Source: Fibrobacter succinogenes
GTDB lineage: Bacteria > Fibrobacterota > Fibrobacteria > Fibrobacterales > Fibrobacteraceae
Direction of reading: 5' to 3'
DNA length: 64,000 nt
Assembly (NCBI GenBank): GCA_902756345.1
Contig: CACVQR010000007.1
Coordinates: forward strand, 62,001-126,000
Shown here: positions 1-64,000 of the stretch, piece after piece
How the letters are laid out: every line of letters begins with the position of its first letter
Numbering within the stretch: the first letter of the stretch is position 1
The notes under the pieces: model-generated
What the model saw: only the letters and a program-made list of their open reading frames with translations
What the model was told of the DNA's origin: nothing
Databases searched by the model: none
Made by a program: the position numbers and the translations under genes

Positions 1-142
1 GCTTAAAATTGCTGTAAAATGGTGGCCTTGTAAAATCTCTTAAACCTGCTTTTGGATATTTTGTCCAAACCAATTGCCTTTCGGCGTGAACTATGGCTCC
101 CTTTTGAATTTATTTTCCATAAAAGCAATATAAGGAGCTACT

Positions 143-1564
143 ATGAAAAAGAGTGTTTGGGAATCTCTAGCTCTCGCTTGCGCAATGGCTGTATCGGCTA
201 GTGCCTTTACGCTGACGGGCAAGGTGAGTGATGAACAGGGTAGCGCTGTTAGCGGCGCATCGGTTTTACTTGTCAAACATGGCCTTTCCACAAAGACCGA
301 TGACAAGGGCGAATTCAAATTCCATGAAGATGAAATGTCCGTGATGGGGCGCGTGCTTCCGGGCTATATAAGCGTCAATAACGGCGTGCTTTCGTTTTCT
401 CAACGTTCCAGCGAACCCGTACAGGTGCAAATCTTCGACATGATGGGTAACCGCCTGTTGACCGAAACCCTTTATGGTTCCGGAAGCCTTGATTTGCAGG
501 CATGCGTCAAGGCTCAGGGCGCCTACTATGCGAACGTGAAAATCGGAAGTGCACAACGCAGCATCCGCTTTACTTCTAATGGCAATTACGGGGCCTCTTT
601 CGCTAACGGCCAAAAGGCTGCTCTTGCAAGGCTGACGACGAACGAAACCCTCAAGGTGATTGCCGATGGTTTCGATACTCTTTCGGTGATTTTAAATAAG
701 TTAGATACAAACCTTGCTCTTACGGTGAAAAAGCCGAAGGCCGAACCGCAGTACGCCTACGGTTGGGGCCTCAAGAACGATCCCGTGCCCACGCGTGGTT
801 GCGGCAAGACCTGGAATCGCGTCAAGTCCGGCAGCTACGAATTCCAGTGGAGCAAGGGCAAGCGCACCATCCGTATCGACATTCCTGACAATTACGACAA
901 CAAGAAACCGTACAAGCTCATATTCGGCATGCACTGCATGGGCGGCTGGGCCGGTGGTGTGCAGCAAGAAGGCTACTATGGTTTGAAACCGCTTGATACC
1001 CAGAAGACGGCAATCTTTGTTGCTCCTGAAGGTAACGGAAACCAGGCCCCGTGGGGTCAGGATGACTACCTGCTCTTCGATGAACTTTTGGCCGATTTGC
1101 AGAGCAACCTTTGCATCGACTCTAGCCGCGTATTCTCTACAGGCTTTAGCTACGGCTCCATGTTCAGCAACGGTCTCTCCTGGAACCACCAGGATGTGCT
1201 CCGCGCTGTAGCCGTGTATGAAACCGCCGAACGTAACATCTGGCTCCCGCAACGTCAGAATAAGGGCGTGGGTTGGATGGGCGTGCTCGGCCTGCAAGAC
1301 AACCTTTGCACTCCGCAGATGGGTCGCGCCGCTCGCGATATCATCTTGACGCTCAACTCCGAAGGCGGCAAGGCCAAGAATGAAAAGGCTCAGGAATATG
1401 GCGGCAGCGGTCCGCACGTGTGCTACGATTACACGACAGTTGAAGAACGTTTCCCGGTCCGCTGGTGCACGCAGAACGGCGGCCACATCTGGGATCACAA
1501 GGATCCCGGCCAGCAAAAGTCCTGGGTTCCGCAGGCCACTTGGGAATTCTTCAGCAAATTCTAG
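143..1564 (+). CDS. Secreted CE1/feruloyl-esterase-like hydrolase
   Basis: The 473-aa product starts with a signal peptide (residues 1 to about 21, ending ASA-F) and is preceded by a clear ribosome site (AAGGAG). Residues about 22-80 look like a carboxypeptidase-regulatory beta domain. Residues about 90-150 resemble a secretion/sorting beta domain (QIFDMMGNRLL, then GAYYANVKIG) that in other proteins is C-terminal. Residues about 210-473 are an alpha/beta hydrolase of the PHB-depolymerase/feruloyl-esterase type, with the nucleophile elbow GFSYG (Ser about 336) and a likely catalytic His in GGHIWDH near residue 450. It probably removes acyl or feruloyl esters from hemicellulose outside the cell. 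The substrate is inferred. The 142 bases before it hold no gene, only a small inverted repeat (TTTGGA/TCCAAA near 53-71). Confidence 0.8.
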   Translation: MKKSVWESLALACAMAVSASAFTLTGKVSDEQGSAVSGASVLLVKHGLSTKTDDKGEFKFHEDEMSVMGRVLPGYISVNNGVLSFSQRSSEPVQVQIFDMMGNRLLTETLYGSGSLDLQACVKAQGAYYANVKIGSAQRSIRFTSNGNYGASFANGQKAALARLTTNETLKVIADGFDTLSVILNKLDTNLALTVKKPKAEPQYAYGWGLKNDPVPTRGCGKTWNRVKSGSYEFQWSKGKRTIRIDIPDNYDNKKPYKLIFGMHCMGGWAGGVQQEGYYGLKPLDTQKTAIFVAPEGNGNQAPWGQDDYLLFDELLADLQSNLCIDSSRVFSTGFSYGSMFSNGLSWNHQDVLRAVAVYETAERNIWLPQRQNKGVGWMGVLGLQDNLCTPQMGRAARDIILTLNSEGGKAKNEKAQEYGGSGPHVCYDYTTVEERFPVRWCTQNGGHIWDHKDPGQQKSWVPQATWEFFSKF

Positions 1565-1583
1565 AGTTTCCTATAACACATCC

Positions 1584-1626
1584 AAAAAATCCCCTACTGC
1601 AAAGCGGCAGGGGATTTTTCTTTTTT
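1584..1626 (+). terminator. Rho-independent terminator after the esterase gene
   Basis: An 11-bp A/T-flanked stem (AAAAATCCCCT pairing with AGGGGATTTTT, extended by CTGC/CGGC-type pairing around AAAG) is followed by a T-rich run. It lies 20 bases after the esterase stop and separates that gene from the next transcription unit. Confidence 0.85.
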
Positions 1627-1658
1627 ATAAAGTGACCATATTTTCTAAATTTGGGCGC

Positions 1659-3068
1659 ATGGAATTCAAGCGTTTTGAGGCTCTGATTGAAATGTTCCCG
1701 CAGGTGCAGATTTTCAGCACCGAGGGCGAAGATCTCGACAGAGTCATTACCCATTTTTTGAACCAGCGGAAGAATGTTTCCACGATGTCGGAGGCAATGC
1801 AACGTAAAATCCAGCATGCGCTCGCGCCGTTTTTCCAGCAGCGTTTTATTAGCCTGCACGACGAAGAAGCTCCGCTGGTGCGCCACCTGCTTTTGAAAAA
1901 GAAATTCTTTTTGCAGACGGACCGCTATATCGACGATATGGCATGGCCGGAGACCGACCCCGACAAGCTGGAAGAAGCGTTAAAGATTGCCGACTTGTCC
2001 GAAGAGATTCTGGATCGCAAACTTTTGAGCCTTTCGAACGGGGAACTGCGCCGCGTGTTGCTTGCGCGCATGTGGATGGAAAAGCCCGAGTGGGTTTACT
2101 TCAATGATTTGTTTGGCGGGCTTGACCCGGAGTACCGTGCGCATTTGGCGGGCTCTGTTGTGGAACTTTGTAAGCGCCCTGGCCTGAAAGTCGCCGTGCG
2201 CCTCGCCCGCGAAGACGAACTGCTCCCCGAGATTCCCGCGTTCGTGTATGCGAACAAGACGTTCACGCAGTACGCAGGCGAACTCCCGAGTGCCGCAGCG
2301 AAGCCCAAGTACACGAAGGCCGAGCTGAAGGACTACGAGATTGTTTCGCTCAAACCTCAAAGCGAGCTTGCGAGCGACCCCATTGCTCAAACCTCTTCTG
2401 AAATCCTCTTCGATTTGAAAAACGTCAACGTCCAATTCGGCGACACGACCGTGCTCAAGAATCTGAACTGGACGGTTCGCAAGGGCGAACATTGGGCCGT
2501 GATGGGCGAGAATGGTGCTGGCAAAAGTACGCTTTTGGGTATGCTTACAGCCGACCATCCGCAGATTTACAACAACGAGATTACCCTTTTGGGCGAACGC
2601 CCGGGCCATGGCCTGAACATTTGGGACCACAAGGCTAAACTCGGATTCTTCTCGCCGGAACTCGCGCTTCAGTACCGCGAAGACTTGAACCTGCAAGAAG
2701 TCTTGTGCACGGGCTTTACCGCAAACCTTTGCAAAGCCGACAATACCACTTGGGAAGAACGCGCGAAGGCGAAGGAATGGCTCAACTATCTGGGCTTTGA
2801 CGACGTGGAAGCCCGCTACCGTGACCTGTCGCCCATCGACAAGCGCGTGGTGCTCATGGCTCGTGCTGCCATTCGCCCGCCCAAGGTGCTTTTGCTCGAC
2901 GAACCTACGCAGGGCCTCAAGGGAGAGTACCGCGAAAAGATTTTTAACTTGTTGCAGTTGCTTTCGAAAGAAACGACAATCATTATGGTGAGCCACTACG
3001 AAGAAGAATGGCCGCCTTGCATGACGCACCTGCTCCGCATGCCTAAATTCTCGATGGAGAAGTCTTAA
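1659..3068 (+). CDS. Two-domain ABC ATPase, ModF-like, with complementary degenerate halves
   Basis: The 469-aa product has no membrane segments. I chose the ATG at 1659 because upstream in-frame sequence runs through the esterase gene and its terminator. The C-terminal half has a good Walker A (GENGAGKST, about residue 286) and Walker B (VLLLDEP), but LSPID stands where LSGGQ is expected. The N-terminal half has no P-loop, yet keeps a signature-like LSNGE and a Walker-B-like segment ending GGLD. The pair could therefore form a single composite ATP site. Overall it resembles ModF/PhrA-type soluble ABC proteins, whose role is unclear. It lies 2 bases from mrp and is probably co-transcribed with it. 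Confidence 0.75.
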   Translation: MEFKRFEALIEMFPQVQIFSTEGEDLDRVITHFLNQRKNVSTMSEAMQRKIQHALAPFFQQRFISLHDEEAPLVRHLLLKKKFFLQTDRYIDDMAWPETDPDKLEEALKIADLSEEILDRKLLSLSNGELRRVLLARMWMEKPEWVYFNDLFGGLDPEYRAHLAGSVVELCKRPGLKVAVRLAREDELLPEIPAFVYANKTFTQYAGELPSAAAKPKYTKAELKDYEIVSLKPQSELASDPIAQTSSEILFDLKNVNVQFGDTTVLKNLNWTVRKGEHWAVMGENGAGKSTLLGMLTADHPQIYNNEITLLGERPGHGLNIWDHKAKLGFFSPELALQYREDLNLQEVLCTGFTANLCKADNTTWEERAKAKEWLNYLGFDDVEARYRDLSPIDKRVVLMARAAIRPPKVLLLDEPTQGLKGEYREKIFNLLQLLSKETTIIMVSHYEEEWPPCMTHLLRMPKFSMEKS

Positions 3069-3070
3069 TT

Positions 3071-4195
3071 ATGCAGCTTAATGAACAAACTATTATGACG
3101 GCTCTGCAGGCGGTCCAAGACCCTGATCTGCACAAGAATATCGTTGAACTGAACTTTGTCCAGAATCTAAAGATCGATGGCGACAAGGTGAGCTTTGATC
3201 TTAGGCTTACGACGCCGGCATGCCCGATTCGCGATCAGTTCAAGGACCAGTGCATTACGATTGTCAAGTCGCTTGGCGCAAGCGAAGTGAACGTGACGTT
3301 TACGGCGCAAGGCCGCGTAGAAAGCTCCAATACGGCTGCGCAGGCTCCGAAAGTTTCGTACATCGGCGATGTCGCTCATGTGGTGGCGGTTGCAAGCGGC
3401 AAGGGTGGCGTGGGCAAGTCCACCGTAACGGCAAACCTCGCCATGGCCCTCAGCCTCTCGGGTGCCCGCGTGGGAATCTTGGATGCCGACATTTACGGCC
3501 CGAGTATGGGACTCATGTTCGGCATCGACAAGGCTCCCGAAGTCTTTGACGACAACACCATTGCGCCTGTCGAAGCAAAGGGCGGCATTAGTATTGTCAG
3601 CATGTGCATGTTCGCCGATAGCGACAAGGCGACCATCTGGCGTGGCCCGATGGTATCGCAGATGATTCAGCATTTTATCCATCATGTGCGTTGGGGCAAG
3701 CTCGACTACCTGCTGGTAGACTTTCCTCCTGGAACGGGCGACATTCAGCTGACCCTTACGCAGAATTGCCCGATGGCCGGTGCCGTCGTGGTGACGACAC
3801 CGCAAGAGGTGGCTCTTGCCGACTGCCGCAAGGGGCTTGCCATGTTCGATTCCGTGGGCGTTCCGGTGGTGGGCGTCGTCGAGAACATGAGCTACTTTAT
3901 TTGTGATGAATGCGGCAAGCACCATCATATCTTCCGCGAAGGCGGTGGTGAACGCATCGCCCAAAAGTGGGGCGTCCCCCTGATTGCAAAGGTTCCGCTT
4001 GAACCTGCAGTCGCGGGCTGCGGTGACGAAGGTACGCCGGCCGTGCTCCGTTACCCGAACTCTGAATCGGCCAAGGCCTTCATGCAGGCCGCCGATGCGA
4101 CCGTCCGCACGCTTTCGATGTTTGCATCCGAAGGTAATGGTGTGCTCAAGAATTTTAACTACGATTTCGAACAACTTCCGGTGGAGGCTGTCTAA
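3071..4195 (+). CDS. mrp: Mrp/ApbC-type iron-sulfur cluster carrier ATPase
   Basis: The 374-aa product has an N-terminal MIP18/DUF59 domain (about 1-85, with ACPIRD) and a C-terminal Mrp/NBP35 P-loop ATPase domain with the deviant Walker A GKGGVGKST near residue 112. DYLLVDFPPGTGD is the family Walker B region, and a CxxC pair in ICDECG is the expected Fe-S-binding site. This family carries 4Fe-4S clusters to apoproteins in the cytoplasm. The gene sits between the ABC ATPase and the DUF971 gene, with a stop/start overlap (TAATG) to the latter. Confidence 0.93.
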   Translation: MQLNEQTIMTALQAVQDPDLHKNIVELNFVQNLKIDGDKVSFDLRLTTPACPIRDQFKDQCITIVKSLGASEVNVTFTAQGRVESSNTAAQAPKVSYIGDVAHVVAVASGKGGVGKSTVTANLAMALSLSGARVGILDADIYGPSMGLMFGIDKAPEVFDDNTIAPVEAKGGISIVSMCMFADSDKATIWRGPMVSQMIQHFIHHVRWGKLDYLLVDFPPGTGDIQLTLTQNCPMAGAVVVTTPQEVALADCRKGLAMFDSVGVPVVGVVENMSYFICDECGKHHHIFREGGGERIAQKWGVPLIAKVPLEPAVAGCGDEGTPAVLRYPNSESAKAFMQAADATVRTLSMFASEGNGVLKNFNYDFEQLPVEAV

Positions 4196-4491
4196 TGATT
4201 CAACCGAAGAAAGTTTTTAGAACTGCCGAAGGAAAGCTGGGGTTCGAATGGAACGACGGTAGCCGTGGTGCATGCGATATCCGCACTCTCCGCTTGGCTT
4301 GTCCTTGTGCCTTGTGTGTCGATGAACATACTGGCGAAAAACTCTTGGATGAATCGACGGTACCACAAGATATTTCGCTTGTCAAAGTGCAGTCGATTGG
4401 CCGCTACGCCGCGGGCCTTACCTTTAGCGATGGCCACAATTCGGGAATTTACCCTTACGAAAAGTTATATAACTTGACGAAAACAAAGTAA
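4195..4491 (+). CDS. DUF971 (GBBH-like N-terminal domain) small protein
   Basis: This is a 98-aa protein made up of one DUF971/gamma-butyrobetaine-hydroxylase N-terminal-like domain. The family features are an early W-DG segment (EWNDGSRGACDI), LRLACPCALC with three cysteines, and a terminal SDGHNSGIYPYEKL. Stand-alone DUF971 proteins are often found next to mrp and are suspected to take part in Fe-S protein maturation, which fits here. The start codon overlaps the mrp stop (TAATG), implying translational coupling. Confidence 0.85.
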   Translation: MIQPKKVFRTAEGKLGFEWNDGSRGACDIRTLRLACPCALCVDEHTGEKLLDESTVPQDISLVKVQSIGRYAAGLTFSDGHNSGIYPYEKLYNLTKTK

Positions 4492-4553
4492 AAAGACATA
4501 TTTGGATAGTCTTCAAGGAAATTTCCTATGAAGAATTGAAGGTATGTATTTCT

Positions 4554-5405
4554 ATGAGTGATGCAAACGAAGCGCTTTATTTTAGGGACCTCAACAGGTT
4601 TCCGACCCTGAGTCCTCAGGAAGAAGAGGCTCTTCTTGCGATTATCAAGAGCGACCAGGCGGAAGAAATCCGCAAGTCGGCCTTGCAGCGCCTGATTCGG
4701 GGTAACCTCCGTTTTGTGGTGAGTGTCGCAAGAAAGTACCAGGGGCGTGGACTTTCCCTGCTTGATTTGATTAACGAAGGAAATATCGGGTTGTTCAAGG
4801 CGGCAAAACGCTTTGATATGGGAAAGGATGTCAAGTTTATTTCTTACGCGGTCTGGTGGATTCGCCAGTCTATCCAGAAAGCCCTGTTTGAACAGGTGGG
4901 CGCGGTCCGAATTCCGCCCAACAAGCTTGCTTTGGTGAACCGCTTTAAACGGGCCTTGATGCAGAACGACGGTGACTACGATCGTACCATAGCTATGGAC
5001 GAATTCGCGCCGTTCGAAAAGGACATCGTCGAGGTTATGGAAAAAATCGTGGACATTTCGCTGGATGCCCCCATTGGCGACAGCAACAATGTCGGCGGTA
5101 GCGGTGATACGGTCAGTACGCTTATGGATGTCTTGGGATCCGACGGTAACCAGGACGAAGACATGGAAAAGGATGAACGCAAGAAACTCATCCAGGAAAC
5201 CTTGTCCGCCCTGCCGCAGCGCGAAGAAGAAATCCTTCGCATGTTCTATGGTCTTGATACGGTTGAAGATACGACGCTCAAGGATATCGGTGAAGATTTG
5301 AAACTGAGCCGCGAGCGCGTGCGCCAGATCAAGAACAAAACCTTGCGCCGTTTGCAGAAGAGCAAGGAACATAAAGAAAAACTGGCTGATTTCTTGGAAA
5401 AGTAA
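4554..5405 (+). CDS. RpoD-family (primary-type) RNA polymerase sigma factor
   Basis: The 283-aa product lacks region 1.1, like the short primary sigma factors of the Bacteroidota. Region 2 spans about residues 50-112 (NLRFVVSVARKYQ, DLINEGNIGL, FISYAVWWIRQSI). Region 3 follows, and region 4 lies near 215-275, with the helix-turn-helix LSRERVRQIKNKTLRRL. I preferred the ATG at 4554, which has GAAGG about 10 bases upstream, over an in-frame TTG at 4536. Two canonical-looking promoters in this window (48085-48113, 58917-58945) fit a sigma-70-type enzyme. Whether this is the housekeeping sigma or a paralogue cannot be decided from the window. Confidence 0.88.
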   Translation: MSDANEALYFRDLNRFPTLSPQEEEALLAIIKSDQAEEIRKSALQRLIRGNLRFVVSVARKYQGRGLSLLDLINEGNIGLFKAAKRFDMGKDVKFISYAVWWIRQSIQKALFEQVGAVRIPPNKLALVNRFKRALMQNDGDYDRTIAMDEFAPFEKDIVEVMEKIVDISLDAPIGDSNNVGGSGDTVSTLMDVLGSDGNQDEDMEKDERKKLIQETLSALPQREEEILRMFYGLDTVEDTTLKDIGEDLKLSRERVRQIKNKTLRRLQKSKEHKEKLADFLEK

Positions 5406-7120
5406 TGGCGTATTCGTCTTCGGCAGCCCGCAGGGCTGCATACTTGTTTTTGACCCTTTGTTGCGGAGCCCTGCTTACTTTTGCGGGCTTTCGTATTTAT
5501 GATGTATATGGCCCCAGTAAAATTTCGGTAGGCGGGATTCCGTATGGCCTTCCTGCCGGATCGACGGTTGCTCGCGGTGATACGCCGGATTTGACCGCCG
5601 ATGTGGCCAAGGTCCCGGTGCAGGTACAGACGGAACTTCGCCGTGCGACGGAGCTTGCCCGTTCGGGCTCTTACCAGGCTGCCTACGACATTTACGACGG
5701 CGTGATTGTCCTTTACCCAGATCTTTTGCCGGCGCTCCTCGGACAGATTAATACTTTGTTTGAAATGGGCGCGCTGACGGAAAATCAGCAGGACCGCCTT
5801 TCCCTTTTGATAGGAAAACTGCAGGCCCGCTTGCCGGGTTCCGGCGTGGCGACCTATGTAGAAAGCCGTAAAATTTACCAGTCCGGCAATGCCTCTGCCG
5901 CCCTGGAACTTGCCCGCGTGGCCTCTGAACGTGCGCCCGCCTTGTACCAGACTCGCCTTTGGTACGGCAAGCTCCTGATGGATAACGGACGTTTCTTGCA
6001 GGCCGCCAACGAATTCAAGACGGTGGTGAGCCTTTCGGGTGGCGATGTGCCTGCCGCTTACGAAAATCTTGCCGAACTTTACCACCGTAGCGGTCAGCTG
6101 GACAGTTGCGCTGCCGTTGTGGAATACGCCCTTTCGCAGTACCCGGTCAACGTGAAGCTTTTGCTGTTGCAGGGTTACATGGACGAATACCAGGGCCATT
6201 TCGATGCCGCCGAAAAGATTTACCAGCGCATTCTGGCCTTCATGCCCGATTACGCTCCGGCACGCGAAGCGGTCTCTACTTTGGGCGAAAAGTCTCCTCC
6301 GGGTCCGGGTAACGGCGTGGTGCTTTCTCCGCAAGACCGTGCCCAGACGGCGCTCGATATCTTGGAACCCATGGTCGACAAGTATCCCGAAAACCTGCCG
6401 CTCAAGGAAGCTCTTGGCCGTGCGTACTTGAAAGGTCGCCAGTTCGATTTGGCCCGCAAGCAGTTCCAGGATATCCAAAAGGTCGATCCAGAATACCCTG
6501 ACATCCAGCAGCGCATTCAGGAATCGAATATTACGAGGCCGGCTCCCATTAACAAGAACGACGGCTTGACTGCGAACTTGAACCGCGCTGTCGATAGTCT
6601 GCGCGAAACGATGGCCCCGTCTGCCGTTCATGATTTCTCGACGATGCTTGGCCATTATGTGGTGCGCTACGGTGCGACTCCCAAGGAATTCTTCAAGAAG
6701 TATTCTATCGGGAACTTTAGGCCCGTGGCAAAGAACGTGTGGCAGGAATCGTTCTTTGTTGCTCCTTACATGCACACCTACACGGTCGTCTTTGATTCCC
6801 TGAATCATTTCCGCGAAGTCCACGTGGTCGTTTACGATTCTTCTTCGAGTTCGAACCATTTCGGAATCGCGCCCGAAATCTACACGAGACTCCTGAAGCA
6901 GAATTCCAGAATCTCCGGCATTGGCAACAGCACGGGCGAAACCGATTGTGGCGATGGCCTGATTATCGATGCCGCCGTGTGGGAAACGCAGGACAACTTT
7001 GAAATGCTTGCCCGCGTGGTGGGTAAACCGGCCGAAGTCCGCATGGTCCGCTTTGACAAGTCCGCGCTCCCGCCGGGCCTCAAACTGTGCGACTACACCA
7101 AGTATCTGAATGAATTCTAG
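5405..7120 (+). CDS. Membrane-anchored TPR protein
   Basis: The 571-aa product has one N-terminal membrane segment (about residues 11-30, LFLTLCCGALLTFAGF) and then mostly periplasmic sequence. Tetratricopeptide-type helical repeats occupy about residues 70-390 (for example AAYDIYDGVIVLYPDLLPAL, AANEFKTVVSLSGGDVPAAY and AEKIYQRILAFMPDYAPA). The C-terminal part of about 180 residues is a mixed domain I do not recognise. Its start overlaps the sigma-factor stop (TAATG), so the two are translationally coupled. It is probably an envelope scaffold. No specific role can be read. Confidence 0.7.
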   Translation: MAYSSSAARRAAYLFLTLCCGALLTFAGFRIYDVYGPSKISVGGIPYGLPAGSTVARGDTPDLTADVAKVPVQVQTELRRATELARSGSYQAAYDIYDGVIVLYPDLLPALLGQINTLFEMGALTENQQDRLSLLIGKLQARLPGSGVATYVESRKIYQSGNASAALELARVASERAPALYQTRLWYGKLLMDNGRFLQAANEFKTVVSLSGGDVPAAYENLAELYHRSGQLDSCAAVVEYALSQYPVNVKLLLLQGYMDEYQGHFDAAEKIYQRILAFMPDYAPAREAVSTLGEKSPPGPGNGVVLSPQDRAQTALDILEPMVDKYPENLPLKEALGRAYLKGRQFDLARKQFQDIQKVDPEYPDIQQRIQESNITRPAPINKNDGLTANLNRAVDSLRETMAPSAVHDFSTMLGHYVVRYGATPKEFFKKYSIGNFRPVAKNVWQESFFVAPYMHTYTVVFDSLNHFREVHVVVYDSSSSSNHFGIAPEIYTRLLKQNSRISGIGNSTGETDCGDGLIIDAAVWETQDNFEMLARVVGKPAEVRMVRFDKSALPPGLKLCDYTKYLNEF

Positions 7121-7133
7121 CGAAGAACGTTAA

Positions 7134-7208
7134 TGAGTGATGTGAAATGTGGAATGTGTAATGATTAATTTTACATCACTCATCGCACATCTCACATCTC
7201 ACATTTTT
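7134..7208. repeat. Heptamer-built hairpin repeat
   Basis: A left arm of 7-bp units related to TGTGAAA, TGTGGAA and TGTGTAA is followed by a right arm of CACATCT/CACATTT units, giving a long imperfect hairpin. It fills most of the gap between the two TPR genes. Other copies are at 35789-35876, 53692-53786 and 62307-62379, with a one-armed copy at 58333-58368. Confidence 0.75.
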
Positions 7209-7237
7209 TTTATCCCGCATTTTTGTATCTTTACACT

Positions 7238-9142
7238 ATGATGTTCCGTTTTCTGGCATTAGCTATTGTTGCCCTTGTGTTCGAGGGGTGTACTTGCTGT
7301 GCCTACCTGAACCACATGTTCAATGCGGAACGCCTGGATGAGCAGGCTGCCGAAATGCGTGCCGCCCGACTCGACAGTATTCCGGATAGCGAAAATTCCC
7401 TGCCCGGCTCTGAAGAGCGTCAAAAATACGATAAGATTATCGAAAAGGGCTCCCGTGTGCTGGAGCGATTCCCCAAGAACAAGAAACGTACTGCCGAGGC
7501 CGTGTTCCTGATTGGTGAAGCTTTCCGCCATAAGCATGAATGGGGCAAGGCCATTACCAAGTACGACGAATTCGAACGCTATTTTGCCGACCACGATTCC
7601 ATGAAGGCGGTGGAATACCAGCGTGCCTATTGCCTTTACCGCAATCACGAATATAATATCAGCCGTTTTGCCCTGGAACCGGTGATTGCTTCCAAGGATC
7701 ACCCTTATTATTTCCAGGGACTGAATCTTCTTTCGCTTTTGGACGAACAGGCCGAATTCCCGGACCAGGCGATTGCCTCTTTGGAAGCGGTGTTGGCCGA
7801 TTCGGCCGGTACGCCCTTTATGCGTGGCAAGGCGCACTTTAGACTGGCTGGCCTGTACTACAAGAAAGAAAACTGGGACAAGGCTCGAGAACATTATACC
7901 GCCAAGGAAATCAAGGAACTGAACCCGCGCGAACAGCAGACGGCGGGAGAGCAGGCTGCAGAATGCCTTGCCTACCGCAAGGAATACCTGCAGGCGGCCG
8001 ACGAATACAAGGAACTTTACAAGAATCCCGAATACGAGTCCAAACAGCCGGAATACCTGGTTCGCATTGGTGAACTGACCATGTTGGGCGGACGTTATCC
8101 CGATGCGATTATCATCTTGCAGAAGGTGAACACGGAATACCCGCGTTCCGAATATGCATCTCGCAGTTATTTCTGCCTGGGCGACTACGAACAGCACAAG
8201 ACGATTGACTACGACAAGGCCGTTGTCTATTACGATAGCAGCTTTATTTCTCGCACGATCAGCAAGTGGGGCCAAGAAGCTCGCGAACGTCGCGACGCTC
8301 TTAAGCGCTTGATAGCCATGCGCAACCAGAACGACAAGGAACGTAAAGATTCGATTCCGAACGTAGACAACTTCTTCAAGTCGGAATTCCTGATTGCAGA
8401 ACTGTTCCTGTTCAAGCTGGACGAAGTCGACAGTGCCATGACCCGCCTGGATGCCGTGATTGAATCGGGCGACAGCGCGAAGTCCTTGCGGGCCCTTTAT
8501 GCCAAGGCATTCGTTTACGACGAATACATGCATGATCCCGATTCTGCCGAAGAAATCTACAAGCAGATTATCGAGAAGTACCCGGAAACGGAATATGCAA
8601 AGCAGGCCCAGGTGAACTTGGGTATGCGCGTGACTTTAAAGACCCGCGAAGATTTGGCGAAAGAAAAGTACATGGAAGCCGAAAGCCTTTGGACGATTGC
8701 CGCCGAAATGCCTTTGGATAAGATGGACATGGTGGACTCGGCGTATGCCCGCGCATTCGTGCGTTTTGACAGTCTGTATCAGGAGTTCCCCGAAACGCAG
8801 GCCGGTATCCAGGCGCTTTACATGAAGGCGATTTACTTCCAAATGAATCCGGAACGTATCGATAGCACCTTGCTCACTTACAAGCTCCTTCGCGACAAGT
8901 ATGGCCAGACGCCTTGGGGCAAGGAAGCTGCGAAAAAGATGAACACGCGCCTCACGATTACCGACCAGGATCTGGAACGCCTGCGCAAGCGCGTCAAGAG
9001 CAGCGAAACGCATGTGAACAAGCTGTCTGCGCAGTATTACGAAGAATTGAACAAGGCTCCCGAAGAAAAGCAGGCCGAAGTCAAGAGTCAGGAAGATGAA
9101 ATCCTTGAAAATACGTACAACAGCATGTATGATTTTGAATAG
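7238..9142 (+). CDS. TPR-repeat outer-membrane lipoprotein
   Basis: The roughly 634-aa product has a lipoprotein-type signal (about residues 1-22, ending VFEGC). The mature protein is almost entirely TPR helices (for example AEEIYKQIIEKYPETEYAKQ and DAIIILQKVNTEYPRSEYAS). It resembles the TPR proteins of bacterial envelope assembly or gliding complexes. I chose ATG 7238 (7241 is equally possible) over an in-frame TTG at 7223, because the hydrophobic signal begins there. It overlaps the start of the RlpA-like gene by 14 bases, so the two are probably co-translated. Confidence 0.75.
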   Translation: MMFRFLALAIVALVFEGCTCCAYLNHMFNAERLDEQAAEMRAARLDSIPDSENSLPGSEERQKYDKIIEKGSRVLERFPKNKKRTAEAVFLIGEAFRHKHEWGKAITKYDEFERYFADHDSMKAVEYQRAYCLYRNHEYNISRFALEPVIASKDHPYYFQGLNLLSLLDEQAEFPDQAIASLEAVLADSAGTPFMRGKAHFRLAGLYYKKENWDKAREHYTAKEIKELNPREQQTAGEQAAECLAYRKEYLQAADEYKELYKNPEYESKQPEYLVRIGELTMLGGRYPDAIIILQKVNTEYPRSEYASRSYFCLGDYEQHKTIDYDKAVVYYDSSFISRTISKWGQEARERRDALKRLIAMRNQNDKERKDSIPNVDNFFKSEFLIAELFLFKLDEVDSAMTRLDAVIESGDSAKSLRALYAKAFVYDEYMHDPDSAEEIYKQIIEKYPETEYAKQAQVNLGMRVTLKTREDLAKEKYMEAESLWTIAAEMPLDKMDMVDSAYARAFVRFDSLYQEFPETQAGIQALYMKAIYFQMNPERIDSTLLTYKLLRDKYGQTPWGKEAAKKMNTRLTITDQDLERLRKRVKSSETHVNKLSAQYYEELNKAPEEKQAEVKSQEDEILENTYNSMYDFE

Positions 9143-9596
9143 GCGCATCATTTTTGTTGTGCTGGCGATGTTTGTGGCAGTGCTTTTGTCTAGCTGCGCC
9201 GACGGAAATGCAAAAATTGCCTCCCGTCAAGGTTACGAAAGGTTCCCCGAAGACACACAGACTCCTCAAAAAGGTAAAAAGGGCAAAAAGACCGCTCCAA
9301 TCGGAAAGGTCATGAAGGGCCAGGCGAGCTATTACGGCCCTGGATTCGATGGTAAGAAGACTGCCAGCGGTGAAATTTTCAATCAGAATGCTATGACCTG
9401 CGCCCACAAGACCTTGCCTTTTGGCACCAAGTTGCGTGTGGTTCGCGACGACACGGGAGCTTCTGTCGAGGTGCGCGTCAATGACCGCGGCCCCTTTGTG
9501 CGCGACCGCATTATCGATTTGAGCGCTGCCGCCGGCAAAAAGCTTGGCCTCGATAAAGTCGGGCACGCCAAGGTTACCGCTACCGTAATAGAGTAG
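9129..9596 (+). CDS. rlpA: RlpA-like septal/peptidoglycan lipoprotein
   Basis: The 155-aa product has a lipoprotein signal ending LLSSC (about residue 23), a basic linker (GKKGKKT) and a double-psi beta-barrel domain. The family marks are GQASYYGPGFDGKKTASGE, then VRVNDRGPF, RIIDLS and AAAGKKLGL. RlpA family members bind, and in some species cleave, denuded glycan strands at the septum. The Asp of RVNDRGPF, usually taken as catalytic, is present. The SPOR domain found in many RlpA proteins is absent, so septal targeting would need a partner. Start 9129 lies inside the end of the preceding TPR gene. Confidence 0.88.
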   Translation: MILNRRIIFVVLAMFVAVLLSSCADGNAKIASRQGYERFPEDTQTPQKGKKGKKTAPIGKVMKGQASYYGPGFDGKKTASGEIFNQNAMTCAHKTLPFGTKLRVVRDDTGASVEVRVNDRGPFVRDRIIDLSAAAGKKLGLDKVGHAKVTATVIE

Positions 9597-9623
9597 TGAA
9601 ATTACCCTAAAGAATGAAAATTG

Positions 9624-9660
9624 CCGATGTCATAATTTGACATCGGTTTAATTTTATATT
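9624..9660 (+). terminator. Hairpin terminator after rlpA
   Basis: A perfect 9-bp stem (CCGATGTCA / TGACATCGG) with a TAATT loop is followed by a T/A-rich tail. It lies 27 bases after the rlpA stop. The inner TGTCA/TGACA symmetry could also serve as a protein-binding site, so the terminator reading is likely but not certain. Confidence 0.6.
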
Positions 9661-9719
9661 TAGCTGTACAGAAAAGCACTAGTAGGTTTGTGTGTTTTTC
9701 TTGAGAAAAAGAGGAAAAA

Positions 9720-9947
9720 ATGTATAGCGAATATGATCTTGGAAAATCCGCCTGTAAAGCCGACCGTGAGCCTATGATGCTCTGGAATTCCGGCTTTTCG
9801 TCCTTCAAACGCCGTATAGACGAACAGCTTCAGCTGAATGGATTCGATGATTCTTTAGTTGATGACGAAACCTTGCTGCCGTTTTACCGTATGGGCGAAA
9901 GCGAAACCTACGTGCTTACGGCATTGGGCTGTGCCGTGGGGGTGTAA
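9720..9947 (+). CDS. Small hypothetical protein
   Basis: The 75-aa product has no recognised domain. A strong ribosome site (GAGGAAAA, ending about 2-8 bases before the ATG) and coding-like composition support it as real. It is acidic in the middle (DDSLVDDETLLPF) with no signal peptide or membrane segment. It lies between the RlpA terminator and the leader of the giant-protein operon, on the same strand. Any functional link to that operon is only positional. Confidence 0.5.
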   Translation: MYSEYDLGKSACKADREPMMLWNSGFSSFKRRIDEQLQLNGFDDSLVDDETLLPFYRMGESETYVLTALGCAVGV

Positions 9948-10291
9948 TGTTGGCAATGTTTGCCAGAAAGGCTTAATTTGCCTTGTTGCTAACAAAGTAT
10001 CATGCGTTAGTAGAATATGTAAATAATAATGTTGTATATAATAATTGTGTATTTGCATGGAAATTTTAGAACAAATGTGCAGCTTTTGATGAGGTAAATA
10101 AAGTTTTACGAAGTAAAGTTGGTTGCGGGAAACCCGATAAATGAGGTTTTTTATAAGGAAAAACCTTGTACGAAAAATTAGCTACAAAATTTTTACATTC
10201 AGTGCGAATTTATTAAGAAAATATTATTTTATATTGCAGATTTGAATAAATTAAGTAAAAAAGTGTGATTTCCACGACTGAAGGCAAAAAT
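9948..10291 (+). promoter_or_regulatory. AT-rich, hairpin-rich leader of the giant-protein operon
   Basis: This is a 344-base gene-free stretch before the five-gene operon. Visible hairpins are TTGGCAA/TTTGCCA near 9950-9965, GTAAA/TTTAC near 10094-10109, CGGG-AAA-CCCG at 10126-10136 and AGGTTTTT/AAAAACCT at 10144-10166. I do not recognise a known riboswitch in it. The promoter must lie here or just upstream of the small gene, but no box pair stands out in the AT background. GAAGG at 10280-10284 is the ribosome site for the next gene. Confidence 0.5.
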
Positions 10292-13200
10292 ATGGCTAAT
10301 GAAGAGTCTTCTCAGAAACAGGGTGAAAACCTTTCTTCTGTTACCTATTTTGTTGAGAAACTGGCAACGGTTTTTTCTCGAGTTAAAGATTGTGTCTTGC
10401 AAGACTTGCTCGATGAGCTTATAAAAGAGGGCGCTACCTGGGAAGATTTCCAAAAAGAATTGGACCAAGTAAAGGATAACAGCATAGACAAAAACATTGA
10501 TGATTTCAAAGTTTTTGTTGACAGAATCGTAAAGAAACTCGGTTATGATATTTCGGCTGCGAAGGCAGAGTGCGGCGAACTCTACAATGTGTTAGCGCAA
10601 CTAGTTGTATCTGGAGAAAAGCTTGGTGTTGCGTTCAAAAAACTTTTTAAGGAATACGAAGATAAAGACCCTCAGAAGGTTCTCGAAGACCTGATATCAG
10701 GTATTAAAGTTACACCTAACGAAAGCAAAGACGGCAAAAATGCCACGCTTGTCACTTGGTCTGATGTAAAAGAAAGCTTCGGTTCCCTTGACAATTTCTG
10801 TAAAGAAGCAAAAAAAATCGGCGATAGCGATACTATATTAATCGGAACAGAGAAGTTTAATATAGGCTTGGCCGCTGAAGGTAGTGATTATGGTAAGATT
10901 ATGCCCATTCTTAACCTCGTCCAGGAAATTCTTGATCTAATCAAGAAGTTCTCGGATATTGAATGGGAAAAAATAAAGGACGAATTCGAGGATTTTGGTA
11001 ACTTTATATATGACTCGTATTTTACGGAAGAATTCGGCAAGCGAATCCTGGATTATATCCTTATTCTCATTTTGAAAAATGCCAAGGACGTTTTCAGGGA
11101 AGATCTCGATGCGATTTGGGATGAACTCAAAGTTTATAAAAAACAAATAGGGCAGGATCTAAAAAGTCTAGAAAAGAAACTTGATGAGCCTCTTAATGCC
11201 GTTGTCGAATTTATCAAGAAAATAAGCGGTGACAAGGAAGTCAAGCAAATTTTGGAATTTTTGGACGATGTTATTGATCTTAGGGATGAGATTGATGAAC
11301 TCAAGTCTGGTCTAGAAAAAGAATTAACCGAGGCTCTAAACGCAGCCGAATCAGAGATTAGCTCCGCGCAGGATGCAATAGAATCTGAAATAAAAGATCT
11401 TGCTAAACAAGCAGAAAAATCTCCTACAGGCGCAATTGAGGCCATTTCAGACACAGCCGGTAAAATCGGTGACGCTATTAAAGATTCCGCAGAAAAGTTA
11501 GAAGAGACTGGCTCACATCTCAAGGATAACGCCGAGAAATACATTTCTTCTGAAATAGATGACATCCAAAACAAAATAAATGAAGCTCGTGATCGAATCA
11601 AGAAAGAAATTGAAGATCGCATTAAGGAAGAAATTTCACGCCGAGTTCAAGCGGCCATTAAGGTTGCAGAAGAAAAGATAAAGGAACTCATTAAGGAATT
11701 TATCCCCCAATACGACTCTCTCGCAAGAGCGTTCCACAAGATTTACGCCGTATTGGAGTTCGCCGGAATAATTGGCGAGGAAAAGGTCAAGCTTGCGACC
11801 TACATTCCTAACAAAGTAGACAATAATGATGGCGGCGTTTTAGATCCAATCAAGTCCATAGAGATTCCCTCTTTTGACTGGAAAGCTTTGGCGCAAATAT
11901 TTACAAGCCCCAAGAGTTATTTAGAAGACAAATTCCCTTTAAACGATTGCAACGATATCGAAAAGCTAATCGTCAAAGTTTCCAATTTGTTAAATGCCTT
12001 TGACTGCAATATTCCTAAAATAACCTCTGTTAAAGATTTCTTATGGGAATTGGTTGCTCGCGTTGAAGTAGAAATTAAGAAAAATGCAACTAATGGAACA
12101 AATGATTTCATTGAAAGTTTGAAGACTCTCAGGGCGTATATTTACACAACTTTGATTGCCTTGGAAGATATTGCTCTTGAAACAAAGAAACAATTGGCAT
12201 TTGAATTAGACAATGCCGTCAAACAAGGCGAAAGTCTCGTTAATGATCTAAAATCAAAAATAGGTGGCGAGCTTGAAAATATTGAAAAGAACATAAACAA
12301 CAGGTTGAATGATCTCAAGAATACTGTTGTAACAAATGTTGGCTCTATAGATCAAGAGAGCGCCTTCTACCAAATTTTTATTGAAACGCTAGGTGAAGCC
12401 GCGCAAGAAGAAATTTCCGCATCCTTTAATGGAGTAAAGCTAAACAAGGACGTAACCCTCAAACATTGTAATGACTCTGTCAAGAAATCTGTAGAAAGCC
12501 TTCGTGAAAATTCAAAAAATCTTATATCGAAAATCGAGGATTTCCTTGATAAGGATAAATGGGAAAACAGCTTTAATGCTACCGTAATAAAACTAAAGAC
12601 TGAATTTGAAATACAAACGGCAGGAATTCCAAAAAATAAAGAAGAAATTGAAGATGCTATTGCGGGTTGCATTGATGATTTGTTGGGAGGCGATTCACCA
12701 AAGAATCCGTTTGCTGGAATTGATTTCTCTAAGTATTACGAAATCGTGGCAGATGCCGTTGAAGATCGGCTTCCAAAAGATTTGGACAAAGAATTTGAAA
12801 ATATTGAGAATGTTCTAAATGGAACAATAAAGGAACTGACGACTGCCATCTGTAAGGATGTCGAAAAATTAAGAGAGAATGCTGAACAAAATGTTGATGC
12901 GATTGCTAAATATTCGCAAGGCATTCCGCAGCTTGCTTGCAATATCTTAAACGCATGGCTCGAAAAGGTTAAGGAGAAATTCTACGAAATCATTATCAAG
13001 CCTATAATCTCTCAAATTCGAAAGGCGATTAAGGTTTGGTTCAGTGAAATTCTTAGTAAAGTTCTTGAAGTCGTCAAAAATAGTTTAAGAGAAATTCTTA
13101 AAAATTCTGAACTCAAGCAAATATTAAATAATGCCGAAGACGTCATTAACGCTGTTGTCGGCATGATTCCTGAAATTCTGAAACTCGTCAATGATGTCAA

Positions 13201-16123
13201 AGATTTGGCCGATGAAGCCAAAAAAGTTGATACCTGGAAGAGCGGTTTCCTGTTTGCAGTAAAGGTAATCAAGGCCATTCCAGAGGTAATCAAGGCCATT
13301 CCAGACGAAATCAAGGATAAGGTTTTCGAAGTCTGCAAGCTTCCGAAGCTTCCGGCTTGTTTAGAGAACTTCAAATTGCCCGACTACAAGTTTGATGCCG
13401 AAAACAATATCCTGATTGTAAACATCTGGACAAAAAAGGTTTCCGACAACAGTGGAGACGCCACAGGAAATGCCGACGTTTGTATACAACTCGCTCTATT
13501 TGCAGGCGAGATTACCGTTAATAATGAAAAGCATGATGGCCTTTACATAGTCCCCATGGTGACTGGTTCTTTGGGCTCCGTGATTGGTATTGGAAAAAAT
13601 CATACGCTTAAACTTGGAGCATATGCGTCGCTAAATAAAGACGGGGTTTCGAATAAAACGGATTTGGATGGAACAACGTCCATTTTCATTGATGTTGATG
13701 AATCCTTCAAAAAGAATCCGATTAACGTAACAGGAAGCAAAGAATCCGTTAGTGCAGAGGCCTCTTTAACATTCGGCAGAAAAGAAGGGGTTGATCCGTT
13801 AAGCTTCTTTGACACTGATATAGCTTCTCTGAGCATAGGCAACTACTCTGTAGAGACATCTGTTTCCTATAATAAGAAAGATTCAGAGCATAAGGGCTTT
13901 GATTTTGGTGTAAAAGGCTCATTAGAAAAATTAGTCCTTACATTGAAACTTCGCAATCAAAACGATTTCTTTGAGAAAATTTTGAAGGACGATATAGCCA
14001 TTAACCTAAGCAAACTTGAGGTTGGCTATTCCCTAAGCGACGGGTTCAACATAGATGGCGGGTTATATGTCAATATCCCCATCAACAGTGATATTGACTT
14101 GAAATTTGTCAAGTTCAACAATATCAGTTTGGAAATTGGTGGCGAAAAAGGCAATCTCATTGCCAACCTGTTGACAACCTTCGTTGTGGACTTGGAAGGC
14201 ATTGTTATCACCTTCCCCGAAATGGGGCTCGGTATTAAATGCAATGTCTTAGACTCCAATTTTAAGCCGGGTTCTTTCAAAATATCTCCGAAGTTCAAGT
14301 TCCCCAGCGGCCTTGGCATTTCCATTGACGTTGAAGCGGTCAAGGGCTCCGGATTTGTGGACTGGAATGAAGAAAAGGGCCGGTTCTTTGGACAAGTGGA
14401 ATTGACCATTCTTGAGAAGTGCGGTGCCAGCGGAAGAATCCTGTTCACCACGGGCAAGAACAATACGCCGTACTCCTTTAGCGGAGCCTTGAGCGTATTC
14501 TTTACCCCGGGCATTCAGCTGGGCATGGGATTCTCGTTGACCGCAATTGGCGGCTCCCTTGGCGTAAACCGCGGCCTAAACATTGATAAACTGCGCGATG
14601 CCGTATACGATGGAACGCTCACCACTGTCTTGCTGACCAAGAATATCGATAAGGATATCGACAAGATTCTTGCAAATATCGATGCCTACTATCCGATTCA
14701 TGAAGGTCAAATGTATTTTGGCTTCCTGGGGCAAATCACCTGGGGGGAAATCCTTAAAGCGGACTTTGGCCTGTTTGTGCAGGCTCCGAGTCCCGTAGCC
14801 ATTATTATTGCCGGTAACGTCGCGGTAAAAATTGAAAATGAAACTGCTAAAAAGCTTATCGCTATTAACGCAAGCTTTATGGGCGGTTATCAGTCCGACA
14901 AGGGAATCTTCTTTGATGCTCACCTATACGATTCCCATATTGTAGGTATCGACCTTTATGGCGATGTGGCCTTGCGCATTTACTGGGCCGGAGACACTAA
15001 GGGATTTATATTGTCTGCCGGTGGTTTCCACCCGCAGTATAAGCCCGAAAGCGGCTTCAATCTCCCTGATATGAAGCGCATGGGAATGAAACTGGATTAT
15101 GACATTTTGAAGATGTCGTTGGAAGCGTACTTCGCGATAACTTCGAATACGGTCCAGTTCGGTACTGATTTCCAGATGAGAATTGGCTGGGACAAGTTTG
15201 GAATTTCTGGATATGCCGGATTTAACGCACTGTTCCAGTTCCACCCCTTCAAGTTCGTTGTAGACATGTCTGCAGGTCTTGCCGTCAAGGTGGGCAGTTG
15301 TACCATTTGCTCTATTAGTCTTGACTTTGAACTTGGTGGTCCTGCTCAATGGCATGCCAAGGGTACAGCCAGCTTCTGGGTTCTGTTTATTAAGATTAAG
15401 GTGTCCTTTAATCTTACATGGGGCAAAAAACAGATTGATGACAATCGTAGCCGAATCGATGTTCTTCCGCTCTACACCAATGCCTTTAACGACAGGAACA
15501 ATTGGAAGTTTATATCCACAGATCTTGTCGACAACATGGTGTCCATGGTGGAATTGGACAAGAACGATTTCGTGTTGCAACCATCTGAGAGTATCGAGTT
15601 CAATCAGTCTGTAGTTCCTTTCGAAACGAAAATGGATTGCTATGGCGAAGACATTGTCAATGATTACAACATCATGGTGTTAGATGATGTCTTGGTCGGC
15701 GAAACACATGTTGAACACAACAAGGTTAAGAATTTCTTTGCACCGTCACTTATCAAGAAATTATCGGAAGACAAAAAACTTTCACTCCCGTCCTACAAAA
15801 AAATGTATTCGGGATTCAGAATTAGGACGGATTTCAAAAAAGACAATTTGAATTCAGCTTCTATTAATTGTACTCCCGACATAAGGGTGCTTAATATGTA
15901 TCCAGAAAAGAGTAACGATTCTTTTTGGAATGATTATGCTAAGAAATACGAATGTGAAAATAAAACGTCTACGGTAAGTCTGTCTCGAACCAGTACCGCG
16001 TCAAACAGGCAAAGGGCTGCGTCGCGAAGAACGGCGTCCGGATTTAAGAGGTACATCAAGCAAACAGATTCTTGTTTGACGGAACGATATCAGGCCTTAT
16101 TATCCGACGACATCTTGGAATAA
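10292..16123 (+). CDS. Giant coiled-coil protein with DUF6603 domain
   Basis: The 1943-aa product is the first gene of a five-gene operon. I chose ATG 10292 (GAAGG 7 bases upstream) over a GTG at 10265. Residues 1 to about 1030 are almost wholly charged amphipathic helix, strongly coiled-coil-like around 280-480 (for example LKSGLEKELTEALNAAESE). From about residue 1040 the protein becomes beta-rich. Residues about 1150-1712 match my memory of the DUF6603 family, with landmarks FSLTAIGGSLGVNRG, ILSAGGFHPQY, AYFAITSNTVQFG and GGPAQWHAKGTASFWV. The last 230 residues include a VVPF segment and FFAPSLIKKLSEDKKLSLPS, which also fits the family tail. No signal peptide or membrane segment is seen. 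The function of DUF6603 is unknown to me. Confidence 0.8.
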   Translation: MANEESSQKQGENLSSVTYFVEKLATVFSRVKDCVLQDLLDELIKEGATWEDFQKELDQVKDNSIDKNIDDFKVFVDRIVKKLGYDISAAKAECGELYNVLAQLVVSGEKLGVAFKKLFKEYEDKDPQKVLEDLISGIKVTPNESKDGKNATLVTWSDVKESFGSLDNFCKEAKKIGDSDTILIGTEKFNIGLAAEGSDYGKIMPILNLVQEILDLIKKFSDIEWEKIKDEFEDFGNFIYDSYFTEEFGKRILDYILILILKNAKDVFREDLDAIWDELKVYKKQIGQDLKSLEKKLDEPLNAVVEFIKKISGDKEVKQILEFLDDVIDLRDEIDELKSGLEKELTEALNAAESEISSAQDAIESEIKDLAKQAEKSPTGAIEAISDTAGKIGDAIKDSAEKLEETGSHLKDNAEKYISSEIDDIQNKINEARDRIKKEIEDRIKEEISRRVQAAIKVAEEKIKELIKEFIPQYDSLARAFHKIYAVLEFAGIIGEEKVKLATYIPNKVDNNDGGVLDPIKSIEIPSFDWKALAQIFTSPKSYLEDKFPLNDCNDIEKLIVKVSNLLNAFDCNIPKITSVKDFLWELVARVEVEIKKNATNGTNDFIESLKTLRAYIYTTLIALEDIALETKKQLAFELDNAVKQGESLVNDLKSKIGGELENIEKNINNRLNDLKNTVVTNVGSIDQESAFYQIFIETLGEAAQEEISASFNGVKLNKDVTLKHCNDSVKKSVESLRENSKNLISKIEDFLDKDKWENSFNATVIKLKTEFEIQTAGIPKNKEEIEDAIAGCIDDLLGGDSPKNPFAGIDFSKYYEIVADAVEDRLPKDLDKEFENIENVLNGTIKELTTAICKDVEKLRENAEQNVDAIAKYSQGIPQLACNILNAWLEKVKEKFYEIIIKPIISQIRKAIKVWFSEILSKVLEVVKNSLREILKNSELKQILNNAEDVINAVVGMIPEILKLVNDVKDLADEAKKVDTWKSGFLFAVKVIKAIPEVIKAIPDEIKDKVFEVCKLPKLPACLENFKLPDYKFDAENNILIVNIWTKKVSDNSGDATGNADVCIQLALFAGEITVNNEKHDGLYIVPMVTGSLGSVIGIGKNHTLKLGAYASLNKDGVSNKTDLDGTTSIFIDVDESFKKNPINVTGSKESVSAEASLTFGRKEGVDPLSFFDTDIASLSIGNYSVETSVSYNKKDSEHKGFDFGVKGSLEKLVLTLKLRNQNDFFEKILKDDIAINLSKLEVGYSLSDGFNIDGGLYVNIPINSDIDLKFVKFNNISLEIGGEKGNLIANLLTTFVVDLEGIVITFPEMGLGIKCNVLDSNFKPGSFKISPKFKFPSGLGISIDVEAVKGSGFVDWNEEKGRFFGQVELTILEKCGASGRILFTTGKNNTPYSFSGALSVFFTPGIQLGMGFSLTAIGGSLGVNRGLNIDKLRDAVYDGTLTTVLLTKNIDKDIDKILANIDAYYPIHEGQMYFGFLGQITWGEILKADFGLFVQAPSPVAIIIAGNVAVKIENETAKKLIAINASFMGGYQSDKGIFFDAHLYDSHIVGIDLYGDVALRIYWAGDTKGFILSAGGFHPQYKPESGFNLPDMKRMGMKLDYDILKMSLEAYFAITSNTVQFGTDFQMRIGWDKFGISGYAGFNALFQFHPFKFVVDMSAGLAVKVGSCTICSISLDFELGGPAQWHAKGTASFWVLFIKIKVSFNLTWGKKQIDDNRSRIDVLPLYTNAFNDRNNWKFISTDLVDNMVSMVELDKNDFVLQPSESIEFNQSVVPFETKMDCYGEDIVNDYNIMVLDDVLVGETHVEHNKVKNFFAPSLIKKLSEDKKLSLPSYKKMYSGFRIRTDFKKDNLNSASINCTPDIRVLNMYPEKSNDSFWNDYAKKYECENKTSTVSLSRTSTASNRQRAASRRTASGFKRYIKQTDSCLTERYQALLSDDILE

Positions 16124-16161
16124 TAATCTTTAACGCAAACGATTTATAAGTGGAAAATAAT

Positions 16162-19100
16162 ATGAGCAATGGAATGAATGGAGCAATTGACGAACAAGGG
16201 ACATTTTTCCCTTTTGTGAGAAAAGGAATTGCTACAAAAATCACACAAAAAGATGAACTTGCCAGCAATGAAAATGATGCCGCCGATCAAAAAGACATGG
16301 TCTTGTACCGGGAGCGCGCAGCTGTTGAAATAAGAGCGAAAATTGCTAGTGGACAAATAGAAAAAGAAATCGACGATACTACTACAAGGTCGCCGAGAGC
16401 TCTCATAAAAGATGCCGTAATCAGTTCTGAAACGAAAATTGTAAAAATTGTCGGCCCAGGCGACATTTTGTCCATAAACAACAATGCTGTTATGAATATT
16501 TCTCCGGCAGCAAACTCAGAAGGTTTTCCAAACGATTGTTTCCCATACATAGAGTTTGATGATCCTGATTTCGCTTGGCGCTATACCCCAGCAGCACCCA
16601 ATAATCAAAAACTTCGTCCGTGGATAGCGCTTGTGATGTGTGAATCAGACAAGTGTGAAATGCAGAATAGTGGAAATGGCAACAAGATAGTTAGGTTCAA
16701 AATAACTGAAAAGGAATACCCGGTTGTTTTTCCTCCAAACGATGAAATATGGAAAGCCGCTCATGCTCAAGGAGACGCTGGTGCCGATGCTCGCTTCTGT
16801 AGGCTCTTGGGAATGCGTCGAGAAGGGGTTGAATACCATCTAAAAGAAAATAGAAATTACACAGCGATAGTTATTCCCGTTTTTGAAGTAGGTAGGCTTC
16901 GCGGTCTTGGCTTTACTTCAGAGAAACTCAAAGATGTTGTTGCCCAGAAACCTTCTTGGGAAAACAGTTTAGAAGCTCAAACAAAGGACAATAACCACCC
17001 TTCCCCCCTAACATTCCCTGCATATTATACCTGGAATTTTAAAACTGGTGATTGTAGTTTTGATACGCTTGTAGAAAAATTGCAAATATACGAGGGTGCA
17101 AAATCCGGTATTGCTGTTGATGTGACCTCTTTAGGTCAGGGCTTAACAAATACATCGGCAAACAAAACGATTTTAATGCCGGCAGCAACAAAGGTTCCTA
17201 CCAACGATCCAAAACTGGAAAATCCCGATCCGTTCCCGAATCCAAAGCAGACGGACGAAAAGAATCTTTATAATTCATTGAAGGATTTGCTTAGCCGAAG
17301 CCCTGTTTTTGTTGAAAACCAACAAGATGTCCAAGACGTAAAAAAGAAGGGTGAATACGAGAAAGATGACCCATGGGTTGTTCCGCCTATATATGGTGGA
17401 AAGCATAGTATGGCGCTCTCATTCGATCATAAAGACACCCCTGAATGGGTGCGTCAGGTTAACCTAGATCTTCATTATAGGGCTGTTGCAGGCCTTGGTA
17501 AAAAGACCATCCAAAAGAATCAAGAAGAGTTTGTAAATCGAGCTTGGAAACAGGTTGAATTAGTACAGGCTCTTAACAGGGCTTTGTACCAAAAACTTTT
17601 GAGTATCAAAGTTAATGCATCTGTCAGGGGCTTAAAATACGAATGGATGGATCAAGGCAACGAGAACGTTTTTGTTGCGCGATTCATGCAACGCTTGTCC
17701 ACCATGCAAAAAACGAAAGCCGGTGGCAACGGAAAATCGCTAAACGACATTTTGAAGGATAAGGGTATTCCTGCCGCCTTTGCTTCGGCAACGTTCCAAC
17801 GAGTGACGGACCGCATGTCACAAAAGGTTCAAAATTTAGATTCAACAACTTTAATGGATCATATAGCGGAGAATCAGATATTCAAAAATGATTGGCACCC
17901 ATTCCATGATTTACCAACAATAGAACAGTTAGAAAATACTGTAAAGAATCTATTGCCCTTGATTGTGGAATATGTTATAAAAACAACGCTTGGCGATTAT
18001 GTTTCTTATTATAAAACAGGGCTCTCAACGGAAATTAAGGACGGAGACGAATTCTCTTTAAAATTCTCAGGATACAAATTCGGTTGGAAAAAATTAAATC
18101 ATTTCCGATGCAAAGGCAGTACCAACAGCAGTTTAAAACCAGTAATTCCAACTGATGGTTATCAAGCGGGCGTAACAGAGGCGTTCTTAAAACAAATAGC
18201 TACCTCGAATGATATTAATGTAATCGGGTTGCAAAATTCTGATTATTCCCAGCTTTTTGGGAACGCGGCTCCAATTACAAAATTGATTACTCTGAACTAT
18301 CCGATGAATGTTTATTTTATTTCTGTTGGTAAAGTCTCTGAATTGATGAAAATAGGTGCTGTAGAGTTCTATGCTGATTATGGAGAAACACAGGAATACT
18401 GGGTGCCAGGCAGTGGAGGACATGGGCACTATGTTGTCGTGCACCGCCTTACTAGCCTTGGTAATACATTAAGCTCCACCAGTCTCCCAGACTATATATT
18501 ACTTGATATCAGCAAAATAGATAAAAAGTATATTCAGACATTTAACAATCCCTACGAATATGCACAGTTCATTCGCAATTCAGAGGAAGCCGGAAGGCAT
18601 ACTTTAATTAACGAATGGGAAAAATTCAAAAAAGAAGTTGCTTCGCTCAAACAAAAATTCAATGCCAGCGAAGACAAAACTTTAGATTCGGAATCAAATT
18701 CCGCAAAGAGCTCTAATAATTCTACAAAGTCAAATCAAGACATTGATAATCTCAGGGAAAGCGCGCTTGACGACCAGACTTACAAACGAATCCAAGAAGT
18801 CGCTTGTAATTACTACAAGGAGTTCATCTCCAATGAAGATCTTCGTAACAAATATGTGGAAGACCTTCTCCAATCAAGGTACCCCATTATGGCATACCCC
18901 ATGTTCCCGGAGCCGGTTTACCATTACCTTAACGAATTATCGGAAAAGTTTATTCTCCCCTGTATTGAGGGGGTTCCCAACAATAGTATTGCAATGTTCG
19001 AAAACAATACAGCCTTTGTGGAAGCCTATTTGTGCGGCATGAACACCGAAATGGGAAGAGAACTGTTATGGCGAGAATACCCAACAGATCAACGTGGATC

Positions 19101-19629
19101 TTATTTCAAAAAGTTCTGGGATTCTGAGACCGACAGCGAATCTATTCGCAATGATGATTTCTTTGATGTGAAATCCTTGCATACATGGACAGGAAATCTT
19201 GGCAAAAATCATTGTGCAGGAAAGGATGGCTTGTTGCTGTTCGCTATCAAGGGAAACCTTATCAAGCTGTATCCTCATACAGAAATCTATCTTCACAAGG
19301 CAAAAGTGGTATCAAAGGAAAATGGTGCTATAAAATTTGATTATGATAATGAGGCTGAAAATGCAATCATAAAGCCTGTCGCCGAAGCCTTTTTAAAGGA
19401 TATTTATATTGTCGGGTTCAAAATAAGCCTAAAAGAAGCATTAGGCTCACCAAAAGGACCAAATCAAGGATATATCTTAACTTTCAAGCAGATGGTTGAA
19501 AATTTAGCCTTTAAAAATGCTCATTCTTTCGAAATGGAAGAGAAAACATCTGCGGATTATGCCAACAACCACATTGATACGCCGTCTACTATCGGTCGTC
19601 ACGTTTTAACCTTTCTTAAAAAGAATTAA
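16162..19629 (+). CDS. Giant conserved protein of unknown function, second in operon
   Basis: The 1155-aa product starts at ATG 16162. An in-frame GTG at 16150 is possible. No signal peptide or membrane helix is visible. Near residue 130 is DDPDFAWRYTPAAP followed by LRPWIALV, which resembles a motif I recall from large uncharacterised bacterial proteins that accompany DUF6603 proteins. A Ser/Asn-rich low-complexity linker (DSESNSAKSSNNSTKS) lies near residue 855. The C-terminal part from about 900 is a globular mixed domain. It lies 38 bases after the DUF6603 gene, and its stop overlaps the next start (TAATG), so these proteins are made together and may form one complex. No enzymatic motif is recognised. 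Confidence 0.75.
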   Translation: MSNGMNGAIDEQGTFFPFVRKGIATKITQKDELASNENDAADQKDMVLYRERAAVEIRAKIASGQIEKEIDDTTTRSPRALIKDAVISSETKIVKIVGPGDILSINNNAVMNISPAANSEGFPNDCFPYIEFDDPDFAWRYTPAAPNNQKLRPWIALVMCESDKCEMQNSGNGNKIVRFKITEKEYPVVFPPNDEIWKAAHAQGDAGADARFCRLLGMRREGVEYHLKENRNYTAIVIPVFEVGRLRGLGFTSEKLKDVVAQKPSWENSLEAQTKDNNHPSPLTFPAYYTWNFKTGDCSFDTLVEKLQIYEGAKSGIAVDVTSLGQGLTNTSANKTILMPAATKVPTNDPKLENPDPFPNPKQTDEKNLYNSLKDLLSRSPVFVENQQDVQDVKKKGEYEKDDPWVVPPIYGGKHSMALSFDHKDTPEWVRQVNLDLHYRAVAGLGKKTIQKNQEEFVNRAWKQVELVQALNRALYQKLLSIKVNASVRGLKYEWMDQGNENVFVARFMQRLSTMQKTKAGGNGKSLNDILKDKGIPAAFASATFQRVTDRMSQKVQNLDSTTLMDHIAENQIFKNDWHPFHDLPTIEQLENTVKNLLPLIVEYVIKTTLGDYVSYYKTGLSTEIKDGDEFSLKFSGYKFGWKKLNHFRCKGSTNSSLKPVIPTDGYQAGVTEAFLKQIATSNDINVIGLQNSDYSQLFGNAAPITKLITLNYPMNVYFISVGKVSELMKIGAVEFYADYGETQEYWVPGSGGHGHYVVVHRLTSLGNTLSSTSLPDYILLDISKIDKKYIQTFNNPYEYAQFIRNSEEAGRHTLINEWEKFKKEVASLKQKFNASEDKTLDSESNSAKSSNNSTKSNQDIDNLRESALDDQTYKRIQEVACNYYKEFISNEDLRNKYVEDLLQSRYPIMAYPMFPEPVYHYLNELSEKFILPCIEGVPNNSIAMFENNTAFVEAYLCGMNTEMGRELLWREYPTDQRGSYFKKFWDSETDSESIRNDDFFDVKSLHTWTGNLGKNHCAGKDGLLLFAIKGNLIKLYPHTEIYLHKAKVVSKENGAIKFDYDNEAENAIIKPVAEAFLKDIYIVGFKISLKEALGSPKGPNQGYILTFKQMVENLAFKNAHSFEMEEKTSADYANNHIDTPSTIGRHVLTFLKKN

Positions 19630-22600
19630 TGAAAATGCCCCAAAACAACACAAATCGCCAAAATGAATTGAATAAGAATGAGTTGAACAACATTCTCAAG
19701 AATACAAAAGTTCAGCGTCCGTTTATGATGTTTCCTTTGCGCTTGGAAACCCATTTCCGTAATGTGAAGGGAAAGAAACAACTTTGCGTAAGAGTATTTC
19801 CAGATGAGATTATGCTGGATTATCATACTGACAGTTTGACAAAGCAAGAAATAGAGGACGGCAAGTTCTTTTGGATTCAATGGTACATTGCCAGTGGTAG
19901 TGATGCAAGAGAATATGAGGCATGGGAAATTTTATGTAAAAAATATCCTGTGCATCGCGCAGCATGGATTTGTCGTTGCTTAAGGCCAAAGTATATTGAT
20001 GAATACAGACCATGGCAAAAGCTCTTTTATCGTCGTCCATACACAAGTTTGACGGACATAGAAAATAAGTGCAAAATTATTTATTCGCTTCTTTCAGAAA
20101 TTTCTTTACACCTCAGCGAAGAAGAGGTTGAACAAATTGATAAAGAGGTTGAAACCGACGTAGAACGTAAGGTGCGCGAAAACTTAACTCAAGTTCAGCA
20201 TTTCTTATTCGGTATTCAATCTAGTGTGTCTCATTGCAAATACCTTGTTGATTATTTGTACGATAACATATACAACATGGCGACGTATTTGTCTAGGTCA
20301 CTGGAAACTTGTAATAAGTTTTATGAAAAATTTCCTGGACTCTATAAGGAGAACTGCCGACGCCTTGAGCTTTGGGATGTTGATTATACGATATTAAGTT
20401 CGTTACGCAAAGATGTCGATAATTTTATCAAGACACTAGAGTCCAAAAGAATGACTCTTGATGACATGGTAAAAAGTTACCTAGCCGATGGTTCTATTTT
20501 TAGTGGCGATTCTCTACTCCGCAAAAATGCATGGACTGTTAACGAAGATAAAAAACTTGAAGTGCCCGGTTCCAATATCCTCCCTCAAAGATTCTTCTTT
20601 GTTGGGGAAGTAGACAATGCGAATAAGGATAAAATTTACGCCTATTCCAATGAAATCCCTTCGGATCTTCAAATGGGCATAGATCCCAACGAACAAGAAG
20701 TAGATGAAAATGGTCAAAAAGTTTCGCCGTTCCAAATCAACAGCAATGGCGATATGGTAATTAAGGGTGGCGCCAAATGGATGACGGATTATGATGAAGC
20801 CGAAAAATGTGGCATGGCCATAACCGTTCCGATATCAGATGACGTCACGAAATTTAATTATATCTATGTCTTGGGGATAAATGATTTTTCCGAAAAAGAA
20901 AGTGTTGATCGATTGACAAATCTGTTTAATGGCCACAATTATGCCGTTTCAAGCATGTCCTTCCTTTCTGCGGGAACACCAACAAACAGTTTGGACGGCA
21001 ATTTTAAAGACGATAGTGAAGAAATTAAACGCGAACGTTTTGACATAGAAGTTAACGATTCATACAAGAACTTTAGCCGATCCAAGGATTCCAAGATTCT
21101 AGCTGATTTTACTGGCATGGCATTTGACGATTGTTGGGGAAGCGTGATTGGCGGCAAACATACACAATCTGAAATGGCTCAAATTGTGTATAAGGAACTA
21201 TGGAACCACTTTAGAAGTAATATTAAGAAAGATGATGAAGATTTAAAGGAAATTCTTGATCTTGTAGGAGACTTTGTCGTAAATCATGTACGCGCAAGAG
21301 GTGTGTTGCCTACAGTAAAGATCGACACGCTCCCTTACGGGTTCCTACCCGTTGCCGATTATGGGAAATTACGAGAAACATTTAATGATGGTAGCGAGGA
21401 ATCTAAAAAGTTCCTTAGGCTTTTTGACCAATTGATTGACTTGGCGAATACATGGAAAGAATGCCGAAAAGAACAAAAGTTATGGTCAAAAGAATTGGTT
21501 GGTAATGATGCTGAACGTAACTATCTTAAAATGGCGGGCCAAACGCCGTATTCAATTTCTTTCGTAGAACGCTCTGTATTGAGAACTCCGTTCCTCGAGA
21601 AAAACTTCTTAAAATACCCAACTACAGGTATTCTCGCTGATTTAAGTGACATGGAATTCTTTGCAGATCAGCCTATAGATGACGCTGTTAAGGAAGTTTC
21701 TCTCCAAGGTCTAAAAAACTGTATTAACCAAGGCATAAGAAACCAGTTGTCTGACGAGGAATTGAACATCTATGTAGCCGAATTCTTAGATTTGTTCACT
21801 TATCGACTTGATGCCTGGTTTACTGGTTTCGTCAAGTTCGCAAAAGAGCGCTTGGACAAAAAGGGACAAAAAGCCGCGCCGCAAATTGGTTCGTATGGCT
21901 GGGTTTTCGGCCTTAAAGAAAACAATCGTGTCGAAATTGAAGATGTAGGCAAACGCGAAAAAATCATTCGCGACATGAAACTGGATCTAGATCCGAATAC
22001 AAACGCGATTTACAAGAGTACCGGAGAAGACAAGGGACACTATATTGTAGCGCCTTCCATACAACATGCTTTGACCACGGCGGTTTTGAGAAGCGCCTAT
22101 CTGAAATCCAAGAGCAGTGAAGAAGATGCTCACATTTGTGTGAATTTGTCTTCCATGCGAGTTCGTCAAGCCCTGCGCCTTGTAGATGGTATTAAGCACG
22201 GTATGTCGACTAGTGTAATTTTAGGCGTAGATCTTGAACGATATCTACACGATGCGGCCGATACATTTGGAGTGCATCTAGACCAATTCATTTACCCGCT
22301 GCGCCAGCAATTTAAACAAGTTGTTGATTTAAACTCTCAAACAGAAGAAGCTGGCTGCTATTCCATGCAGGTAATCAATGGCGAGGCTCTTCTCAATACA
22401 TTTATTGAAGAATGGAAATGGTCAAAATCTGTCTCTAGTTGGTTAGAAGATAATTATAAAGATAATGGATCTCTAGAATGGGTTCGTAATCTTAATGCTA
22501 ATTCCAATAACGGATTGGTCAATGTAGAAACAAGAAACGCGTTCTTCAAGCAGATTGAACGTATGATGGACTCTTACGACGCCTTGAATGACCTATTGCT

Positions 22601-24677
22601 TTCAGAAGGTGTGCACCGCCTTGTTATGGGTGACAAGAGTGCCTTCTACGCAATTGGTCAATTCCTTAAAGATGGTAAAGGCAGCATTCCGGAACTGGAA
22701 ATTTTAAAGAATCCTTCAGAACATGTTGTTGTGGCGCATAAAACCGGAATTATGCTTCCAGAAGTTGATATTGATGTTGAAGACGAAGAAAATACAAACA
22801 ACTTGATCAACCTTGCGGATCCCTCGATCAATGCGTGGGTGGAAAGCGTTGTCGGCGATATGGACAAAATCAAGGTCCTGATCAAAAAAGATTCTGGCCA
22901 AGGTAACGGCGAAGTAGAAGCCTGTTCTTTAGCTCAGCTGGGAATAAGTGGCGCCGAGTATATTTATTTGTCTTCCTTTGAAGGGGCCTTTAAAAATTAC
23001 CTCAAAACCAAATGGCATTTGCTAAATCCTGGGTTTGTAGGAGAAATTGAAGTTGTTGAAGAGTCAGAAAATGCAAATTGGGCTCCTGAAGATGGGGAGT
23101 TGAGCTTAGAAGAAGATCAACTTCGTTTGAAAGTTCTAAGGGAAATCGTACTTCATAGCCGAGAAATGCGTGCTCCAGATATACAGAGCACTCTTTGGGA
23201 AGGCGCGGATGAAGTTGATTATACCGATATCAGCGAGTTGAAGTTACGGTATGAAAATCTTTTACTGCGAGAGGATGAACTTCATTTAAAGATTTCCAAG
23301 TGGCGCAGAAAAGCCGAAAAGAGCAGTTTGTATGATGACGCTTTTGTACGAGACGCATACATGTATCTTTGCAATTGCGTCGAAGCGGGCCTTGTTAATT
23401 GTATTGGAAAATTTGACACTAGTATTTTCGTAGACAAGATAGATCCTATTGTATATCCTGAAAGTATTCAGAACGCGCAAATGTTGCAAAAAGAGCTTCT
23501 TGAAACCATGAAGGCCGTGGAAACGCAGCTTCAGGAGCGAGTGGATAATGCAAAGGCCTTGGTTGCTACTAATAAGGAAACTCTATCAGTTGCAAATTAT
23601 ATTTCCGCAATTCAAGCTCTTACGCTAGAAAATATCAGGGTCGCACCTCGTTTCCATATATTAAAGAAAGAACTTGTTGAAGGCCCCATGATTAAACGTG
23701 CGGAACGCATAGATTTCGCTGTTAGGGGGAATTCTAATTCAAATGGTAATGGTTTTATCTATAACAATTTAAATCAAGGAACATTTGATCAGTGGGAAGA
23801 TGAAGTTTCCGAAGTTAGAGACGGAATGAAAAACATACATCAACTATCCATGTTTCAGACGGCTATCGATAAGGACATGGGTAAGGTTGCTGTACTACAG
23901 ATGGAATCCTCCAAGTCTGAGGTTATTGCTGGAAATTGGCTTGGTTTGTCTGTTGATGACGAATCAGAATTGCAGGATATGGATTCCATAGTGCTTTACA
24001 ATGCGGAGGCCTATAACCCGCAATATAGGAGTGGCGGACTTTCTTTAGCCTCAAATGCAGGTCTTGTTGTTGACTCTTGGTTGGAATATATTCCTTACAA
24101 GAAACACAACGCAGGCTTAGTGTTCCACGTTGACAGACCGGACAATGAGGCTCCTCAAGCCGTTCTAGTGGCAATAAACCATAATATCAATGTGAATCCA
24201 TCTAATTTTGAACATACGCAGGCTACACTCCCGGGCACAACATCTAATGTTGTCAATCAAGTCGATCTTACCAAGGGTAGATTATGCTGGTGCCCTGCAT
24301 GCAGAAAAGAGTCTCTACGTTATCGTGATTCTATTCTTAATCAAAGCAAAAATATTAGCAACACAAATCCTGCAAGAACAAATAACAACCTTTCCCATAG
24401 CAGCTCTGTCGTCTGTGAAGGAAAATGGGATGTTGATTCCTTGCTAGGCATTCTAGATGAAACCAGGTTTATGATGATGAATAGGGTGGTTGATCCGGAT
24501 GGGGTCTATACTAATAAAAAATTGAGTCCTATTTTCCCGCTGTTAAGTGAAATCATCTTTGAAAATCTGAAAGGCTTGAACCACATAACAGGCTCTACTT
24601 CTGGATTCTATAAGAATAAGCTGATGATGTGGGATGTGTTTGATGCCATTAGCGGTGGCAAAAATATAAGGGGATAA
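19629..24677 (+). CDS. Giant conserved protein of unknown function, third in operon
   Basis: The 1682-aa product starts by overlapping the previous stop (TAATG). Near residue 34 it has FPLRLETHF, then VRVFPDEIMLDYHTD and HRAAWICRCLRP, resembling an N-terminal pattern I recall from giant uncharacterised proteins in other phyla. The middle is mixed, with helical segments. Residues about 1130-1400 contain long charged helices (for example LRLKVLREIVLHSREMRAP). A CWCPAC pair of cysteines near residue 1552 could be half of a zinc site. No signal peptide, membrane segment or catalytic signature is recognised. It is followed 6 bases later by the next operon gene. Confidence 0.75.
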   Translation: MKMPQNNTNRQNELNKNELNNILKNTKVQRPFMMFPLRLETHFRNVKGKKQLCVRVFPDEIMLDYHTDSLTKQEIEDGKFFWIQWYIASGSDAREYEAWEILCKKYPVHRAAWICRCLRPKYIDEYRPWQKLFYRRPYTSLTDIENKCKIIYSLLSEISLHLSEEEVEQIDKEVETDVERKVRENLTQVQHFLFGIQSSVSHCKYLVDYLYDNIYNMATYLSRSLETCNKFYEKFPGLYKENCRRLELWDVDYTILSSLRKDVDNFIKTLESKRMTLDDMVKSYLADGSIFSGDSLLRKNAWTVNEDKKLEVPGSNILPQRFFFVGEVDNANKDKIYAYSNEIPSDLQMGIDPNEQEVDENGQKVSPFQINSNGDMVIKGGAKWMTDYDEAEKCGMAITVPISDDVTKFNYIYVLGINDFSEKESVDRLTNLFNGHNYAVSSMSFLSAGTPTNSLDGNFKDDSEEIKRERFDIEVNDSYKNFSRSKDSKILADFTGMAFDDCWGSVIGGKHTQSEMAQIVYKELWNHFRSNIKKDDEDLKEILDLVGDFVVNHVRARGVLPTVKIDTLPYGFLPVADYGKLRETFNDGSEESKKFLRLFDQLIDLANTWKECRKEQKLWSKELVGNDAERNYLKMAGQTPYSISFVERSVLRTPFLEKNFLKYPTTGILADLSDMEFFADQPIDDAVKEVSLQGLKNCINQGIRNQLSDEELNIYVAEFLDLFTYRLDAWFTGFVKFAKERLDKKGQKAAPQIGSYGWVFGLKENNRVEIEDVGKREKIIRDMKLDLDPNTNAIYKSTGEDKGHYIVAPSIQHALTTAVLRSAYLKSKSSEEDAHICVNLSSMRVRQALRLVDGIKHGMSTSVILGVDLERYLHDAADTFGVHLDQFIYPLRQQFKQVVDLNSQTEEAGCYSMQVINGEALLNTFIEEWKWSKSVSSWLEDNYKDNGSLEWVRNLNANSNNGLVNVETRNAFFKQIERMMDSYDALNDLLLSEGVHRLVMGDKSAFYAIGQFLKDGKGSIPELEILKNPSEHVVVAHKTGIMLPEVDIDVEDEENTNNLINLADPSINAWVESVVGDMDKIKVLIKKDSGQGNGEVEACSLAQLGISGAEYIYLSSFEGAFKNYLKTKWHLLNPGFVGEIEVVEESENANWAPEDGELSLEEDQLRLKVLREIVLHSREMRAPDIQSTLWEGADEVDYTDISELKLRYENLLLREDELHLKISKWRRKAEKSSLYDDAFVRDAYMYLCNCVEAGLVNCIGKFDTSIFVDKIDPIVYPESIQNAQMLQKELLETMKAVETQLQERVDNAKALVATNKETLSVANYISAIQALTLENIRVAPRFHILKKELVEGPMIKRAERIDFAVRGNSNSNGNGFIYNNLNQGTFDQWEDEVSEVRDGMKNIHQLSMFQTAIDKDMGKVAVLQMESSKSEVIAGNWLGLSVDDESELQDMDSIVLYNAEAYNPQYRSGGLSLASNAGLVVDSWLEYIPYKKHNAGLVFHVDRPDNEAPQAVLVAINHNINVNPSNFEHTQATLPGTTSNVVNQVDLTKGRLCWCPACRKESLRYRDSILNQSKNISNTNPARTNNNLSHSSSVVCEGKWDVDSLLGILDETRFMMMNRVVDPDGVYTNKKLSPIFPLLSEIIFENLKGLNHITGSTSGFYKNKLMMWDVFDAISGGKNIRG

Positions 24678-24683
24678 ATTATT

Positions 24684-26645
24684 ATGGCGTCAAAAAAAAC
24701 TTTTTACAAAGATCTTTTTGAATACAGCAAGTATCATCCTAGATATTTAGATGATTTGGATCTTAGCCGGAAGACGGCCGTCTTTACAAGGCTAGAGCCC
24801 ATAACCCGGGCTCCGGACTTTCAGAAAGCACTTTCCTTTGAAATATTTGATCCCTATTGGTCATTAGCTCGTCAATGGCAGTATGGACGCTTCGACGGAA
24901 ACGATTGCGGAACCCCTGTGTCCATAAAAATCAGGACCAAAAAAAGGTGGTTTGACAACATCTGCCGAAAGGATGGAAATGGAGCAAAAGAAACTTACAA
25001 ATACTCTACGGATGTTCCGTTAGAATATGAAGTGGAAAAATTAGATGTGGAGATTACTCCATACATTCGTGTTCAATCGGCAATGTATTTTAAGAAAATG
25101 CTGAAACGAACTTTTGGCTCCAAAATCCCTTCGGAAATTAATAAATATCTGTTGGAAACATTCAGTCTCTCAACCGATGATTTTTATCGCGATCATGACG
25201 ATCTTGTTGACGATTTAAAAGTAAAAAACAACCAAGCGCTGAAGTCGTTTTCAGCAGCCTACTTAAAACGGTCTTTTGACGGATTCAAACTCTACAAGGC
25301 TATTGTTGAAAAAAATATCAAGTTGCGATTGATGCAAACTTCGTCGCCTGACATGAAACTGATGGAGGAATACAAGTCCTGGTTTGAATCAAAATATTTA
25401 CCGAACAAAAATTCCGCAAGCTGCTGGAGCAACGACAAACTTGGTTATCGAGCCGAAATTCATCAGGATACTAAACAATATGTAGCAGAGGATTATGACA
25501 ATGGGCGGCTTTCTTGGTATTCCTTTGATTGTAATTCTGACAAGGAAAACAATGAAGGCGAAGAAAAAATGCTCTCTTATATACCCTCGCCTGCTAACTT
25601 TACGGGAGCCCCATCTCAAAAGCTATGGGAATTTGAAAACACCAAAGTCAATATGGTTGCCGATGACGAAAAAGACTTTAGCATGTTGGCGACGGCTACC
25701 ATTATGCAGTACATAAGCATGTACAGCAATGATTGGATGATTGTGCCGTTAGAAACAGAAACTGGTGTAGTCCTTGATGTGGAAGGCGTTGTTATAAAGG
25801 ATTCCTTTGGCGAAAGAATTTATATAGAAGAAGACGCTGAAGATGTAGATGACCCAGTCGATTCAGTCGAATTTACCGATCGTTGGAATTTGTTCGGCAC
25901 AACAAGAAGCCAAGCCTTCGCCGAAGATAACTTCACTACAACCAGAGGATTATTGTTCCCTCCTGTGGTCCTGAAAACAGAAGAAAGCTCACCTATTGAA
26001 GAAGTTCAGTTCTTAAGAGATGAAATGGCCAATATGGTGTGGGGGGTTGAAACAACTATTAACGATGGTTGTGGTGGAATCATGGATGGCAAGACTTTGT
26101 CTGACGCCGTGTTTAGGGATGTTGATGAGAGAAATACGCAGAATGAAGAAGCTTTGACGGAAGAGGCATCGACTGAAAAAACGGAAGATGCAAATAAAAT
26201 GGAAGCAGAATATTCTTTGCTTATTCAGAATCGTGTGCCTTTGAACTGGATTCCGTTCTTGCCGGAACAGTTGGATGATTTCCACAATATTCATTTCCGT
26301 CGTGGAAGAATGCCTTTGTTCTACGATAAAGAATTCCTCCCTGTCAGACCCTCCACAAAGTTGTTGGCTGCAGAGAAAGATTGCAATGGTTGTGTGAAAC
26401 CTTTCTATATCGACGAAAATCAGATTGCGGGTTATGGCACCAAACTTGTTAAAACTGCTCAGAGATGCAGATGGTTCCTTGGAAAAACCTTTAACTGGGT
26501 TGGGAACCGCACCATCATTAGCGAATACCAAGCTAATAGTGGATTGCTGTTTGATGAGTTGATTCCTACGGCAAAGATACGTAAAACAATAGAAGTGTCA
26601 GATGGAAATGAGGAAATAGGGGAATTGGAAAATACAAATGGTTAA
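24684..26645 (+). CDS. Conserved protein of unknown function, fourth in operon
   Basis: The 653-aa product has a good ribosome site (AAGGGGA). Near residues 36-78 it has FTRLEPITRAPDFQKALSFE and DPYWSLARQWQYGRFDG-ND-G, a very distinctive motif. I recall it from widespread uncharacterised proteins (RLEP...DPLWLLARQWQ...GxDxGSP) that occur with DUF6603 genes. Acidic linkers are present near 375-390 and 480-510 (ALTEEASTEKTEDANK). The C-terminal part has VPLNWIPFLPEQ and RRGRMPLFYD. No signal peptide or membrane segment is seen. Its stop lies 8 bases inside the next gene. Confidence 0.75.
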   Translation: MASKKTFYKDLFEYSKYHPRYLDDLDLSRKTAVFTRLEPITRAPDFQKALSFEIFDPYWSLARQWQYGRFDGNDCGTPVSIKIRTKKRWFDNICRKDGNGAKETYKYSTDVPLEYEVEKLDVEITPYIRVQSAMYFKKMLKRTFGSKIPSEINKYLLETFSLSTDDFYRDHDDLVDDLKVKNNQALKSFSAAYLKRSFDGFKLYKAIVEKNIKLRLMQTSSPDMKLMEEYKSWFESKYLPNKNSASCWSNDKLGYRAEIHQDTKQYVAEDYDNGRLSWYSFDCNSDKENNEGEEKMLSYIPSPANFTGAPSQKLWEFENTKVNMVADDEKDFSMLATATIMQYISMYSNDWMIVPLETETGVVLDVEGVVIKDSFGERIYIEEDAEDVDDPVDSVEFTDRWNLFGTTRSQAFAEDNFTTTRGLLFPPVVLKTEESSPIEEVQFLRDEMANMVWGVETTINDGCGGIMDGKTLSDAVFRDVDERNTQNEEALTEEASTEKTEDANKMEAEYSLLIQNRVPLNWIPFLPEQLDDFHNIHFRRGRMPLFYDKEFLPVRPSTKLLAAEKDCNGCVKPFYIDENQIAGYGTKLVKTAQRCRWFLGKTFNWVGNRTIISEYQANSGLLFDELIPTAKIRKTIEVSDGNEEIGELENTNG

Positions 26646-27495
26646 AGGACTTCATGTTAATAGTACGGCTCCTTTTTTGGCAAAAAAAAGCGGAACGGAA
26701 TATTTTATAGAAGATTTTGAAATTCTTTCCACGATTTTGTCCGCATTAATGTGGAGAAGGTGTAATGGCCCCATAAAACTTTATACAGATGAAGTAGGTT
26801 TAGCGTACTACCAAAGCCTGGGCCTTACAAATCTGTGGGATGGGGGTATCGATACCGAAACCATATCGAACATTCCCGATTCTATAGACCAGAATATTTT
26901 CTGGGCCGGAGCCAAGTTGTTCGCCCTTAAAAATGAAGGGGCCCCCGTTGCGCTGATTGATACGGATTTGATTGTTTGGACGGATCTTAATGAAATTCTT
27001 TCTAAAGAAAAGTTCGCCTGTTTGCACCGAGAAGAATTTGTTGAGTGCTATTTGCCGTTGGAATTGCTTAAGAGACGCAAGGGGTATGCTCCAGATCCTA
27101 AGTGGGATTGGTCGGTGAATCCTTGCAATACAGCCTTTGCCTACTTTGGCGACAAGGATTTGTTGGAGTATTACACGGCGTGCTCCATTGACTTCATGAC
27201 AGACAACAAGGAAATGCCTTGCGAGTTCGTATCTCAAATGGTGTTTGCTGAACAGCGTGTCGTGGCTATGTGTGCAAAAGCTATGGATATTCCTATATAC
27301 GCATTTTTGAACGACCCTTACCAAGAAAACAATGACAGTTTCTCCCATTTGTGGGGGGCGAAAAGCGTAGCTCGTGATCGTAGAAGTCAACGGGTTGCTC
27401 TTTGTTGTGCCTTGATGAAAAAGATTAACAAGCTTTTCCCGGATTATAGAAATGACTCTGAAGCCTTTAATGTAATTATGGAAAATTATTTTTAA
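26638..27495 (+). CDS. Glycosyltransferase-like protein (GT-A/DUF6734-like), last gene of the operon
   Basis: The 285-aa product starts inside the previous gene (8-base overlap). The order of elements is like a GT-A glycosyltransferase. An N-terminal strand/helix segment includes IKLYTDEVGL, and an xDxD-type motif APVALIDTDLIVWTD lies near residues 100-115. A conserved-looking WSVNPCNTAFAYFGD lies near 160-175, and EQRVVAMCAKAM near 205. It reminds me of DUF6734-type proteins of the Bacteroidota. It may modify one of the giant proteins, or simply have been carried with them. The donor and acceptor are unknown. Confidence 0.6.
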   Translation: MVKGLHVNSTAPFLAKKSGTEYFIEDFEILSTILSALMWRRCNGPIKLYTDEVGLAYYQSLGLTNLWDGGIDTETISNIPDSIDQNIFWAGAKLFALKNEGAPVALIDTDLIVWTDLNEILSKEKFACLHREEFVECYLPLELLKRRKGYAPDPKWDWSVNPCNTAFAYFGDKDLLEYYTACSIDFMTDNKEMPCEFVSQMVFAEQRVVAMCAKAMDIPIYAFLNDPYQENNDSFSHLWGAKSVARDRRSQRVALCCALMKKINKLFPDYRNDSEAFNVIMENYF

Positions 27496-27511
27496 AGGTT
27501 GTACTGAATCT

Positions 27512-28420
27512 CTATTTATTCTTGAAACTCACAAACCTGACATTTCCGCAGTAGTCCTTGTGGATTCCTGCGAATTCGAGCCACGGGTAGTTGGCGGCTT
27601 CGTTCTTCAGGACTTCGGCTTGTTCCGAGCCGATTTCGAGGAGAATCGAGGCGCCTGCGCTTAGCTTGCCTTCGGTCTGCGAAAGCATCTTGCGCACGAG
27701 CGTAAGGCCGTCGGGTCCGCCATAAAGGGCGAGCGCCGGGTCGAACTTGTCGACTTCGGGTTGGAGCTTTCCTTTTTCGCCGTCGGGAATGTAGGGGAGG
27801 TTTGCAACCAGGCAATCAATTTTTTTATCGGCATTACCTGCGGCTTTCGTAATTGCTTCGCCGGTGACGGCGTCCAGCAAGTCGCCTTGAGCAAAAGTCA
27901 GATTCGAACCTTCGGCGTTTGCGCCGAGGCTGTTGGCTTCGGCATTTTCGCGGGCGAGCGAAAGTGCGTCTTCAGAAATGTCCGTGGCGAGCACTTTCGC
28001 TTCGGCGATTTCTTTCGCGCAGGCGATAGAAATCGCCCCTGTTCCCGTGCCCACTTCTACAATGAACGGAGTTTCAATACCCTTGAGTGCTTCCTTCGCC
28101 ATATCCACGAGGGTTTCGGTTTCTGGGCGCGGGATCAGTGCCCGCGGGTCGCACTTGATGATGAATCCTCGAAAACTGGTGTCGCCAATAATATGCTGCA
28201 GCGGTTCGCGGTTTGCGCGGCGAGCCACCATCTGGCGGAGTACGTCGAGTTCGGCCTCCGTCAGAGGCTTTTCAAAGTTCAGGTAAATGTCCATGCGGGA
28301 CTTCATCTGAAGTCCGTGGCTGATGATGTATTCGGCATCCAATCGCGCGTCAGGAATTCCCTTCTTTTCGAAGAATACCTTGGTGCGGTTCAGAATTTCA
28401 AGTACAGTCATCTGTGGCAT
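27512..28420 (-). CDS. prmC: Peptide chain release factor N5-glutamine methyltransferase
   Basis: The 302-aa product methylates the GGQ glutamine of release factors. It has the PrmC N-terminal helical domain (about 1-85) and a Rossmann SAM domain with VEVGTGTGAISIACA near residue 120. The usual (N/D)PPY catalytic motif reads ANLPYIP near residue 205, a Pro-to-Leu change at the second position. It lies just downstream of its substrate gene prfA, the classic arrangement. ATG 28420 and an internal ATG three codons later are both possible starts. Confidence 0.9.
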   Translation of the reverse strand: MPQMTVLEILNRTKVFFEKKGIPDARLDAEYIISHGLQMKSRMDIYLNFEKPLTEAELDVLRQMVARRANREPLQHIIGDTSFRGFIIKCDPRALIPRPETETLVDMAKEALKGIETPFIVEVGTGTGAISIACAKEIAEAKVLATDISEDALSLARENAEANSLGANAEGSNLTFAQGDLLDAVTGEAITKAAGNADKKIDCLVANLPYIPDGEKGKLQPEVDKFDPALALYGGPDGLTLVRKMLSQTEGKLSAGASILLEIGSEQAEVLKNEAANYPWLEFAGIHKDYCGNVRFVSFKNK

Positions 28421-28425
28421 TTTCT

Positions 28426-28454
28426 TGTCACGCCCGGCTTAACCGTGCGTCTCC
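28426..28454. repeat. Short palindromic repeat between prfA and prmC
   Basis: This is a 29-base element beginning TGTCACGCCCGG and ending GTGCGTCTCC. It aligns with the element at 57534-57563 (TGTCATCCCGGG ... GGGATCTCC), so the two belong to one short interspersed repeat type. It fills the gap between two co-directional genes. Confidence 0.6.
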
Positions 28455-28455
28455 A

Positions 28456-29523
<1,068 letters not shown>

Positions 29524-29588
29524 CGCGAGCAAATTTAGAAAAATTAAAAGAGTATATTTACCACAATAACTGGAGAATAAGGAATATT

Positions 29589-31250
29589 ATGAAAAAACTG
29601 ATTTCTGCCGCCGGTGCTGCGATTGTTTGCTCATTGGGTTTGGTTGCTTGTGGCGATAGTTCTTCGAGCCCGAGCTCAAAAAAAGGCCAAGATTACTGCA
29701 AGGTCGTGTCTTCGGACCCTCTGGTGCTTGAAACTCTTGAAGACGGTATTTATTCCAAGACGTCGTTTGAATATTCAGATGAAAGACTTGTCGAAAAGGT
29801 TGAATTCGACGACCAGTCGATCGCCAAGTTCGCTTGCTCTTCGTATATGGAAGACGATGATTATGGTGTAGTAGATTGCAATGGTAAGTCCGTTGTCGCA
29901 TACAGTGGCGCACGCTTGACGAAGAACGAGTACAAAAAACTTCTGAACACGTTCTTGTCGATGTGCAAAGAATATGACGAACCCGAAGATGAAAATTCGA
30001 ATAGCGATCCCGGAGATTCGAATCAGTTTAGCGAATCGAAATCTTCCTCCAGTGCGCAGGGTTATCAGACGGGATTGTCGGATTATTGCGAGGTCGTTTC
30101 AGAAAATCCTTTCGTGATGAACATGAATTTTATGGGTTTGCCTAGTACATCCCGTTATTCATATAGCAATGGAACGGTGACGGTTGAAACCGAATACGAA
30201 AATTCGGCGGTTGTCGATTCCATGTGTGCCCTTGAAAAGAATAATTACTCGTACACGAATGTTCGTTGCAAAGGAAATAAAATCACGGCTGATTTCGATG
30301 AAACCATGTCGGAACGTGAATATACACAACTTGTCAAAATGTATAAAGAAAGTTGTATCAATTATAAGGATTGGGGCAATGTCGAAACCTATTTCGAAAG
30401 TTCCAGTTCTGTAGTTGTAGAAAGTTCTTCTAGCATAGGATATGGAATAATAGAGGAAAGCTCCTCTAGCATCGGGTATGAAGAATCGTCGTCGAGTGGT
30501 GAATTCACAATTCTCGATGATTCTAATGGCCTTGTAGCCGGTATCACGTATAAAAAGGAAAAAGTCGTCGCCATGAATGCAGAAGATTTGGTCTGCGATG
30601 ATGGCGGAGAGACCGCTTCCTTGGAAGGTTACACGGTTGCCTATGAATTCAATGTGCCGACAGATTTAGGACGCGATTATCTTGGAACGAACCACGCCTA
30701 TATAGCCGATGATGTTCCTGCGGTTGCAGCGGAATGCGGTAGCCTGGTTCTTGACGGCACGAACGGCTTGCTTGTCCCGCTGAGTGAAGAATTCAGGAGC
30801 AAGGGCTTTGTCGCAGAAGTCCGCTTTATGCCTACTGCACCCGGCGATATCGCCAATATCTTTGTGGCTGAGCCTCCTGGAAGTGAAAAGGATGGCTGGC
30901 AGATTCGCCTTGATGGGTCTTATGTTTCTTTCCATTATCGCGATGCGTCGTTGTCTTATGACTGGTCTGTTCAGAAAATTGATGAAGTGTCCATGGACGA
31001 ATGGCATGTTATCCGCGTGAAGATTTTTCCGACTAAATCGGAACTTTCCGGAACGATTTTCTATTCGATGAATATTTCTCTCGATGGCAGCTTGCGTCTG
31101 GCGTCGGAATTCAAGGGAGACATTTCCGATATCCAATACAGGTTGGGAATCGGCTACGATTCCTTTAAACAGTCTTCCCATAACAGACGTTTCTTTACCG
31201 GTAAGATTGACTATATCCGCTATGGAAAAATAACGGAAGACAATCTGTAA
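29589..31250 (+). CDS. Lipoprotein with duplicated Cys domains and LamG-like C-terminus
   Basis: The 553-aa product has a lipoprotein signal (about 1-21, ending LGLVAC) followed by a Ser-rich spacer. Two tandem domains of about 95 residues are clearly related: each starts DYC(K/E)VVS-(D/E)-(N)P, has four cysteines and ends in a YxxL-xxxxxxC pattern (about 34-133 and 160-258). Ser-rich linkers follow (ESSSSIGYG repeats, about 275-303). The C-terminal 200 residues look like a LamG/concanavalin-type beta sandwich (GTNGLLVPLS, GKIDYIRYG). It is probably a surface carbohydrate-binding or adhesion lipoprotein. The start is fixed by the signal sequence at 29589. Confidence 0.72.
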   Translation: MKKLISAAGAAIVCSLGLVACGDSSSSPSSKKGQDYCKVVSSDPLVLETLEDGIYSKTSFEYSDERLVEKVEFDDQSIAKFACSSYMEDDDYGVVDCNGKSVVAYSGARLTKNEYKKLLNTFLSMCKEYDEPEDENSNSDPGDSNQFSESKSSSSAQGYQTGLSDYCEVVSENPFVMNMNFMGLPSTSRYSYSNGTVTVETEYENSAVVDSMCALEKNNYSYTNVRCKGNKITADFDETMSEREYTQLVKMYKESCINYKDWGNVETYFESSSSVVVESSSSIGYGIIEESSSSIGYEESSSSGEFTILDDSNGLVAGITYKKEKVVAMNAEDLVCDDGGETASLEGYTVAYEFNVPTDLGRDYLGTNHAYIADDVPAVAAECGSLVLDGTNGLLVPLSEEFRSKGFVAEVRFMPTAPGDIANIFVAEPPGSEKDGWQIRLDGSYVSFHYRDASLSYDWSVQKIDEVSMDEWHVIRVKIFPTKSELSGTIFYSMNISLDGSLRLASEFKGDISDIQYRLGIGYDSFKQSSHNRRFFTGKIDYIRYGKITEDNL

Positions 31251-31253
31251 TCA

Positions 31254-32066
31254 ATGACCCCGATAGGCACATTCTACGGCGATGCTGTTTACAAGTACGA
31301 CGCTCCCAGACAGGGGCGTCTGTTTGCTGGACATCCGGGCCGCATCGAGCTGAATGCGAGGCAGAACTTCGAGATGGCGCTCCGTGACCTGGACGGTTTT
31401 GAACGCATTTGGGTCATATTCCAGTTTCACGAGAACGAGGGATGGCGTCCGACAACGCGCCCGCCGGTACCGCCCAAGGGTAAAGACCGCGTGGGTACTT
31501 TTGCGAGCCGTAGCCCTTACCGCCCGAATCCCATTGGACTTTCTTGCGTGCGCTTGCTCAAAATCGAAGGCCTTACGTTGTATGTGGACGAAGCGGATTT
31601 GCTCAACGAGACGCCTGTGCTCGATATTAAACCCTACATTCCGATGGCAGATGCTTTCCCCGATGCCAAGGCCGGCTGGGTCGAAGAACAGGTGGGCGAT
31701 GTATGGGCTATCGAAATGTCCGAAGAGTTTGCCGCGCAAAACCGCTGGATTGCCGAGCATAGTGTCTTTGACTTGTTCAGTTTTGCACAGGTGCAGCTTT
31801 CTCGCGGGAATTTTGCAAAAGATGTCTTTGACAGCTCACGCCGCCGCTTGACGATTGATACGAATACTCATACAGGGGTGCTTGCGTACCGCACCTTCCG
31901 TATTCATTTCAACTACGACGAGCCTGAACGTCAGGTGCTATTGCAGCGCATTTCCAGCGGCTATTCAGCCGAAGAACTGGAACCTGGTGCCGATGATAAG
32001 TACGGCGACAAGGACTTGCACAGAGAATTCTTATATTTGTGCGCGAACGGCTTAAAAAAGAATTAA
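31254..32066 (+). CDS. trmO: tRNA (t6A37) N6-methyltransferase TrmO family
   Basis: The 270-aa product is a UPF0066/TsaA/YaeB family protein that methylates N6-threonylcarbamoyl-adenosine 37 in some tRNAs. Family marks include the N-terminal IGTF, the central SPYRPNPIGLSCVRLL (about residues 85-100) and VLDIKPYIPMAD. The C-terminal extension of about 110 residues is usual for bacterial members. It starts 3 bases after the stop of the preceding lipoprotein gene. Confidence 0.88.
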   Translation: MTPIGTFYGDAVYKYDAPRQGRLFAGHPGRIELNARQNFEMALRDLDGFERIWVIFQFHENEGWRPTTRPPVPPKGKDRVGTFASRSPYRPNPIGLSCVRLLKIEGLTLYVDEADLLNETPVLDIKPYIPMADAFPDAKAGWVEEQVGDVWAIEMSEEFAAQNRWIAEHSVFDLFSFAQVQLSRGNFAKDVFDSSRRRLTIDTNTHTGVLAYRTFRIHFNYDEPERQVLLQRISSGYSAEELEPGADDKYGDKDLHREFLYLCANGLKKN

Positions 32067-32091
32067 GCCTTTAATTAAGACAGGAGAAAAA

Positions 32092-32643
32092 ATGAAAAAA
32101 ATAGCCCTTTTGCTTATTTTCCTCGCAATACCTTCTTTCGCCATTTATATTGATGCGGGATTAGGTTATGGCGGTGCAAGTACGGAAGTTGATGACAAGT
32201 CCGTAGATGACATTATTTGTAATGACTGCGATGAGCTTGCTGTGAGCTTTGGTGTCCGCGTCGGTGGACAAGTCTCGGAACGGTTTTGGATTGCCGGCCA
32301 ACTCGCCGGTTTGGGCCACCGTTACTATAAGTCCGGCGATTATATCCAGTTTAACTCTTATCTTTTGGGCCCGAGTTTTATTTTCTACCCTGTAGATCAT
32401 TTCCATTTGTCGGGCTCGGTTGGCTTTTCATGGACTGCAAATCAGACCGATATCCGTGGCCTAGATATGTATGATGGAGTAGGTGCTGCAATCGAATTTA
32501 CGGCTGCCTACGATACGGGAGTCCGTGGTCATGGCGCCTTGCTCGGCATGAAGTTGTTCTCGTCTTCGAATGAATTGGAAACAAGCGAGAAGGACTTGTC
32601 CATGGTGGGCGTGACGCTCTTTATTGCTTACGTTCACAAGTAA
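32092..32643 (+). CDS. Small outer-membrane beta-barrel-like protein
   Basis: The 183-aa product has a signal peptide (MKKIALLLIFLAIPSFA) and then alternating hydrophobic/polar strands rich in Gly and Tyr (for example AGLGYGGAS, VSFGVRVGGQVS, HLSGSVGFSW). It ends in an aromatic-poor strand, FIAYVHK. This fits an 8-strand-type outer-membrane barrel. No family is recognised. It has a clear ribosome site (AGGAG) and overlaps the 3' end of the convergent Nudix gene. Confidence 0.6.
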   Translation: MKKIALLLIFLAIPSFAIYIDAGLGYGGASTEVDDKSVDDIICNDCDELAVSFGVRVGGQVSERFWIAGQLAGLGHRYYKSGDYIQFNSYLLGPSFIFYPVDHFHLSGSVGFSWTANQTDIRGLDMYDGVGAAIEFTAAYDTGVRGHGALLGMKLFSSSNELETSEKDLSMVGVTLFIAYVHK

Positions 32644-33292
32644 GCCGCCATTTGAAATATCCGGCGATTTGTAGCGGGTGGTTGAATGAACCATCCGCCA
32701 TTTTTTTCTGCAAATCTTCGTCGCTTAACAAAAGACTTTCGATGTCTTCGGTGCTGTCAAAGTGGGTGCTTCCGCCCTTTACGACGCCGTCGATGAATAC
32801 CACGTGGAACTTGCCGCGGTGCCTGTCCGGGTTTACGGGAAAAGAGCCGAGGTAACTGATTGTGTCATTCTGAGCCCGTTCGACAGGCTCAGGGTAAACT
32901 CCGCCGTTAGGCGAAGTCGAAGAATCTAGACCCGTTCGACTTCGCATCTTCGATGCTTCGCTCAGGGTGACATATTGTTTCTCAATGCCATATCCGCATT
33001 CTTCTTGCAGTTCGCGTACGGCGGCCTGTTCCGGCGTTTCGCCTTTGTCGATGATTCCGGCGGGGAATTCCAGCGCGATTTTCCCGGTGCCGTGGCGGTA
33101 CTGTTCCGTCATGACCCATTTGCCTTCGGCGGTGCGGGCCAAGATAAGGACCCAGTCCGGCTGCCATAGGGTATAGAAATCGTCTATCACCTTGCCGTTG
33201 GGCAGTTCGCAGGTTTCTTTAGCAACTTTCAGCCAGGGGGCGTCGACCAGATATTCCGAATTCAAGAGTTTCCAGGGTTTCATGCGAGTCAA
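32621..33292 (-). CDS. Nudix hydrolase, ADP-ribose pyrophosphatase type
   Basis: The 223-aa product has a full Nudix box, G-x5-E-x7-REL-x-EE-x-G (GIIDKGE then RELQEECG, residues about 79-101). It likely hydrolyses ADP-ribose or a related nucleotide-sugar. Residues about 108-140 (SEASKMRS ... EPVERAQND) are not family sequence. They are the translation of a 110-bp interspersed repeat at 32863-32972 that has kept the frame open. The insertion follows the Nudix helix directly, in a loop region, so activity may survive. The end overlaps the convergent barrel gene by 23 bases. Confidence 0.82.
   Translation of the reverse strand: MTRMKPWKLLNSEYLVDAPWLKVAKETCELPNGKVIDDFYTLWQPDWVLILARTAEGKWVMTEQYRHGTGKIALEFPAGIIDKGETPEQAAVRELQEECGYGIEKQYVTLSEASKMRSRTGLDSSTSPNGGVYPEPVERAQNDTISYLGSFPVNPDRHRGKFHVVFIDGVVKGGSTHFDSTEDIESLLLSDEDLQKKMADGSFNHPLQIAGYFKWRLTCERKQ
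32863..32972. repeat. 110-bp interspersed repeat inserted inside the Nudix gene
   Basis: The element has TGTCA/TGACA terminal inversions. Inside it are TTCTGAGCCCGTTCGACAGG, a CTCAGGGT segment near each end, and AAGTCGAAGAATCTAG. It resembles the widespread TGTCATTCTGAGC...GGGTGACA type of intergenic repeat found in many bacterial genomes, but here it lies wholly inside a coding gene without stopping it. Confidence 0.75.
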
Positions 33293-33414
33293 TTTAGCAA
33301 TTATAAGCTCAGGGGTGGATTTCGAGCCGATTTAGGGGGTAATGTTGTTAAAAATCAGACGCCGTAATTGAAAAATAAGATTTTTTTCTATTTTTCTATG
33401 ATAGGTGTAAGAAT

Positions 33415-34548
33415 ATGAGTGATTTTGTTTTTTATGCGGAAGTCAGTGTCGGCTGTGCGTGTGTCTTGACACTTCTTTTGTATAGCATCAAAAGTCTCCC
33501 GACGCCGCAGTTCAAATTCAAGCTTTTCCATAATTTGGTGCTGTGGCATATTCTCTATTTCCTGAGCGATGCAATTTGGGCGCTTGTAAACGACGGTGTT
33601 ATCCCGAAGAACACTTTTAGTGTTTTGGCGGTGAACTACTCGAACGCGATTATTATTTCGTTGCTTTTTTATAGCTGCTTTACTTTTGCCGAAATGAGCA
33701 CGCGTCCAGAGTTGACGCGTTTGCAAATTCATCGTATTCAGGCGAAACTCCGGATTCCGATTTTTGCAGAAATGGTGCTGTTGCTTGTTTCGTTTGTAGT
33801 TACGCCTGGTTTTTGGCTAGACGACAAACTGGAACTGCGTGACTTGTACTATGTTGTGCTGATGTTCCTCCCGTTTATTTACATCATGACGGTGACGGTC
33901 CGGTGCTTTTTCCGCGGACTTAAACCGGAAAACCGCAAGAATTTCAAGACGTACTTGATTGTGGGTAGCTACACCCCGGGCTGCATAGTGGCGGCAGCCT
34001 TGCAGGTGTTCTTCTCGATGACGACGCCGATTTTCTGCTTCTGGTGTACCATGATCATTCTGTTCGTTTACCTGAACCTGCAAAATCTTCTGATTTCGAC
34101 GGATACGCTGACCTCGCTCAACAACCGTAACCAGTTGGAACGCTATTTGCAGTCTCCGCGCGACTCCAAGAGCTATTACGTGGTGATGGTGGATGTGGAC
34201 CACTTCAAGCAAATTAACGATACCTACGGCCATATCGAAGGCGATCGCGCACTTGTGCTTGTTTCTAAGGCGCTCAAGAGCGCATGTGCCTGCATGGGCA
34301 AATCGGTATTCCTGTGCCGTTATGGCGGCGATGAATTCTTGCTTGTTGTGCAGACGGAAATACCCGAATATGTCATCAGGATTATCCGCGAATGCTTGCG
34401 TGAAGAAATTGAAAATCGCGACGAACGCCGGTATTATACGCTCCAGGTGAGCATCGGTTATGCCAGTTGGGATGGTCGTGTTTCGAACTTCAGGAAGAGC
34501 GTCATCGATGCAGACCAGATGATGTACGAAGACAAGCGTTCGACGTAA
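33415..34548 (+). CDS. Membrane-bound diguanylate cyclase (GGDEF)
   Basis: The 377-aa product has about six or seven N-terminal membrane helices (residues about 5-215) and a cytoplasmic GGDEF domain (about 220-375). The domain has DVDHFKQINDTYGH and the active-site RYGGDEF, both intact, so it should make cyclic di-GMP. The residues just before the active site (KSVFLC) lack the RxxD inhibitory site, so product inhibition is not expected. The membrane region probably senses an unknown signal. No EAL domain is present. Confidence 0.88.
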   Translation: MSDFVFYAEVSVGCACVLTLLLYSIKSLPTPQFKFKLFHNLVLWHILYFLSDAIWALVNDGVIPKNTFSVLAVNYSNAIIISLLFYSCFTFAEMSTRPELTRLQIHRIQAKLRIPIFAEMVLLLVSFVVTPGFWLDDKLELRDLYYVVLMFLPFIYIMTVTVRCFFRGLKPENRKNFKTYLIVGSYTPGCIVAAALQVFFSMTTPIFCFWCTMIILFVYLNLQNLLISTDTLTSLNNRNQLERYLQSPRDSKSYYVVMVDVDHFKQINDTYGHIEGDRALVLVSKALKSACACMGKSVFLCRYGGDEFLLVVQTEIPEYVIRIIRECLREEIENRDERRYYTLQVSIGYASWDGRVSNFRKSVIDADQMMYEDKRST

Positions 34549-34575
34549 TGTCTTTCCGGGAACAAGAGCCCGGGC

Positions 34576-35769
34576 TTATCCTTCAAGTTTATTTTTCGAA
34601 TAATGTCTTGCGGTCCACGTGAAGTAAAGCACGTCGGCAATTACGAGTGCTATGGCGCAGGCCAGGAATACCGGCTGGTGCATGCCGAAGTGTTCGGCCA
34701 TGGAACCGCCCGCTAAAATTCCGGTGCCAATGCCGATGTCCCAACCGCTCAGGTATGTGCTGTTGGCGGTGCCGCGTTGGTCGTGGCGGGCGAGGTTTAC
34801 GCACATGGTCTGGTATCCCGGAAAAATCAGGCCGAGGCTTGTGCCAATCAAGAACGCCGAAATAAAGAAGGCTGCCGGCGTATGGCTGAAGGCGAGGATA
34901 AAGTAGGCGACTACGTTCAATGTCATGCCGGTGCCCACCAGGTGAATCAGGTAGCCACGGTCAATCAGGCGCCCTGTCATAACTCGGTTCAGAATCAGGC
35001 CCGCTGCAATCAATGCATAGAACCAGCCGGTGCCGCCAATGCCAAGTTCCTTGGCGTAAAGGGCGATGTAGTTCGTGACCGGACCGTAGGCGAACCCGAC
35101 GAAAATGAAATTGGTGAACTGGGGAATGGCGCGGGTCAAGAAGAATCGGTCGAGCGAAAGCGGAGCGTGCGGCTTTTTGTCCTTGCGCGGCACGTTCAAC
35201 GTCTGCACGAGAACTAAGCCGATCGCGCACAGAATAATCGAAACCGCAAACACTATCGTATCGCCGAAAGCCTCGTACAGGAACATGCCGGTCATGGGAC
35301 CGGTCGCAAACGCCAAATTCACGCTGATTCCGAAATAGCCGATGCCTTCGCCGCGACGGCTTGCGGGCAGGGCGTCGATGGCGACCGTATTGCTCGCCGT
35401 GCTCGAGATTCCAAAGAACAAACCATGCGCAAACCGCACGGCGGCAAGAATCGGCAAAATGCCGACAGTCTTGTAGCCCAAGAAACACGCGGTAAACCCG
35501 AAGAATGTCCAGAAGTACAAGGGCTTGCGGGAAAGCGTATCTACCAAGAATCCGGCAAAGGGTCTGCAGGCAAGAGCCCCGATTGTATAAAGCGAAATAA
35601 TGAATCCGGCAGTCGCGTTGTCGGTTGCAAATTTCTCGATAATGTAGAGCGGGAGAATCGGAAGCAGCTGGTAAAAGCTAAAGAACAGCAGAAAGTTCGC
35701 GGCAGCAACCGTCACGAAATTCCGCGTCCAGAGCGGCGGTTTTTCTGTTGTCAAAACATCAGCTGGCAT
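34576..35769 (-). CDS. MFS transporter
   Basis: The 397-aa product has about 12 hydrophobic helices, typical length, and MFS-type loop motifs (GALACRPFAGFLVDTLSRKP between helices 2 and 3). Both termini are cytoplasmic. It resembles drug/sugar efflux-type members, but the substrate cannot be read. The start at 35769 is followed immediately by TADVLTTEKPPLW-type soluble residues and then the first helix. It is convergent with the GGDEF gene. Confidence 0.8.
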   Translation of the reverse strand: MPADVLTTEKPPLWTRNFVTVAAANFLLFFSFYQLLPILPLYIIEKFATDNATAGFIISLYTIGALACRPFAGFLVDTLSRKPLYFWTFFGFTACFLGYKTVGILPILAAVRFAHGLFFGISSTASNTVAIDALPASRRGEGIGYFGISVNLAFATGPMTGMFLYEAFGDTIVFAVSIILCAIGLVLVQTLNVPRKDKKPHAPLSLDRFFLTRAIPQFTNFIFVGFAYGPVTNYIALYAKELGIGGTGWFYALIAAGLILNRVMTGRLIDRGYLIHLVGTGMTLNVVAYFILAFSHTPAAFFISAFLIGTSLGLIFPGYQTMCVNLARHDQRGTANSTYLSGWDIGIGTGILAGGSMAEHFGMHQPVFLACAIALVIADVLYFTWTARHYSKNKLEG

Positions 35770-35788
35770 AATCCCTCTTCAATATAAT

Positions 35789-35876
35789 GCGGAATGTGAA
35801 GTGTGTAATGTGGAATGATTTCATTTCTCATCTCACACTTCACACTTCACACTTCACACTTCACATCTCATTTCCT
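35789..35876. repeat. Heptamer-built hairpin repeat
   Basis: Four left-arm 7-mers (GGAATGT, GAAGTGT, GTAATGT, GGAATGA) are followed by about six right-arm 7-mers, four of them TCACACT in a row. The repeat overlaps the stop codon of the downstream-reading methyltransferase gene on the minus strand. Confidence 0.75.
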
Positions 35877-37034
35877 TTCCAGCATCACGATGGTTTCGAG
35901 GTGCGGGGTGCCGGGGAACAGGTCGAGCGGCTGCACTTCGCGCACGCGGTAGCCGTAGCGTTCCCATTCCTTGAGCGATGCCGGGATTTCGTCGGTGCCG
36001 CAGAACACATGCGCGACGCGGATGGGTTTGCGCATGGCAAGTGCGTGAATCACGCCGGGTTCGCAGCCCTTGCGGGGCGGGTCCAGCAGAATTTTTTCGG
36101 GTTCGTTCACGACCGGCCGCGGAAGGCGAGTCTGCACGAACATTTCGTCGATCTTGCCGGCGATAAAGCGGTAAGACTTTTTAAGGTGCTTGGCAGAAGC
36201 CTTGGCGCAATCGATGGATGGACCTTCCCATTCCACGCCCAAGACGTCCTTGGCGGCTTCGCCGAGCGCAAAGCTGAACAATCCGTATCCGCAGTACAAG
36301 TCCAAGAAATGATCCTCTTTGCTCAGGCTGAGCATGCGGCTTGCCGCCTTGATCAAGTTGTGAATCTGGCTCTCGTTAATCTGGCTGAATCCGGTAACGG
36401 GGTAGCGCAGGCTGAACTTGCCAAGCGACAGGCTCATTTCGCGCGGACCATAGAGCTGCTTGAAATTCAGACCGTCTGTTGGGCGCTTCGATTCCAGATA
36501 GTAATCCGATTCAGTCGTGTCCACGTAGGCGTGTGCGGCAGTTACCTTGAACGGAGTTTCTTTCAGTGCGTCCGAAATCAGTTTGAGCTTGCGCACGACG
36601 CTTGCGTCAATCTTCTTGATGTTGAAAATCACCACGCGGTACTGGTAAGTGCCACGAATAATGATCCAGTTCAAAGCGTAAGCGAGCGGCTTGTAAGCCG
36701 GCTGAATCAGCTTTTCGAACAAGAATTCGTAAATCTTGTTGTGTTCTTCGGGTTCGAGCATCGATTCTTGACGGTCGAACTGCAAGTTGCCTGGCTGCAT
36801 GTACACGCGGCGCTTGCTCGTGGTACGGTAGCTGCGGGGCATGGGGCTTGCAATCACCTTTTGCGGAGTGCCCGCAAGGCGATTGATATCCCAAAATTCC
36901 TGGATAGCCGCATCTTTAATGCGGAGTTCATCTTTGTAGTCGAGCATGGCGAGCGATTCGCCGTGGGCGGAATCTGCTTCGCGGGTGTAGCCCGGAACCT
37001 GATGTGCAATGGCTTGTTCGAAAAACATAGCCAT
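35868..37034 (-). CDS. TrmA/RumA-family RNA (uracil-5)-methyltransferase
   Basis: The 388-aa product has a C-terminal SAM domain with FSQINESQ, DLYCGYGLFSFALGE and ILLDPPRKGCEPGV, and a likely catalytic Cys in HVFCGTDEI near residue 342. It would methylate C5 of a uridine in tRNA or rRNA. No N-terminal TRAM domain or Fe-S cysteine cluster is seen, so it is closer to TrmA-like short forms. Which RNA is the target cannot be decided. Start 37034 or 37028 (two Met codons) are both possible. Confidence 0.8.
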   Translation of the reverse strand: MAMFFEQAIAHQVPGYTREADSAHGESLAMLDYKDELRIKDAAIQEFWDINRLAGTPQKVIASPMPRSYRTTSKRRVYMQPGNLQFDRQESMLEPEEHNKIYEFLFEKLIQPAYKPLAYALNWIIIRGTYQYRVVIFNIKKIDASVVRKLKLISDALKETPFKVTAAHAYVDTTESDYYLESKRPTDGLNFKQLYGPREMSLSLGKFSLRYPVTGFSQINESQIHNLIKAASRMLSLSKEDHFLDLYCGYGLFSFALGEAAKDVLGVEWEGPSIDCAKASAKHLKKSYRFIAGKIDEMFVQTRLPRPVVNEPEKILLDPPRKGCEPGVIHALAMRKPIRVAHVFCGTDEIPASLKEWERYGYRVREVQPLDLFPGTPHLETIVMLERK

Positions 37035-37077
37035 AAATTTAGAAAGTTTTAAAGTCGGTAAGGAATCGTGTATCGAG

Positions 37078-39129
37078 TTACTTGTACATGTAGACCTTGC
37101 CGTTCGGGAACTTGAATTCCTTCATGCCAGATGTATTCACCTGGCTTACGGACTTGACGTCGCCACCATAGAAGATGGTACTGCCTTTGTATTCCGGCTT
37201 GAAGGCCGCCTTGTCGGAGCCGTACCAGTTGTCGCTGGTGAAGCTTACAGATGCGCAGTTCGGGGTGTCTGTCGAGTAGTCGCCGAAGGCGAGCAGCACA
37301 CCGCCGGTAATTTCGAATCCGGTATCGGTGTCAATGAGACCGCCAGCCATGTTGGAGGGGCAACCATTGCCGCCTTGTTGGCCGCCCATGCCCGGGAATC
37401 CTCCCATGCCGCCTCCCCAGCCCATGCCACCTTGGTTCTCGTAGCTCTGGCCGGTGATTTCAAGAATCAACACGCCGCCGCTCATCTTTGCTGAGCCGTT
37501 GGCATCGAGCACGTCGATCATGTTGCCCTTCGAGGCGATGTAATGGTAACCGCCGCTAATTACCGCATGTCCGCTGGATTCGCTGAACATGGAATATCCG
37601 CCTGAATTTTCCTTGGCGCCACCGGCTGCATTCCAGCCGTCGTTGGTGGCAAATGTCGCGGTAACGCCGCCCTCGGCAATAATCTTGTAGGCTTCAAGGC
37701 CTTCGTAAGCGGTCTTCACGTTAACCGTAGAACCCTTCAGGTACAGAATGGAGTCAGCGTGAATGCCGTCGTCCTTGGTCGAAATAGTCACGTTGCCCGC
37801 ATTCATGAACACTTGGTAGTGAGTATGGATAGCGTCATCGTCCGAAGTCACGTCGATGGTGCCGCCGTCCACATAGACATACTTTTCGGCCGAAAATCCC
37901 TTGCCGGTAGAAGTAATCTTGACGGTCGAGGTTTCGGTGGAATCGCTGACGCGGATAAAGTTTTCTGCCTGGATGCCGTCATCGCCGGCCTTGATGGTGA
38001 TATTGCCACCCGAGATTTCGACAATGCCCTTGCCTTCAACGATTTTCTTGCATTCGCCGTTGACCTCTTCGCATTCGTCGCTTTCGAGACCGTCGCCTTT
38101 TTTGGCGGTAACGTTCAGGACGCCGCCCGAAATCTGGAGGCTGCCCTTGCCCTTGATGGCGTTTTCTTCGGCTTCGACTGTAATGTTGCCGTTCTTGATT
38201 TTAAGGTCGTTGCTGCACTGGATGCCGTTTCTGAACTTGCCCTTGACGGTCAAGGTGCCGGCGCCCTTGATGTTCAAGTCGTCTCTGGAGTAGATGGCGG
38301 CCTTGGCGGTATCTTGTGCGCCGTTGACCTTTGTGAACAAGTGATTTCCGTTGCCGTCTTCGACAACGTTAGTGGTGCCCTTGACCAGGTGAATCACCGT
38401 CTTGTCGGCGTTCTTCACGAGAATCGGGGCGTTAGAGCTTTTCAATGTCGCGTTGTAGAGGTAAATGCCGGTGTTGCCTTCTTTTTCGGCGGCCGGAGTG
38501 TTCACGACCACCTGGAAGTCGGAAGATTCGCCGGTTACGTAGTAGGCGCCCGGGCAAGTAATGGTTGCGACTTTGTCTGCAATTTCGACGCAACCGTTGT
38601 TGTTCTCGACCGTGGCCGATGTGCCCGCTAGTTTCAAGAGAATTTGCGTGCCGTTCAAGGTGCGAGCGTCTTCATTGTCGTTTTCGTCATCGCCGGATTC
38701 GTTTCCCGGATTCGGGGTGACCGGAACTACGCTGCTGGAACTGTAAAATTCGCTGCCTGGAAAACTTGTGCCAGGATTCACATTGCTGGAGCTAGAAAGG
38801 CCGCTGTCCGGAATCTGGGTTCCGGGATTTTCATTGCCCGGGTTTTCTGTTTTGGGAATTTGGCTGCCTGGGATTTGGTTGCCGGGATTTTCGTTACCGG
38901 GCACTTGGGCGTTCGGATCATTGTAACCAGGAATTTCGTTGCCCGGAATCTGGTTCCCAGGATTTTCAGTACCGGGAACTTCTGTTCCGAAAAATTCGTT
39001 GCCAGTGGGGTTTTGGGCAGAGATGGGATCTTCGCCAGTGGGGATCGGGTTAGAACCATTATCGTCTGTACAGGCCATAATGCATAAGGCGACAGACGCC
39101 GCTATGACTGGCAACTTCATCATTTTCAT
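37078..39129 (-). CDS. Lipoprotein with Pro-Gly-Asn stalk and carbohydrate-binding beta-helix (Cthe_2159/DUF4353-like)
   Basis: The 683-aa product has a lipoprotein signal (ending CIMAC, about residue 20). Residues about 42-115 form a stalk of PGN(E/Q)-(I/N)-type repeats. Ser-rich linkers (SGLSSSSN, YSSSSV) follow. Residues about 155-683 have the repeating strands of the DUF4353/Cthe_2159 family (IYLYNATLKSSNAPILV, LNIKGAGTLTVKG, GNITIKAGDDGIQAEN). That family adopts a pectate-lyase-like parallel beta-helix and binds cellulose or polygalacturonate. A Gly/Met-rich loop (GGMGWGGGMGGFPGMGG) lies near residue 580. A surface glycan-binding role fits the lifestyle. Confidence 0.8.
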   Translation of the reverse strand: MKMMKLPVIAASVALCIMACTDDNGSNPIPTGEDPISAQNPTGNEFFGTEVPGTENPGNQIPGNEIPGYNDPNAQVPGNENPGNQIPGSQIPKTENPGNENPGTQIPDSGLSSSSNVNPGTSFPGSEFYSSSSVVPVTPNPGNESGDDENDNEDARTLNGTQILLKLAGTSATVENNNGCVEIADKVATITCPGAYYVTGESSDFQVVVNTPAAEKEGNTGIYLYNATLKSSNAPILVKNADKTVIHLVKGTTNVVEDGNGNHLFTKVNGAQDTAKAAIYSRDDLNIKGAGTLTVKGKFRNGIQCSNDLKIKNGNITVEAEENAIKGKGSLQISGGVLNVTAKKGDGLESDECEEVNGECKKIVEGKGIVEISGGNITIKAGDDGIQAENFIRVSDSTETSTVKITSTGKGFSAEKYVYVDGGTIDVTSDDDAIHTHYQVFMNAGNVTISTKDDGIHADSILYLKGSTVNVKTAYEGLEAYKIIAEGGVTATFATNDGWNAAGGAKENSGGYSMFSESSGHAVISGGYHYIASKGNMIDVLDANGSAKMSGGVLILEITGQSYENQGGMGWGGGMGGFPGMGGQQGGNGCPSNMAGGLIDTDTGFEITGGVLLAFGDYSTDTPNCASVSFTSDNWYGSDKAAFKPEYKGSTIFYGGDVKSVSQVNTSGMKEFKFPNGKVYMYK

Positions 39130-39316
39130 ATAATACTCCCTTTTTCTTGTAATATAGCCCTTATTTCCGAAGCAGGCAATATTTTAATAATAGATTCCGT
39201 TGCAGTCAAAAACAACGTTGGTAAAAAACTTTTTGTGTAAAAGGCGTGCAAATGAGTTTGTCACTCTGCGCTTGATGAAATAAATTAAATTTGAAAAATA
39301 ATTCTTTGGAGACGAT

Positions 39317-39844
39317 ATGCGACGTAAAGACCGTGAAGTTTTGGGCGACGAAAATATCGCGAAGATTATTGAACAGTGCACGACTTGCCATGTCGCGATG
39401 GCGGACGATGCCAATGCGGGCATGCCTTACGTGATTCCGATGTCGTTCGGGTATAGCTTGATGGATGGTGTACTGGAATTGTATTTCCACTGTGCGCATG
39501 TCGGCAAGAAACTTGACTGCATCCGCAAGAATCCGAACGTGGCGTTTAGCATGTGCGTCGAAAATCGCATCGAAATTCATGAAGATGTTTATTGCAAGAG
39601 TGGCCGCTTTTACGCAAGCGTCGTCGGGCAGGGCAAAGCCGAAATTGTCGAGGATAGCGCCGAGAAATGCCGCGGGCTCTCGCTCCTGATGGAACGGCAA
39701 GCAGCAGGTGCTCCGCACGCCTCAGGCTCGGCGCCGTCTATGCACGCCCCGCACAAGTTCGAATTCACGCCCGCACAGGCCGCCGCCGTGACCGTATTCA
39801 AGATAACAAGCACGAATTTTACCGGGAAAGCGAAATCAGAATAG
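39317..39844 (+). CDS. Pyridoxamine-5'-phosphate-oxidase-fold flavoprotein (NimA-like)
   Basis: The 175-aa product has the split-barrel pattern of the PPOX/NimA family (MRRKDREV at the start, CHVAMADD, MPYVIPMSFGY, LYFHCAHVGKKLD, NPNVAFSM). Such proteins bind FMN or a related cofactor. The physiological substrate is unknown. Two basic residues and HCAHVGKK are the expected flavin-phosphate region. The gene is followed 14 bases later by a GNAT gene, so the two may be co-transcribed. Confidence 0.78.
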   Translation: MRRKDREVLGDENIAKIIEQCTTCHVAMADDANAGMPYVIPMSFGYSLMDGVLELYFHCAHVGKKLDCIRKNPNVAFSMCVENRIEIHEDVYCKSGRFYASVVGQGKAEIVEDSAEKCRGLSLLMERQAAGAPHASGSAPSMHAPHKFEFTPAQAAAVTVFKITSTNFTGKAKSE

Positions 39845-39858
39845 AAGGGGATCTCTAT

Positions 39859-40497
39859 ATGGCAACAGAACTTGAATTCGGGTTACAGACTCGCGAAGAA
39901 CTCGACGAAGCGGGCCTAATTATGGCCCGGGCGTACGAAGATTATGACTACGTCACGCTCTATTTCCCTGATAGGGAAAAAAGCCGAAATGGACTGCAGA
40001 TTTTTATGCAATGCGTCCTAAAAACGTGCTATGGAAAGGCTGATTTGTTGGCGGCGCATCGGGACGGCAAGCTGGTTGCACGCGCAACACTGGAAGCCCC
40101 TGGCTTCAAGAAACCTTCCGCATTCCAATACATTATACACGGTTTCTGGCGTGTGTACCTTAATACGAAATGGAGCGATATCAACGGATTCATAGCTATG
40201 GACGAAAACGCCAGCAAGCCCTGCCACGATTTTCAGAAATCAGGACCGGACATCTGGTATCTCAGCATGCTCGAGGTGGACCCGTCTGCGCAGGGGCAGG
40301 GAGTCGGCTCGCAGTTTTTAATTTATATGGAAGAGTACGTGCGGGAGCGTGGCGGCAAGCAGTTGGCTCTTTTTACGAATTCCCGGGAAAACCTCGCTTT
40401 TTACAGCAAACGCGGCTACGAGGTCTTTCACGAATGCGAAATTGAGCACAACGGCCGGAAAATCGGCAGCTGGAGCATGAAAAAAATTCTAAATTAA
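39859..40497 (+). CDS. GNAT-family N-acetyltransferase
   Basis: The 212-aa product has the C-terminal GNAT fold, with LSMLEVDPSAQGQGVGSQFL (acetyl-CoA pyrophosphate loop, about residues 134-153) and NLAFYSKRGYEVF near 185. The substrate is unknown. The ATG at 39859 has a good ribosome site (GAAGGGG) and follows the PPOX gene closely. Upstream in-frame sequence belongs to that gene. Confidence 0.82.
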   Translation: MATELEFGLQTREELDEAGLIMARAYEDYDYVTLYFPDREKSRNGLQIFMQCVLKTCYGKADLLAAHRDGKLVARATLEAPGFKKPSAFQYIIHGFWRVYLNTKWSDINGFIAMDENASKPCHDFQKSGPDIWYLSMLEVDPSAQGQGVGSQFLIYMEEYVRERGGKQLALFTNSRENLAFYSKRGYEVFHECEIEHNGRKIGSWSMKKILN

Positions 40498-40505
40498 CGG
40501 CCACT

Positions 40506-41528
40506 ATGAGTGAAGCTATTAACAATGTGAAGCAGGCGTTTGACGCAGAACTTGCGCAAACCGACCTTACGAACCAAGAAGCCGTCAACAACCTCCGCGT
40601 GAAGTACCTGGGCAAGAAGGGGGCCGTCACCGACCTCATGAAGCAGATGGGGAGCTTGAGCGCCGAGGAACGTCCGGCTTACGGCAAGCTCGTGAACGAA
40701 CTTAAGGTCGCCGTCTCCGAGGCAATCGACAAGGCTATCGAGACCGCGAACCAGGCTGCCCTCCAGAAGAAGCTGGAAAGCGGCTTTGTAGATACCACGC
40801 TCCCGGGCGCAGGCATCCCGGCGGGCTCGACGCACCCGCTTTACGACGTGCGCGAAGAGATTATCGACTTCTTTAGCCAGATGGGTTTCGAGGTGGACTT
40901 CGGTCGCGACATCGAGACGGACTGGTACAACTTCGAGGCGCTCAATACGCCGCCCGACCATCCGAGCCGCGACATGCAGGATACGTTCTACGTGGACGAC
41001 AAGGTGATGCTGCGTACGCACACCTCCGGCACGCAGATCCACTACATGGAAACGCACAAGCCGCCGTTCCGCATGATTGCTCCGGGTCACGTGTTCCGTG
41101 TGGACAACGATGCGACCCACGCCCCGATGTTCCAGCAGTGCGAAGGCCTCGTGGTGGACGAAAACATCAGCTTTGCAGACCTCAAGGGCGTGCTCCAGGT
41201 GTTCATGAACAAGCTGTTCGGCGAAGGCGTCAAGACGCGTTTCCGCCCGAGCTTCTTCCCGTTCACGGAGCCCAGCGCCGAAATGGACGTGAGCTGCGTG
41301 TTCTGCGGTGGCAAGGGCTGCCGTCGCTGCAAGGGAACTGGCTGGATGGAAATCGGCGGTTGCGGTTCCGTGGACCCCAACGTGTTCAAGAACTGCGGCA
41401 TCGATTCCGAGAAGTACACGGGCTTTGCATTCGGCTTCGGTCTCGACCGTATCGCCATGCTGCGCCACGCGATTCCGGAAATCGGCCTCCTGACCAGCAA
41501 CGACCAGAGATTCCTGAGCCAGTTCTAG
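40506..41528 (+). CDS. pheS: Phenylalanyl-tRNA synthetase alpha subunit
   Basis: The 340-aa product has an N-terminal coiled coil (about 1-90) and then the class II catalytic core. Landmarks are AGSTHPLYDVREEI, MLRTHTSGTQIHYME (motif 2) and FGFGLDRIAMLRH (motif 3). A cysteine-rich insertion, CVFCGGKGCRRCKGTGW, is usual for this family. The partner beta subunit gene pheT does not follow: a terminator does. Confidence 0.95.
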   Translation: MSEAINNVKQAFDAELAQTDLTNQEAVNNLRVKYLGKKGAVTDLMKQMGSLSAEERPAYGKLVNELKVAVSEAIDKAIETANQAALQKKLESGFVDTTLPGAGIPAGSTHPLYDVREEIIDFFSQMGFEVDFGRDIETDWYNFEALNTPPDHPSRDMQDTFYVDDKVMLRTHTSGTQIHYMETHKPPFRMIAPGHVFRVDNDATHAPMFQQCEGLVVDENISFADLKGVLQVFMNKLFGEGVKTRFRPSFFPFTEPSAEMDVSCVFCGGKGCRRCKGTGWMEIGGCGSVDPNVFKNCGIDSEKYTGFAFGFGLDRIAMLRHAIPEIGLLTSNDQRFLSQF

Positions 41529-41544
41529 TTTAGACGATAAATAT

Positions 41545-41574
41545 GAAAAAACGGACCATGTGGCCCGTTTTTTT
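41545..41574 (+). terminator. Terminator between pheS and the rlmB-like gene
   Basis: An AAAAACGG/CCGTTTTT stem with an inner CCA/TGG and one mismatch is followed by a T run. Both ends are A/T-flanked, so it can work for the convergent rlmB-like gene as well. Confidence 0.85.
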
Positions 41575-41613
41575 GTATTAAATCGTTTTGTTTTCGGCGA
41601 ATTGCCGAGTCGC

Positions 41614-42600
41614 TTACTTGATGCGGAGTCTCGCGTATTCGTACAGGCCGAGCGAAAGGGCCACCGAGGCGTTGTAGGAATGCGCTTCGGGCATCATCGG
41701 GATGCGGAGCACGGCGTCGCACTGCTTGCGGATAAAGGGCGGGAGGCCCACGTCTTCGCCACCGACGGCAATCACCGCCTGGTCGTTGAATTCAAAGCCG
41801 GCGAGGTTCGTCTCGGTGTCGGCATCGAGGCCCAGAATCTGGTAGCCCGCGAGCTTGAGTTCGCCGACGGCGGCTTCCAGGTTGTTCGGGCGGCAAATCT
41901 TCATCTTGTCGAGTGCGCCTGCGGCAGAGCGGGCGACAGCCGGCGTAATGCCGCACATGCCCTTGGCCGGGAGCATCAAAAGGTCCACGCCCAGGGCGAG
42001 CGCGCTACGGATGCAGGCGCCCAGGTTGCGCGGGTCTTCGATGTTGGTGCCCACGGCAATCAGCTTGCGTTCGCCTTTTTGCTTGGCGGCAAAGTATTCT
42101 TCGCGGATATCTTCCCAAACCAGGAGTTCCTTTTCGTTGAGCAGGGCGACCACGCCGTGGTGCTGTGTCGTGTAGGTGTTCAGGACTTTGGAATCCACCT
42201 GTTGCACGTGCACATGGGCACGCTTCGCGAGCTTCTGCAGTTCGTAGAGCTTGGGGTTGCCCGACTGGTGCATAAAGAGCACGCGGTGCACCTGCATGGG
42301 GCTGCGTTCCAGCAAGTCGGTCACTTCGCGGATGCCGCCGATAGCGGTTTGCGGAGCGCCATCGGGGTCACCGAAACTCACGCGGCGGTCGCCATCGGTC
42401 TTGCGGCGTGTGAAACCTTCGCGGTCCTTGTTGAATCGCGGACGTTCGCTGTTAAAACCTTCGCGCGGCTTGTTGAAATCGCGGCGGCGGAAATCCTCGA
42501 ATCCTTCGCGGTGTTCGCGGGAATCGTCACGCGGTTCGCGGTCCTTGAAGTTGTGGCGGATAATGCCGAACTCAGTTTCTTTGTTCTTGTCGAAAGCCAT
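41614..42600 (-). CDS. rlmB: TrmH/SpoU-family RNA 2'-O-methyltransferase (RlmB-like)
   Basis: The 328-aa product carries the three SPOUT motifs: NIEDPRNLGACIRSA (about residue 190), VGGEDVGLPPF (about 278) and IPMMPEAHSYNASVALSLG (about 298). The RlmB-like N-terminal substrate domain (RVLFMHQSG) lies at about 100-165. Residues about 20-75 are a low-complexity Arg/Asp/Glu/Phe extension (REGFEDFRRRDFNKPREGF and similar) that standard RlmB proteins lack. It likely methylates a 23S rRNA guanosine. The exact target is inferred. Confidence 0.82.
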   Translation of the reverse strand: MAFDKNKETEFGIIRHNFKDREPRDDSREHREGFEDFRRRDFNKPREGFNSERPRFNKDREGFTRRKTDGDRRVSFGDPDGAPQTAIGGIREVTDLLERSPMQVHRVLFMHQSGNPKLYELQKLAKRAHVHVQQVDSKVLNTYTTQHHGVVALLNEKELLVWEDIREEYFAAKQKGERKLIAVGTNIEDPRNLGACIRSALALGVDLLMLPAKGMCGITPAVARSAAGALDKMKICRPNNLEAAVGELKLAGYQILGLDADTETNLAGFEFNDQAVIAVGGEDVGLPPFIRKQCDAVLRIPMMPEAHSYNASVALSLGLYEYARLRIK

Positions 42601-42665
42601 GTTTCTTCCTTTTAAAAATTTTCCTTGGATTGCTTCGCACGGCGTGCTTGCAACGACGTTCTGTC

Positions 42666-43241
42666 TTAGGGCTTTTCCCTACAAATGATAATCTGGTCCA
42701 TCTTGATGTCGGTCAGCTTTTGCACGAGCGGCTCGACGCTAATCTGCTTGGGCGTCGCGATGCCTGCCTTGTGGGCGTTCGGGTGCTTTGCCAAAAAGCG
42801 GTCGTAGTAACCCTTGCCGTGCCCGCAGCGTTCGCCGGTCAGGTTGAACTTGGTGCCGGGAACCAGGAATACGGTGAAGTCGCCCTCGTAGGCCGGAATG
42901 TCGCCGCGGGGTTCCATGATTCCGAACTTGCCCTTGACCAAATCTTTCTTGAGGCTTTGCACGTGGCAGAACTCCATGGTCGTGGGGCCCGTGCAGCGGG
43001 GGAGCAGCAAGCGGTCTTCGTCGGCGAGCTGCTTGATAATCGGCATAATGTTCGGTTCGCCCGTGAGCGGGTAGAACGCTGCCACCTTGCGCGATTCCCT
43101 GTAACCCTTGATGGCGTGGACTTCTTCCCACGGGTTTCCGATAAGTTCTTCGCCGTCGCGCTTTTTGCGCAACATCTCGAAAAGCGGCCTGGAGCCGAAA
43201 ATCAAAAGGAGTAAGGCAGAAACGAGAAGTACAGATTCCAT
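42666..43241 (-). CDS. 5-formyltetrahydrofolate cyclo-ligase family, with N-terminal membrane segment
   Basis: The 191-aa product has the family motif CGHGKGYYDRFL near residue 140 and LVPGTKFNLTGERCG before it. The enzyme converts 5-formyl-THF to methenyl-THF using ATP. Residues about 4-17 (VLLVSALLLLIFGS) are a hydrophobic helix that ordinary members lack. Starting instead at the Met near residue 23 (43175) would give a soluble but shorter protein. The usual N-terminal K/R-(x)-R helix with nucleotide-binding Lys is partly present (LRKKRDGEELIG). Confidence 0.78.
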   Translation of the reverse strand: MESVLLVSALLLLIFGSRPLFEMLRKKRDGEELIGNPWEEVHAIKGYRESRKVAAFYPLTGEPNIMPIIKQLADEDRLLLPRCTGPTTMEFCHVQSLKKDLVKGKFGIMEPRGDIPAYEGDFTVFLVPGTKFNLTGERCGHGKGYYDRFLAKHPNAHKAGIATPKQISVEPLVQKLTDIKMDQIIICREKP

Positions 43242-43297
43242 AGTATGCCTGCGGGGGATTTGTCCAGTAGCGGGCGGTTAAGGTGAGTTGAAAAAAA

Positions 43298-44455
43298 TTA
43301 GTCGGGGTCGCCTACGCGCTTTGCGTTGGGCAAGTTCTGTTGCAAAATTTCGGTCCACAGGACGCGCTGCCAGTTCATGAGGTGCGCCTCTTCGTAGCGG
43401 GCCTCCCAGGGCATGTCTCCCGGGGCTGCAAGCCAAATGAGTTGCGCCTTGTTGGCCAAAAGCGATGGGTCAAGCTCCAGTTCCTCTGCCTTAAGGTCGC
43501 GCCAGGTCTTGAGTACCGAAAGCAGGTCGGAGTTCGGCACCACCGGCGGGGGCGGAGCCTTGGGGAGTCTTTCGGGCCAGTCCGATTGCGGCACGGCCAC
43601 GGCCGTCTGCAGCATGTTCACGAACGAATCCAGGCGCTCGTCGCGGAAATTGCGGGGGAGCTTCGGCAACTTTTCCAAGTCCACGGTCGGAAAATTCGCT
43701 TCGCTGCGGCGTGCGATGGCGAGCATCAGTTCCACCGGCATCACCTTGTAGGGCGGGCGGTCCAGTTCCTGGGCCTGGTTTTCGCGCCATTCCCAGAGGA
43801 ACTTGAGCACGTTCAGGGCGCACGGCGAAAGCGGAGCAGAACCCGTGACGCGCCAGGGGTCCTTTCTCTGCGGTGCCGGGTGCTTGGCATGTTCGATTAG
43901 GGCTTCGCACTGTTCGGTAAGCCAGCTCATGCGGCCAGCCTCTTGCAGTTTTTCCACGAGAATCGCGCAGAGTTCGTGCAGGTAGAACGTGTCGTGGATG
44001 GCGTATTCGCACATTTCGAGCGGCAGCGGTCGCGTGGTCCAGTCGGCACGCTGGTTTTCTTTCTTGAGTTCGTCACCGAAGTATTCGCGGACCAAGTCCG
44101 CAAGGCCCAGGTGATCTTCGCCCAGAATCTTTGCCGCGAGCATGGTGTCGAAAATCTGCTTCGGCGAGAATCCGTAAGTCTGCCACAGCAGTCGCAAGTC
44201 GTAGTCGGCGCCGTGGAAAATGAGCGTCTGCATGGCGCGGGCCTTGAACAAAGGGGCAAGGTCAAGCCCACACAGCGGGTCCACAATGTAGTGGTGTTCG
44301 CCGATGGTAATCTGGATCAGGCAAAGACGGGTGGTATAATGGTACATGGAATCCGCCTCGGTATCGACGGCGGCCATTTCGTACAGCTCCAAATCCGCGA
44401 GCAAATTCGCGAGCGATTCTTCGCTATCTACCAGTATGTATTTCTCGTCTTGCAT
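43298..44455 (-). CDS. rnd: Ribonuclease D-like 3'-5' exoribonuclease
   Basis: The 385-aa product has the DEDD exonuclease motifs DTEADSMYHY (motif I, about residue 27), HGADYDLRLL (motif II) and YAIHDTFYL (motif III), followed by HRDC-type helical domains. It would trim tRNA and other RNA 3' ends. I chose the ATG at 44455, because longer in-frame versions add unrelated sequence before MQDEKYILVDSEE. Downstream of the HipA gene on the same strand, with a 65-base gap. Confidence 0.88.
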   Translation of the reverse strand: MQDEKYILVDSEESLANLLADLELYEMAAVDTEADSMYHYTTRLCLIQITIGEHHYIVDPLCGLDLAPLFKARAMQTLIFHGADYDLRLLWQTYGFSPKQIFDTMLAAKILGEDHLGLADLVREYFGDELKKENQRADWTTRPLPLEMCEYAIHDTFYLHELCAILVEKLQEAGRMSWLTEQCEALIEHAKHPAPQRKDPWRVTGSAPLSPCALNVLKFLWEWRENQAQELDRPPYKVMPVELMLAIARRSEANFPTVDLEKLPKLPRNFRDERLDSFVNMLQTAVAVPQSDWPERLPKAPPPPVVPNSDLLSVLKTWRDLKAEELELDPSLLANKAQLIWLAAPGDMPWEARYEEAHLMNWQRVLWTEILQQNLPNAKRVGDPD

Positions 44456-44520
44456 CGGTAGGGTGAAATGTAATAAAATTTTTGGGTAAAGGGGGGCTTG
44501 CTTAATCTTGCGGAAAAAAT

Positions 44521-45807
44521 TTACCGGTGCGCAGCCGCAATAGCGCGGATGATTCTTGTGGGGACTTCGTTTTGCTTTGCAAGTTTGGGCCACTCGGTGA
44601 CGGCGCTTTTGACTTCATCGAGAATTTTTTTATAGCGCCCCTGTCGCAGTCCTGCAAATTTTGCGACCGCTTTGAAATCGTCTAGCGAGAAATTGTCTCG
44701 CTTGCCATTGAATGTCATCTGGTGAGTGCCGGTCCATAGACCTTGCGGATTGTAGGCGTAGGTCATGTCGAATGCGGGAGCGAGTTTCCACGCTCCACTT
44801 TTGTCCATCAAGAACCCGATGTTTTTGGCGTGGTCATCTTGGTTGCGGGCGCAGATGTTGAATGCCGCACGGCGGAACATTTCTTCGAGTGCGTCGTAGC
44901 CGAGGCCTAGCAGCTTGATGATATTCAGGGCTTGTTCGTAGCTGTAGGCGCCGGGCATGTTGAAGTCGTAATGGGCAAGGCCGCATAGCGACTGGTAATG
45001 CAGCTTTTTCCCGCCCGGCAGTCGGTCGAACCGTCGGGTCATAAAGTGCCTGTGTCCGGCGCATTCGTACAGCTTGCATTCGGTCATGTCTATACCGGCA
45101 AGCTTGGCCATTTGCGAGTAAGTGTATTCAATCGCGCCGTACCCAAACAGGTCTGCATTTTCCTTGTCGCCGTTTTGTTCCACATCGTCGAGTTTTAAAA
45201 GCCAGTAGCCGAAGTTCGCGTCTGTGGCCACCTGGCCTGAACGCATTTCGCCAGTTGCTTCGTCATAGGCGATGAGGATTTTCGCGCGGGCGCCTCCAGC
45301 GGAGGTTCCTACCCGGAGAATGTCCTCGAAGGATTTTGTGTTTTTTTTGCTGAGCTTTTTTGTGGAGAACCGCTTTCGTTGATTCAATACTTCGGCGGCG
45401 AAAATTCGCAGGTTTTCTACATCCAGGGAGTCGTCTGTGTGAGAATCGGGGCCTTGCAAGGGGAAAAATTCCAGCGCCCCCATGCCGCGATTCCCTGTGT
45501 AGCACAGGCGCTCAAGGGCGGTAAAATTTTCGGGGAGCCGGCCTTGCCGAATAAGCCATACGTCAATGACTCTGTTGCCGAATTTGTCGGGGATGCAGTC
45601 TGCGAAAAGTCCCGGAAGTCCATGGAATGTCTTTGACAGCAGAGGAAACGAATAAATTTGCTTGGATACGGGCATTACTATAGGAGAAGGTTCTATTCCT
45701 GCTCCGATAAAATTAGGGGCGTATTCGAAACGCGCTGTTTGCTCGCCTTCGAGCATAGAAAGCGCGCCGATGGTCGTTCCCCAGAGTTTTACTTCGACTG
45801 CAATCAT
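44521..45807 (-). CDS. hipA: HipA-family serine/threonine kinase toxin
   Basis: The 428-aa product has the HipA layout: an N-terminal HipA_N domain (about 1-110), the P-loop-like VGTSAGGARAK (about residue 168), the catalytic NQDDHAKNIGFL (about 320) and metal-binding LAPAFDMT (about 343). All key residues are present, so it is probably active. Known HipA toxins phosphorylate GltX, and a gltX gene lies 7 kb away (52216), though nothing shows a direct link. It follows the antitoxin gene by 6 bases. Confidence 0.9.
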   Translation of the reverse strand: MIAVEVKLWGTTIGALSMLEGEQTARFEYAPNFIGAGIEPSPIVMPVSKQIYSFPLLSKTFHGLPGLFADCIPDKFGNRVIDVWLIRQGRLPENFTALERLCYTGNRGMGALEFFPLQGPDSHTDDSLDVENLRIFAAEVLNQRKRFSTKKLSKKNTKSFEDILRVGTSAGGARAKILIAYDEATGEMRSGQVATDANFGYWLLKLDDVEQNGDKENADLFGYGAIEYTYSQMAKLAGIDMTECKLYECAGHRHFMTRRFDRLPGGKKLHYQSLCGLAHYDFNMPGAYSYEQALNIIKLLGLGYDALEEMFRRAAFNICARNQDDHAKNIGFLMDKSGAWKLAPAFDMTYAYNPQGLWTGTHQMTFNGKRDNFSLDDFKAVAKFAGLRQGRYKKILDEVKSAVTEWPKLAKQNEVPTRIIRAIAAAHR

Positions 45808-45813
45808 AATGCG

Positions 45814-46224
45814 TTACTTGTCTTCGTCCCATACCCAGGGCTTGTTCTTGGCAGGGCTTTCGGCGGCTGAATATTGAGCGGAGTTGTCGGCGACGGAATT
45901 TTCGCTGGTGCTTTTCTTGTGAGGAGAGCTTGCGCGATGGCGGTTCTTGATTTGCCCCATTTGCAAAAGTTGCATGGGCGAGGGAGAATCGTCCGGGAAT
46001 ATACTCAAGAAAGTCTCGAGCATATTGCAGGCCCGTAGTACCTTAACTAGGTTTAACACCTGGACTGAATCGCCGCGTTCAATGCGTTCTACGGTTCCTT
46101 TGCTGACTCCGGATATTTGGGCGAGCTGGGCTTGTGTCCAGTTGTTCCTTATGCGGAATGCCGCCATACGTTTCCCTAGTAGGGCTAGTGCGGACTCGTC
46201 GGTTTGTGCTTTGTATATCGCCAT
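45814..46224 (-). CDS. hipB: HipB-like Xre antitoxin and repressor
   Basis: The 136-aa product has a helix-turn-helix at about residues 15-70 (MAAFRIRNNWTQAQLAQISG and VSKGTVERIERG). An Ala/Ser-rich disordered tail ends KPWVWDEDK, a short Trp-containing tip like those of other HipB proteins that cap the toxin. It should repress its own promoter and block HipA. A good ribosome site (GGGAG) precedes ATG 46224. The order antitoxin then toxin is the standard one. Confidence 0.85.
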   Translation of the reverse strand: MAIYKAQTDESALALLGKRMAAFRIRNNWTQAQLAQISGVSKGTVERIERGDSVQVLNLVKVLRACNMLETFLSIFPDDSPSPMQLLQMGQIKNRHRASSPHKKSTSENSVADNSAQYSAAESPAKNKPWVWDEDK

Positions 46225-46358
46225 ATTTTCTCCCGTTGTTTAAATTGAATATAATAAAAATTGAATCTAAAAACAATAGTATTTCATTAGATTTGGTGAA
46301 TTATTACCGAAATGACGTATTTATTCTTTAGATTTAATGAATTAATTTTTATAAAAAA

Positions 46359-46532
46359 GAGTGGGAAAAGGGACTGCGGCTGCGCCAGTCTCCGCTACGC
46401 GGCTGGCTTGCCGCCCTACGGGCTCAACACTCACTTCGTTCGCGTTAAGCTCCAAATTCTTTTCACGGGCTTCGCCCAAAAAAGAATTTGGTCGCACCCT
46501 CTTCGAGGGTGCCGGGTCCCTTCCCGTGTTAT
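46359..46532 (-). repeat. Structured element with tRNA-Gly 3' end copy (unit 1)
   Basis: The unit has a 3'-end tRNA copy at 46359-46375 with one change (GTGGG for GCGGG). Inside it is a large hairpin, CCAAATTCTTTT paired with AAAAGAATTTGG, around a GGGC/GCCC stem. It also holds the shared CCCTACGGGCTC and GCACCCTC words. Confidence 0.65.
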
Positions 46533-46572
46533 AAAACGAAAAAAGACACCATATAGGTGTCTTTTTCGTTTT
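46533..46572 (-). terminator. Long hairpin between the two repeat units
   Basis: An AAAACGAAAAA...CGTTTT stem with an inner GACACC/GGTGTC pair around an ATAT loop. It has the shape of a factor-independent terminator on both strands, and lies just after the tRNA-end copy of unit 2 on the minus strand. Confidence 0.7.
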
Positions 46573-46573
46573 A

Positions 46574-46760
46574 GAGCGGGAAAAGGGATTGTTAGCCCGC
46601 AATATTCCTTGCTTGCGCAAGGTTGCGGTCTAACCCTACGGGCTCGATGCAAGCTGCGCTTGCCTCAAGCTCATAATTTGCCTCTCCGCACTTCGTGCAT
46701 GAGCCAAATTATGCCGCACCCTCTCCCCCAAGGGGTTTCGGGTCCGACCCATTATCATTC
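46574..46760 (-). repeat. Structured element with tRNA-Gly 3' end copy (unit 2)
   Basis: The tRNA 3' end copy lies at 46574-46588 (GAGCGGGAAAAGGGA, exact). An inner hairpin, CATAATTTG paired with CAAATTATG, stands where unit 1 has a different stem sequence, suggesting that structure rather than sequence is kept. Further stems lie in GCCCGCAAT...CTTGCGCAAGG. Confidence 0.65.
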
Positions 46761-46805
46761 GAATACAAAAAAGGCCTAGCTTTATGCTAGGCTTCTTTTG
46801 TATTC
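46761..46805 (-). terminator. Terminator of tRNA-Gly
   Basis: A GAATACAAAA(A)AGGCCTAGC stem closes over TTTAT with GCTAGGC...TTTTGTATTC. It starts immediately after the tRNA 3' end on the minus strand and includes a T-rich arm. Confidence 0.8.
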
Positions 46806-46806
46806 G

Positions 46807-46879
<73 letters not shown>

Positions 46880-46973
46880 GGGGTTGCCCAATTATAGAAT
46901 AATTGGGCGGAGGTGTCAAGGGGATGGTGACGCAAAAAATGAATTTTTTTGCGGAACGCGGCTTTTGGGGCCG

Positions 46974-47993
46974 TTACCCCTTGCGGTAACCGTTCGGGTT
47001 GTTCTTTTGCCAGTTCCAAGCGTCGCGGCACATTTCTTCGATGCCGAACTGGGCCTTCCAGCCGAGTTCCTTGTAGGCTTTTTCGGGGTTGCAGTAGCAG
47101 GTGGCAATGTCGCCTGCGCGGCGGGGCTTGATGCTGTAGGGCACCTTGATGCCGTTCACCTTTTCAAAGGCGTGCACCACGTCGAGCACGGAGTAGCCGT
47201 GGCCTGTACCCAGGTTGTAAATGGCGAGTCCGCACTTGTTTTCGATGGCCTTGAGCGCGCTCACGTGGCCTGCGGCGAGGTCGCATACGTGAATGTAGTC
47301 GCGGACGCCGGTTCCGTCGGGGGTGTCGTAGTCGTTGCCGAACACGCCGAGTTCCTTGCGGATGCCCACGGCGGTCTGCGTAATGTAAGGCATTAAGTTG
47401 TTCGGAATGCCGTTAGGGTCTTCGCCGATGCGGCCACTCGGGTGTGCGCCGATCGGGTTGAAGTAGCGGAGCAGTACCACGTTCCATTCGGGGTCGGCCT
47501 TCTGCACGTCGCGGAGCACTTCTTCGAGCATGGACTTCGTTTGTCCGTAGGGGTTGGTGATGGCGCCCTTCGGGCAGTTTTCGGTAATGGGAATTTCGGC
47601 GGGGTTACCGTACACGGTGGCCGACGACGAGAAGATGATGTTCTTGCAGCCGTTTTTGCGCATGGCGTTCAACAGCACGAAGGTTGCGTTCATGTTGTTT
47701 TCGTAGTATTCCAGCGGCTTGGCGACCGATTCGCCCACGGCCTTTAGCCCTGCAAAGTGGATGCAGGCGTCAAAGAGGTTTTCTTTGAAAATCTTGTCCA
47801 TGGCGGCTGCATCGCGGGCGTCTGCCTTGATAAAGGGAATTTCTTGCCCGACGATTTCGCCGACTCTGCGGAGCGATTCGTCGCAGGAATTAACCAGGTT
47901 GTCGACGGCGACAACGGAATGGCCTGCCTTATAAAGTTCGATAATCGTGTGGCTGCCAATATAACCTGCGCCACCAATCACTGCAATCTTCAT
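46974..47993 (-). CDS. galE: UDP-glucose 4-epimerase
   Basis: The 339-aa product has the NAD-binding GGAGYIGSHT at its start, the active-site region (NIIFSSSATVYGNP, then YGQTK for the YxxxK pair near residue 150) and the C-terminal YNLGTGHGYSVLDVV. It interconverts UDP-glucose and UDP-galactose for envelope or capsular sugars. I chose ATG 47993, with GAGG about 7 bases upstream. Longer in-frame versions add non-family sequence. Confidence 0.95.
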   Translation of the reverse strand: MKIAVIGGAGYIGSHTIIELYKAGHSVVAVDNLVNSCDESLRRVGEIVGQEIPFIKADARDAAAMDKIFKENLFDACIHFAGLKAVGESVAKPLEYYENNMNATFVLLNAMRKNGCKNIIFSSSATVYGNPAEIPITENCPKGAITNPYGQTKSMLEEVLRDVQKADPEWNVVLLRYFNPIGAHPSGRIGEDPNGIPNNLMPYITQTAVGIRKELGVFGNDYDTPDGTGVRDYIHVCDLAAGHVSALKAIENKCGLAIYNLGTGHGYSVLDVVHAFEKVNGIKVPYSIKPRRAGDIATCYCNPEKAYKELGWKAQFGIEEMCRDAWNWQKNNPNGYRKG

Positions 47994-48084
47994 TAAAAAC
48001 CTCAATTTTTGGCTAAAAATACAAAAATGGGGGGAGAAAAGATGGAAATTTTTAAGAAAATGGGGCGAATTTCGGTTTTTGACC

Positions 48085-48113
48085 TTGACGGAACGCTTGA
48101 AAAAATGTATATA
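48085..48113 (+). promoter_or_regulatory. Sigma-70-type promoter of the arsR-permease unit
   Basis: A -35-like TTGACG (48085-48090), a 17-base spacer and an extended -10-like TGTATATA (-10 at 48108-48113). Transcription would start near 48120, at the edge of the operator. Confidence 0.6.
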
Positions 48114-48118
48114 TGAAA

Positions 48119-48138
48119 ATATGAATACTTGTTCATAT
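48119..48138. promoter_or_regulatory. ArsR/SmtB-type operator overlapping the regulator's start codon
   Basis: A 20-base inverted repeat, ATATGAA-N6-TTCATAT, lies at the predicted transcription start and includes ATG 48121. It has the ATATGAAC..TTCATAT look of ArsR/SmtB operators and should give autorepression that metal relieves. Confidence 0.7.
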
Positions 48139-48453
48139 ATAAAAAATGCGAAAAATGATATTTCGATGGATGTTCTTTTCGAACTGTCGGAGTTTTTCAA
48201 GTTCTTTGGCGATACCACGCGTATCCGCATTATCCATTTGATGCTCTCGGGCGAAATTTCGGTGAACGATATTGCTGAAAAACTGAATCTGGAACAGTCC
48301 GTGGTAAGCCACCAGCTGCGAATCTTGCGTACGGCGAACTTGGTCAAGCCGCGTCGCGATGGTCGCAAGATGTTCTATTCGCTTGACGATGAACATATCG
48401 GATTGATTTTCAATACGGGTCTCACACATATTCTGCACAAGAAGGGTAAGTAA
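48121..48453 (+). CDS. ArsR/SmtB-family metal-responsive repressor
   Basis: The 110-aa product has a winged-helix domain: DTTRIRIIHLMLSGEISVND, LNLEQSVVSHQLRILRTANL (recognition helix) and RRDGRKMFYSL (wing). Metal ligands may include the N-terminal Cys, Asp and C-terminal His residues (DDEHIGL, LTHILHKK). Start is uncertain: ATG 48121 would be nearly leaderless if the promoter at 48085 is right, and ATG 48166 (MDVLFELSEF) gives a 95-aa core with a short leader. It directly precedes the efflux permease and likely controls it. Confidence 0.85.
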   Translation: MNTCSYIKNAKNDISMDVLFELSEFFKFFGDTTRIRIIHLMLSGEISVNDIAEKLNLEQSVVSHQLRILRTANLVKPRRDGRKMFYSLDDEHIGLIFNTGLTHILHKKGK

Positions 48454-49878
48454 ATGCCTGCTGTTTTAGAAATTCTGGAAAAGTTTGTTTGGCAATTCAT
48501 TACGCTGTTTTCGGAGATGGCGCCGTTCCTTTTGCTCGGCTTTTTGCTTGCGGGCATTTTGCATGTGTGGGTGCCGAATCACTTGTATGTGCCAAAGATT
48601 GCGAAGTCGAATTTTAAGTCGGTGCTTTGGGCTGCGCTGTTTGGCGTGCCACTCCCGATTTGCAGCTGCGGCGTGATTCCCACATCGATTGCGCTCCGTA
48701 AAGAAGGCGCAAGTAAGGGTGCGAGCGTGAGCTTCTTGATTTCGACGCCTGCGACAGGCGTAGATTCTATTTTGGCAACGTATTCGCTGTTAGGCGGACC
48801 GTTTGCGATTTTGCGCCCGGTGGCCGCTTTTGTAACGGCAATGCTTGGCGGCGTGTTTACTAACTTGGTCACAAAGAACGAGCCTGAAACGGGTGTTGCC
48901 GTGCTTGAAAATTCTCACGAGCATGAGCATCACGAACACTGCGATTGTGAAGGCGACCATTGTTCCTGCGGCCATGATGATCACGATGAGCATGCGAAAA
49001 AGTCTTTTGCGCAAAAGTTGAAAGAAACTTTTGAATACGGCTTTGTAAACATGATTGGCGATGTGAGCAAGTGGCTGACGATTGGCCTTTTGCTCGGTGC
49101 CCTGATTGCCGCCTTTGTTCCGGATGATTTCTTCTTGTTCCTGCACGAATACCCGCTGCTTTGCATGTTGGTGGTGCTGGTGCTTGCCATGCCCATGTAC
49201 ACTTGTGCCACAGGCTCCATTCCGCTGGCGTTGGCCCTTGTAGAAAAAGGCATTACGCCGGGGGCGGCCCTGGTGCTGTTGATGGCGGGCCCTGCCACAA
49301 GTATCGCAAGCATGTTGGTCGTGGGCAAGGCTTTTGGCAAGCGCACTCTCGCGGCCTACCTTGTTTCGATTGCACTTGGAGCTATGTTCTTTGGCTTTGT
49401 GGTCGACACGTTCCTGATGGATACGTTCCTTGCTTCGATGCTTCCGCACGGTTCTGCGGAATGTCACGGTCACGGCGCACTTGGCGTATTTGACTACGTT
49501 TGCGCAGTCGTGTTTGCAGCGCTGATTATTTATGCGAAGTTTGCGCATAAGGGGTGTGACTGCGGGCATTGCGGCTGCGGCGATCATGATTGCTGCTGCG
49601 AAGGTGAAGGCGAATGCCATTGCCATGATCACGAACATGGCGAACATCATCATGAGGAACCTGTAGTCGAAACCTATCGCGTGCACGGCATGAGTTGCAG
49701 TCACTGCAAGGCATGCGTAGAGAAAGCCGTCAGGATTCTAGAAGGCGTTGTTTCGGCCGAAGCCGATGTCGCAAAAAAGGAACTCCGCGTGGAATGGCAT
49801 GACGAAGACGATATAGACGAAACCGCCCTCAAGAAGGCGGTCGATGAAGCCGGATTTGAATTCGTCGGAAAAATTTAA
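48454..49878 (+). CDS. SO_0444-type Cu/Zn efflux permease with HMA domain
   Basis: The 474-aa product has two sets of about four membrane helices (about residues 10-145 and 205-380). The first set contains the conserved PLPICSCGVIP, and the second ATGSIPLALAL and MAGPATSIASM. A His/Cys-rich loop (about 150-185, EHEHHEHCDCEGDHCSCGH) and a second near 365-400 should bind metal. The C-terminal 70 residues are a heavy-metal-associated domain with HGMSCSHCKACVEKAV. It starts directly after the repressor stop and overlaps the ispD stop on the opposite strand by 3 bases. Confidence 0.88.
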   Translation: MPAVLEILEKFVWQFITLFSEMAPFLLLGFLLAGILHVWVPNHLYVPKIAKSNFKSVLWAALFGVPLPICSCGVIPTSIALRKEGASKGASVSFLISTPATGVDSILATYSLLGGPFAILRPVAAFVTAMLGGVFTNLVTKNEPETGVAVLENSHEHEHHEHCDCEGDHCSCGHDDHDEHAKKSFAQKLKETFEYGFVNMIGDVSKWLTIGLLLGALIAAFVPDDFFLFLHEYPLLCMLVVLVLAMPMYTCATGSIPLALALVEKGITPGAALVLLMAGPATSIASMLVVGKAFGKRTLAAYLVSIALGAMFFGFVVDTFLMDTFLASMLPHGSAECHGHGALGVFDYVCAVVFAALIIYAKFAHKGCDCGHCGCGDHDCCCEGEGECHCHDHEHGEHHHEEPVVETYRVHGMSCSHCKACVEKAVRILEGVVSAEADVAKKELRVEWHDEDDIDETALKKAVDEAGFEFVGKI

Positions 49879-50558
49879 CGGGTGCGGCTTGCGAAAATCT
49901 CGAAGTCTTCGGGAGTCGTAAGCTTGTCGTTCAGGTTGTTGCCCTTCACGATGTAGACGCTTTCGCCGAAATATTCGAGGATGCTTGCTTCGTCGGTGGG
50001 GGTAAAGTTTAAAGGCTCTGCGGCAATGCGCCCGTAGAGCTTTTTGAGTAAGGCAATCGAGGCCGCCTGCGGGGTCTGCGCCATCCATACGGTGTTGCGG
50101 TCGATGGTCTGCTGCACGCATCCATCTTTTGCAATCTTGATGGTGTCAACGGCGGGCTTTGCCACAAGGCAGCTGCCTTTTTCGACAAGCGTCTTGCAAA
50201 CGTCAAGGATGATTTCTTTACTGATGAACGGACGCGCCACATCGTGCACCAGTACGAATTCGGCGTTGCTCGTGAGCGCGTTCACGCCGTTTTCCACGGA
50301 CTGCCAACGCTCTGCGCCACCCACGACGATTTTTAGTTTCGGGTGCGAAAAATCCTTTTCAAAGTGGTCTTTCCAGTCGGCGGGCACGGCCATCACGACT
50401 TCGGCGATTTCATCCATCGAAAGGAAGGTCTCGAGGCTGTAACGGTAAACGGGCTTGCCGCCCAGAACCAAAAGCTGCTTGGGAATGTTTCCGCCCATGC
50501 GCTTGCCGAGTCCCCCCGCAGGGAGCACCGCTGCAAATTTACCTTTAAAATCCAACAT
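49875..50558 (-). CDS. ispD: 2-C-methyl-D-erythritol 4-phosphate cytidylyltransferase
   Basis: The 227-aa product has the nucleotidyltransferase N-terminus AAVLPAGGLGKRMGGNIPKQ (catalytic Arg and Lys) and VLVHDVARPFIS near residue 108. It carries out the third step of the non-mevalonate isoprenoid pathway (CTP + MEP). I chose ATG 50558, with GGAAGG just upstream, over a TTG five codons earlier. Its stop overlaps that of the convergent Cu/Zn permease. Confidence 0.93.
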   Translation of the reverse strand: MLDFKGKFAAVLPAGGLGKRMGGNIPKQLLVLGGKPVYRYSLETFLSMDEIAEVVMAVPADWKDHFEKDFSHPKLKIVVGGAERWQSVENGVNALTSNAEFVLVHDVARPFISKEIILDVCKTLVEKGSCLVAKPAVDTIKIAKDGCVQQTIDRNTVWMAQTPQAASIALLKKLYGRIAAEPLNFTPTDEASILEYFGESVYIVKGNNLNDKLTTPEDFEIFASRTR

Positions 50559-50587
50559 AAAACCTTCCGACAAAATATATTCGCTTC

Positions 50588-50655
50588 ATTTCCAAATTAA
50601 AAAAACGAACTTCGAAATTCTAATTCTGAACTCCGAATTCCGAAATCCGAACTAA
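50588..50655. repeat. One-armed heptamer repeat (GAANTTC type)
   Basis: About seven 7-bp units related to GAACTTC, GAAATTC, GAACTCC, GAATTCC, GAAATCC and GAACTAA lie between ispD and the symporter gene. The 7-base phasing is like the TGTGAAA-type hairpins elsewhere in the window, but the word is different and there is no second arm. Confidence 0.5.
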
Positions 50656-52098
50656 TTAGTCACCTACGTGTCCGTTGTGAAGCCGTTCCAGGTAATCCTT
50701 GGTTTCTTTGGCGGCAATTCCGCTCAAGAGAATCAAGGCGACCAAGTTCGGGAAGGCCATGAGTCCGTTAAAGATGTCGGCGCTAGTCCATACGGCACTT
50801 ACCGTGAGGTACGGGCCGATAAAGATAGCGGCGATGTACACCCAACGGTAAATCAGCGTTGCCTTGGCGTTCTTGCCTCCCATCAGGTACTGCAGGCACT
50901 TTTCGGAATAGTATGCCCAGCCAAGAATCGTGGTGAATGCGAAGAACACCAGGGCGATGGCGAGGAAGAACGGTGCGATGATAGAACCGGCCGGAACAAT
51001 GGCGAGTCCGCGAGAGAAGGCTTCCATGGTGATGTTCACGCCTTCGAGGCCAAGCTTCGGATCCCATGCGCCCGAAACCACGATAGCAAGACCCGTCATG
51101 GTACAAATGATGATGGTGTCGAAGAAGGTGCCGGTCATGCAAACGAGGCCCTGGCGAACCGGTTCCTTGGTCTTTGCGGCAGCGGCTGCAATCGGGGCAG
51201 AACCGAGGCCCGCTTCGTTACTGAAGATACCGCGGGCAATGCCCTTCTGCATGGCGATAAAGATGGTGCCCACGGCACCGCCGGTAATGGCGCTCGGGTT
51301 GAATGCAGCCTGCACGATCGTCTGGATAGCCAGCGGAATCTGGGCGAAGTTCAAGAGCAACAGAAGCACGCAGGCGAGAATGTAAACGATTGCCATGATC
51401 GGGACAATGTAGGTCGAAACTTTTGCGATGCGTTTTAAGCCGCCGATGATAACGGTTGCCGCAAAAATCGTAACGAGAATGCCGGCGATCGCCGTCGTCC
51501 AAGAAATGGAATTGCCGCCGATGTTAATGAATTCAGGGGCGTTCGGGGTGAGGCGGGCCATGGCGCTTGTAATGCCATTCACCTGTGTAATCGTGCCGAT
51601 GCCGAGGAGTCCCGCGCCAATGCCGAATACGGCAAATATGACAGCGAGCCATTTCATGTTCCAGCCAAAGCGTTCCTTGATGCCAGTTTCGATGTAGTAG
51701 AAGGGGCCGCCCAAAACTTTGCCGTCCTGATCAACGGTACGGTACTTGACGGCGAGCAGGCCTTCGGCATACTTGGTGGCCATACCGAGGAATGCGGCCA
51801 CTTCCATCCAGAAGAGGGCACCCGGGCCACCGGTACCGATAGCGGTGGCGACGCCCACGATGTTACCCGTGCCGATTGTGGCTGCAAGGGCTGTGCAGAG
51901 AGCGCCAAAGCTCGACACTTCGCCTTCGCCGCCCTTTTCGTTGTGCAACATGTAACGAATGGCATTCGGCAAGTTCAAAACCTGCAGGCAACCGAGGCGA
52001 ATCGTGAGCAAGAAACCCACGAAGAGAATGATGACAATCAGGGGCACGCCCCACACGTAGCCGTCGATTGCATCTAAAATGGAATTTAGAGTCTCCAT
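50656..52098 (-). CDS. AGCS-family sodium:amino-acid (alanine) symporter
   Basis: The 480-aa product has about 11 membrane helices and family motifs FGALCTALAATIGTGNIVGV (Na+/substrate region, about residue 70), GGPGALFWMEVAAFLGMATK and FSNEAGLGSAPIAAA. It imports alanine or glycine with Na+. I chose ATG 52098, with a ribosome site (GGGA), over a longer in-frame start. It is divergent from gltX. Confidence 0.9.
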   Translation of the reverse strand: METLNSILDAIDGYVWGVPLIVIILFVGFLLTIRLGCLQVLNLPNAIRYMLHNEKGGEGEVSSFGALCTALAATIGTGNIVGVATAIGTGGPGALFWMEVAAFLGMATKYAEGLLAVKYRTVDQDGKVLGGPFYYIETGIKERFGWNMKWLAVIFAVFGIGAGLLGIGTITQVNGITSAMARLTPNAPEFINIGGNSISWTTAIAGILVTIFAATVIIGGLKRIAKVSTYIVPIMAIVYILACVLLLLLNFAQIPLAIQTIVQAAFNPSAITGGAVGTIFIAMQKGIARGIFSNEAGLGSAPIAAAAAKTKEPVRQGLVCMTGTFFDTIIICTMTGLAIVVSGAWDPKLGLEGVNITMEAFSRGLAIVPAGSIIAPFFLAIALVFFAFTTILGWAYYSEKCLQYLMGGKNAKATLIYRWVYIAAIFIGPYLTVSAVWTSADIFNGLMAFPNLVALILLSGIAAKETKDYLERLHNGHVGD

Positions 52099-52215
52099 AG
52101 AAATCCCGTAGAAAAGGGTGGCTGTTTCGATTAACGGCCCCAAAGATAGAAAAGTTGAATCTGGAGTCATTTTAAATTGCTATTTTTTGACACGGAATAA
52201 ACAAAAGAGGAAATT

Positions 52216-53688
52216 ATGTGCGAAAATTGCAATTCTAACCGTCCTGTCCGCGTCCGTTTTGCCCCGAGCCCCACGGGCTACCTGCATGTGGGCGGTGCGC
52301 GCACCGCTATCTACAACTATTTTTTTGCCAAGCACATGGGCGGCACGTTCTACCTGCGTATCGAGGATACCGACCGCAAGCGTTACAACGAAACTGCATT
52401 GCACGACTTGATGCGCGACCTCAAGTGGCTTGGCCTGCAGTGGGACGAAGGTCCGGGTTGCGAAGGTGACTGCGGCCCGTACTTCCAGAGCGAACGCCTG
52501 GACATTTACCACCGCGAAATCAAGAAACTTCTGGATGCCGGCTGCGCCTACTATTGCTTCTGCACCGAAGAACGCCTGCAAGAAGTCCGCGCCGAACAGG
52601 AAAAGAGCCATGTGCCGGTCACGGGTTACGACCGTCACTGCCGCAATATTAGCCGTGAAGAAGCCGAAGCCCGCATTGCTGCCGGCGAAAAAGCGGTGAT
52701 CCGCTTCAAGGTGCCCGAAACTGGCGTCACGGAATTCGACGACATGATCCGCGGCCACATCAGCTACCAGAACGAACTTCTGGACGACCTGGTGCTTATC
52801 AAGCGCGACGGTTACCCGACGTACCACTTTGCAAGCGTGGTGGACGACCACCTGATGGGTACCACTCACGTGCTCCGCGGCGATGAATGGATTAGCTCTA
52901 CGCCCAAGCACGAACTCTTGTACAAGGCTTTCGGCTGGCAGCCGCCTGTATGGTGCCATCTGCCGGTGATTCTCGACAAGAACGGCGGCAAGCTTTCTAA
53001 GCGCAAGGGTGCCGCCTCCGTGGGCGACTTCCGCGACCTCGGCTACCTGCCGGAGACTCTCGTGAACTACCTCGCTCTCCTCGGCTGGAACCCGGGTGAC
53101 GACCGCGAAGTCATGACCATCAAGGAAATGGTGGAAAGCTTCACGCTGGAACGCATCAATCCGAAGTCCGCCAGCTTCGACGAAAAGAAGTTGCAGTGGA
53201 TGAACGGCCAGCATATCCACATGTGCGATGACGCTTTCCTCAAGAACATCATGAAGGAAGGTCTGGTCGCCAAGGGCATTGACCTCTCGAAGGAACCGGA
53301 AGAACGCCTCGACGAAATCGTGAAGCAGCTCAAGCCGCGTGCCCACTTTGTGCAGGACCTGGCCGACATGGCAGTGTACTTCTTTGTGGCTCCGACCACC
53401 TACGACGAGAAGGGTGTGAAGAAGCACTTCGGCGAAGGCTCCAAAGAAGTGGCGACGCTCGTGCGCGACATGCTCGCTTCCATAGAGGACTTCAAGACGC
53501 CTGTCATCGAGAAGGGATTCTATGACCTCGCCGAACGCTGCGGCCACAAGGTGGGTGAACTCGTGGGTGCGCCGCGTCTCGCTGTTTCTGGCGTGACCGC
53601 AGGCCCGGGCCTCTGGGAAATGTTCGAAATCATCGGCAAGGACGAAGTTCTGCGCCGCATCGACGTGGCAATGCCGCTCATGAAATAA
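52216..53688 (+). CDS. gltX: Glutamyl-tRNA synthetase
   Basis: The 490-aa class I synthetase has RFAPSPTGYLHVGGARTA (HIGH motif variant) at about residue 11 and KLSKRKGAA (KMSKS type) near 257. It is of usual length. The zinc-binding segment is partly represented by CFCTEERL and CRNISREEA. It has a good ribosome site (AGGAAA). It is the known cellular target of E. coli HipA, and a HipA gene lies in this window. Confidence 0.95.
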   Translation: MCENCNSNRPVRVRFAPSPTGYLHVGGARTAIYNYFFAKHMGGTFYLRIEDTDRKRYNETALHDLMRDLKWLGLQWDEGPGCEGDCGPYFQSERLDIYHREIKKLLDAGCAYYCFCTEERLQEVRAEQEKSHVPVTGYDRHCRNISREEAEARIAAGEKAVIRFKVPETGVTEFDDMIRGHISYQNELLDDLVLIKRDGYPTYHFASVVDDHLMGTTHVLRGDEWISSTPKHELLYKAFGWQPPVWCHLPVILDKNGGKLSKRKGAASVGDFRDLGYLPETLVNYLALLGWNPGDDREVMTIKEMVESFTLERINPKSASFDEKKLQWMNGQHIHMCDDAFLKNIMKEGLVAKGIDLSKEPEERLDEIVKQLKPRAHFVQDLADMAVYFFVAPTTYDEKGVKKHFGEGSKEVATLVRDMLASIEDFKTPVIEKGFYDLAERCGHKVGELVGAPRLAVSGVTAGPGLWEMFEIIGKDEVLRRIDVAMPLMK

Positions 53689-53691
53689 TGA

Positions 53692-53786
53692 GAAGTGTGT
53701 AATGTGTAGTGTGTAATGATTTCCACACTCCACATTTCACACCCCACACCTCACACCTCACACCTCACACCTCACACTCCACACTA
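53692..53786. repeat. Heptamer-built hairpin repeat
   Basis: Left arm: GAAGTGT, GTAATGT, GTAGTGT, GTAATGA. Right arm: about nine units around ACCTCAC, four of them identical in a row. The repeat starts just after the gltX stop and ends 5 bases before the next start codon, so it spans the whole gap. Confidence 0.8.
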
Positions 53787-53790
53787 ATAC

Positions 53791-55029
53791 ATGCGTTCTC
53801 AGTTTCCACATCGGTTGTACTCTCAAAGGCTTTTCTGCCGGCGCTGCCAGAAGGTAGTGGAACACGGCGTATTTGCCCGCGAGGCGTATTCAACCTTTGG
53901 TGGAATGGATCCGCATATTCCTCTTTTATGTTGTTGCGATGCTTGCGGCACCATGTTTGTCGCATTTTCGAACGAGTTCGTTTTTTGCAACAGGGAATAT
54001 GTCAACCGCGATTATACCAAAATTTACGGCTACAACCGCATCAAGGCGGGCGACTGGGTTTACTTTAAAGGTGCACCCAAGCCAGGCTTTGTCAAGAGCA
54101 TTTTCCAGACGCCTGACAAGTTGATTTTGGTTGTCACTTATGACGGCGGCCCCTTTCAAAGAATTGAAAAGCCGAGAGTTTTAATAGAAGACGAAGAGTC
54201 GCCTGAAGGGTATCGTTTGTTGCCGATTCAGAGCGCACAGACGCTTTTGGGCGACTGCATTTACCATGCCATTCGCGACCAGTTCGGAGTTGCCGTTGGT
54301 TTAGTGAACGATGGCGAAAAAGACAAACTCGCCGTTTTGCTGAAAGACCATACGCTGGTGTTTATTACGCTCCCGCCGTTGGCGCAGAATTTGTCGAACG
54401 AGAAACTTTGTGCCGTGGTGCAGGGCAAGCTTGCCCAGGTATTCCCGGAACATTGCGATAAAATTTCGGTAGAAGCGGGACAGGGCATTATTTACTTGAA
54501 TGGCCTTGTCGAGAATCTGTCTATCCAGCGGGCGGTGGTAAAGTGTGTGAACGCTATACCCAAGGTGCGCGGCTGCGTGGACTTTACCCGCGTGGTTGTG
54601 CCGCCTTTTATGACCGACGAACAGATTGAAAAATCTGTGTATGACCAGCTGGATTCTTCGACGACGCGCCTGTTCGATTGCAAGGTAAGTGTGCAAGATG
54701 GCAAGGTGCAGGTTGAGGTGTGCTGTTACGAAAACGAACGCCCGAAGGACTTGGAAAACCGCCTGGCCGAAATTCCGGGCGTACGCGACTTGATTTGCCT
54801 GGTGACAGAGGTTTACGATCCGTTAAATATAGACGTTTGCCAAAAGGTGGAATCGGAAATTGCGTCGAGTTCTTTTTTGCGCGGAGCGAATGTTAGAATA
54901 TCTTGCAACAATCGCAGGTATTTGTTGGAAGGGAGTGTAGTTTCGCGGTTGCAAAAGGAACTTGCCTTTGCGACGCTCCTCAAGAATGTGAAGACGACGT
55001 CTATCGAAAACCGTTTAAGAATTGTATAG
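53791..55029 (+). CDS. Zinc-ribbon protein with three BON-like domains
   Basis: The 412-aa product has an N-terminal pair of CxxC motifs (CRRC near residue 13, CDAC near 50) like a zinc ribbon, then a KOW/SH3-like beta segment (KAGDWVYFKGAPKPGFVKSI). The C-terminal half holds three BON-type repeats (about 200-268, 272-340 and 345-412, for example GIIYLNGLVENLSIQRAVVK). No signal peptide is seen, although BON proteins usually act at membranes. No name can be given. It is followed closely by the WYL regulator. Confidence 0.6.
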   Translation: MRSQFPHRLYSQRLFCRRCQKVVEHGVFAREAYSTFGGMDPHIPLLCCCDACGTMFVAFSNEFVFCNREYVNRDYTKIYGYNRIKAGDWVYFKGAPKPGFVKSIFQTPDKLILVVTYDGGPFQRIEKPRVLIEDEESPEGYRLLPIQSAQTLLGDCIYHAIRDQFGVAVGLVNDGEKDKLAVLLKDHTLVFITLPPLAQNLSNEKLCAVVQGKLAQVFPEHCDKISVEAGQGIIYLNGLVENLSIQRAVVKCVNAIPKVRGCVDFTRVVVPPFMTDEQIEKSVYDQLDSSTTRLFDCKVSVQDGKVQVEVCCYENERPKDLENRLAEIPGVRDLICLVTEVYDPLNIDVCQKVESEIASSSFLRGANVRISCNNRRYLLEGSVVSRLQKELAFATLLKNVKTTSIENRLRIV

Positions 55030-55038
55030 GAGGTGCCT

Positions 55039-56031
55039 ATGGCTACCGGTTACGAAAAAATTAATGCGATTAAAAGCAAGCTGAAGGTCAAGCAGACGGT
55101 AAATGACTTGGCTCGTCTGATGGGTTGTGGCCCGCGTACCATTTTCCGCCATTTGGAAGTAATCAGCGAAGAAAATTGCGGACTCCGCAAGTTCAAGGAA
55201 AACGGGGAAACCTTCTACATTATTCAGACCGATAAAGAAGCGAACTTCAATCAGGAAGTCGTAAAACAGCTTGAAAAAATCAAGAAAAACCTGCCGACGA
55301 GTTCCGCTCCCGATATCAAGACGGTCAAGCTTTTGGACAAGGTCATCAAGACCATGCAGACCACGAATCCCGAAGACTTTAAGCCCGAGGCGATTTCGAC
55401 GGACCCGGATTACGTTCTGGATTACGGCCCCTTCAGCGACGACAAGTTGCAAGATACCATGGTCAATCGCGTGCTCAAGGCAATTCACGACGGTTTTTCC
55501 ATCAAGATCCATTACCGCCCTTCCGGCAAGGGCCATACGGACGCCGAAGAGGTGACCCTGGAAGTGAACCCGGTCAAGGTAATTATGCGCGTAGACACGC
55601 TTTACCTGGTGGCTGGCGAAATGGATGAAAAGGGTAACCAGGCTTTCAAGAATTATGTTTTTGAACGCATTGATAGCGTAACCGAAACGAATCATGCCAT
55701 GCCCAAGTTCGTGTTCGATGCCAAACTGCATTACAAGTACTGTTTTGGCAAGTATTCTGGCCAGGGCACTCCCGAAGATGTATCTCTTGAAATCAAGTCG
55801 TCATCCAAATGGTTGCAGTCGCAGTTCGAACGTTCGCATTTCTACCCCGAAATTTCGAAGCGTTTCGACAAGAACAAGAATATGATCGTTGATATGAAAC
55901 TTCACGTGACGCCGGACTTTTTGAACTGGCTGATGGGCAATGCGGGCGAAGTCCGCATTCTTAAGCCCGCATCGCTTAAAGAAAGCGTGAAGAAGTTATT
56001 GAAAAAGGCTCTCGCTGAGATGGATGCCTAA
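55039..56031 (+). CDS. WYL-domain transcriptional regulator
   Basis: The 330-aa product has an N-terminal DeoR/HTH_11-type winged helix (NDLARLMGCGPRTIFRHLEV) and a WYL domain (about 145-240) with an IHYRPSG start, NPVKVIMRVDTLYLVAGE and FVFERIDSV. A C-terminal WCX-like extension follows. WYL domains sense nucleotide or other ligands. The ATG 55039 has a near-perfect ribosome site (AGGAGGTG). It overlaps the queA start. Confidence 0.8.
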   Translation: MATGYEKINAIKSKLKVKQTVNDLARLMGCGPRTIFRHLEVISEENCGLRKFKENGETFYIIQTDKEANFNQEVVKQLEKIKKNLPTSSAPDIKTVKLLDKVIKTMQTTNPEDFKPEAISTDPDYVLDYGPFSDDKLQDTMVNRVLKAIHDGFSIKIHYRPSGKGHTDAEEVTLEVNPVKVIMRVDTLYLVAGEMDEKGNQAFKNYVFERIDSVTETNHAMPKFVFDAKLHYKYCFGKYSGQGTPEDVSLEIKSSSKWLQSQFERSHFYPEISKRFDKNKNMIVDMKLHVTPDFLNWLMGNAGEVRILKPASLKESVKKLLKKALAEMDA

Positions 56032-57079
56032 AATGGAATCGCATAATCTTTCTGACTATAATTTTGAATTCCCCAAGGAACTGATTGCCAGCCGTACGGC
56101 GGGCAAGGGGAAAACCCGCATTCTGCATTGCCCGAAAAATGGCGGTGAACGCCGCATCATGAAGGCTCCTGAAATTGTTGACCTTTTTAAGCCGGGCGAT
56201 TGCCTGGTGGTGAATAACACCAAGGTGATTCCGGCCCGCTTGTATGGCCATACCATGCACGGCGGCGAAGTGGAAACGCTCCTGGTGCAGGCCTTGATTC
56301 CGGCCGAAGATGGCTCTGCCCGCTACGAGGCGCAGGTACGCCCGGGCAAGGCGTTCAAGGTTGGTCGCGAGCTCGATATTGCGGGTGTCAAGACCGTTGT
56401 CGAAGACATCAAGGAAGACGGCGCTCGCGTGCTGCGTTTTGCGGTGACGCCGGTGGAACTTGAAGCGGTGATGAACCGCGAAGGACACGTGCCTCTGCCG
56501 CCTTATATTGATCGCCCCGATGACGAAGACGACAAGAAAGCGTACCAGACGATTTTTGCGAAGTATTCCGGTGCGGTGGCTGCCCCGACGGCAAGCCTCC
56601 ACTTTAGCGAAGAAATGCTCGAAGCCCTCAAAGCGAAGGGCGTTTACGTTGCCGAAGTCACGCTGCATGTGGGCCCGGGAACCTTCCAGAACATTTCGGT
56701 GGAAGACTTTACCCAGCACAAAATGCACGGCGAACACTACGAACTCACCGCTGAAAACGCCGACATCATCAACAAGGCGAAACGTGAAGGTGGCCGCATT
56801 GTAACCGTGGGCACTACGAGTACCCGCGTTGTCGAAACGATTGCCGATGCAAACGGATTCCTGAAACCGCAAAAGGGAATTACCCATGCGTTTTTTTATC
56901 CGGGATACCGCTACAAGATTGTGGACGGCCTTTTGACCAACTTCCACTGGCCGAAAAGCAGCCTCATTTTGCTGGTGTCTGCCTTCTATGGCCGAGAAAA
57001 CACCCTCGAAGCCTACAAGATGGCTGTTGAAAACAAGATGAAACTTTTCAGCTACGGCGATGGAATGCTGATTCTTTAG
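56024..57079 (+). CDS. queA: S-adenosylmethionine:tRNA ribosyltransferase-isomerase
   Basis: The 351-aa product catalyses the SAM-dependent step making epoxyqueuosine in tRNA. The family marks are YNFEFPKELIA at the start, FKPGDCLVVNNTKVIPARL and the C-terminal FFYPGYRYKIVDGLLTNFH followed by PKSSLILLVSAF. Start 56024 overlaps the regulator gene by 8 bases. A second ATG at 56033 is also possible. It is convergent with the next gene (4-base overlap). Confidence 0.93.
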   Translation: MPKMESHNLSDYNFEFPKELIASRTAGKGKTRILHCPKNGGERRIMKAPEIVDLFKPGDCLVVNNTKVIPARLYGHTMHGGEVETLLVQALIPAEDGSARYEAQVRPGKAFKVGRELDIAGVKTVVEDIKEDGARVLRFAVTPVELEAVMNREGHVPLPPYIDRPDDEDDKKAYQTIFAKYSGAVAAPTASLHFSEEMLEALKAKGVYVAEVTLHVGPGTFQNISVEDFTQHKMHGEHYELTAENADIINKAKREGGRIVTVGTTSTRVVETIADANGFLKPQKGITHAFFYPGYRYKIVDGLLTNFHWPKSSLILLVSAFYGRENTLEAYKMAVENKMKLFSYGDGMLIL

Positions 57080-58335
57080 AGTCCGCTTTTTAGGGCTGCT
57101 TCTGGAATCCAGAACCAGTCTGGCCTGTATTCCAGTTCGTAACAAGCTTCGTAGATGGCCTTGCCCAGTACATAGGGCGAGGCCTCTTCTTTTAATTGCG
57201 CAACGGAAATGCCGGATTCACGGCTGTAGCCTTGCAAGAAGGCTTCGGCCGTGAATTGCTCGAATTCCTTTCCGCCGCGGCATTTTTCTGTCGCGTTGTT
57301 TTGCCGAACGGCGCTGGCATAGGCGAAGCTGCGGAGCATGCCGGCTATGTCGGCGGCGGGGGAGCGGAACCTGCGCCTGTATTCCAGAGTGCGGGTGGGT
57401 TCGCCTTCGAAGTCCAGCACGATAAACTTGCCGTCTTTATAAAGCAATTGTCCTAAGTGATAATCTCCGTGAATGCGCTGCGGTACTAGAAAGCGGGGGT
57501 CTTCGGTGCATCTAGATGCACTTGCTTTTTGTTTGTCATCCCGGGCTAGACCCGGGATCTCCTCTTGAGTTTGCAACTTCAGTTTTTCCACTCGCGCCAC
57601 CAAATCCTGTTTCCCGTTTGCCTGCAGTAAGGCAATCAATTTGTCGAAGGGAACTTCTTCGGCCCGCGGGGCGGTGCCGTCTAAATCTTTGAGTGCCTTG
57701 TGCATTTGGGCGGTGGTGCGCCCGAGTTCAAGTGCGGCGTCTGCAAAAAAGTTCTGGCTGCCGGATTGCGTTTTCTCGCTCGGTGTGCGGACCATTAAAT
57801 CCCAAGCGCTTGTTGCGTCTTCGATATGATTTTCGAGAATGCCGATAGCGTAACTTGCGGTGTAATCTTGATATTCGATGAATCCTAGAAGTCGCGGAAC
57901 ACCGTCAAAATGGGTCGCGTTCAGTTGCGAGAGGATTTCTTGTTCGGGGTGAATGCCTGCCTGTAGACGGCGGAACATCTTGAAAAAGGACTTGCCCTTG
58001 ACATAGAAGGCGGAATTGCTCTGCTCGGCACCTAGCGGGGTTGCTGTTGCGAGCGACGCGCGGTCAAGTTCTGCGAACCGCTGGAATTTGAAAAAACCGT
58101 TGCGTGCCTTGTACGCCTGGATTGCGGCAACGCTTCCAAAACCTTCAGCGAGAAGGGCGCCCGCTTTAGATTCGTCGCTCATGGTGGCGTACAGGTCGCT
58201 TGTACCGTTTTCGAATTCAACCTTAAGAATCTGGAGTTGTACGCCCGCGATTTCGGCAGAATCCATTTCGCTGACTTGACGGATGGCCTGCCCCTTGCCC
58301 ATGAACCAGCGTTTTCTTGAAATGTCCTCAATCAT
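57076..58335 (-). CDS. Maltokinase-like (Pep2/Mak) sugar kinase
   Basis: The 419-aa product resembles the maltokinases that make maltose-1-phosphate. RKRWFMGKGQAI near the start is the usual N-terminal cap motif. RIHGDYHLGQLLY (catalytic Asp loop), FIVLDFEGEPTR (Mg2+ site) and SPAADIAGMLRSFAYA follow near residues 302-355. A short in-frame insertion (about residues 255-268, EIPGLARDDKQ) is the translation of a palindromic repeat at 57534-57563. Start 58335 (MIEDISRKRW) is preferred over 58356, because the extra residues would come from a heptamer repeat. No treS or glgE lies nearby. Confidence 0.78.
   Translation of the reverse strand: MIEDISRKRWFMGKGQAIRQVSEMDSAEIAGVQLQILKVEFENGTSDLYATMSDESKAGALLAEGFGSVAAIQAYKARNGFFKFQRFAELDRASLATATPLGAEQSNSAFYVKGKSFFKMFRRLQAGIHPEQEILSQLNATHFDGVPRLLGFIEYQDYTASYAIGILENHIEDATSAWDLMVRTPSEKTQSGSQNFFADAALELGRTTAQMHKALKDLDGTAPRAEEVPFDKLIALLQANGKQDLVARVEKLKLQTQEEIPGLARDDKQKASASRCTEDPRFLVPQRIHGDYHLGQLLYKDGKFIVLDFEGEPTRTLEYRRRFRSPAADIAGMLRSFAYASAVRQNNATEKCRGGKEFEQFTAEAFLQGYSRESGISVAQLKEEASPYVLGKAIYEACYELEYRPDWFWIPEAALKSGL
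57534..57563. repeat. Palindromic repeat inside the maltokinase-like gene
   Basis: The 30-base element starts TGTCATCCCGGG and ends CCCGGGATCTCC, with a CTAGA centre. Related to the element at 28426-28454. It is read in frame as a short loop in the protein. Confidence 0.65.
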
Positions 58336-58368
58336 CGCACATCTCGCATCACACATTTCACATTAGCC
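58333..58368. repeat. One-armed heptamer repeat
   Basis: CATCGCA, CATCTCG, CATCACA and CATTTCA units (7-bp phase) span the gap between the maltokinase-like gene and the 117-aa gene upstream on the minus strand. They give an extra in-frame ATG to the kinase gene. Confidence 0.6.
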
Positions 58369-58716
58369 TCTGGCCTTAAGCGGTGGAAAATACCCTTGGG
58401 CGCGCAGCGTGGCGAGAATCTTGAGTTGTGTTTCGAGAGGCTCCTTGAGAATCCCTTCGAGCACGAAATCGGGAATGCGTTTTTGTGGACGGAATTCCTT
58501 GGGAATATCTTTAAAATCGGACAGTTGCCAGTTCACGAGGAGCTTGGGCAGGAATTGATCCCACGGAAACAGGTCGCTTGGTTTGAGGTAAAAACGGGCT
58601 GGCTTTTTACCGTCTTTGGCGTCGAGCAATAGGGAACCGTCCCTAAAGCAACTAAAAAGCACAGCCTGCCTTTCCTCGTTCGAGGTGGCGGGCTGCGCTG
58701 GTATAACTAACACCAT
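58363..58716 (-). CDS. Hypothetical protein, second gene of a small autoregulated unit
   Basis: The 117-aa product starts at ATG 58716. A longer in-frame version is a shadow of the small gene upstream. It is soluble, with FYLKPSDLFPWDQFLPKL and EPLETQLKILATLRAQGYF as helical segments. I recognise no family. It follows the 43-aa gene by 17 bases on the same strand and shares its promoter. Small two-gene units with a DNA-binding first product can be toxin-antitoxin pairs, but nothing here shows toxicity. Confidence 0.6.
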   Translation of the reverse strand: MVLVIPAQPATSNEERQAVLFSCFRDGSLLLDAKDGKKPARFYLKPSDLFPWDQFLPKLLVNWQLSDFKDIPKEFRPQKRIPDFVLEGILKEPLETQLKILATLRAQGYFPPLKARG

Positions 58717-58733
58717 TTTCAAAGTACGAAACC

Positions 58734-58865
58734 TTAGGCCGCAAGTTCCCTTTGGATTTGCGAATACTGATAGCTCGAAATCGACGTGATTTTGAGAATC
58801 AGTTCGCGTGTAATGCCGGCCTTGATTAGCGCCTTCGCATACTGGAGTCTGCTTGTGTTCGACAT
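58734..58865 (-). CDS. 43-aa small protein, possible HTH autoregulator
   Basis: The 43-aa product MSNTSRLQYAKALIKAGITR... is encoded at 58865-58734, too short for most gene callers. ALIKAGITRELILKITSISS has the pattern of the short helix-turn-helix seen at the ends of Rpn/PDDEXK and transposase-like proteins. Support for a real gene is a ribosome site (AGGTAAG), a textbook promoter with a perfect palindrome just upstream (58917-58947) and close coupling to the next gene. DNA binding is inferred. Confidence 0.65.
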   Translation of the reverse strand: MSNTSRLQYAKALIKAGITRELILKITSISSYQYSQIQRELAA

Positions 58866-58916
58866 AACTTACCTCACACGTTAAGACACTGTCGATTTGT
58901 TTACTCCAATAAAGAT

Positions 58917-58947
58917 ACAATAAAATTTTGACATTTCAATGTCAAAA
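58917..58947 (-). promoter_or_regulatory. Promoter with perfect palindromic operator
   Basis: On the minus strand, TTGACA (58940-58945), a 17-base spacer and TATTGT (58917-58922) form a sigma-70-type promoter about 45-50 bases before the 43-aa gene. A perfect 22-base inverted repeat, TTTTGACATT-TC-AATGTCAAAA (58926-58947), covers the -35 and half the spacer, an ideal position for a repressor. Confidence 0.75.
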
Positions 58948-59084
58948 ATAATGCATTTTTTTCGTGTTTTCGGGTATATTGGGCCTAACTTGTTGATAGT
59001 TCGTGAATTAGGTCCATTCACTTTCTTTAGGGAAAATGTGATATAAATTACAGAAAAATGCAGGTTACTTTTGTTAACGATCTG

Positions 59085-59864
59085 TTACAAAAGGTCCTTC
59101 AAAACAGGGAATTTGATGCGGTATTCTTCTTGCGGAGTCGATTCAATTCGCCCGTAGACAATGCATTCTTCCTGGCCGTTTGCGCTTGCGATGATTTCGC
59201 CTTTTGGGTTGACTATCATGGAGTTACCGCCGTTTAGTTCGCTACCGGTGCAGTTGACTGCGGCCATGTATACTTGGTCCTCGATAGCGCGGGCTTGCAG
59301 CAAGGTTTTCCAGTGTGCAATGCGTGCGAGTGGCCATGCTGCCTGAACGGTGATAAGTCTTGCCCCTGCCTTGACGGCGTCACGGTAAAGTTCCGGGAAT
59401 CGCAAGTCAAAGCAAATGGTTGCTGCCGTATTCCAATTTGCTATTTTGAATAAATTAACTTTTTCGCCGGCACTGAATTTCGCTTGTTCCATGAAGAAGG
59501 GACGGCGCTTGTCGTAGTGCGCGAATTCTTGTGCGCATTCGGGAACGTAGACGCTGCTGTGGTTCAAGAGCGTGCCGTTGGATTTTGCAATGCCCGCCCC
59601 CATGACGGTGCAGCCGGTTTGGTTTGCAAGTTCGTAGAGCAACTTTGCGGTCTCGCCGGAATCCTTCGTCGAAAAGTCTTCGGCAGCAGATTCGGGGTGC
59701 AGGGGCAAGTAGCCCGTGGCAAACATTTCGGGCAAAACGATAAGTCCTGGCACGGGGTCGCTTGCGTTTTTGCGGATTTTGGCGGTCAGTTCGCGCACTT
59801 TGGCGAAGTTTTTTGCCTTGTCGTTCGGGGCGACGTCCATTTGTACCAAGTAAATATCGAGCAT
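59085..59864 (-). CDS. Nitrilase-superfamily amidase
   Basis: The 259-aa product has the Glu-Lys-Cys triad of carbon-nitrogen hydrolases: VLPEMFATGY (Glu about 45), YDKRRPF (Lys about 113) and AATICFDLRFPELYR (Cys about 149). Its length and motifs are near omega-amidase/NIT2 and YafV-type enzymes, which hydrolyse keto-acid amides. I chose ATG 59864, because longer in-frame starts lack family sequence. It is divergent from the barrel gene. Confidence 0.85.
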   Translation of the reverse strand: MLDIYLVQMDVAPNDKAKNFAKVRELTAKIRKNASDPVPGLIVLPEMFATGYLPLHPESAAEDFSTKDSGETAKLLYELANQTGCTVMGAGIAKSNGTLLNHSSVYVPECAQEFAHYDKRRPFFMEQAKFSAGEKVNLFKIANWNTAATICFDLRFPELYRDAVKAGARLITVQAAWPLARIAHWKTLLQARAIEDQVYMAAVNCTGSELNGGNSMIVNPKGEIIASANGQEECIVYGRIESTPQEEYRIKFPVLKDLL

Positions 59865-59925
59865 ACTATAAATATAGAACTTAGTTGGTAGAACTAAGAA
59901 CTTAGTTTTTTCTATTTTAAAAAAT

Positions 59926-62295
59926 ATGAGATTACGCTCCCTGTTTGTTTTCGTACTGCTTTTTGCAGCAGCCATATTTGCCGCGACCCCGACCTTGATT
60001 GTGGGTGTGGTTCTGGAATCCGAAACTGATTTGCCTATCAAGAATGCGACGATTACCTATGTCTCGGGTAAGAAGCTCGGTGAAACCGATTCCGATGGTC
60101 GATTCGAATTGACTGCCGATTCCAAGAATGCGGTGCTTATCTTTAAAAAAGACGGTTTCGATAGCGTGCAGGTGGAACTGCAGGATTTTGCGGACTTGTT
60201 CGACATGGTGATTACCATGCAGACGACTGCCGACGTGCGCAACCTGGGAACAAGCACTGTGATCGGTGGCGGTGGCGACAAGGTGCAATGGACTTTTGAA
60301 CGCAAGGTGAATCTCGATAAGCTTGAAGATGCGGCCGGCATGCGTTTCGACGTGACGGAACACCTGAGCCAGATGCCGGGTATTTCGGGCCAGAAAGACT
60401 TTAGCAGCGCTCTTTACTACGAGGGCTCCCGTGCAAGCGACGTGGCTTACCACTTGGGCAGGCTCCGCGTGCCGAACATGCGCCACTTGGATGTCGGGTT
60501 CCCGGGCAACCTTTCGGTGATTAACCCGCATATCCTGAGTGCAATCGAAATTCATGACCATTACGGAGAAGGCCCGATCGGTCAGGGCCTGGCAACGTCT
60601 GTGCAGTACATTCCCGAACAGACCAAGGGAGACTGGGGGCTGCGTGGAACGGCCGGCATTGCCTTGCAAGAAGTGGTGGTCGACGCACCGTGGCTTTTCT
60701 GGGACAGCTTCAGGTTCTCTTTCCGCAGACTCGACGACGAAATGCTCAAGAACATGGGCGAAAAGTTCTTTAGCGAATTCCGCAAGGACCGCAGCGCCGA
60801 ATGTTCGGGTAGCGATTGTAACGTGAAAACTTCTGACCCGTATGATTTGACCGCTTTTGACGTATATGCCCAGTTTAACGGTTCTGACACCAACGGCAAC
60901 ACTTGGGCCTTGCGCACCTTGTATAGCTCCGATGAATACAGCGTGCACCAGGATACCGCGACCTCTTATAACGAGGTGAACTCGATCGACATTATCGAAG
61001 GCAAGCAGCAGTACTTGGTGGTAGGTGCCGAATACAATTCCCGCTTCGGAACCTCGGCTCATGCCGGCGTGGTGCGCGAAGTGCTGGGCGATACGCTCCG
61101 CGATACGAAGGGATTCCGCAATACGGCTAATTCCAAGGAAGCCGCCACCTATATTGACGGTTACGAACAGACCCATACGACTTTGACAGGCGGCATCGAC
61201 AAGAACTTCAAGGGAAGTATCCTGGGCTCCAAGCTGAGCTGGGCCTTGCTTTATGAACACCACTTCGTGGAACGTAGTTACCAGGATTACGGTGGTTCGA
61301 TTACGGATGACTTTAATGCGGGCGTGTGGTCGGGTGCCGGCCGCATGAACTGGCAGAGCGACTTTTCTCAGAAGATTCTTTCTGTGGGTGCGGTGACCGA
61401 CTTGGGAGAACGCGAAGCGGCTCCGACAGCCTCGTTCGACTTTGACCAGAACCTTTCTCATGTGGACACTGCTTACTGGAGATTGATTGCAAACGCCGCT
61501 TACCGCAGCGACTGGAAGCCTTATTATGATGACGGCGATCTGACGGGTCGCCTGGAATCGGGCGTGTCCGGCAAGCTCGGCTTGGGTTACAACTCCAAGT
61601 ACTTTGTGGCTCAGGGTTCCGGCTTTGGCCGTTACTACCCGGATCCGCTGCTCCCGATGCCTAAGGCTTTTGCGCAGTACGAAGACGTGACACCGATTGA
61701 CTACGCCTGGGTGGCAGGTGCTTCTGCCACGATGGAACTCAAGACTTCTCACCATTTCTCGATGGCGACGAACGTGAGCTCCGTGTATGGTGAATATGAA
61801 CTCGATGGTGGCAAGTCACTCCCGTGGGAAGCGAACTCCCGCTTGGATATTCTGTCGCATTTCCGCTATTACCCGCGTAAGGACTCGATTCTTTCGTTTA
61901 TCATTACGCACCACGCAGCATTGCACCGTCCTCTTTATTACTACGAAATCATGCCGTCTGATCCGAAGGACCGCAGCAACGGTACCCGTCGCCTCAAGGA
62001 TTTCCATGACTTCACGGACATGTTCCGTACGGATGCCCGCGTGAACCTGGATTTGATTGGCAAGAACAACAGCTTCTTCAGGACGGCAAGATTCTACGTG
62101 GAAGTGGACAATATCTTTGCAAACCTGGATGTCGATGCCCTCAAGTTCCTGGGTAGTGAAAACGCCCGCGAACGTTCTTGGGTGACCCGCGACAATAACG
62201 AAGACATTAACGATGGCTATGACCTGGTGCCGTTTATTGCCAAGGGCATGGGCCTGTACGTGCAATTCGGTGTCGAAGTCCAGCTGGGAATCTAG
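59926..62295 (+). CDS. TonB-dependent-receptor-like outer-membrane barrel
   Basis: The 789-aa product has a signal peptide (LFVFVLLFAAAIFAA), a carboxypeptidase-regulatory-type domain (about 25-100, GVVLESETDLPIKNATITYV), a plug-like domain (about 125-235, LSQMPGISG, NPHILSAIEIHDHYGEG) and a long beta-barrel ending VQFGVEVQLGI. It probably imports or binds a glycan or other substrate at the outer membrane. No TonB-box sequence is obvious. The start is set by the signal peptide. Confidence 0.75.
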   Translation: MRLRSLFVFVLLFAAAIFAATPTLIVGVVLESETDLPIKNATITYVSGKKLGETDSDGRFELTADSKNAVLIFKKDGFDSVQVELQDFADLFDMVITMQTTADVRNLGTSTVIGGGGDKVQWTFERKVNLDKLEDAAGMRFDVTEHLSQMPGISGQKDFSSALYYEGSRASDVAYHLGRLRVPNMRHLDVGFPGNLSVINPHILSAIEIHDHYGEGPIGQGLATSVQYIPEQTKGDWGLRGTAGIALQEVVVDAPWLFWDSFRFSFRRLDDEMLKNMGEKFFSEFRKDRSAECSGSDCNVKTSDPYDLTAFDVYAQFNGSDTNGNTWALRTLYSSDEYSVHQDTATSYNEVNSIDIIEGKQQYLVVGAEYNSRFGTSAHAGVVREVLGDTLRDTKGFRNTANSKEAATYIDGYEQTHTTLTGGIDKNFKGSILGSKLSWALLYEHHFVERSYQDYGGSITDDFNAGVWSGAGRMNWQSDFSQKILSVGAVTDLGEREAAPTASFDFDQNLSHVDTAYWRLIANAAYRSDWKPYYDDGDLTGRLESGVSGKLGLGYNSKYFVAQGSGFGRYYPDPLLPMPKAFAQYEDVTPIDYAWVAGASATMELKTSHHFSMATNVSSVYGEYELDGGKSLPWEANSRLDILSHFRYYPRKDSILSFIITHHAALHRPLYYYEIMPSDPKDRSNGTRRLKDFHDFTDMFRTDARVNLDLIGKNNSFFRTARFYVEVDNIFANLDVDALKFLGSENARERSWVTRDNNEDINDGYDLVPFIAKGMGLYVQFGVEVQLGI

Positions 62296-62306
62296 TTGCT
62301 AGAAGA

Positions 62307-62379
62307 TGAATGATGTGTAATGTGAAATGTGTGAAGGGAAATAATACATCTCACATTCCTCATTTCTCATTTCACATTG
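62307..62379. repeat. Heptamer-built hairpin repeat
   Basis: GATGTGTAATGTGAAATGTG on the left and CATCTCACATTCCTCATTTC-type units on the right, in 7-bp phase, between the barrel gene and the dipeptidase gene. Confidence 0.75.
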
Positions 62380-62396
62380 ATATTTTGGTTGGGCTC

Positions 62397-63119
62397 ATGT
62401 TTCGGATACTTCTGACAGTACTTTTTCTGGGTGTCATGGCTTTTGCTCATGAGACTGATTCTCTGTTTGTTCCGCCGAAGCCCGATAAGCCCTTGCGTTA
62501 TTGCAGTTCTGTCAAAAAGTGGATTGAATTTGCGATGGCAGATTCCAACATGGTCGAAATTACGCGCCTGAAGGGCGTGCGCATGGACCTGCGTTATGCG
62601 ACTTTCAATAACGTGACAGGCCATGACTTGTACTGCGGCGTGCAGCGAGCCTTTGTGCATAAAGATGCCGCGGCAAAACTCCGCAAGGCTGTGAAAATTA
62701 TGGAACGTGAAATGCCGGGTTCCGAACTTGTGATTTTCGATGCGTCGCGCCCGCTGTATGCGCAAGAGGCTTTGCGAAAGACTGTGCGTGGAACGCCCTA
62801 TTCTGCCTACGTGTCGTCGCCGGCCACGGGCGGGCTCCATAATTTTGGCTTGGCGCTGGACTTGGGTATTACCGATGCCGATGGCAACTTGCTTGACATG
62901 GGCACGGACTTTGATTCTTTTGAACGCTGCGCGGGCGAAGTCGGCGAAGCGGAAGCTTTAAAGAGCGGCAGGCTTACGCAGGAACAAGTGGATAACCGCA
63001 ACAAGCTCCGCAAGATTATGCGCGGGGCGGGCTGGGTCCCGCTCGGCAGCGAATGGTGGCATTTTAATGCTTACCCCAGCAAGTACGTGCGCGAAAACTA
63101 TCCGAAGTTTCCGCTTTAA
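62397..63119 (+). CDS. D-Ala-D-Ala dipeptidase, VanX/DdpX (M15D) family
   Basis: The 240-aa product has a signal peptide (ILLTVLFLGVMAFAH) and then the M15D metal-dipeptidase motifs: FDASRPLYAQEAL (catalytic Arg), GGLHNFGLALDLGI (SxHxxGxAxD zinc ligands His and Asp), and SEWWHFN (catalytic Glu and third ligand His). It would cleave D-Ala-D-Ala in the periplasm for peptidoglycan recycling. Vancomycin resistance is not implied, because no van ligase is near. Start 62397 is set by the signal peptide. Confidence 0.85.
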   Translation: MFRILLTVLFLGVMAFAHETDSLFVPPKPDKPLRYCSSVKKWIEFAMADSNMVEITRLKGVRMDLRYATFNNVTGHDLYCGVQRAFVHKDAAAKLRKAVKIMEREMPGSELVIFDASRPLYAQEALRKTVRGTPYSAYVSSPATGGLHNFGLALDLGITDADGNLLDMGTDFDSFERCAGEVGEAEALKSGRLTQEQVDNRNKLRKIMRGAGWVPLGSEWWHFNAYPSKYVRENYPKFPL

Positions 63120-63170
63120 CGATAATTTTAACGATGTTGTTAGTTTGTTTTAAATGCTTTTTGAGGGGCT

Positions 63171-63211
63171 GTACAGGCTAGATAATGTGTAATGGCGGAA
63201 ATGGCCTGTAC
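63171..63211. repeat. Palindrome-armed unit 1
   Basis: 41 bases: GTACAGGC at the left, GCCTGTAC at the right (8-bp arms), 25-base variable interior. Confidence 0.7.
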
Positions 63212-63254
63212 TATTTTTCGATTTTTTGAAAAAATGAAGGTTGCTTTGCTGCTG

Positions 63255-63295
63255 GTACAGGTTGAATGGTATACTTGAGCTTGTTAGACCTGTAC
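63255..63295. repeat. Palindrome-armed unit 2
   Basis: 41 bases. GTACAGGT pairs with ACCTGTAC, so the change at arm position 8 is compensated on the other side. Confidence 0.7.
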
Positions 63296-63340
63296 GAAAC
63301 GCCTTCTTTTCGGTTGTCAAATGCTTTTTGAGAGATTTTG

Positions 63341-63380
63341 TACAGGCTAAAAGTATTGCGCAATTTGAAAAGGCCTGTAC
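63341..63380. repeat. Palindrome-armed unit 3
   Basis: 40 bases. GTACAGGC / GCCTGTAC arms, same flanking word as unit 1. Confidence 0.7.
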
Positions 63381-63424
63381 AAGCCGCATTTTTTTTTGAA
63401 AAATCTGGCCTATGTGACATTTTG

Positions 63425-63465
63425 GTACAGGCTAAAAAGTTTATTGTGGAAAAATTGGTCTGTAC
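63425..63465. repeat. Palindrome-armed unit 4
   Basis: 41 bases. GTACAGGC pairs with GTCTGTAC through one G-U wobble if read as RNA. Confidence 0.7.
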
Positions 63466-63475
63466 AATACAGAAA

Positions 63476-64000
63476 TTATTCTATTTCTACCTTGATTTCT
63501 ACGTTTTGCACCCAGGGCTTGGCGCCGTTGATGACGGGGTGCAGAATCTTGCGTACAGGCGCTAAGTCCTGGGTCTTGATGTAAAGCTTGGCCCAGTGGG
63601 TGTTTTGGACCACGGGGACAAAGGCATCGACTGGGCCGAGAACCAGAAGTTTCTTGTCGGTGCGCAGAAGTGATTCCAGACGCTCCATGGTGTGGCGGAG
63701 TAAATCTTCGTCGCGGCTGCCGCAGCTGATTTCCACGAGCTTGCAGAAGGGCGGGTAGAAGGCGGCGCGTCGGTCTTCCATTTCCTTGTTGGCAAATCCG
63801 ATGAAGTCGTGGTTCACGGCGAACTGCATCACGGGTTCAGAGGGCTTGAGTGTCTGAATCAGCACCAGCCCCTCGCCGCCGGCACGACCCGCGCGCCCTG
63901 CGGTCTGGCTCAGCAGTTGGAAAAGCCTTTCGGTGGAGCGGAAGTCGGGAATGCCGAGCCCGCTATCGGCGCCAACGACCCCGACTAATTGTACGCCCGG
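63476..64000 (-). CDS. priA: Primosomal protein N' (PriA helicase), C-terminal part
   Basis: A partial gene whose start lies beyond the right edge of the window. The 174 visible residues begin in helicase motif V/VI: VVGADSGLGIPDFRSTERLF, then QLLSQTAGRAGRAGGEGLV. They continue through the PriA C-terminal domain (RRAAFYPPFCKL) to KVEIE. PriA restarts stalled replication forks. Its 3' end faces the palindrome array. Confidence 0.92.
   Translation of the reverse strand, partial: PGVQLVGVVGADSGLGIPDFRSTERLFQLLSQTAGRAGRAGGEGLVLIQTLKPSEPVMQFAVNHDFIGFANKEMEDRRAAFYPPFCKLVEISCGSRDEDLLRHTMERLESLLRTDKKLLVLGPVDAFVPVVQNTHWAKLYIKTQDLAPVRKILHPVINGAKPWVQNVEIKVEIE

What the first reader, a model, noticed from the sequence alone, without database searches (positions are those of the whole stretch)
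10292..27495. Five-gene operon of giant uncharacterised proteins around a DUF6603 protein
Five + strand genes (1943, 1155, 1682, 653 and 285 aa) are packed with overlaps or gaps of at most 38 bases, with TAATG or 8-base overlaps at two junctions. The sequence shows no signal peptides, no membrane segments and no recognised enzyme motif in the first four. From memory, the first has a DUF6603 domain, and the second to fourth have distinctive motifs (DDPDFAWRYTPAAP, FPLRLETHF, DPYWSLARQWQYGRFDG). I have seen these motifs in giant uncharacterised proteins of distant phyla. Inference: a conserved, co-produced multi-protein assembly of unknown function, possibly a large particle or surface-deposited structure, moved between phyla as a cassette.
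Basis: partly seen in the sequence, partly recalled or inferred. Interest (0 to 1): 0.88.

Follow-up and report, generated by a model that had tools for sequence, protein, structure and literature searches.

The report
Mobile giant-protein cassette with swappable enzyme
Four giant proteins of unknown function, made from one operon and found in the same gene order from Fibrobacter to haloarchaea, travel between genomes as a unit and usually carry one extra, frequently exchanged enzyme, which looks like an undescribed machine for deploying enzymes.

Summary
The window (Fibrobacter genus) carries five co-directional genes: a DUF6603 giant (g1), three giants with no Pfam, NCBIfam or PDB relative (g2-g4), and a glycosyltransferase-like DUF6734 protein (g5). 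These five genes plus a short leader are the whole of a 17.56 kb insert: close relatives have the empty site, and a sister species carries the same five genes at another site. A scan of about 85,000 species genomes gave 419 g4 relatives. In the 80 loci fetched, g1-g2-g3-g4 keep order and strand across about 12 phyla; haloarchaeal plasmids carry the set too. New here: in relatives with a short g1, the gene just upstream of g1 is nearly always a tightly coupled enzyme of changing family (PhoD phosphatase, trypsin-like, subtilase, M64, phospholipase D, galactose oxidase), exchanged at least 15 times on the core tree. None of g1-g4 shows a signal peptide. DUF6603 is predicted to be 22 or more amphipathic strands, like outer-membrane barrels or apolipoprotein B. 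g4 has a confident model without structural match. Best reading: a mobile assembly that deploys an interchangeable enzyme. The parts are shown; delivery is inferred.

The parts
9950..10291 (+). 5' AT-rich leader of the inserted segment; the last ~105 bases (10187 on) are shared with the sister cassette, so probably its promoter and leader
   Evidence: Left edge of the insert against empty sites; nucleotide match to the G136 cassette starts at 10187
10292..16123 (+). g1: 1943 aa, long helical/coiled-coil N-terminal half plus DUF6603
10292..12781 (+). g1 residues ~1-830: extra helical region of the Fibrobacter/Bacteroidales type, absent from the compact (~1140 aa) g1 of other phyla
   Evidence: HMM of compact g1 aligns to residues 831-1911 only, with weak coiled-coil matches before
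14096..15766 (+). DUF6603 domain (PF20248); predicted to hold 22 or more long amphipathic antiparallel strands
   Evidence: residues 1269-1825; structure; amphipathic alternation z=9.8
16162..19629 (+). g2: 1155 aa; conserved ends (DDPDFAWRYTPAAP; MGRELLWREYPTDQRGSYFKKFWD); N-terminal part related to the second gene of another DUF6603 cassette type
19629..24677 (+). g3: 1682 aa; conserved family with no known relatives
24684..26645 (+). g4: 653 aa; RQWQ motif protein; confident model without a structural match
26638..27495 (+). g5: 285 aa DUF6734, glycosyltransferase-A-like, invariant IDTD(L/I)I motif; belongs to the transferred unit in this lineage
9950..27511 (.). whole inserted segment between a small ORF after the RlpA-like gene and prmC; empty in relatives

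Best explanation
The cassette is a mobile module encoding a multi-protein assembly (g1-g4) that carries or deploys one interchangeable enzyme. SHOWN: the four core genes are inherited as a block, the block moves, and in most lineages the gene placed directly before g1 on the same strand is an enzyme whose family changes while the core stays the same. INFERRED: the core proteins are made in the cytoplasm and assemble with the enzyme. The DUF6603 subunit, a giant sheet or barrel of amphipathic strands, is the part that meets lipid (membrane insertion, pore or lipid belt). g2-g4 build the body. The particle leaves the producer by a route that needs no signal peptide (lysis or an unidentified exporter), and the enzyme then acts on a target cell or substrate outside. 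In the Fibrobacter/Bacteroidales branch the separate upstream enzyme is missing, g1 has an ~830-residue helical extension instead, and g5, a glycosyltransferase-like enzyme after g4, may take the enzyme's role.
For: Core block: g3 adjacent to g4 in 70 of 76 testable loci (near in 2 more), g2 found in 64 of 66, g1 in 37 of 41; median gap 11 bases. All but one of the 56 g4 genomes tested carry DUF6603. Moving unit: empty site in Fibrobacter relatives, exact five-gene insert here, and the same five genes at another site in G136, whose RlpA-prmC site is empty. Swap: 37 of 41 compact-g1 loci have a same-strand gene within 210 bases upstream, in ten or more unrelated families, identified by Pfam as M64, PLD, NAL1-type trypsin-like protease, PhoD, galactose oxidase, subtilase, and, in another cassette type, lipase 3 and metallo-beta-lactamase. 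At least 15 changes of enzyme class on the core tree; the trypsin-like class appears in 8 separate places. In Leptolyngbya the order is g2-g3-g4-enzyme-g1, so the enzyme stays with g1 even when the block is rearranged. Families that are mostly secreted elsewhere lack signal peptides here, as does the core. DUF6603: 22+ amphipathic strands, nearest folds ApoB100, ushers and porins. Haloarchaeal g4 carry C-terminal lamin-tail domains.
Against: No export or lysis gene is constant in the neighbourhood, no immunity gene is constant either, and no experiment places any product outside the cell. Physical binding of enzyme to g1-g4 is not tested (no complex was modelled). The DUF6603 model resembles outer-membrane barrels only loosely (Z ~14 at rmsd 10-12 A). 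Four compact-g1 loci lack an upstream enzyme, and the window's own branch lacks it altogether, so calling g5 the payload here is a guess from its inclusion in the unit.
Confidence: 0.45

Rival explanations
1. Intracellular defence or stress module: a giant sensor complex (g1-g4) that releases or activates a swappable effector enzyme inside the cell, as many anti-phage systems do.
For: Constant core with changing effector, sporadic distribution, mobile, no signal peptides.
Against: No PADLOC model matches g2-g5; the g1 matches are to the coiled-coil part of ZorA. The enzyme list has no nuclease, TIR or membrane effector, and holds types usually found outside cells (galactose oxidase, M64, subtilase). 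No constant defence neighbours were seen.
Confidence: 0.2
2. Lipoprotein-like or granule-coating assembly: DUF6603 works like the lipid-facing beta belt of apolipoprotein B (with amphipathic helices in the Fibrobacter type), and the enzyme modifies the stored or carried lipid or polymer.
For: Top Foldseek hits are ApoB100 (E 1.6e-4); nearly every strand has one hydrophobic face; Pfam Apolipoprotein and phasin matches below cut-off in the helical part; some enzymes are lipid- or phosphate-active (PhoD, PLD, lipase 3).
Against: TM-scores are low; coiled coils give such helical matches by composition; proteases are as common as lipid enzymes.
Confidence: 0.15
3. Accessory or effector set of extracellular contractile injection systems.
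For: In three Chitinophaga genomes a contractile system (sheath, tube, VgrG-like spike, DUF4255-like; named from their sequences) starts 0.5-0.9 kb after g4 on the same strand.
Against: No other locus has these genes nearby; sheath is absent from the window's whole genome and from 11 of 22 cassette genomes.
Confidence: 0.07
4. Surface-deposited structural layer or matrix, with the enzyme as an anchored surface enzyme.
For: Giant sizes; lamin-tail domains and a surface-protein annotation in haloarchaeal versions.
Against: No signal peptides in the core and no anchor or sorting family in Pfam.
Confidence: 0.13

Closest known systems
DUF6603 (Pfam PF20248)
   Same: g1 contains a full-length member (E=3.9e-92)
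   Different: The family has no stated function and the word DUF6603 occurs in no paper of the searched library; the cassette around it is not described there
Tc / Rhs toxin complexes
   Same: Works-like only: several giant proteins without classical export signals, plus one variable enzyme
   Different: No Tc, Rhs, VRP or neuraminidase-like Pfam domain in g1-g4; the variable part is a separate upstream gene, not a C-terminal domain
Extracellular contractile injection systems
   Same: Widespread, mobile, variable cargo; physically adjacent in Chitinophaga
   Different: No sheath in the own genome; g2-g4 match no phage-tail family
Apolipoprotein B100 / outer-membrane beta-barrels
   Same: Long amphipathic antiparallel strands
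   Different: No sequence relation, rmsd 10-12 A, no signal peptide, also present in monoderm bacteria and archaea

Membership tests
DUF6603 (PF20248) | Profile match over the curated cut-off | tested here: met
   309.9 bits against cut-off 27, profile positions 4-499 of 502
DUF6734 (PF20508) | Profile match over the curated cut-off | tested here: met
   g5: 38.7 bits against cut-off 27
Glycosyltransferase GT-A fold (g5) | DxD metal/nucleotide-sugar motif | tested here: met
   IDTD(L/I)I invariant or nearly so in 11 homologues; both D strictly invariant
Glycosyltransferase GT-A fold (g5) | Fold or sequence relation to solved glycosyltransferases | tested here: inconclusive
   No PDB sequence match; structure not predicted
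Extracellular contractile injection system | Sheath protein in the genome | tested here: not met
   PF04984 absent from G000; present in only 11 of 22 cassette genomes
Extracellular contractile injection system | Core proteins match tail families | tested here: not met
   g2, g3, g4: no tail PHROG; g1 matches only in its coiled-coil part
Tc/Rhs toxin complex | Tc/Rhs/VRP sequence domains | tested here: not met
   No such Pfam family at E<=1 for g1-g3 or E<=0.1 for g4
Tc/Rhs toxin complex | Cocoon or injection-channel architecture | tested here: inconclusive
   No Tc or Rhs chain among the listed matches for DUF6603 or g4; g2 and g3 not modelled
Outer-membrane beta-barrel protein | Signal peptide | tested here: not met
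   0 of 61 g1 homologues have a signal-like hydrophobic N-terminus
Outer-membrane beta-barrel protein | Closed barrel of amphipathic strands | tested here: inconclusive
   Amphipathic strands yes; Z ~14 but rmsd 10-12 A
Anti-phage defence system | Match to a known defence model | tested here: inconclusive
   Only coiled-coil matches to ZorA in g1; function not testable here
Payload/effector delivery system | Export and transfer of the enzyme to a target | not testable with these tools
   Needs fractionation, microscopy and co-purification

The most novel reading that the evidence does not exclude
An undescribed, cross-domain (Bacteria and Archaea) mobile enzyme-deployment machine of four giant proteins, with a membrane-active DUF6603 beta assembly, a new-fold subunit (g4) and a plug-in enzyme slot next to g1; not derived from phage tails, Tc/Rhs toxins or known secretion systems.
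Probability: 0.4. Interest if true: 0.95.

Novelty: categorically new. Interest (0 to 1): 0.85.

Why it matters
Hundreds of species in about a dozen phyla carry this block of about 5,400 residues, yet none of its four core proteins has a known role and three lack even a family name. The constant core and the exchangeable enzyme slot give a concrete handle. One tractable laboratory species (for example Chitinophaga or Larkinella isolates) is enough to ask whether the products form a particle and what it carries. If the deployment reading is right, it is a new kind of protein-delivery or enzyme-display device with a natural plug-in site, and DUF6603 would be a new class of membrane- or lipid-active protein.

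Tried and rejected
Homology among g2, g3 and g4: none by profile comparison. Phage origin: one weak fragment in 2.9 million viral contigs and one contig labelled 'Bacteriophage sp.' from faeces without annotation, so not viral. PHROG tape-measure, PADLOC ZorA, Pfam ATG17 and Apolipoprotein matches in g1: all fall in the N-terminal coiled coil, taken as compositional. An early alignment with a dummy row (A3) is meaningless and was not used. Literature searches for DUF6603 and PF20248 gave no paper, and broader word searches no relevant one. Contractile-system partnership as a general rule: rejected.

Full report
WHAT IS THERE. The window is part of a Fibrobacter-genus genome (G000; one fetched relative is titled Fibrobacter sp.). 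g1 carries a full DUF6603 domain (E=3.9e-92); g2, g3 and g4 match nothing in Pfam, NCBIfam or PDB sequences; g5 is DUF6734 with a glycosyltransferase-type IDTD(L/I)I motif whose two aspartates are invariant. Base composition over the genes is 37-45% G+C against about 50% around them.

THE UNIT. In Fibrobacter relatives without the genes, TPR gene, RlpA-like gene, a small ORF, prmC and prfA are contiguous. Nucleotide alignment puts the insert at about 9950-27511: the five genes plus a short leader, and nothing else. A sister genome, G136, has the same five genes (g5 91% identical, g1-g4 62-76%, dN/dS 0.05-0.19) at a different chromosomal place, with its RlpA-prmC site empty; similarity between the two copies runs from 10187 to 27497 only. 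So the transferred unit in this genus is exactly g1-g5. Presence in the phylum is sporadic: 6 of 168 genomes.

HOW WIDE. A scan of one genome for each of 84,980 species found 419 relatives of g4, and practically none in viral contigs. The 80 loci kept span Bacteroidota (58) and eleven other phylum labels; complete plasmids of haloarchaea, Streptomyces, Rhizobium and Gemmatirosa add firm records, although the Streptomyces one has g4 alone. The one Thermoproteota label is a MAG and may be misbinned; the haloarchaeal plasmids are the safe archaeal evidence. ORF maps show g1-g2-g3-g4 on one strand in one order in nearly every locus long enough to tell. Of the 56 g4-bearing genomes tested, 55 have DUF6603. 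In an even draw of 197 Chitinophagaceae genomes, g4 occurs in 10 and DUF6603 in 18, with all 10 shared (p=2.3e-12) and the pair 10-12.5 kb apart where contigs allow.

THE SWAPPED ENZYME. Outside the Fibrobacter/Bacteroidales branch g1 is mostly compact (~1140 aa), and 37 of 41 such loci have a same-strand gene within 210 bases upstream, most within 50 or overlapping. These genes fall into ten or more unrelated families. Pfam names PhoD phosphatase, NAL1-type trypsin-like protease, M64 peptidase, subtilase, phospholipase D and galactose oxidase, and in related DUF6603 cassettes lipase 3 and metallo-beta-lactamase. Two further families without Pfam matches show an SH/TH...RGC pattern that may be caspase-like; that is only my reading of the sequence. 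On a tree of the DUF6603 domain the enzyme class changes at least 15 times among labelled rows, the trypsin-like class sits in eight separate places, and near-sister cores carry different enzymes (L169 versus L137/L163). In Leptolyngbya the block is rearranged to g2-g3-g4-enzyme-g1 and the enzyme stays with g1. A constant machine with one plug-in enzyme is the simplest reading. The enzymes of usually secreted families, like the core, lack signal peptides by a hydropathy rule (not a trained predictor).

STRUCTURES. The DUF6603 domain (window 13619-16024, 33 homologues) is modelled with high confidence between model residues ~160 and 600 as more than twenty long antiparallel strands. Across the alignment 22 strands alternate hydrophobic and polar residues far beyond shuffles (z=9.8; g4 strands, as a control, do not: z=-0.7). 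Best Foldseek hits are the ApoB100 beta belt, then ushers and porins; VIA gives Z ~14 to porins but at 10-12 A rmsd. This says lipid-facing sheet or wide barrel, not membership in any of these families. g4 (61 sequences) gives a good model (pLDDT 81, pTM 0.77) with no match in PDB (Foldseek E 0.18, Z 2.6) or among viral models.

MECHANISM. Shown: conserved block, mobility, selection, swapping. Inferred: assembly, lipid contact by DUF6603, release without signal peptides, and action of the enzyme outside the producer. I put about 0.45 on the deployment reading and keep defence, lipid-particle and surface-layer rivals. Contractile injection systems sit next to the block in three Chitinophaga genomes only, and the window's genome has no sheath gene, so they are not required.

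LIMITS. ORFs in related loci were called mechanically; phyla come from record titles; enzyme identities rest on Pfam and clustering; the core tree is a quick one with some long branches; only two structures could be predicted and no complexes; the searched literature is open-access only, so an unread description elsewhere is possible.

Noticed in passing
L069, L073, L075 (downstream of g4, from ~12100): A contractile injection system (DUF4255-like protein, sheath, tube, VgrG-like spike) begins 0.5-0.9 kb after g4 on the same strand in three Chitinophaga species and in no other locus.
   Followed up: partly
L127, L128, L129, L130, L134, L135, L187: Other DUF6603 cassettes: most have a ~750-970 aa protein related to the N-terminal part of g2 (hhalign 96%) after the DUF6603 gene, then in two loci a giant 'FPLVPNRWL' protein; several again have a variable upstream gene (lipase 3, metallo-beta-lactamase).
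   Followed up: partly
17 loci, e.g. L040:11930-13045: A protein family with a rhodanese domain lies near the end of g4 (either strand) in many loci with an enlarged g3 (~2,200 aa).
   Followed up: no
L010:19998-22709, L013:20058-22583: Haloarchaeal plasmid versions of g4 end in two lamin-tail domains.
   Followed up: partly
L009:19959-21761: A solitary g4 homologue on a Streptomyces plasmid without g1-g3 nearby.
   Followed up: no
L012 (MT835531): A faecal contig filed as 'Bacteriophage sp.' carries g2-g4 homologues; probably a bacterial fragment filed as phage.
   Followed up: no
L190 (contig JAGCYZ010000107): Two cassettes stand head to tail in one Bacteroidales MAG.
   Followed up: no
L137:7529-8305 (-): A matrixin-like metalloprotease (weak, below cut-off) lies directly upstream of the variable enzyme gene.
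   Followed up: no
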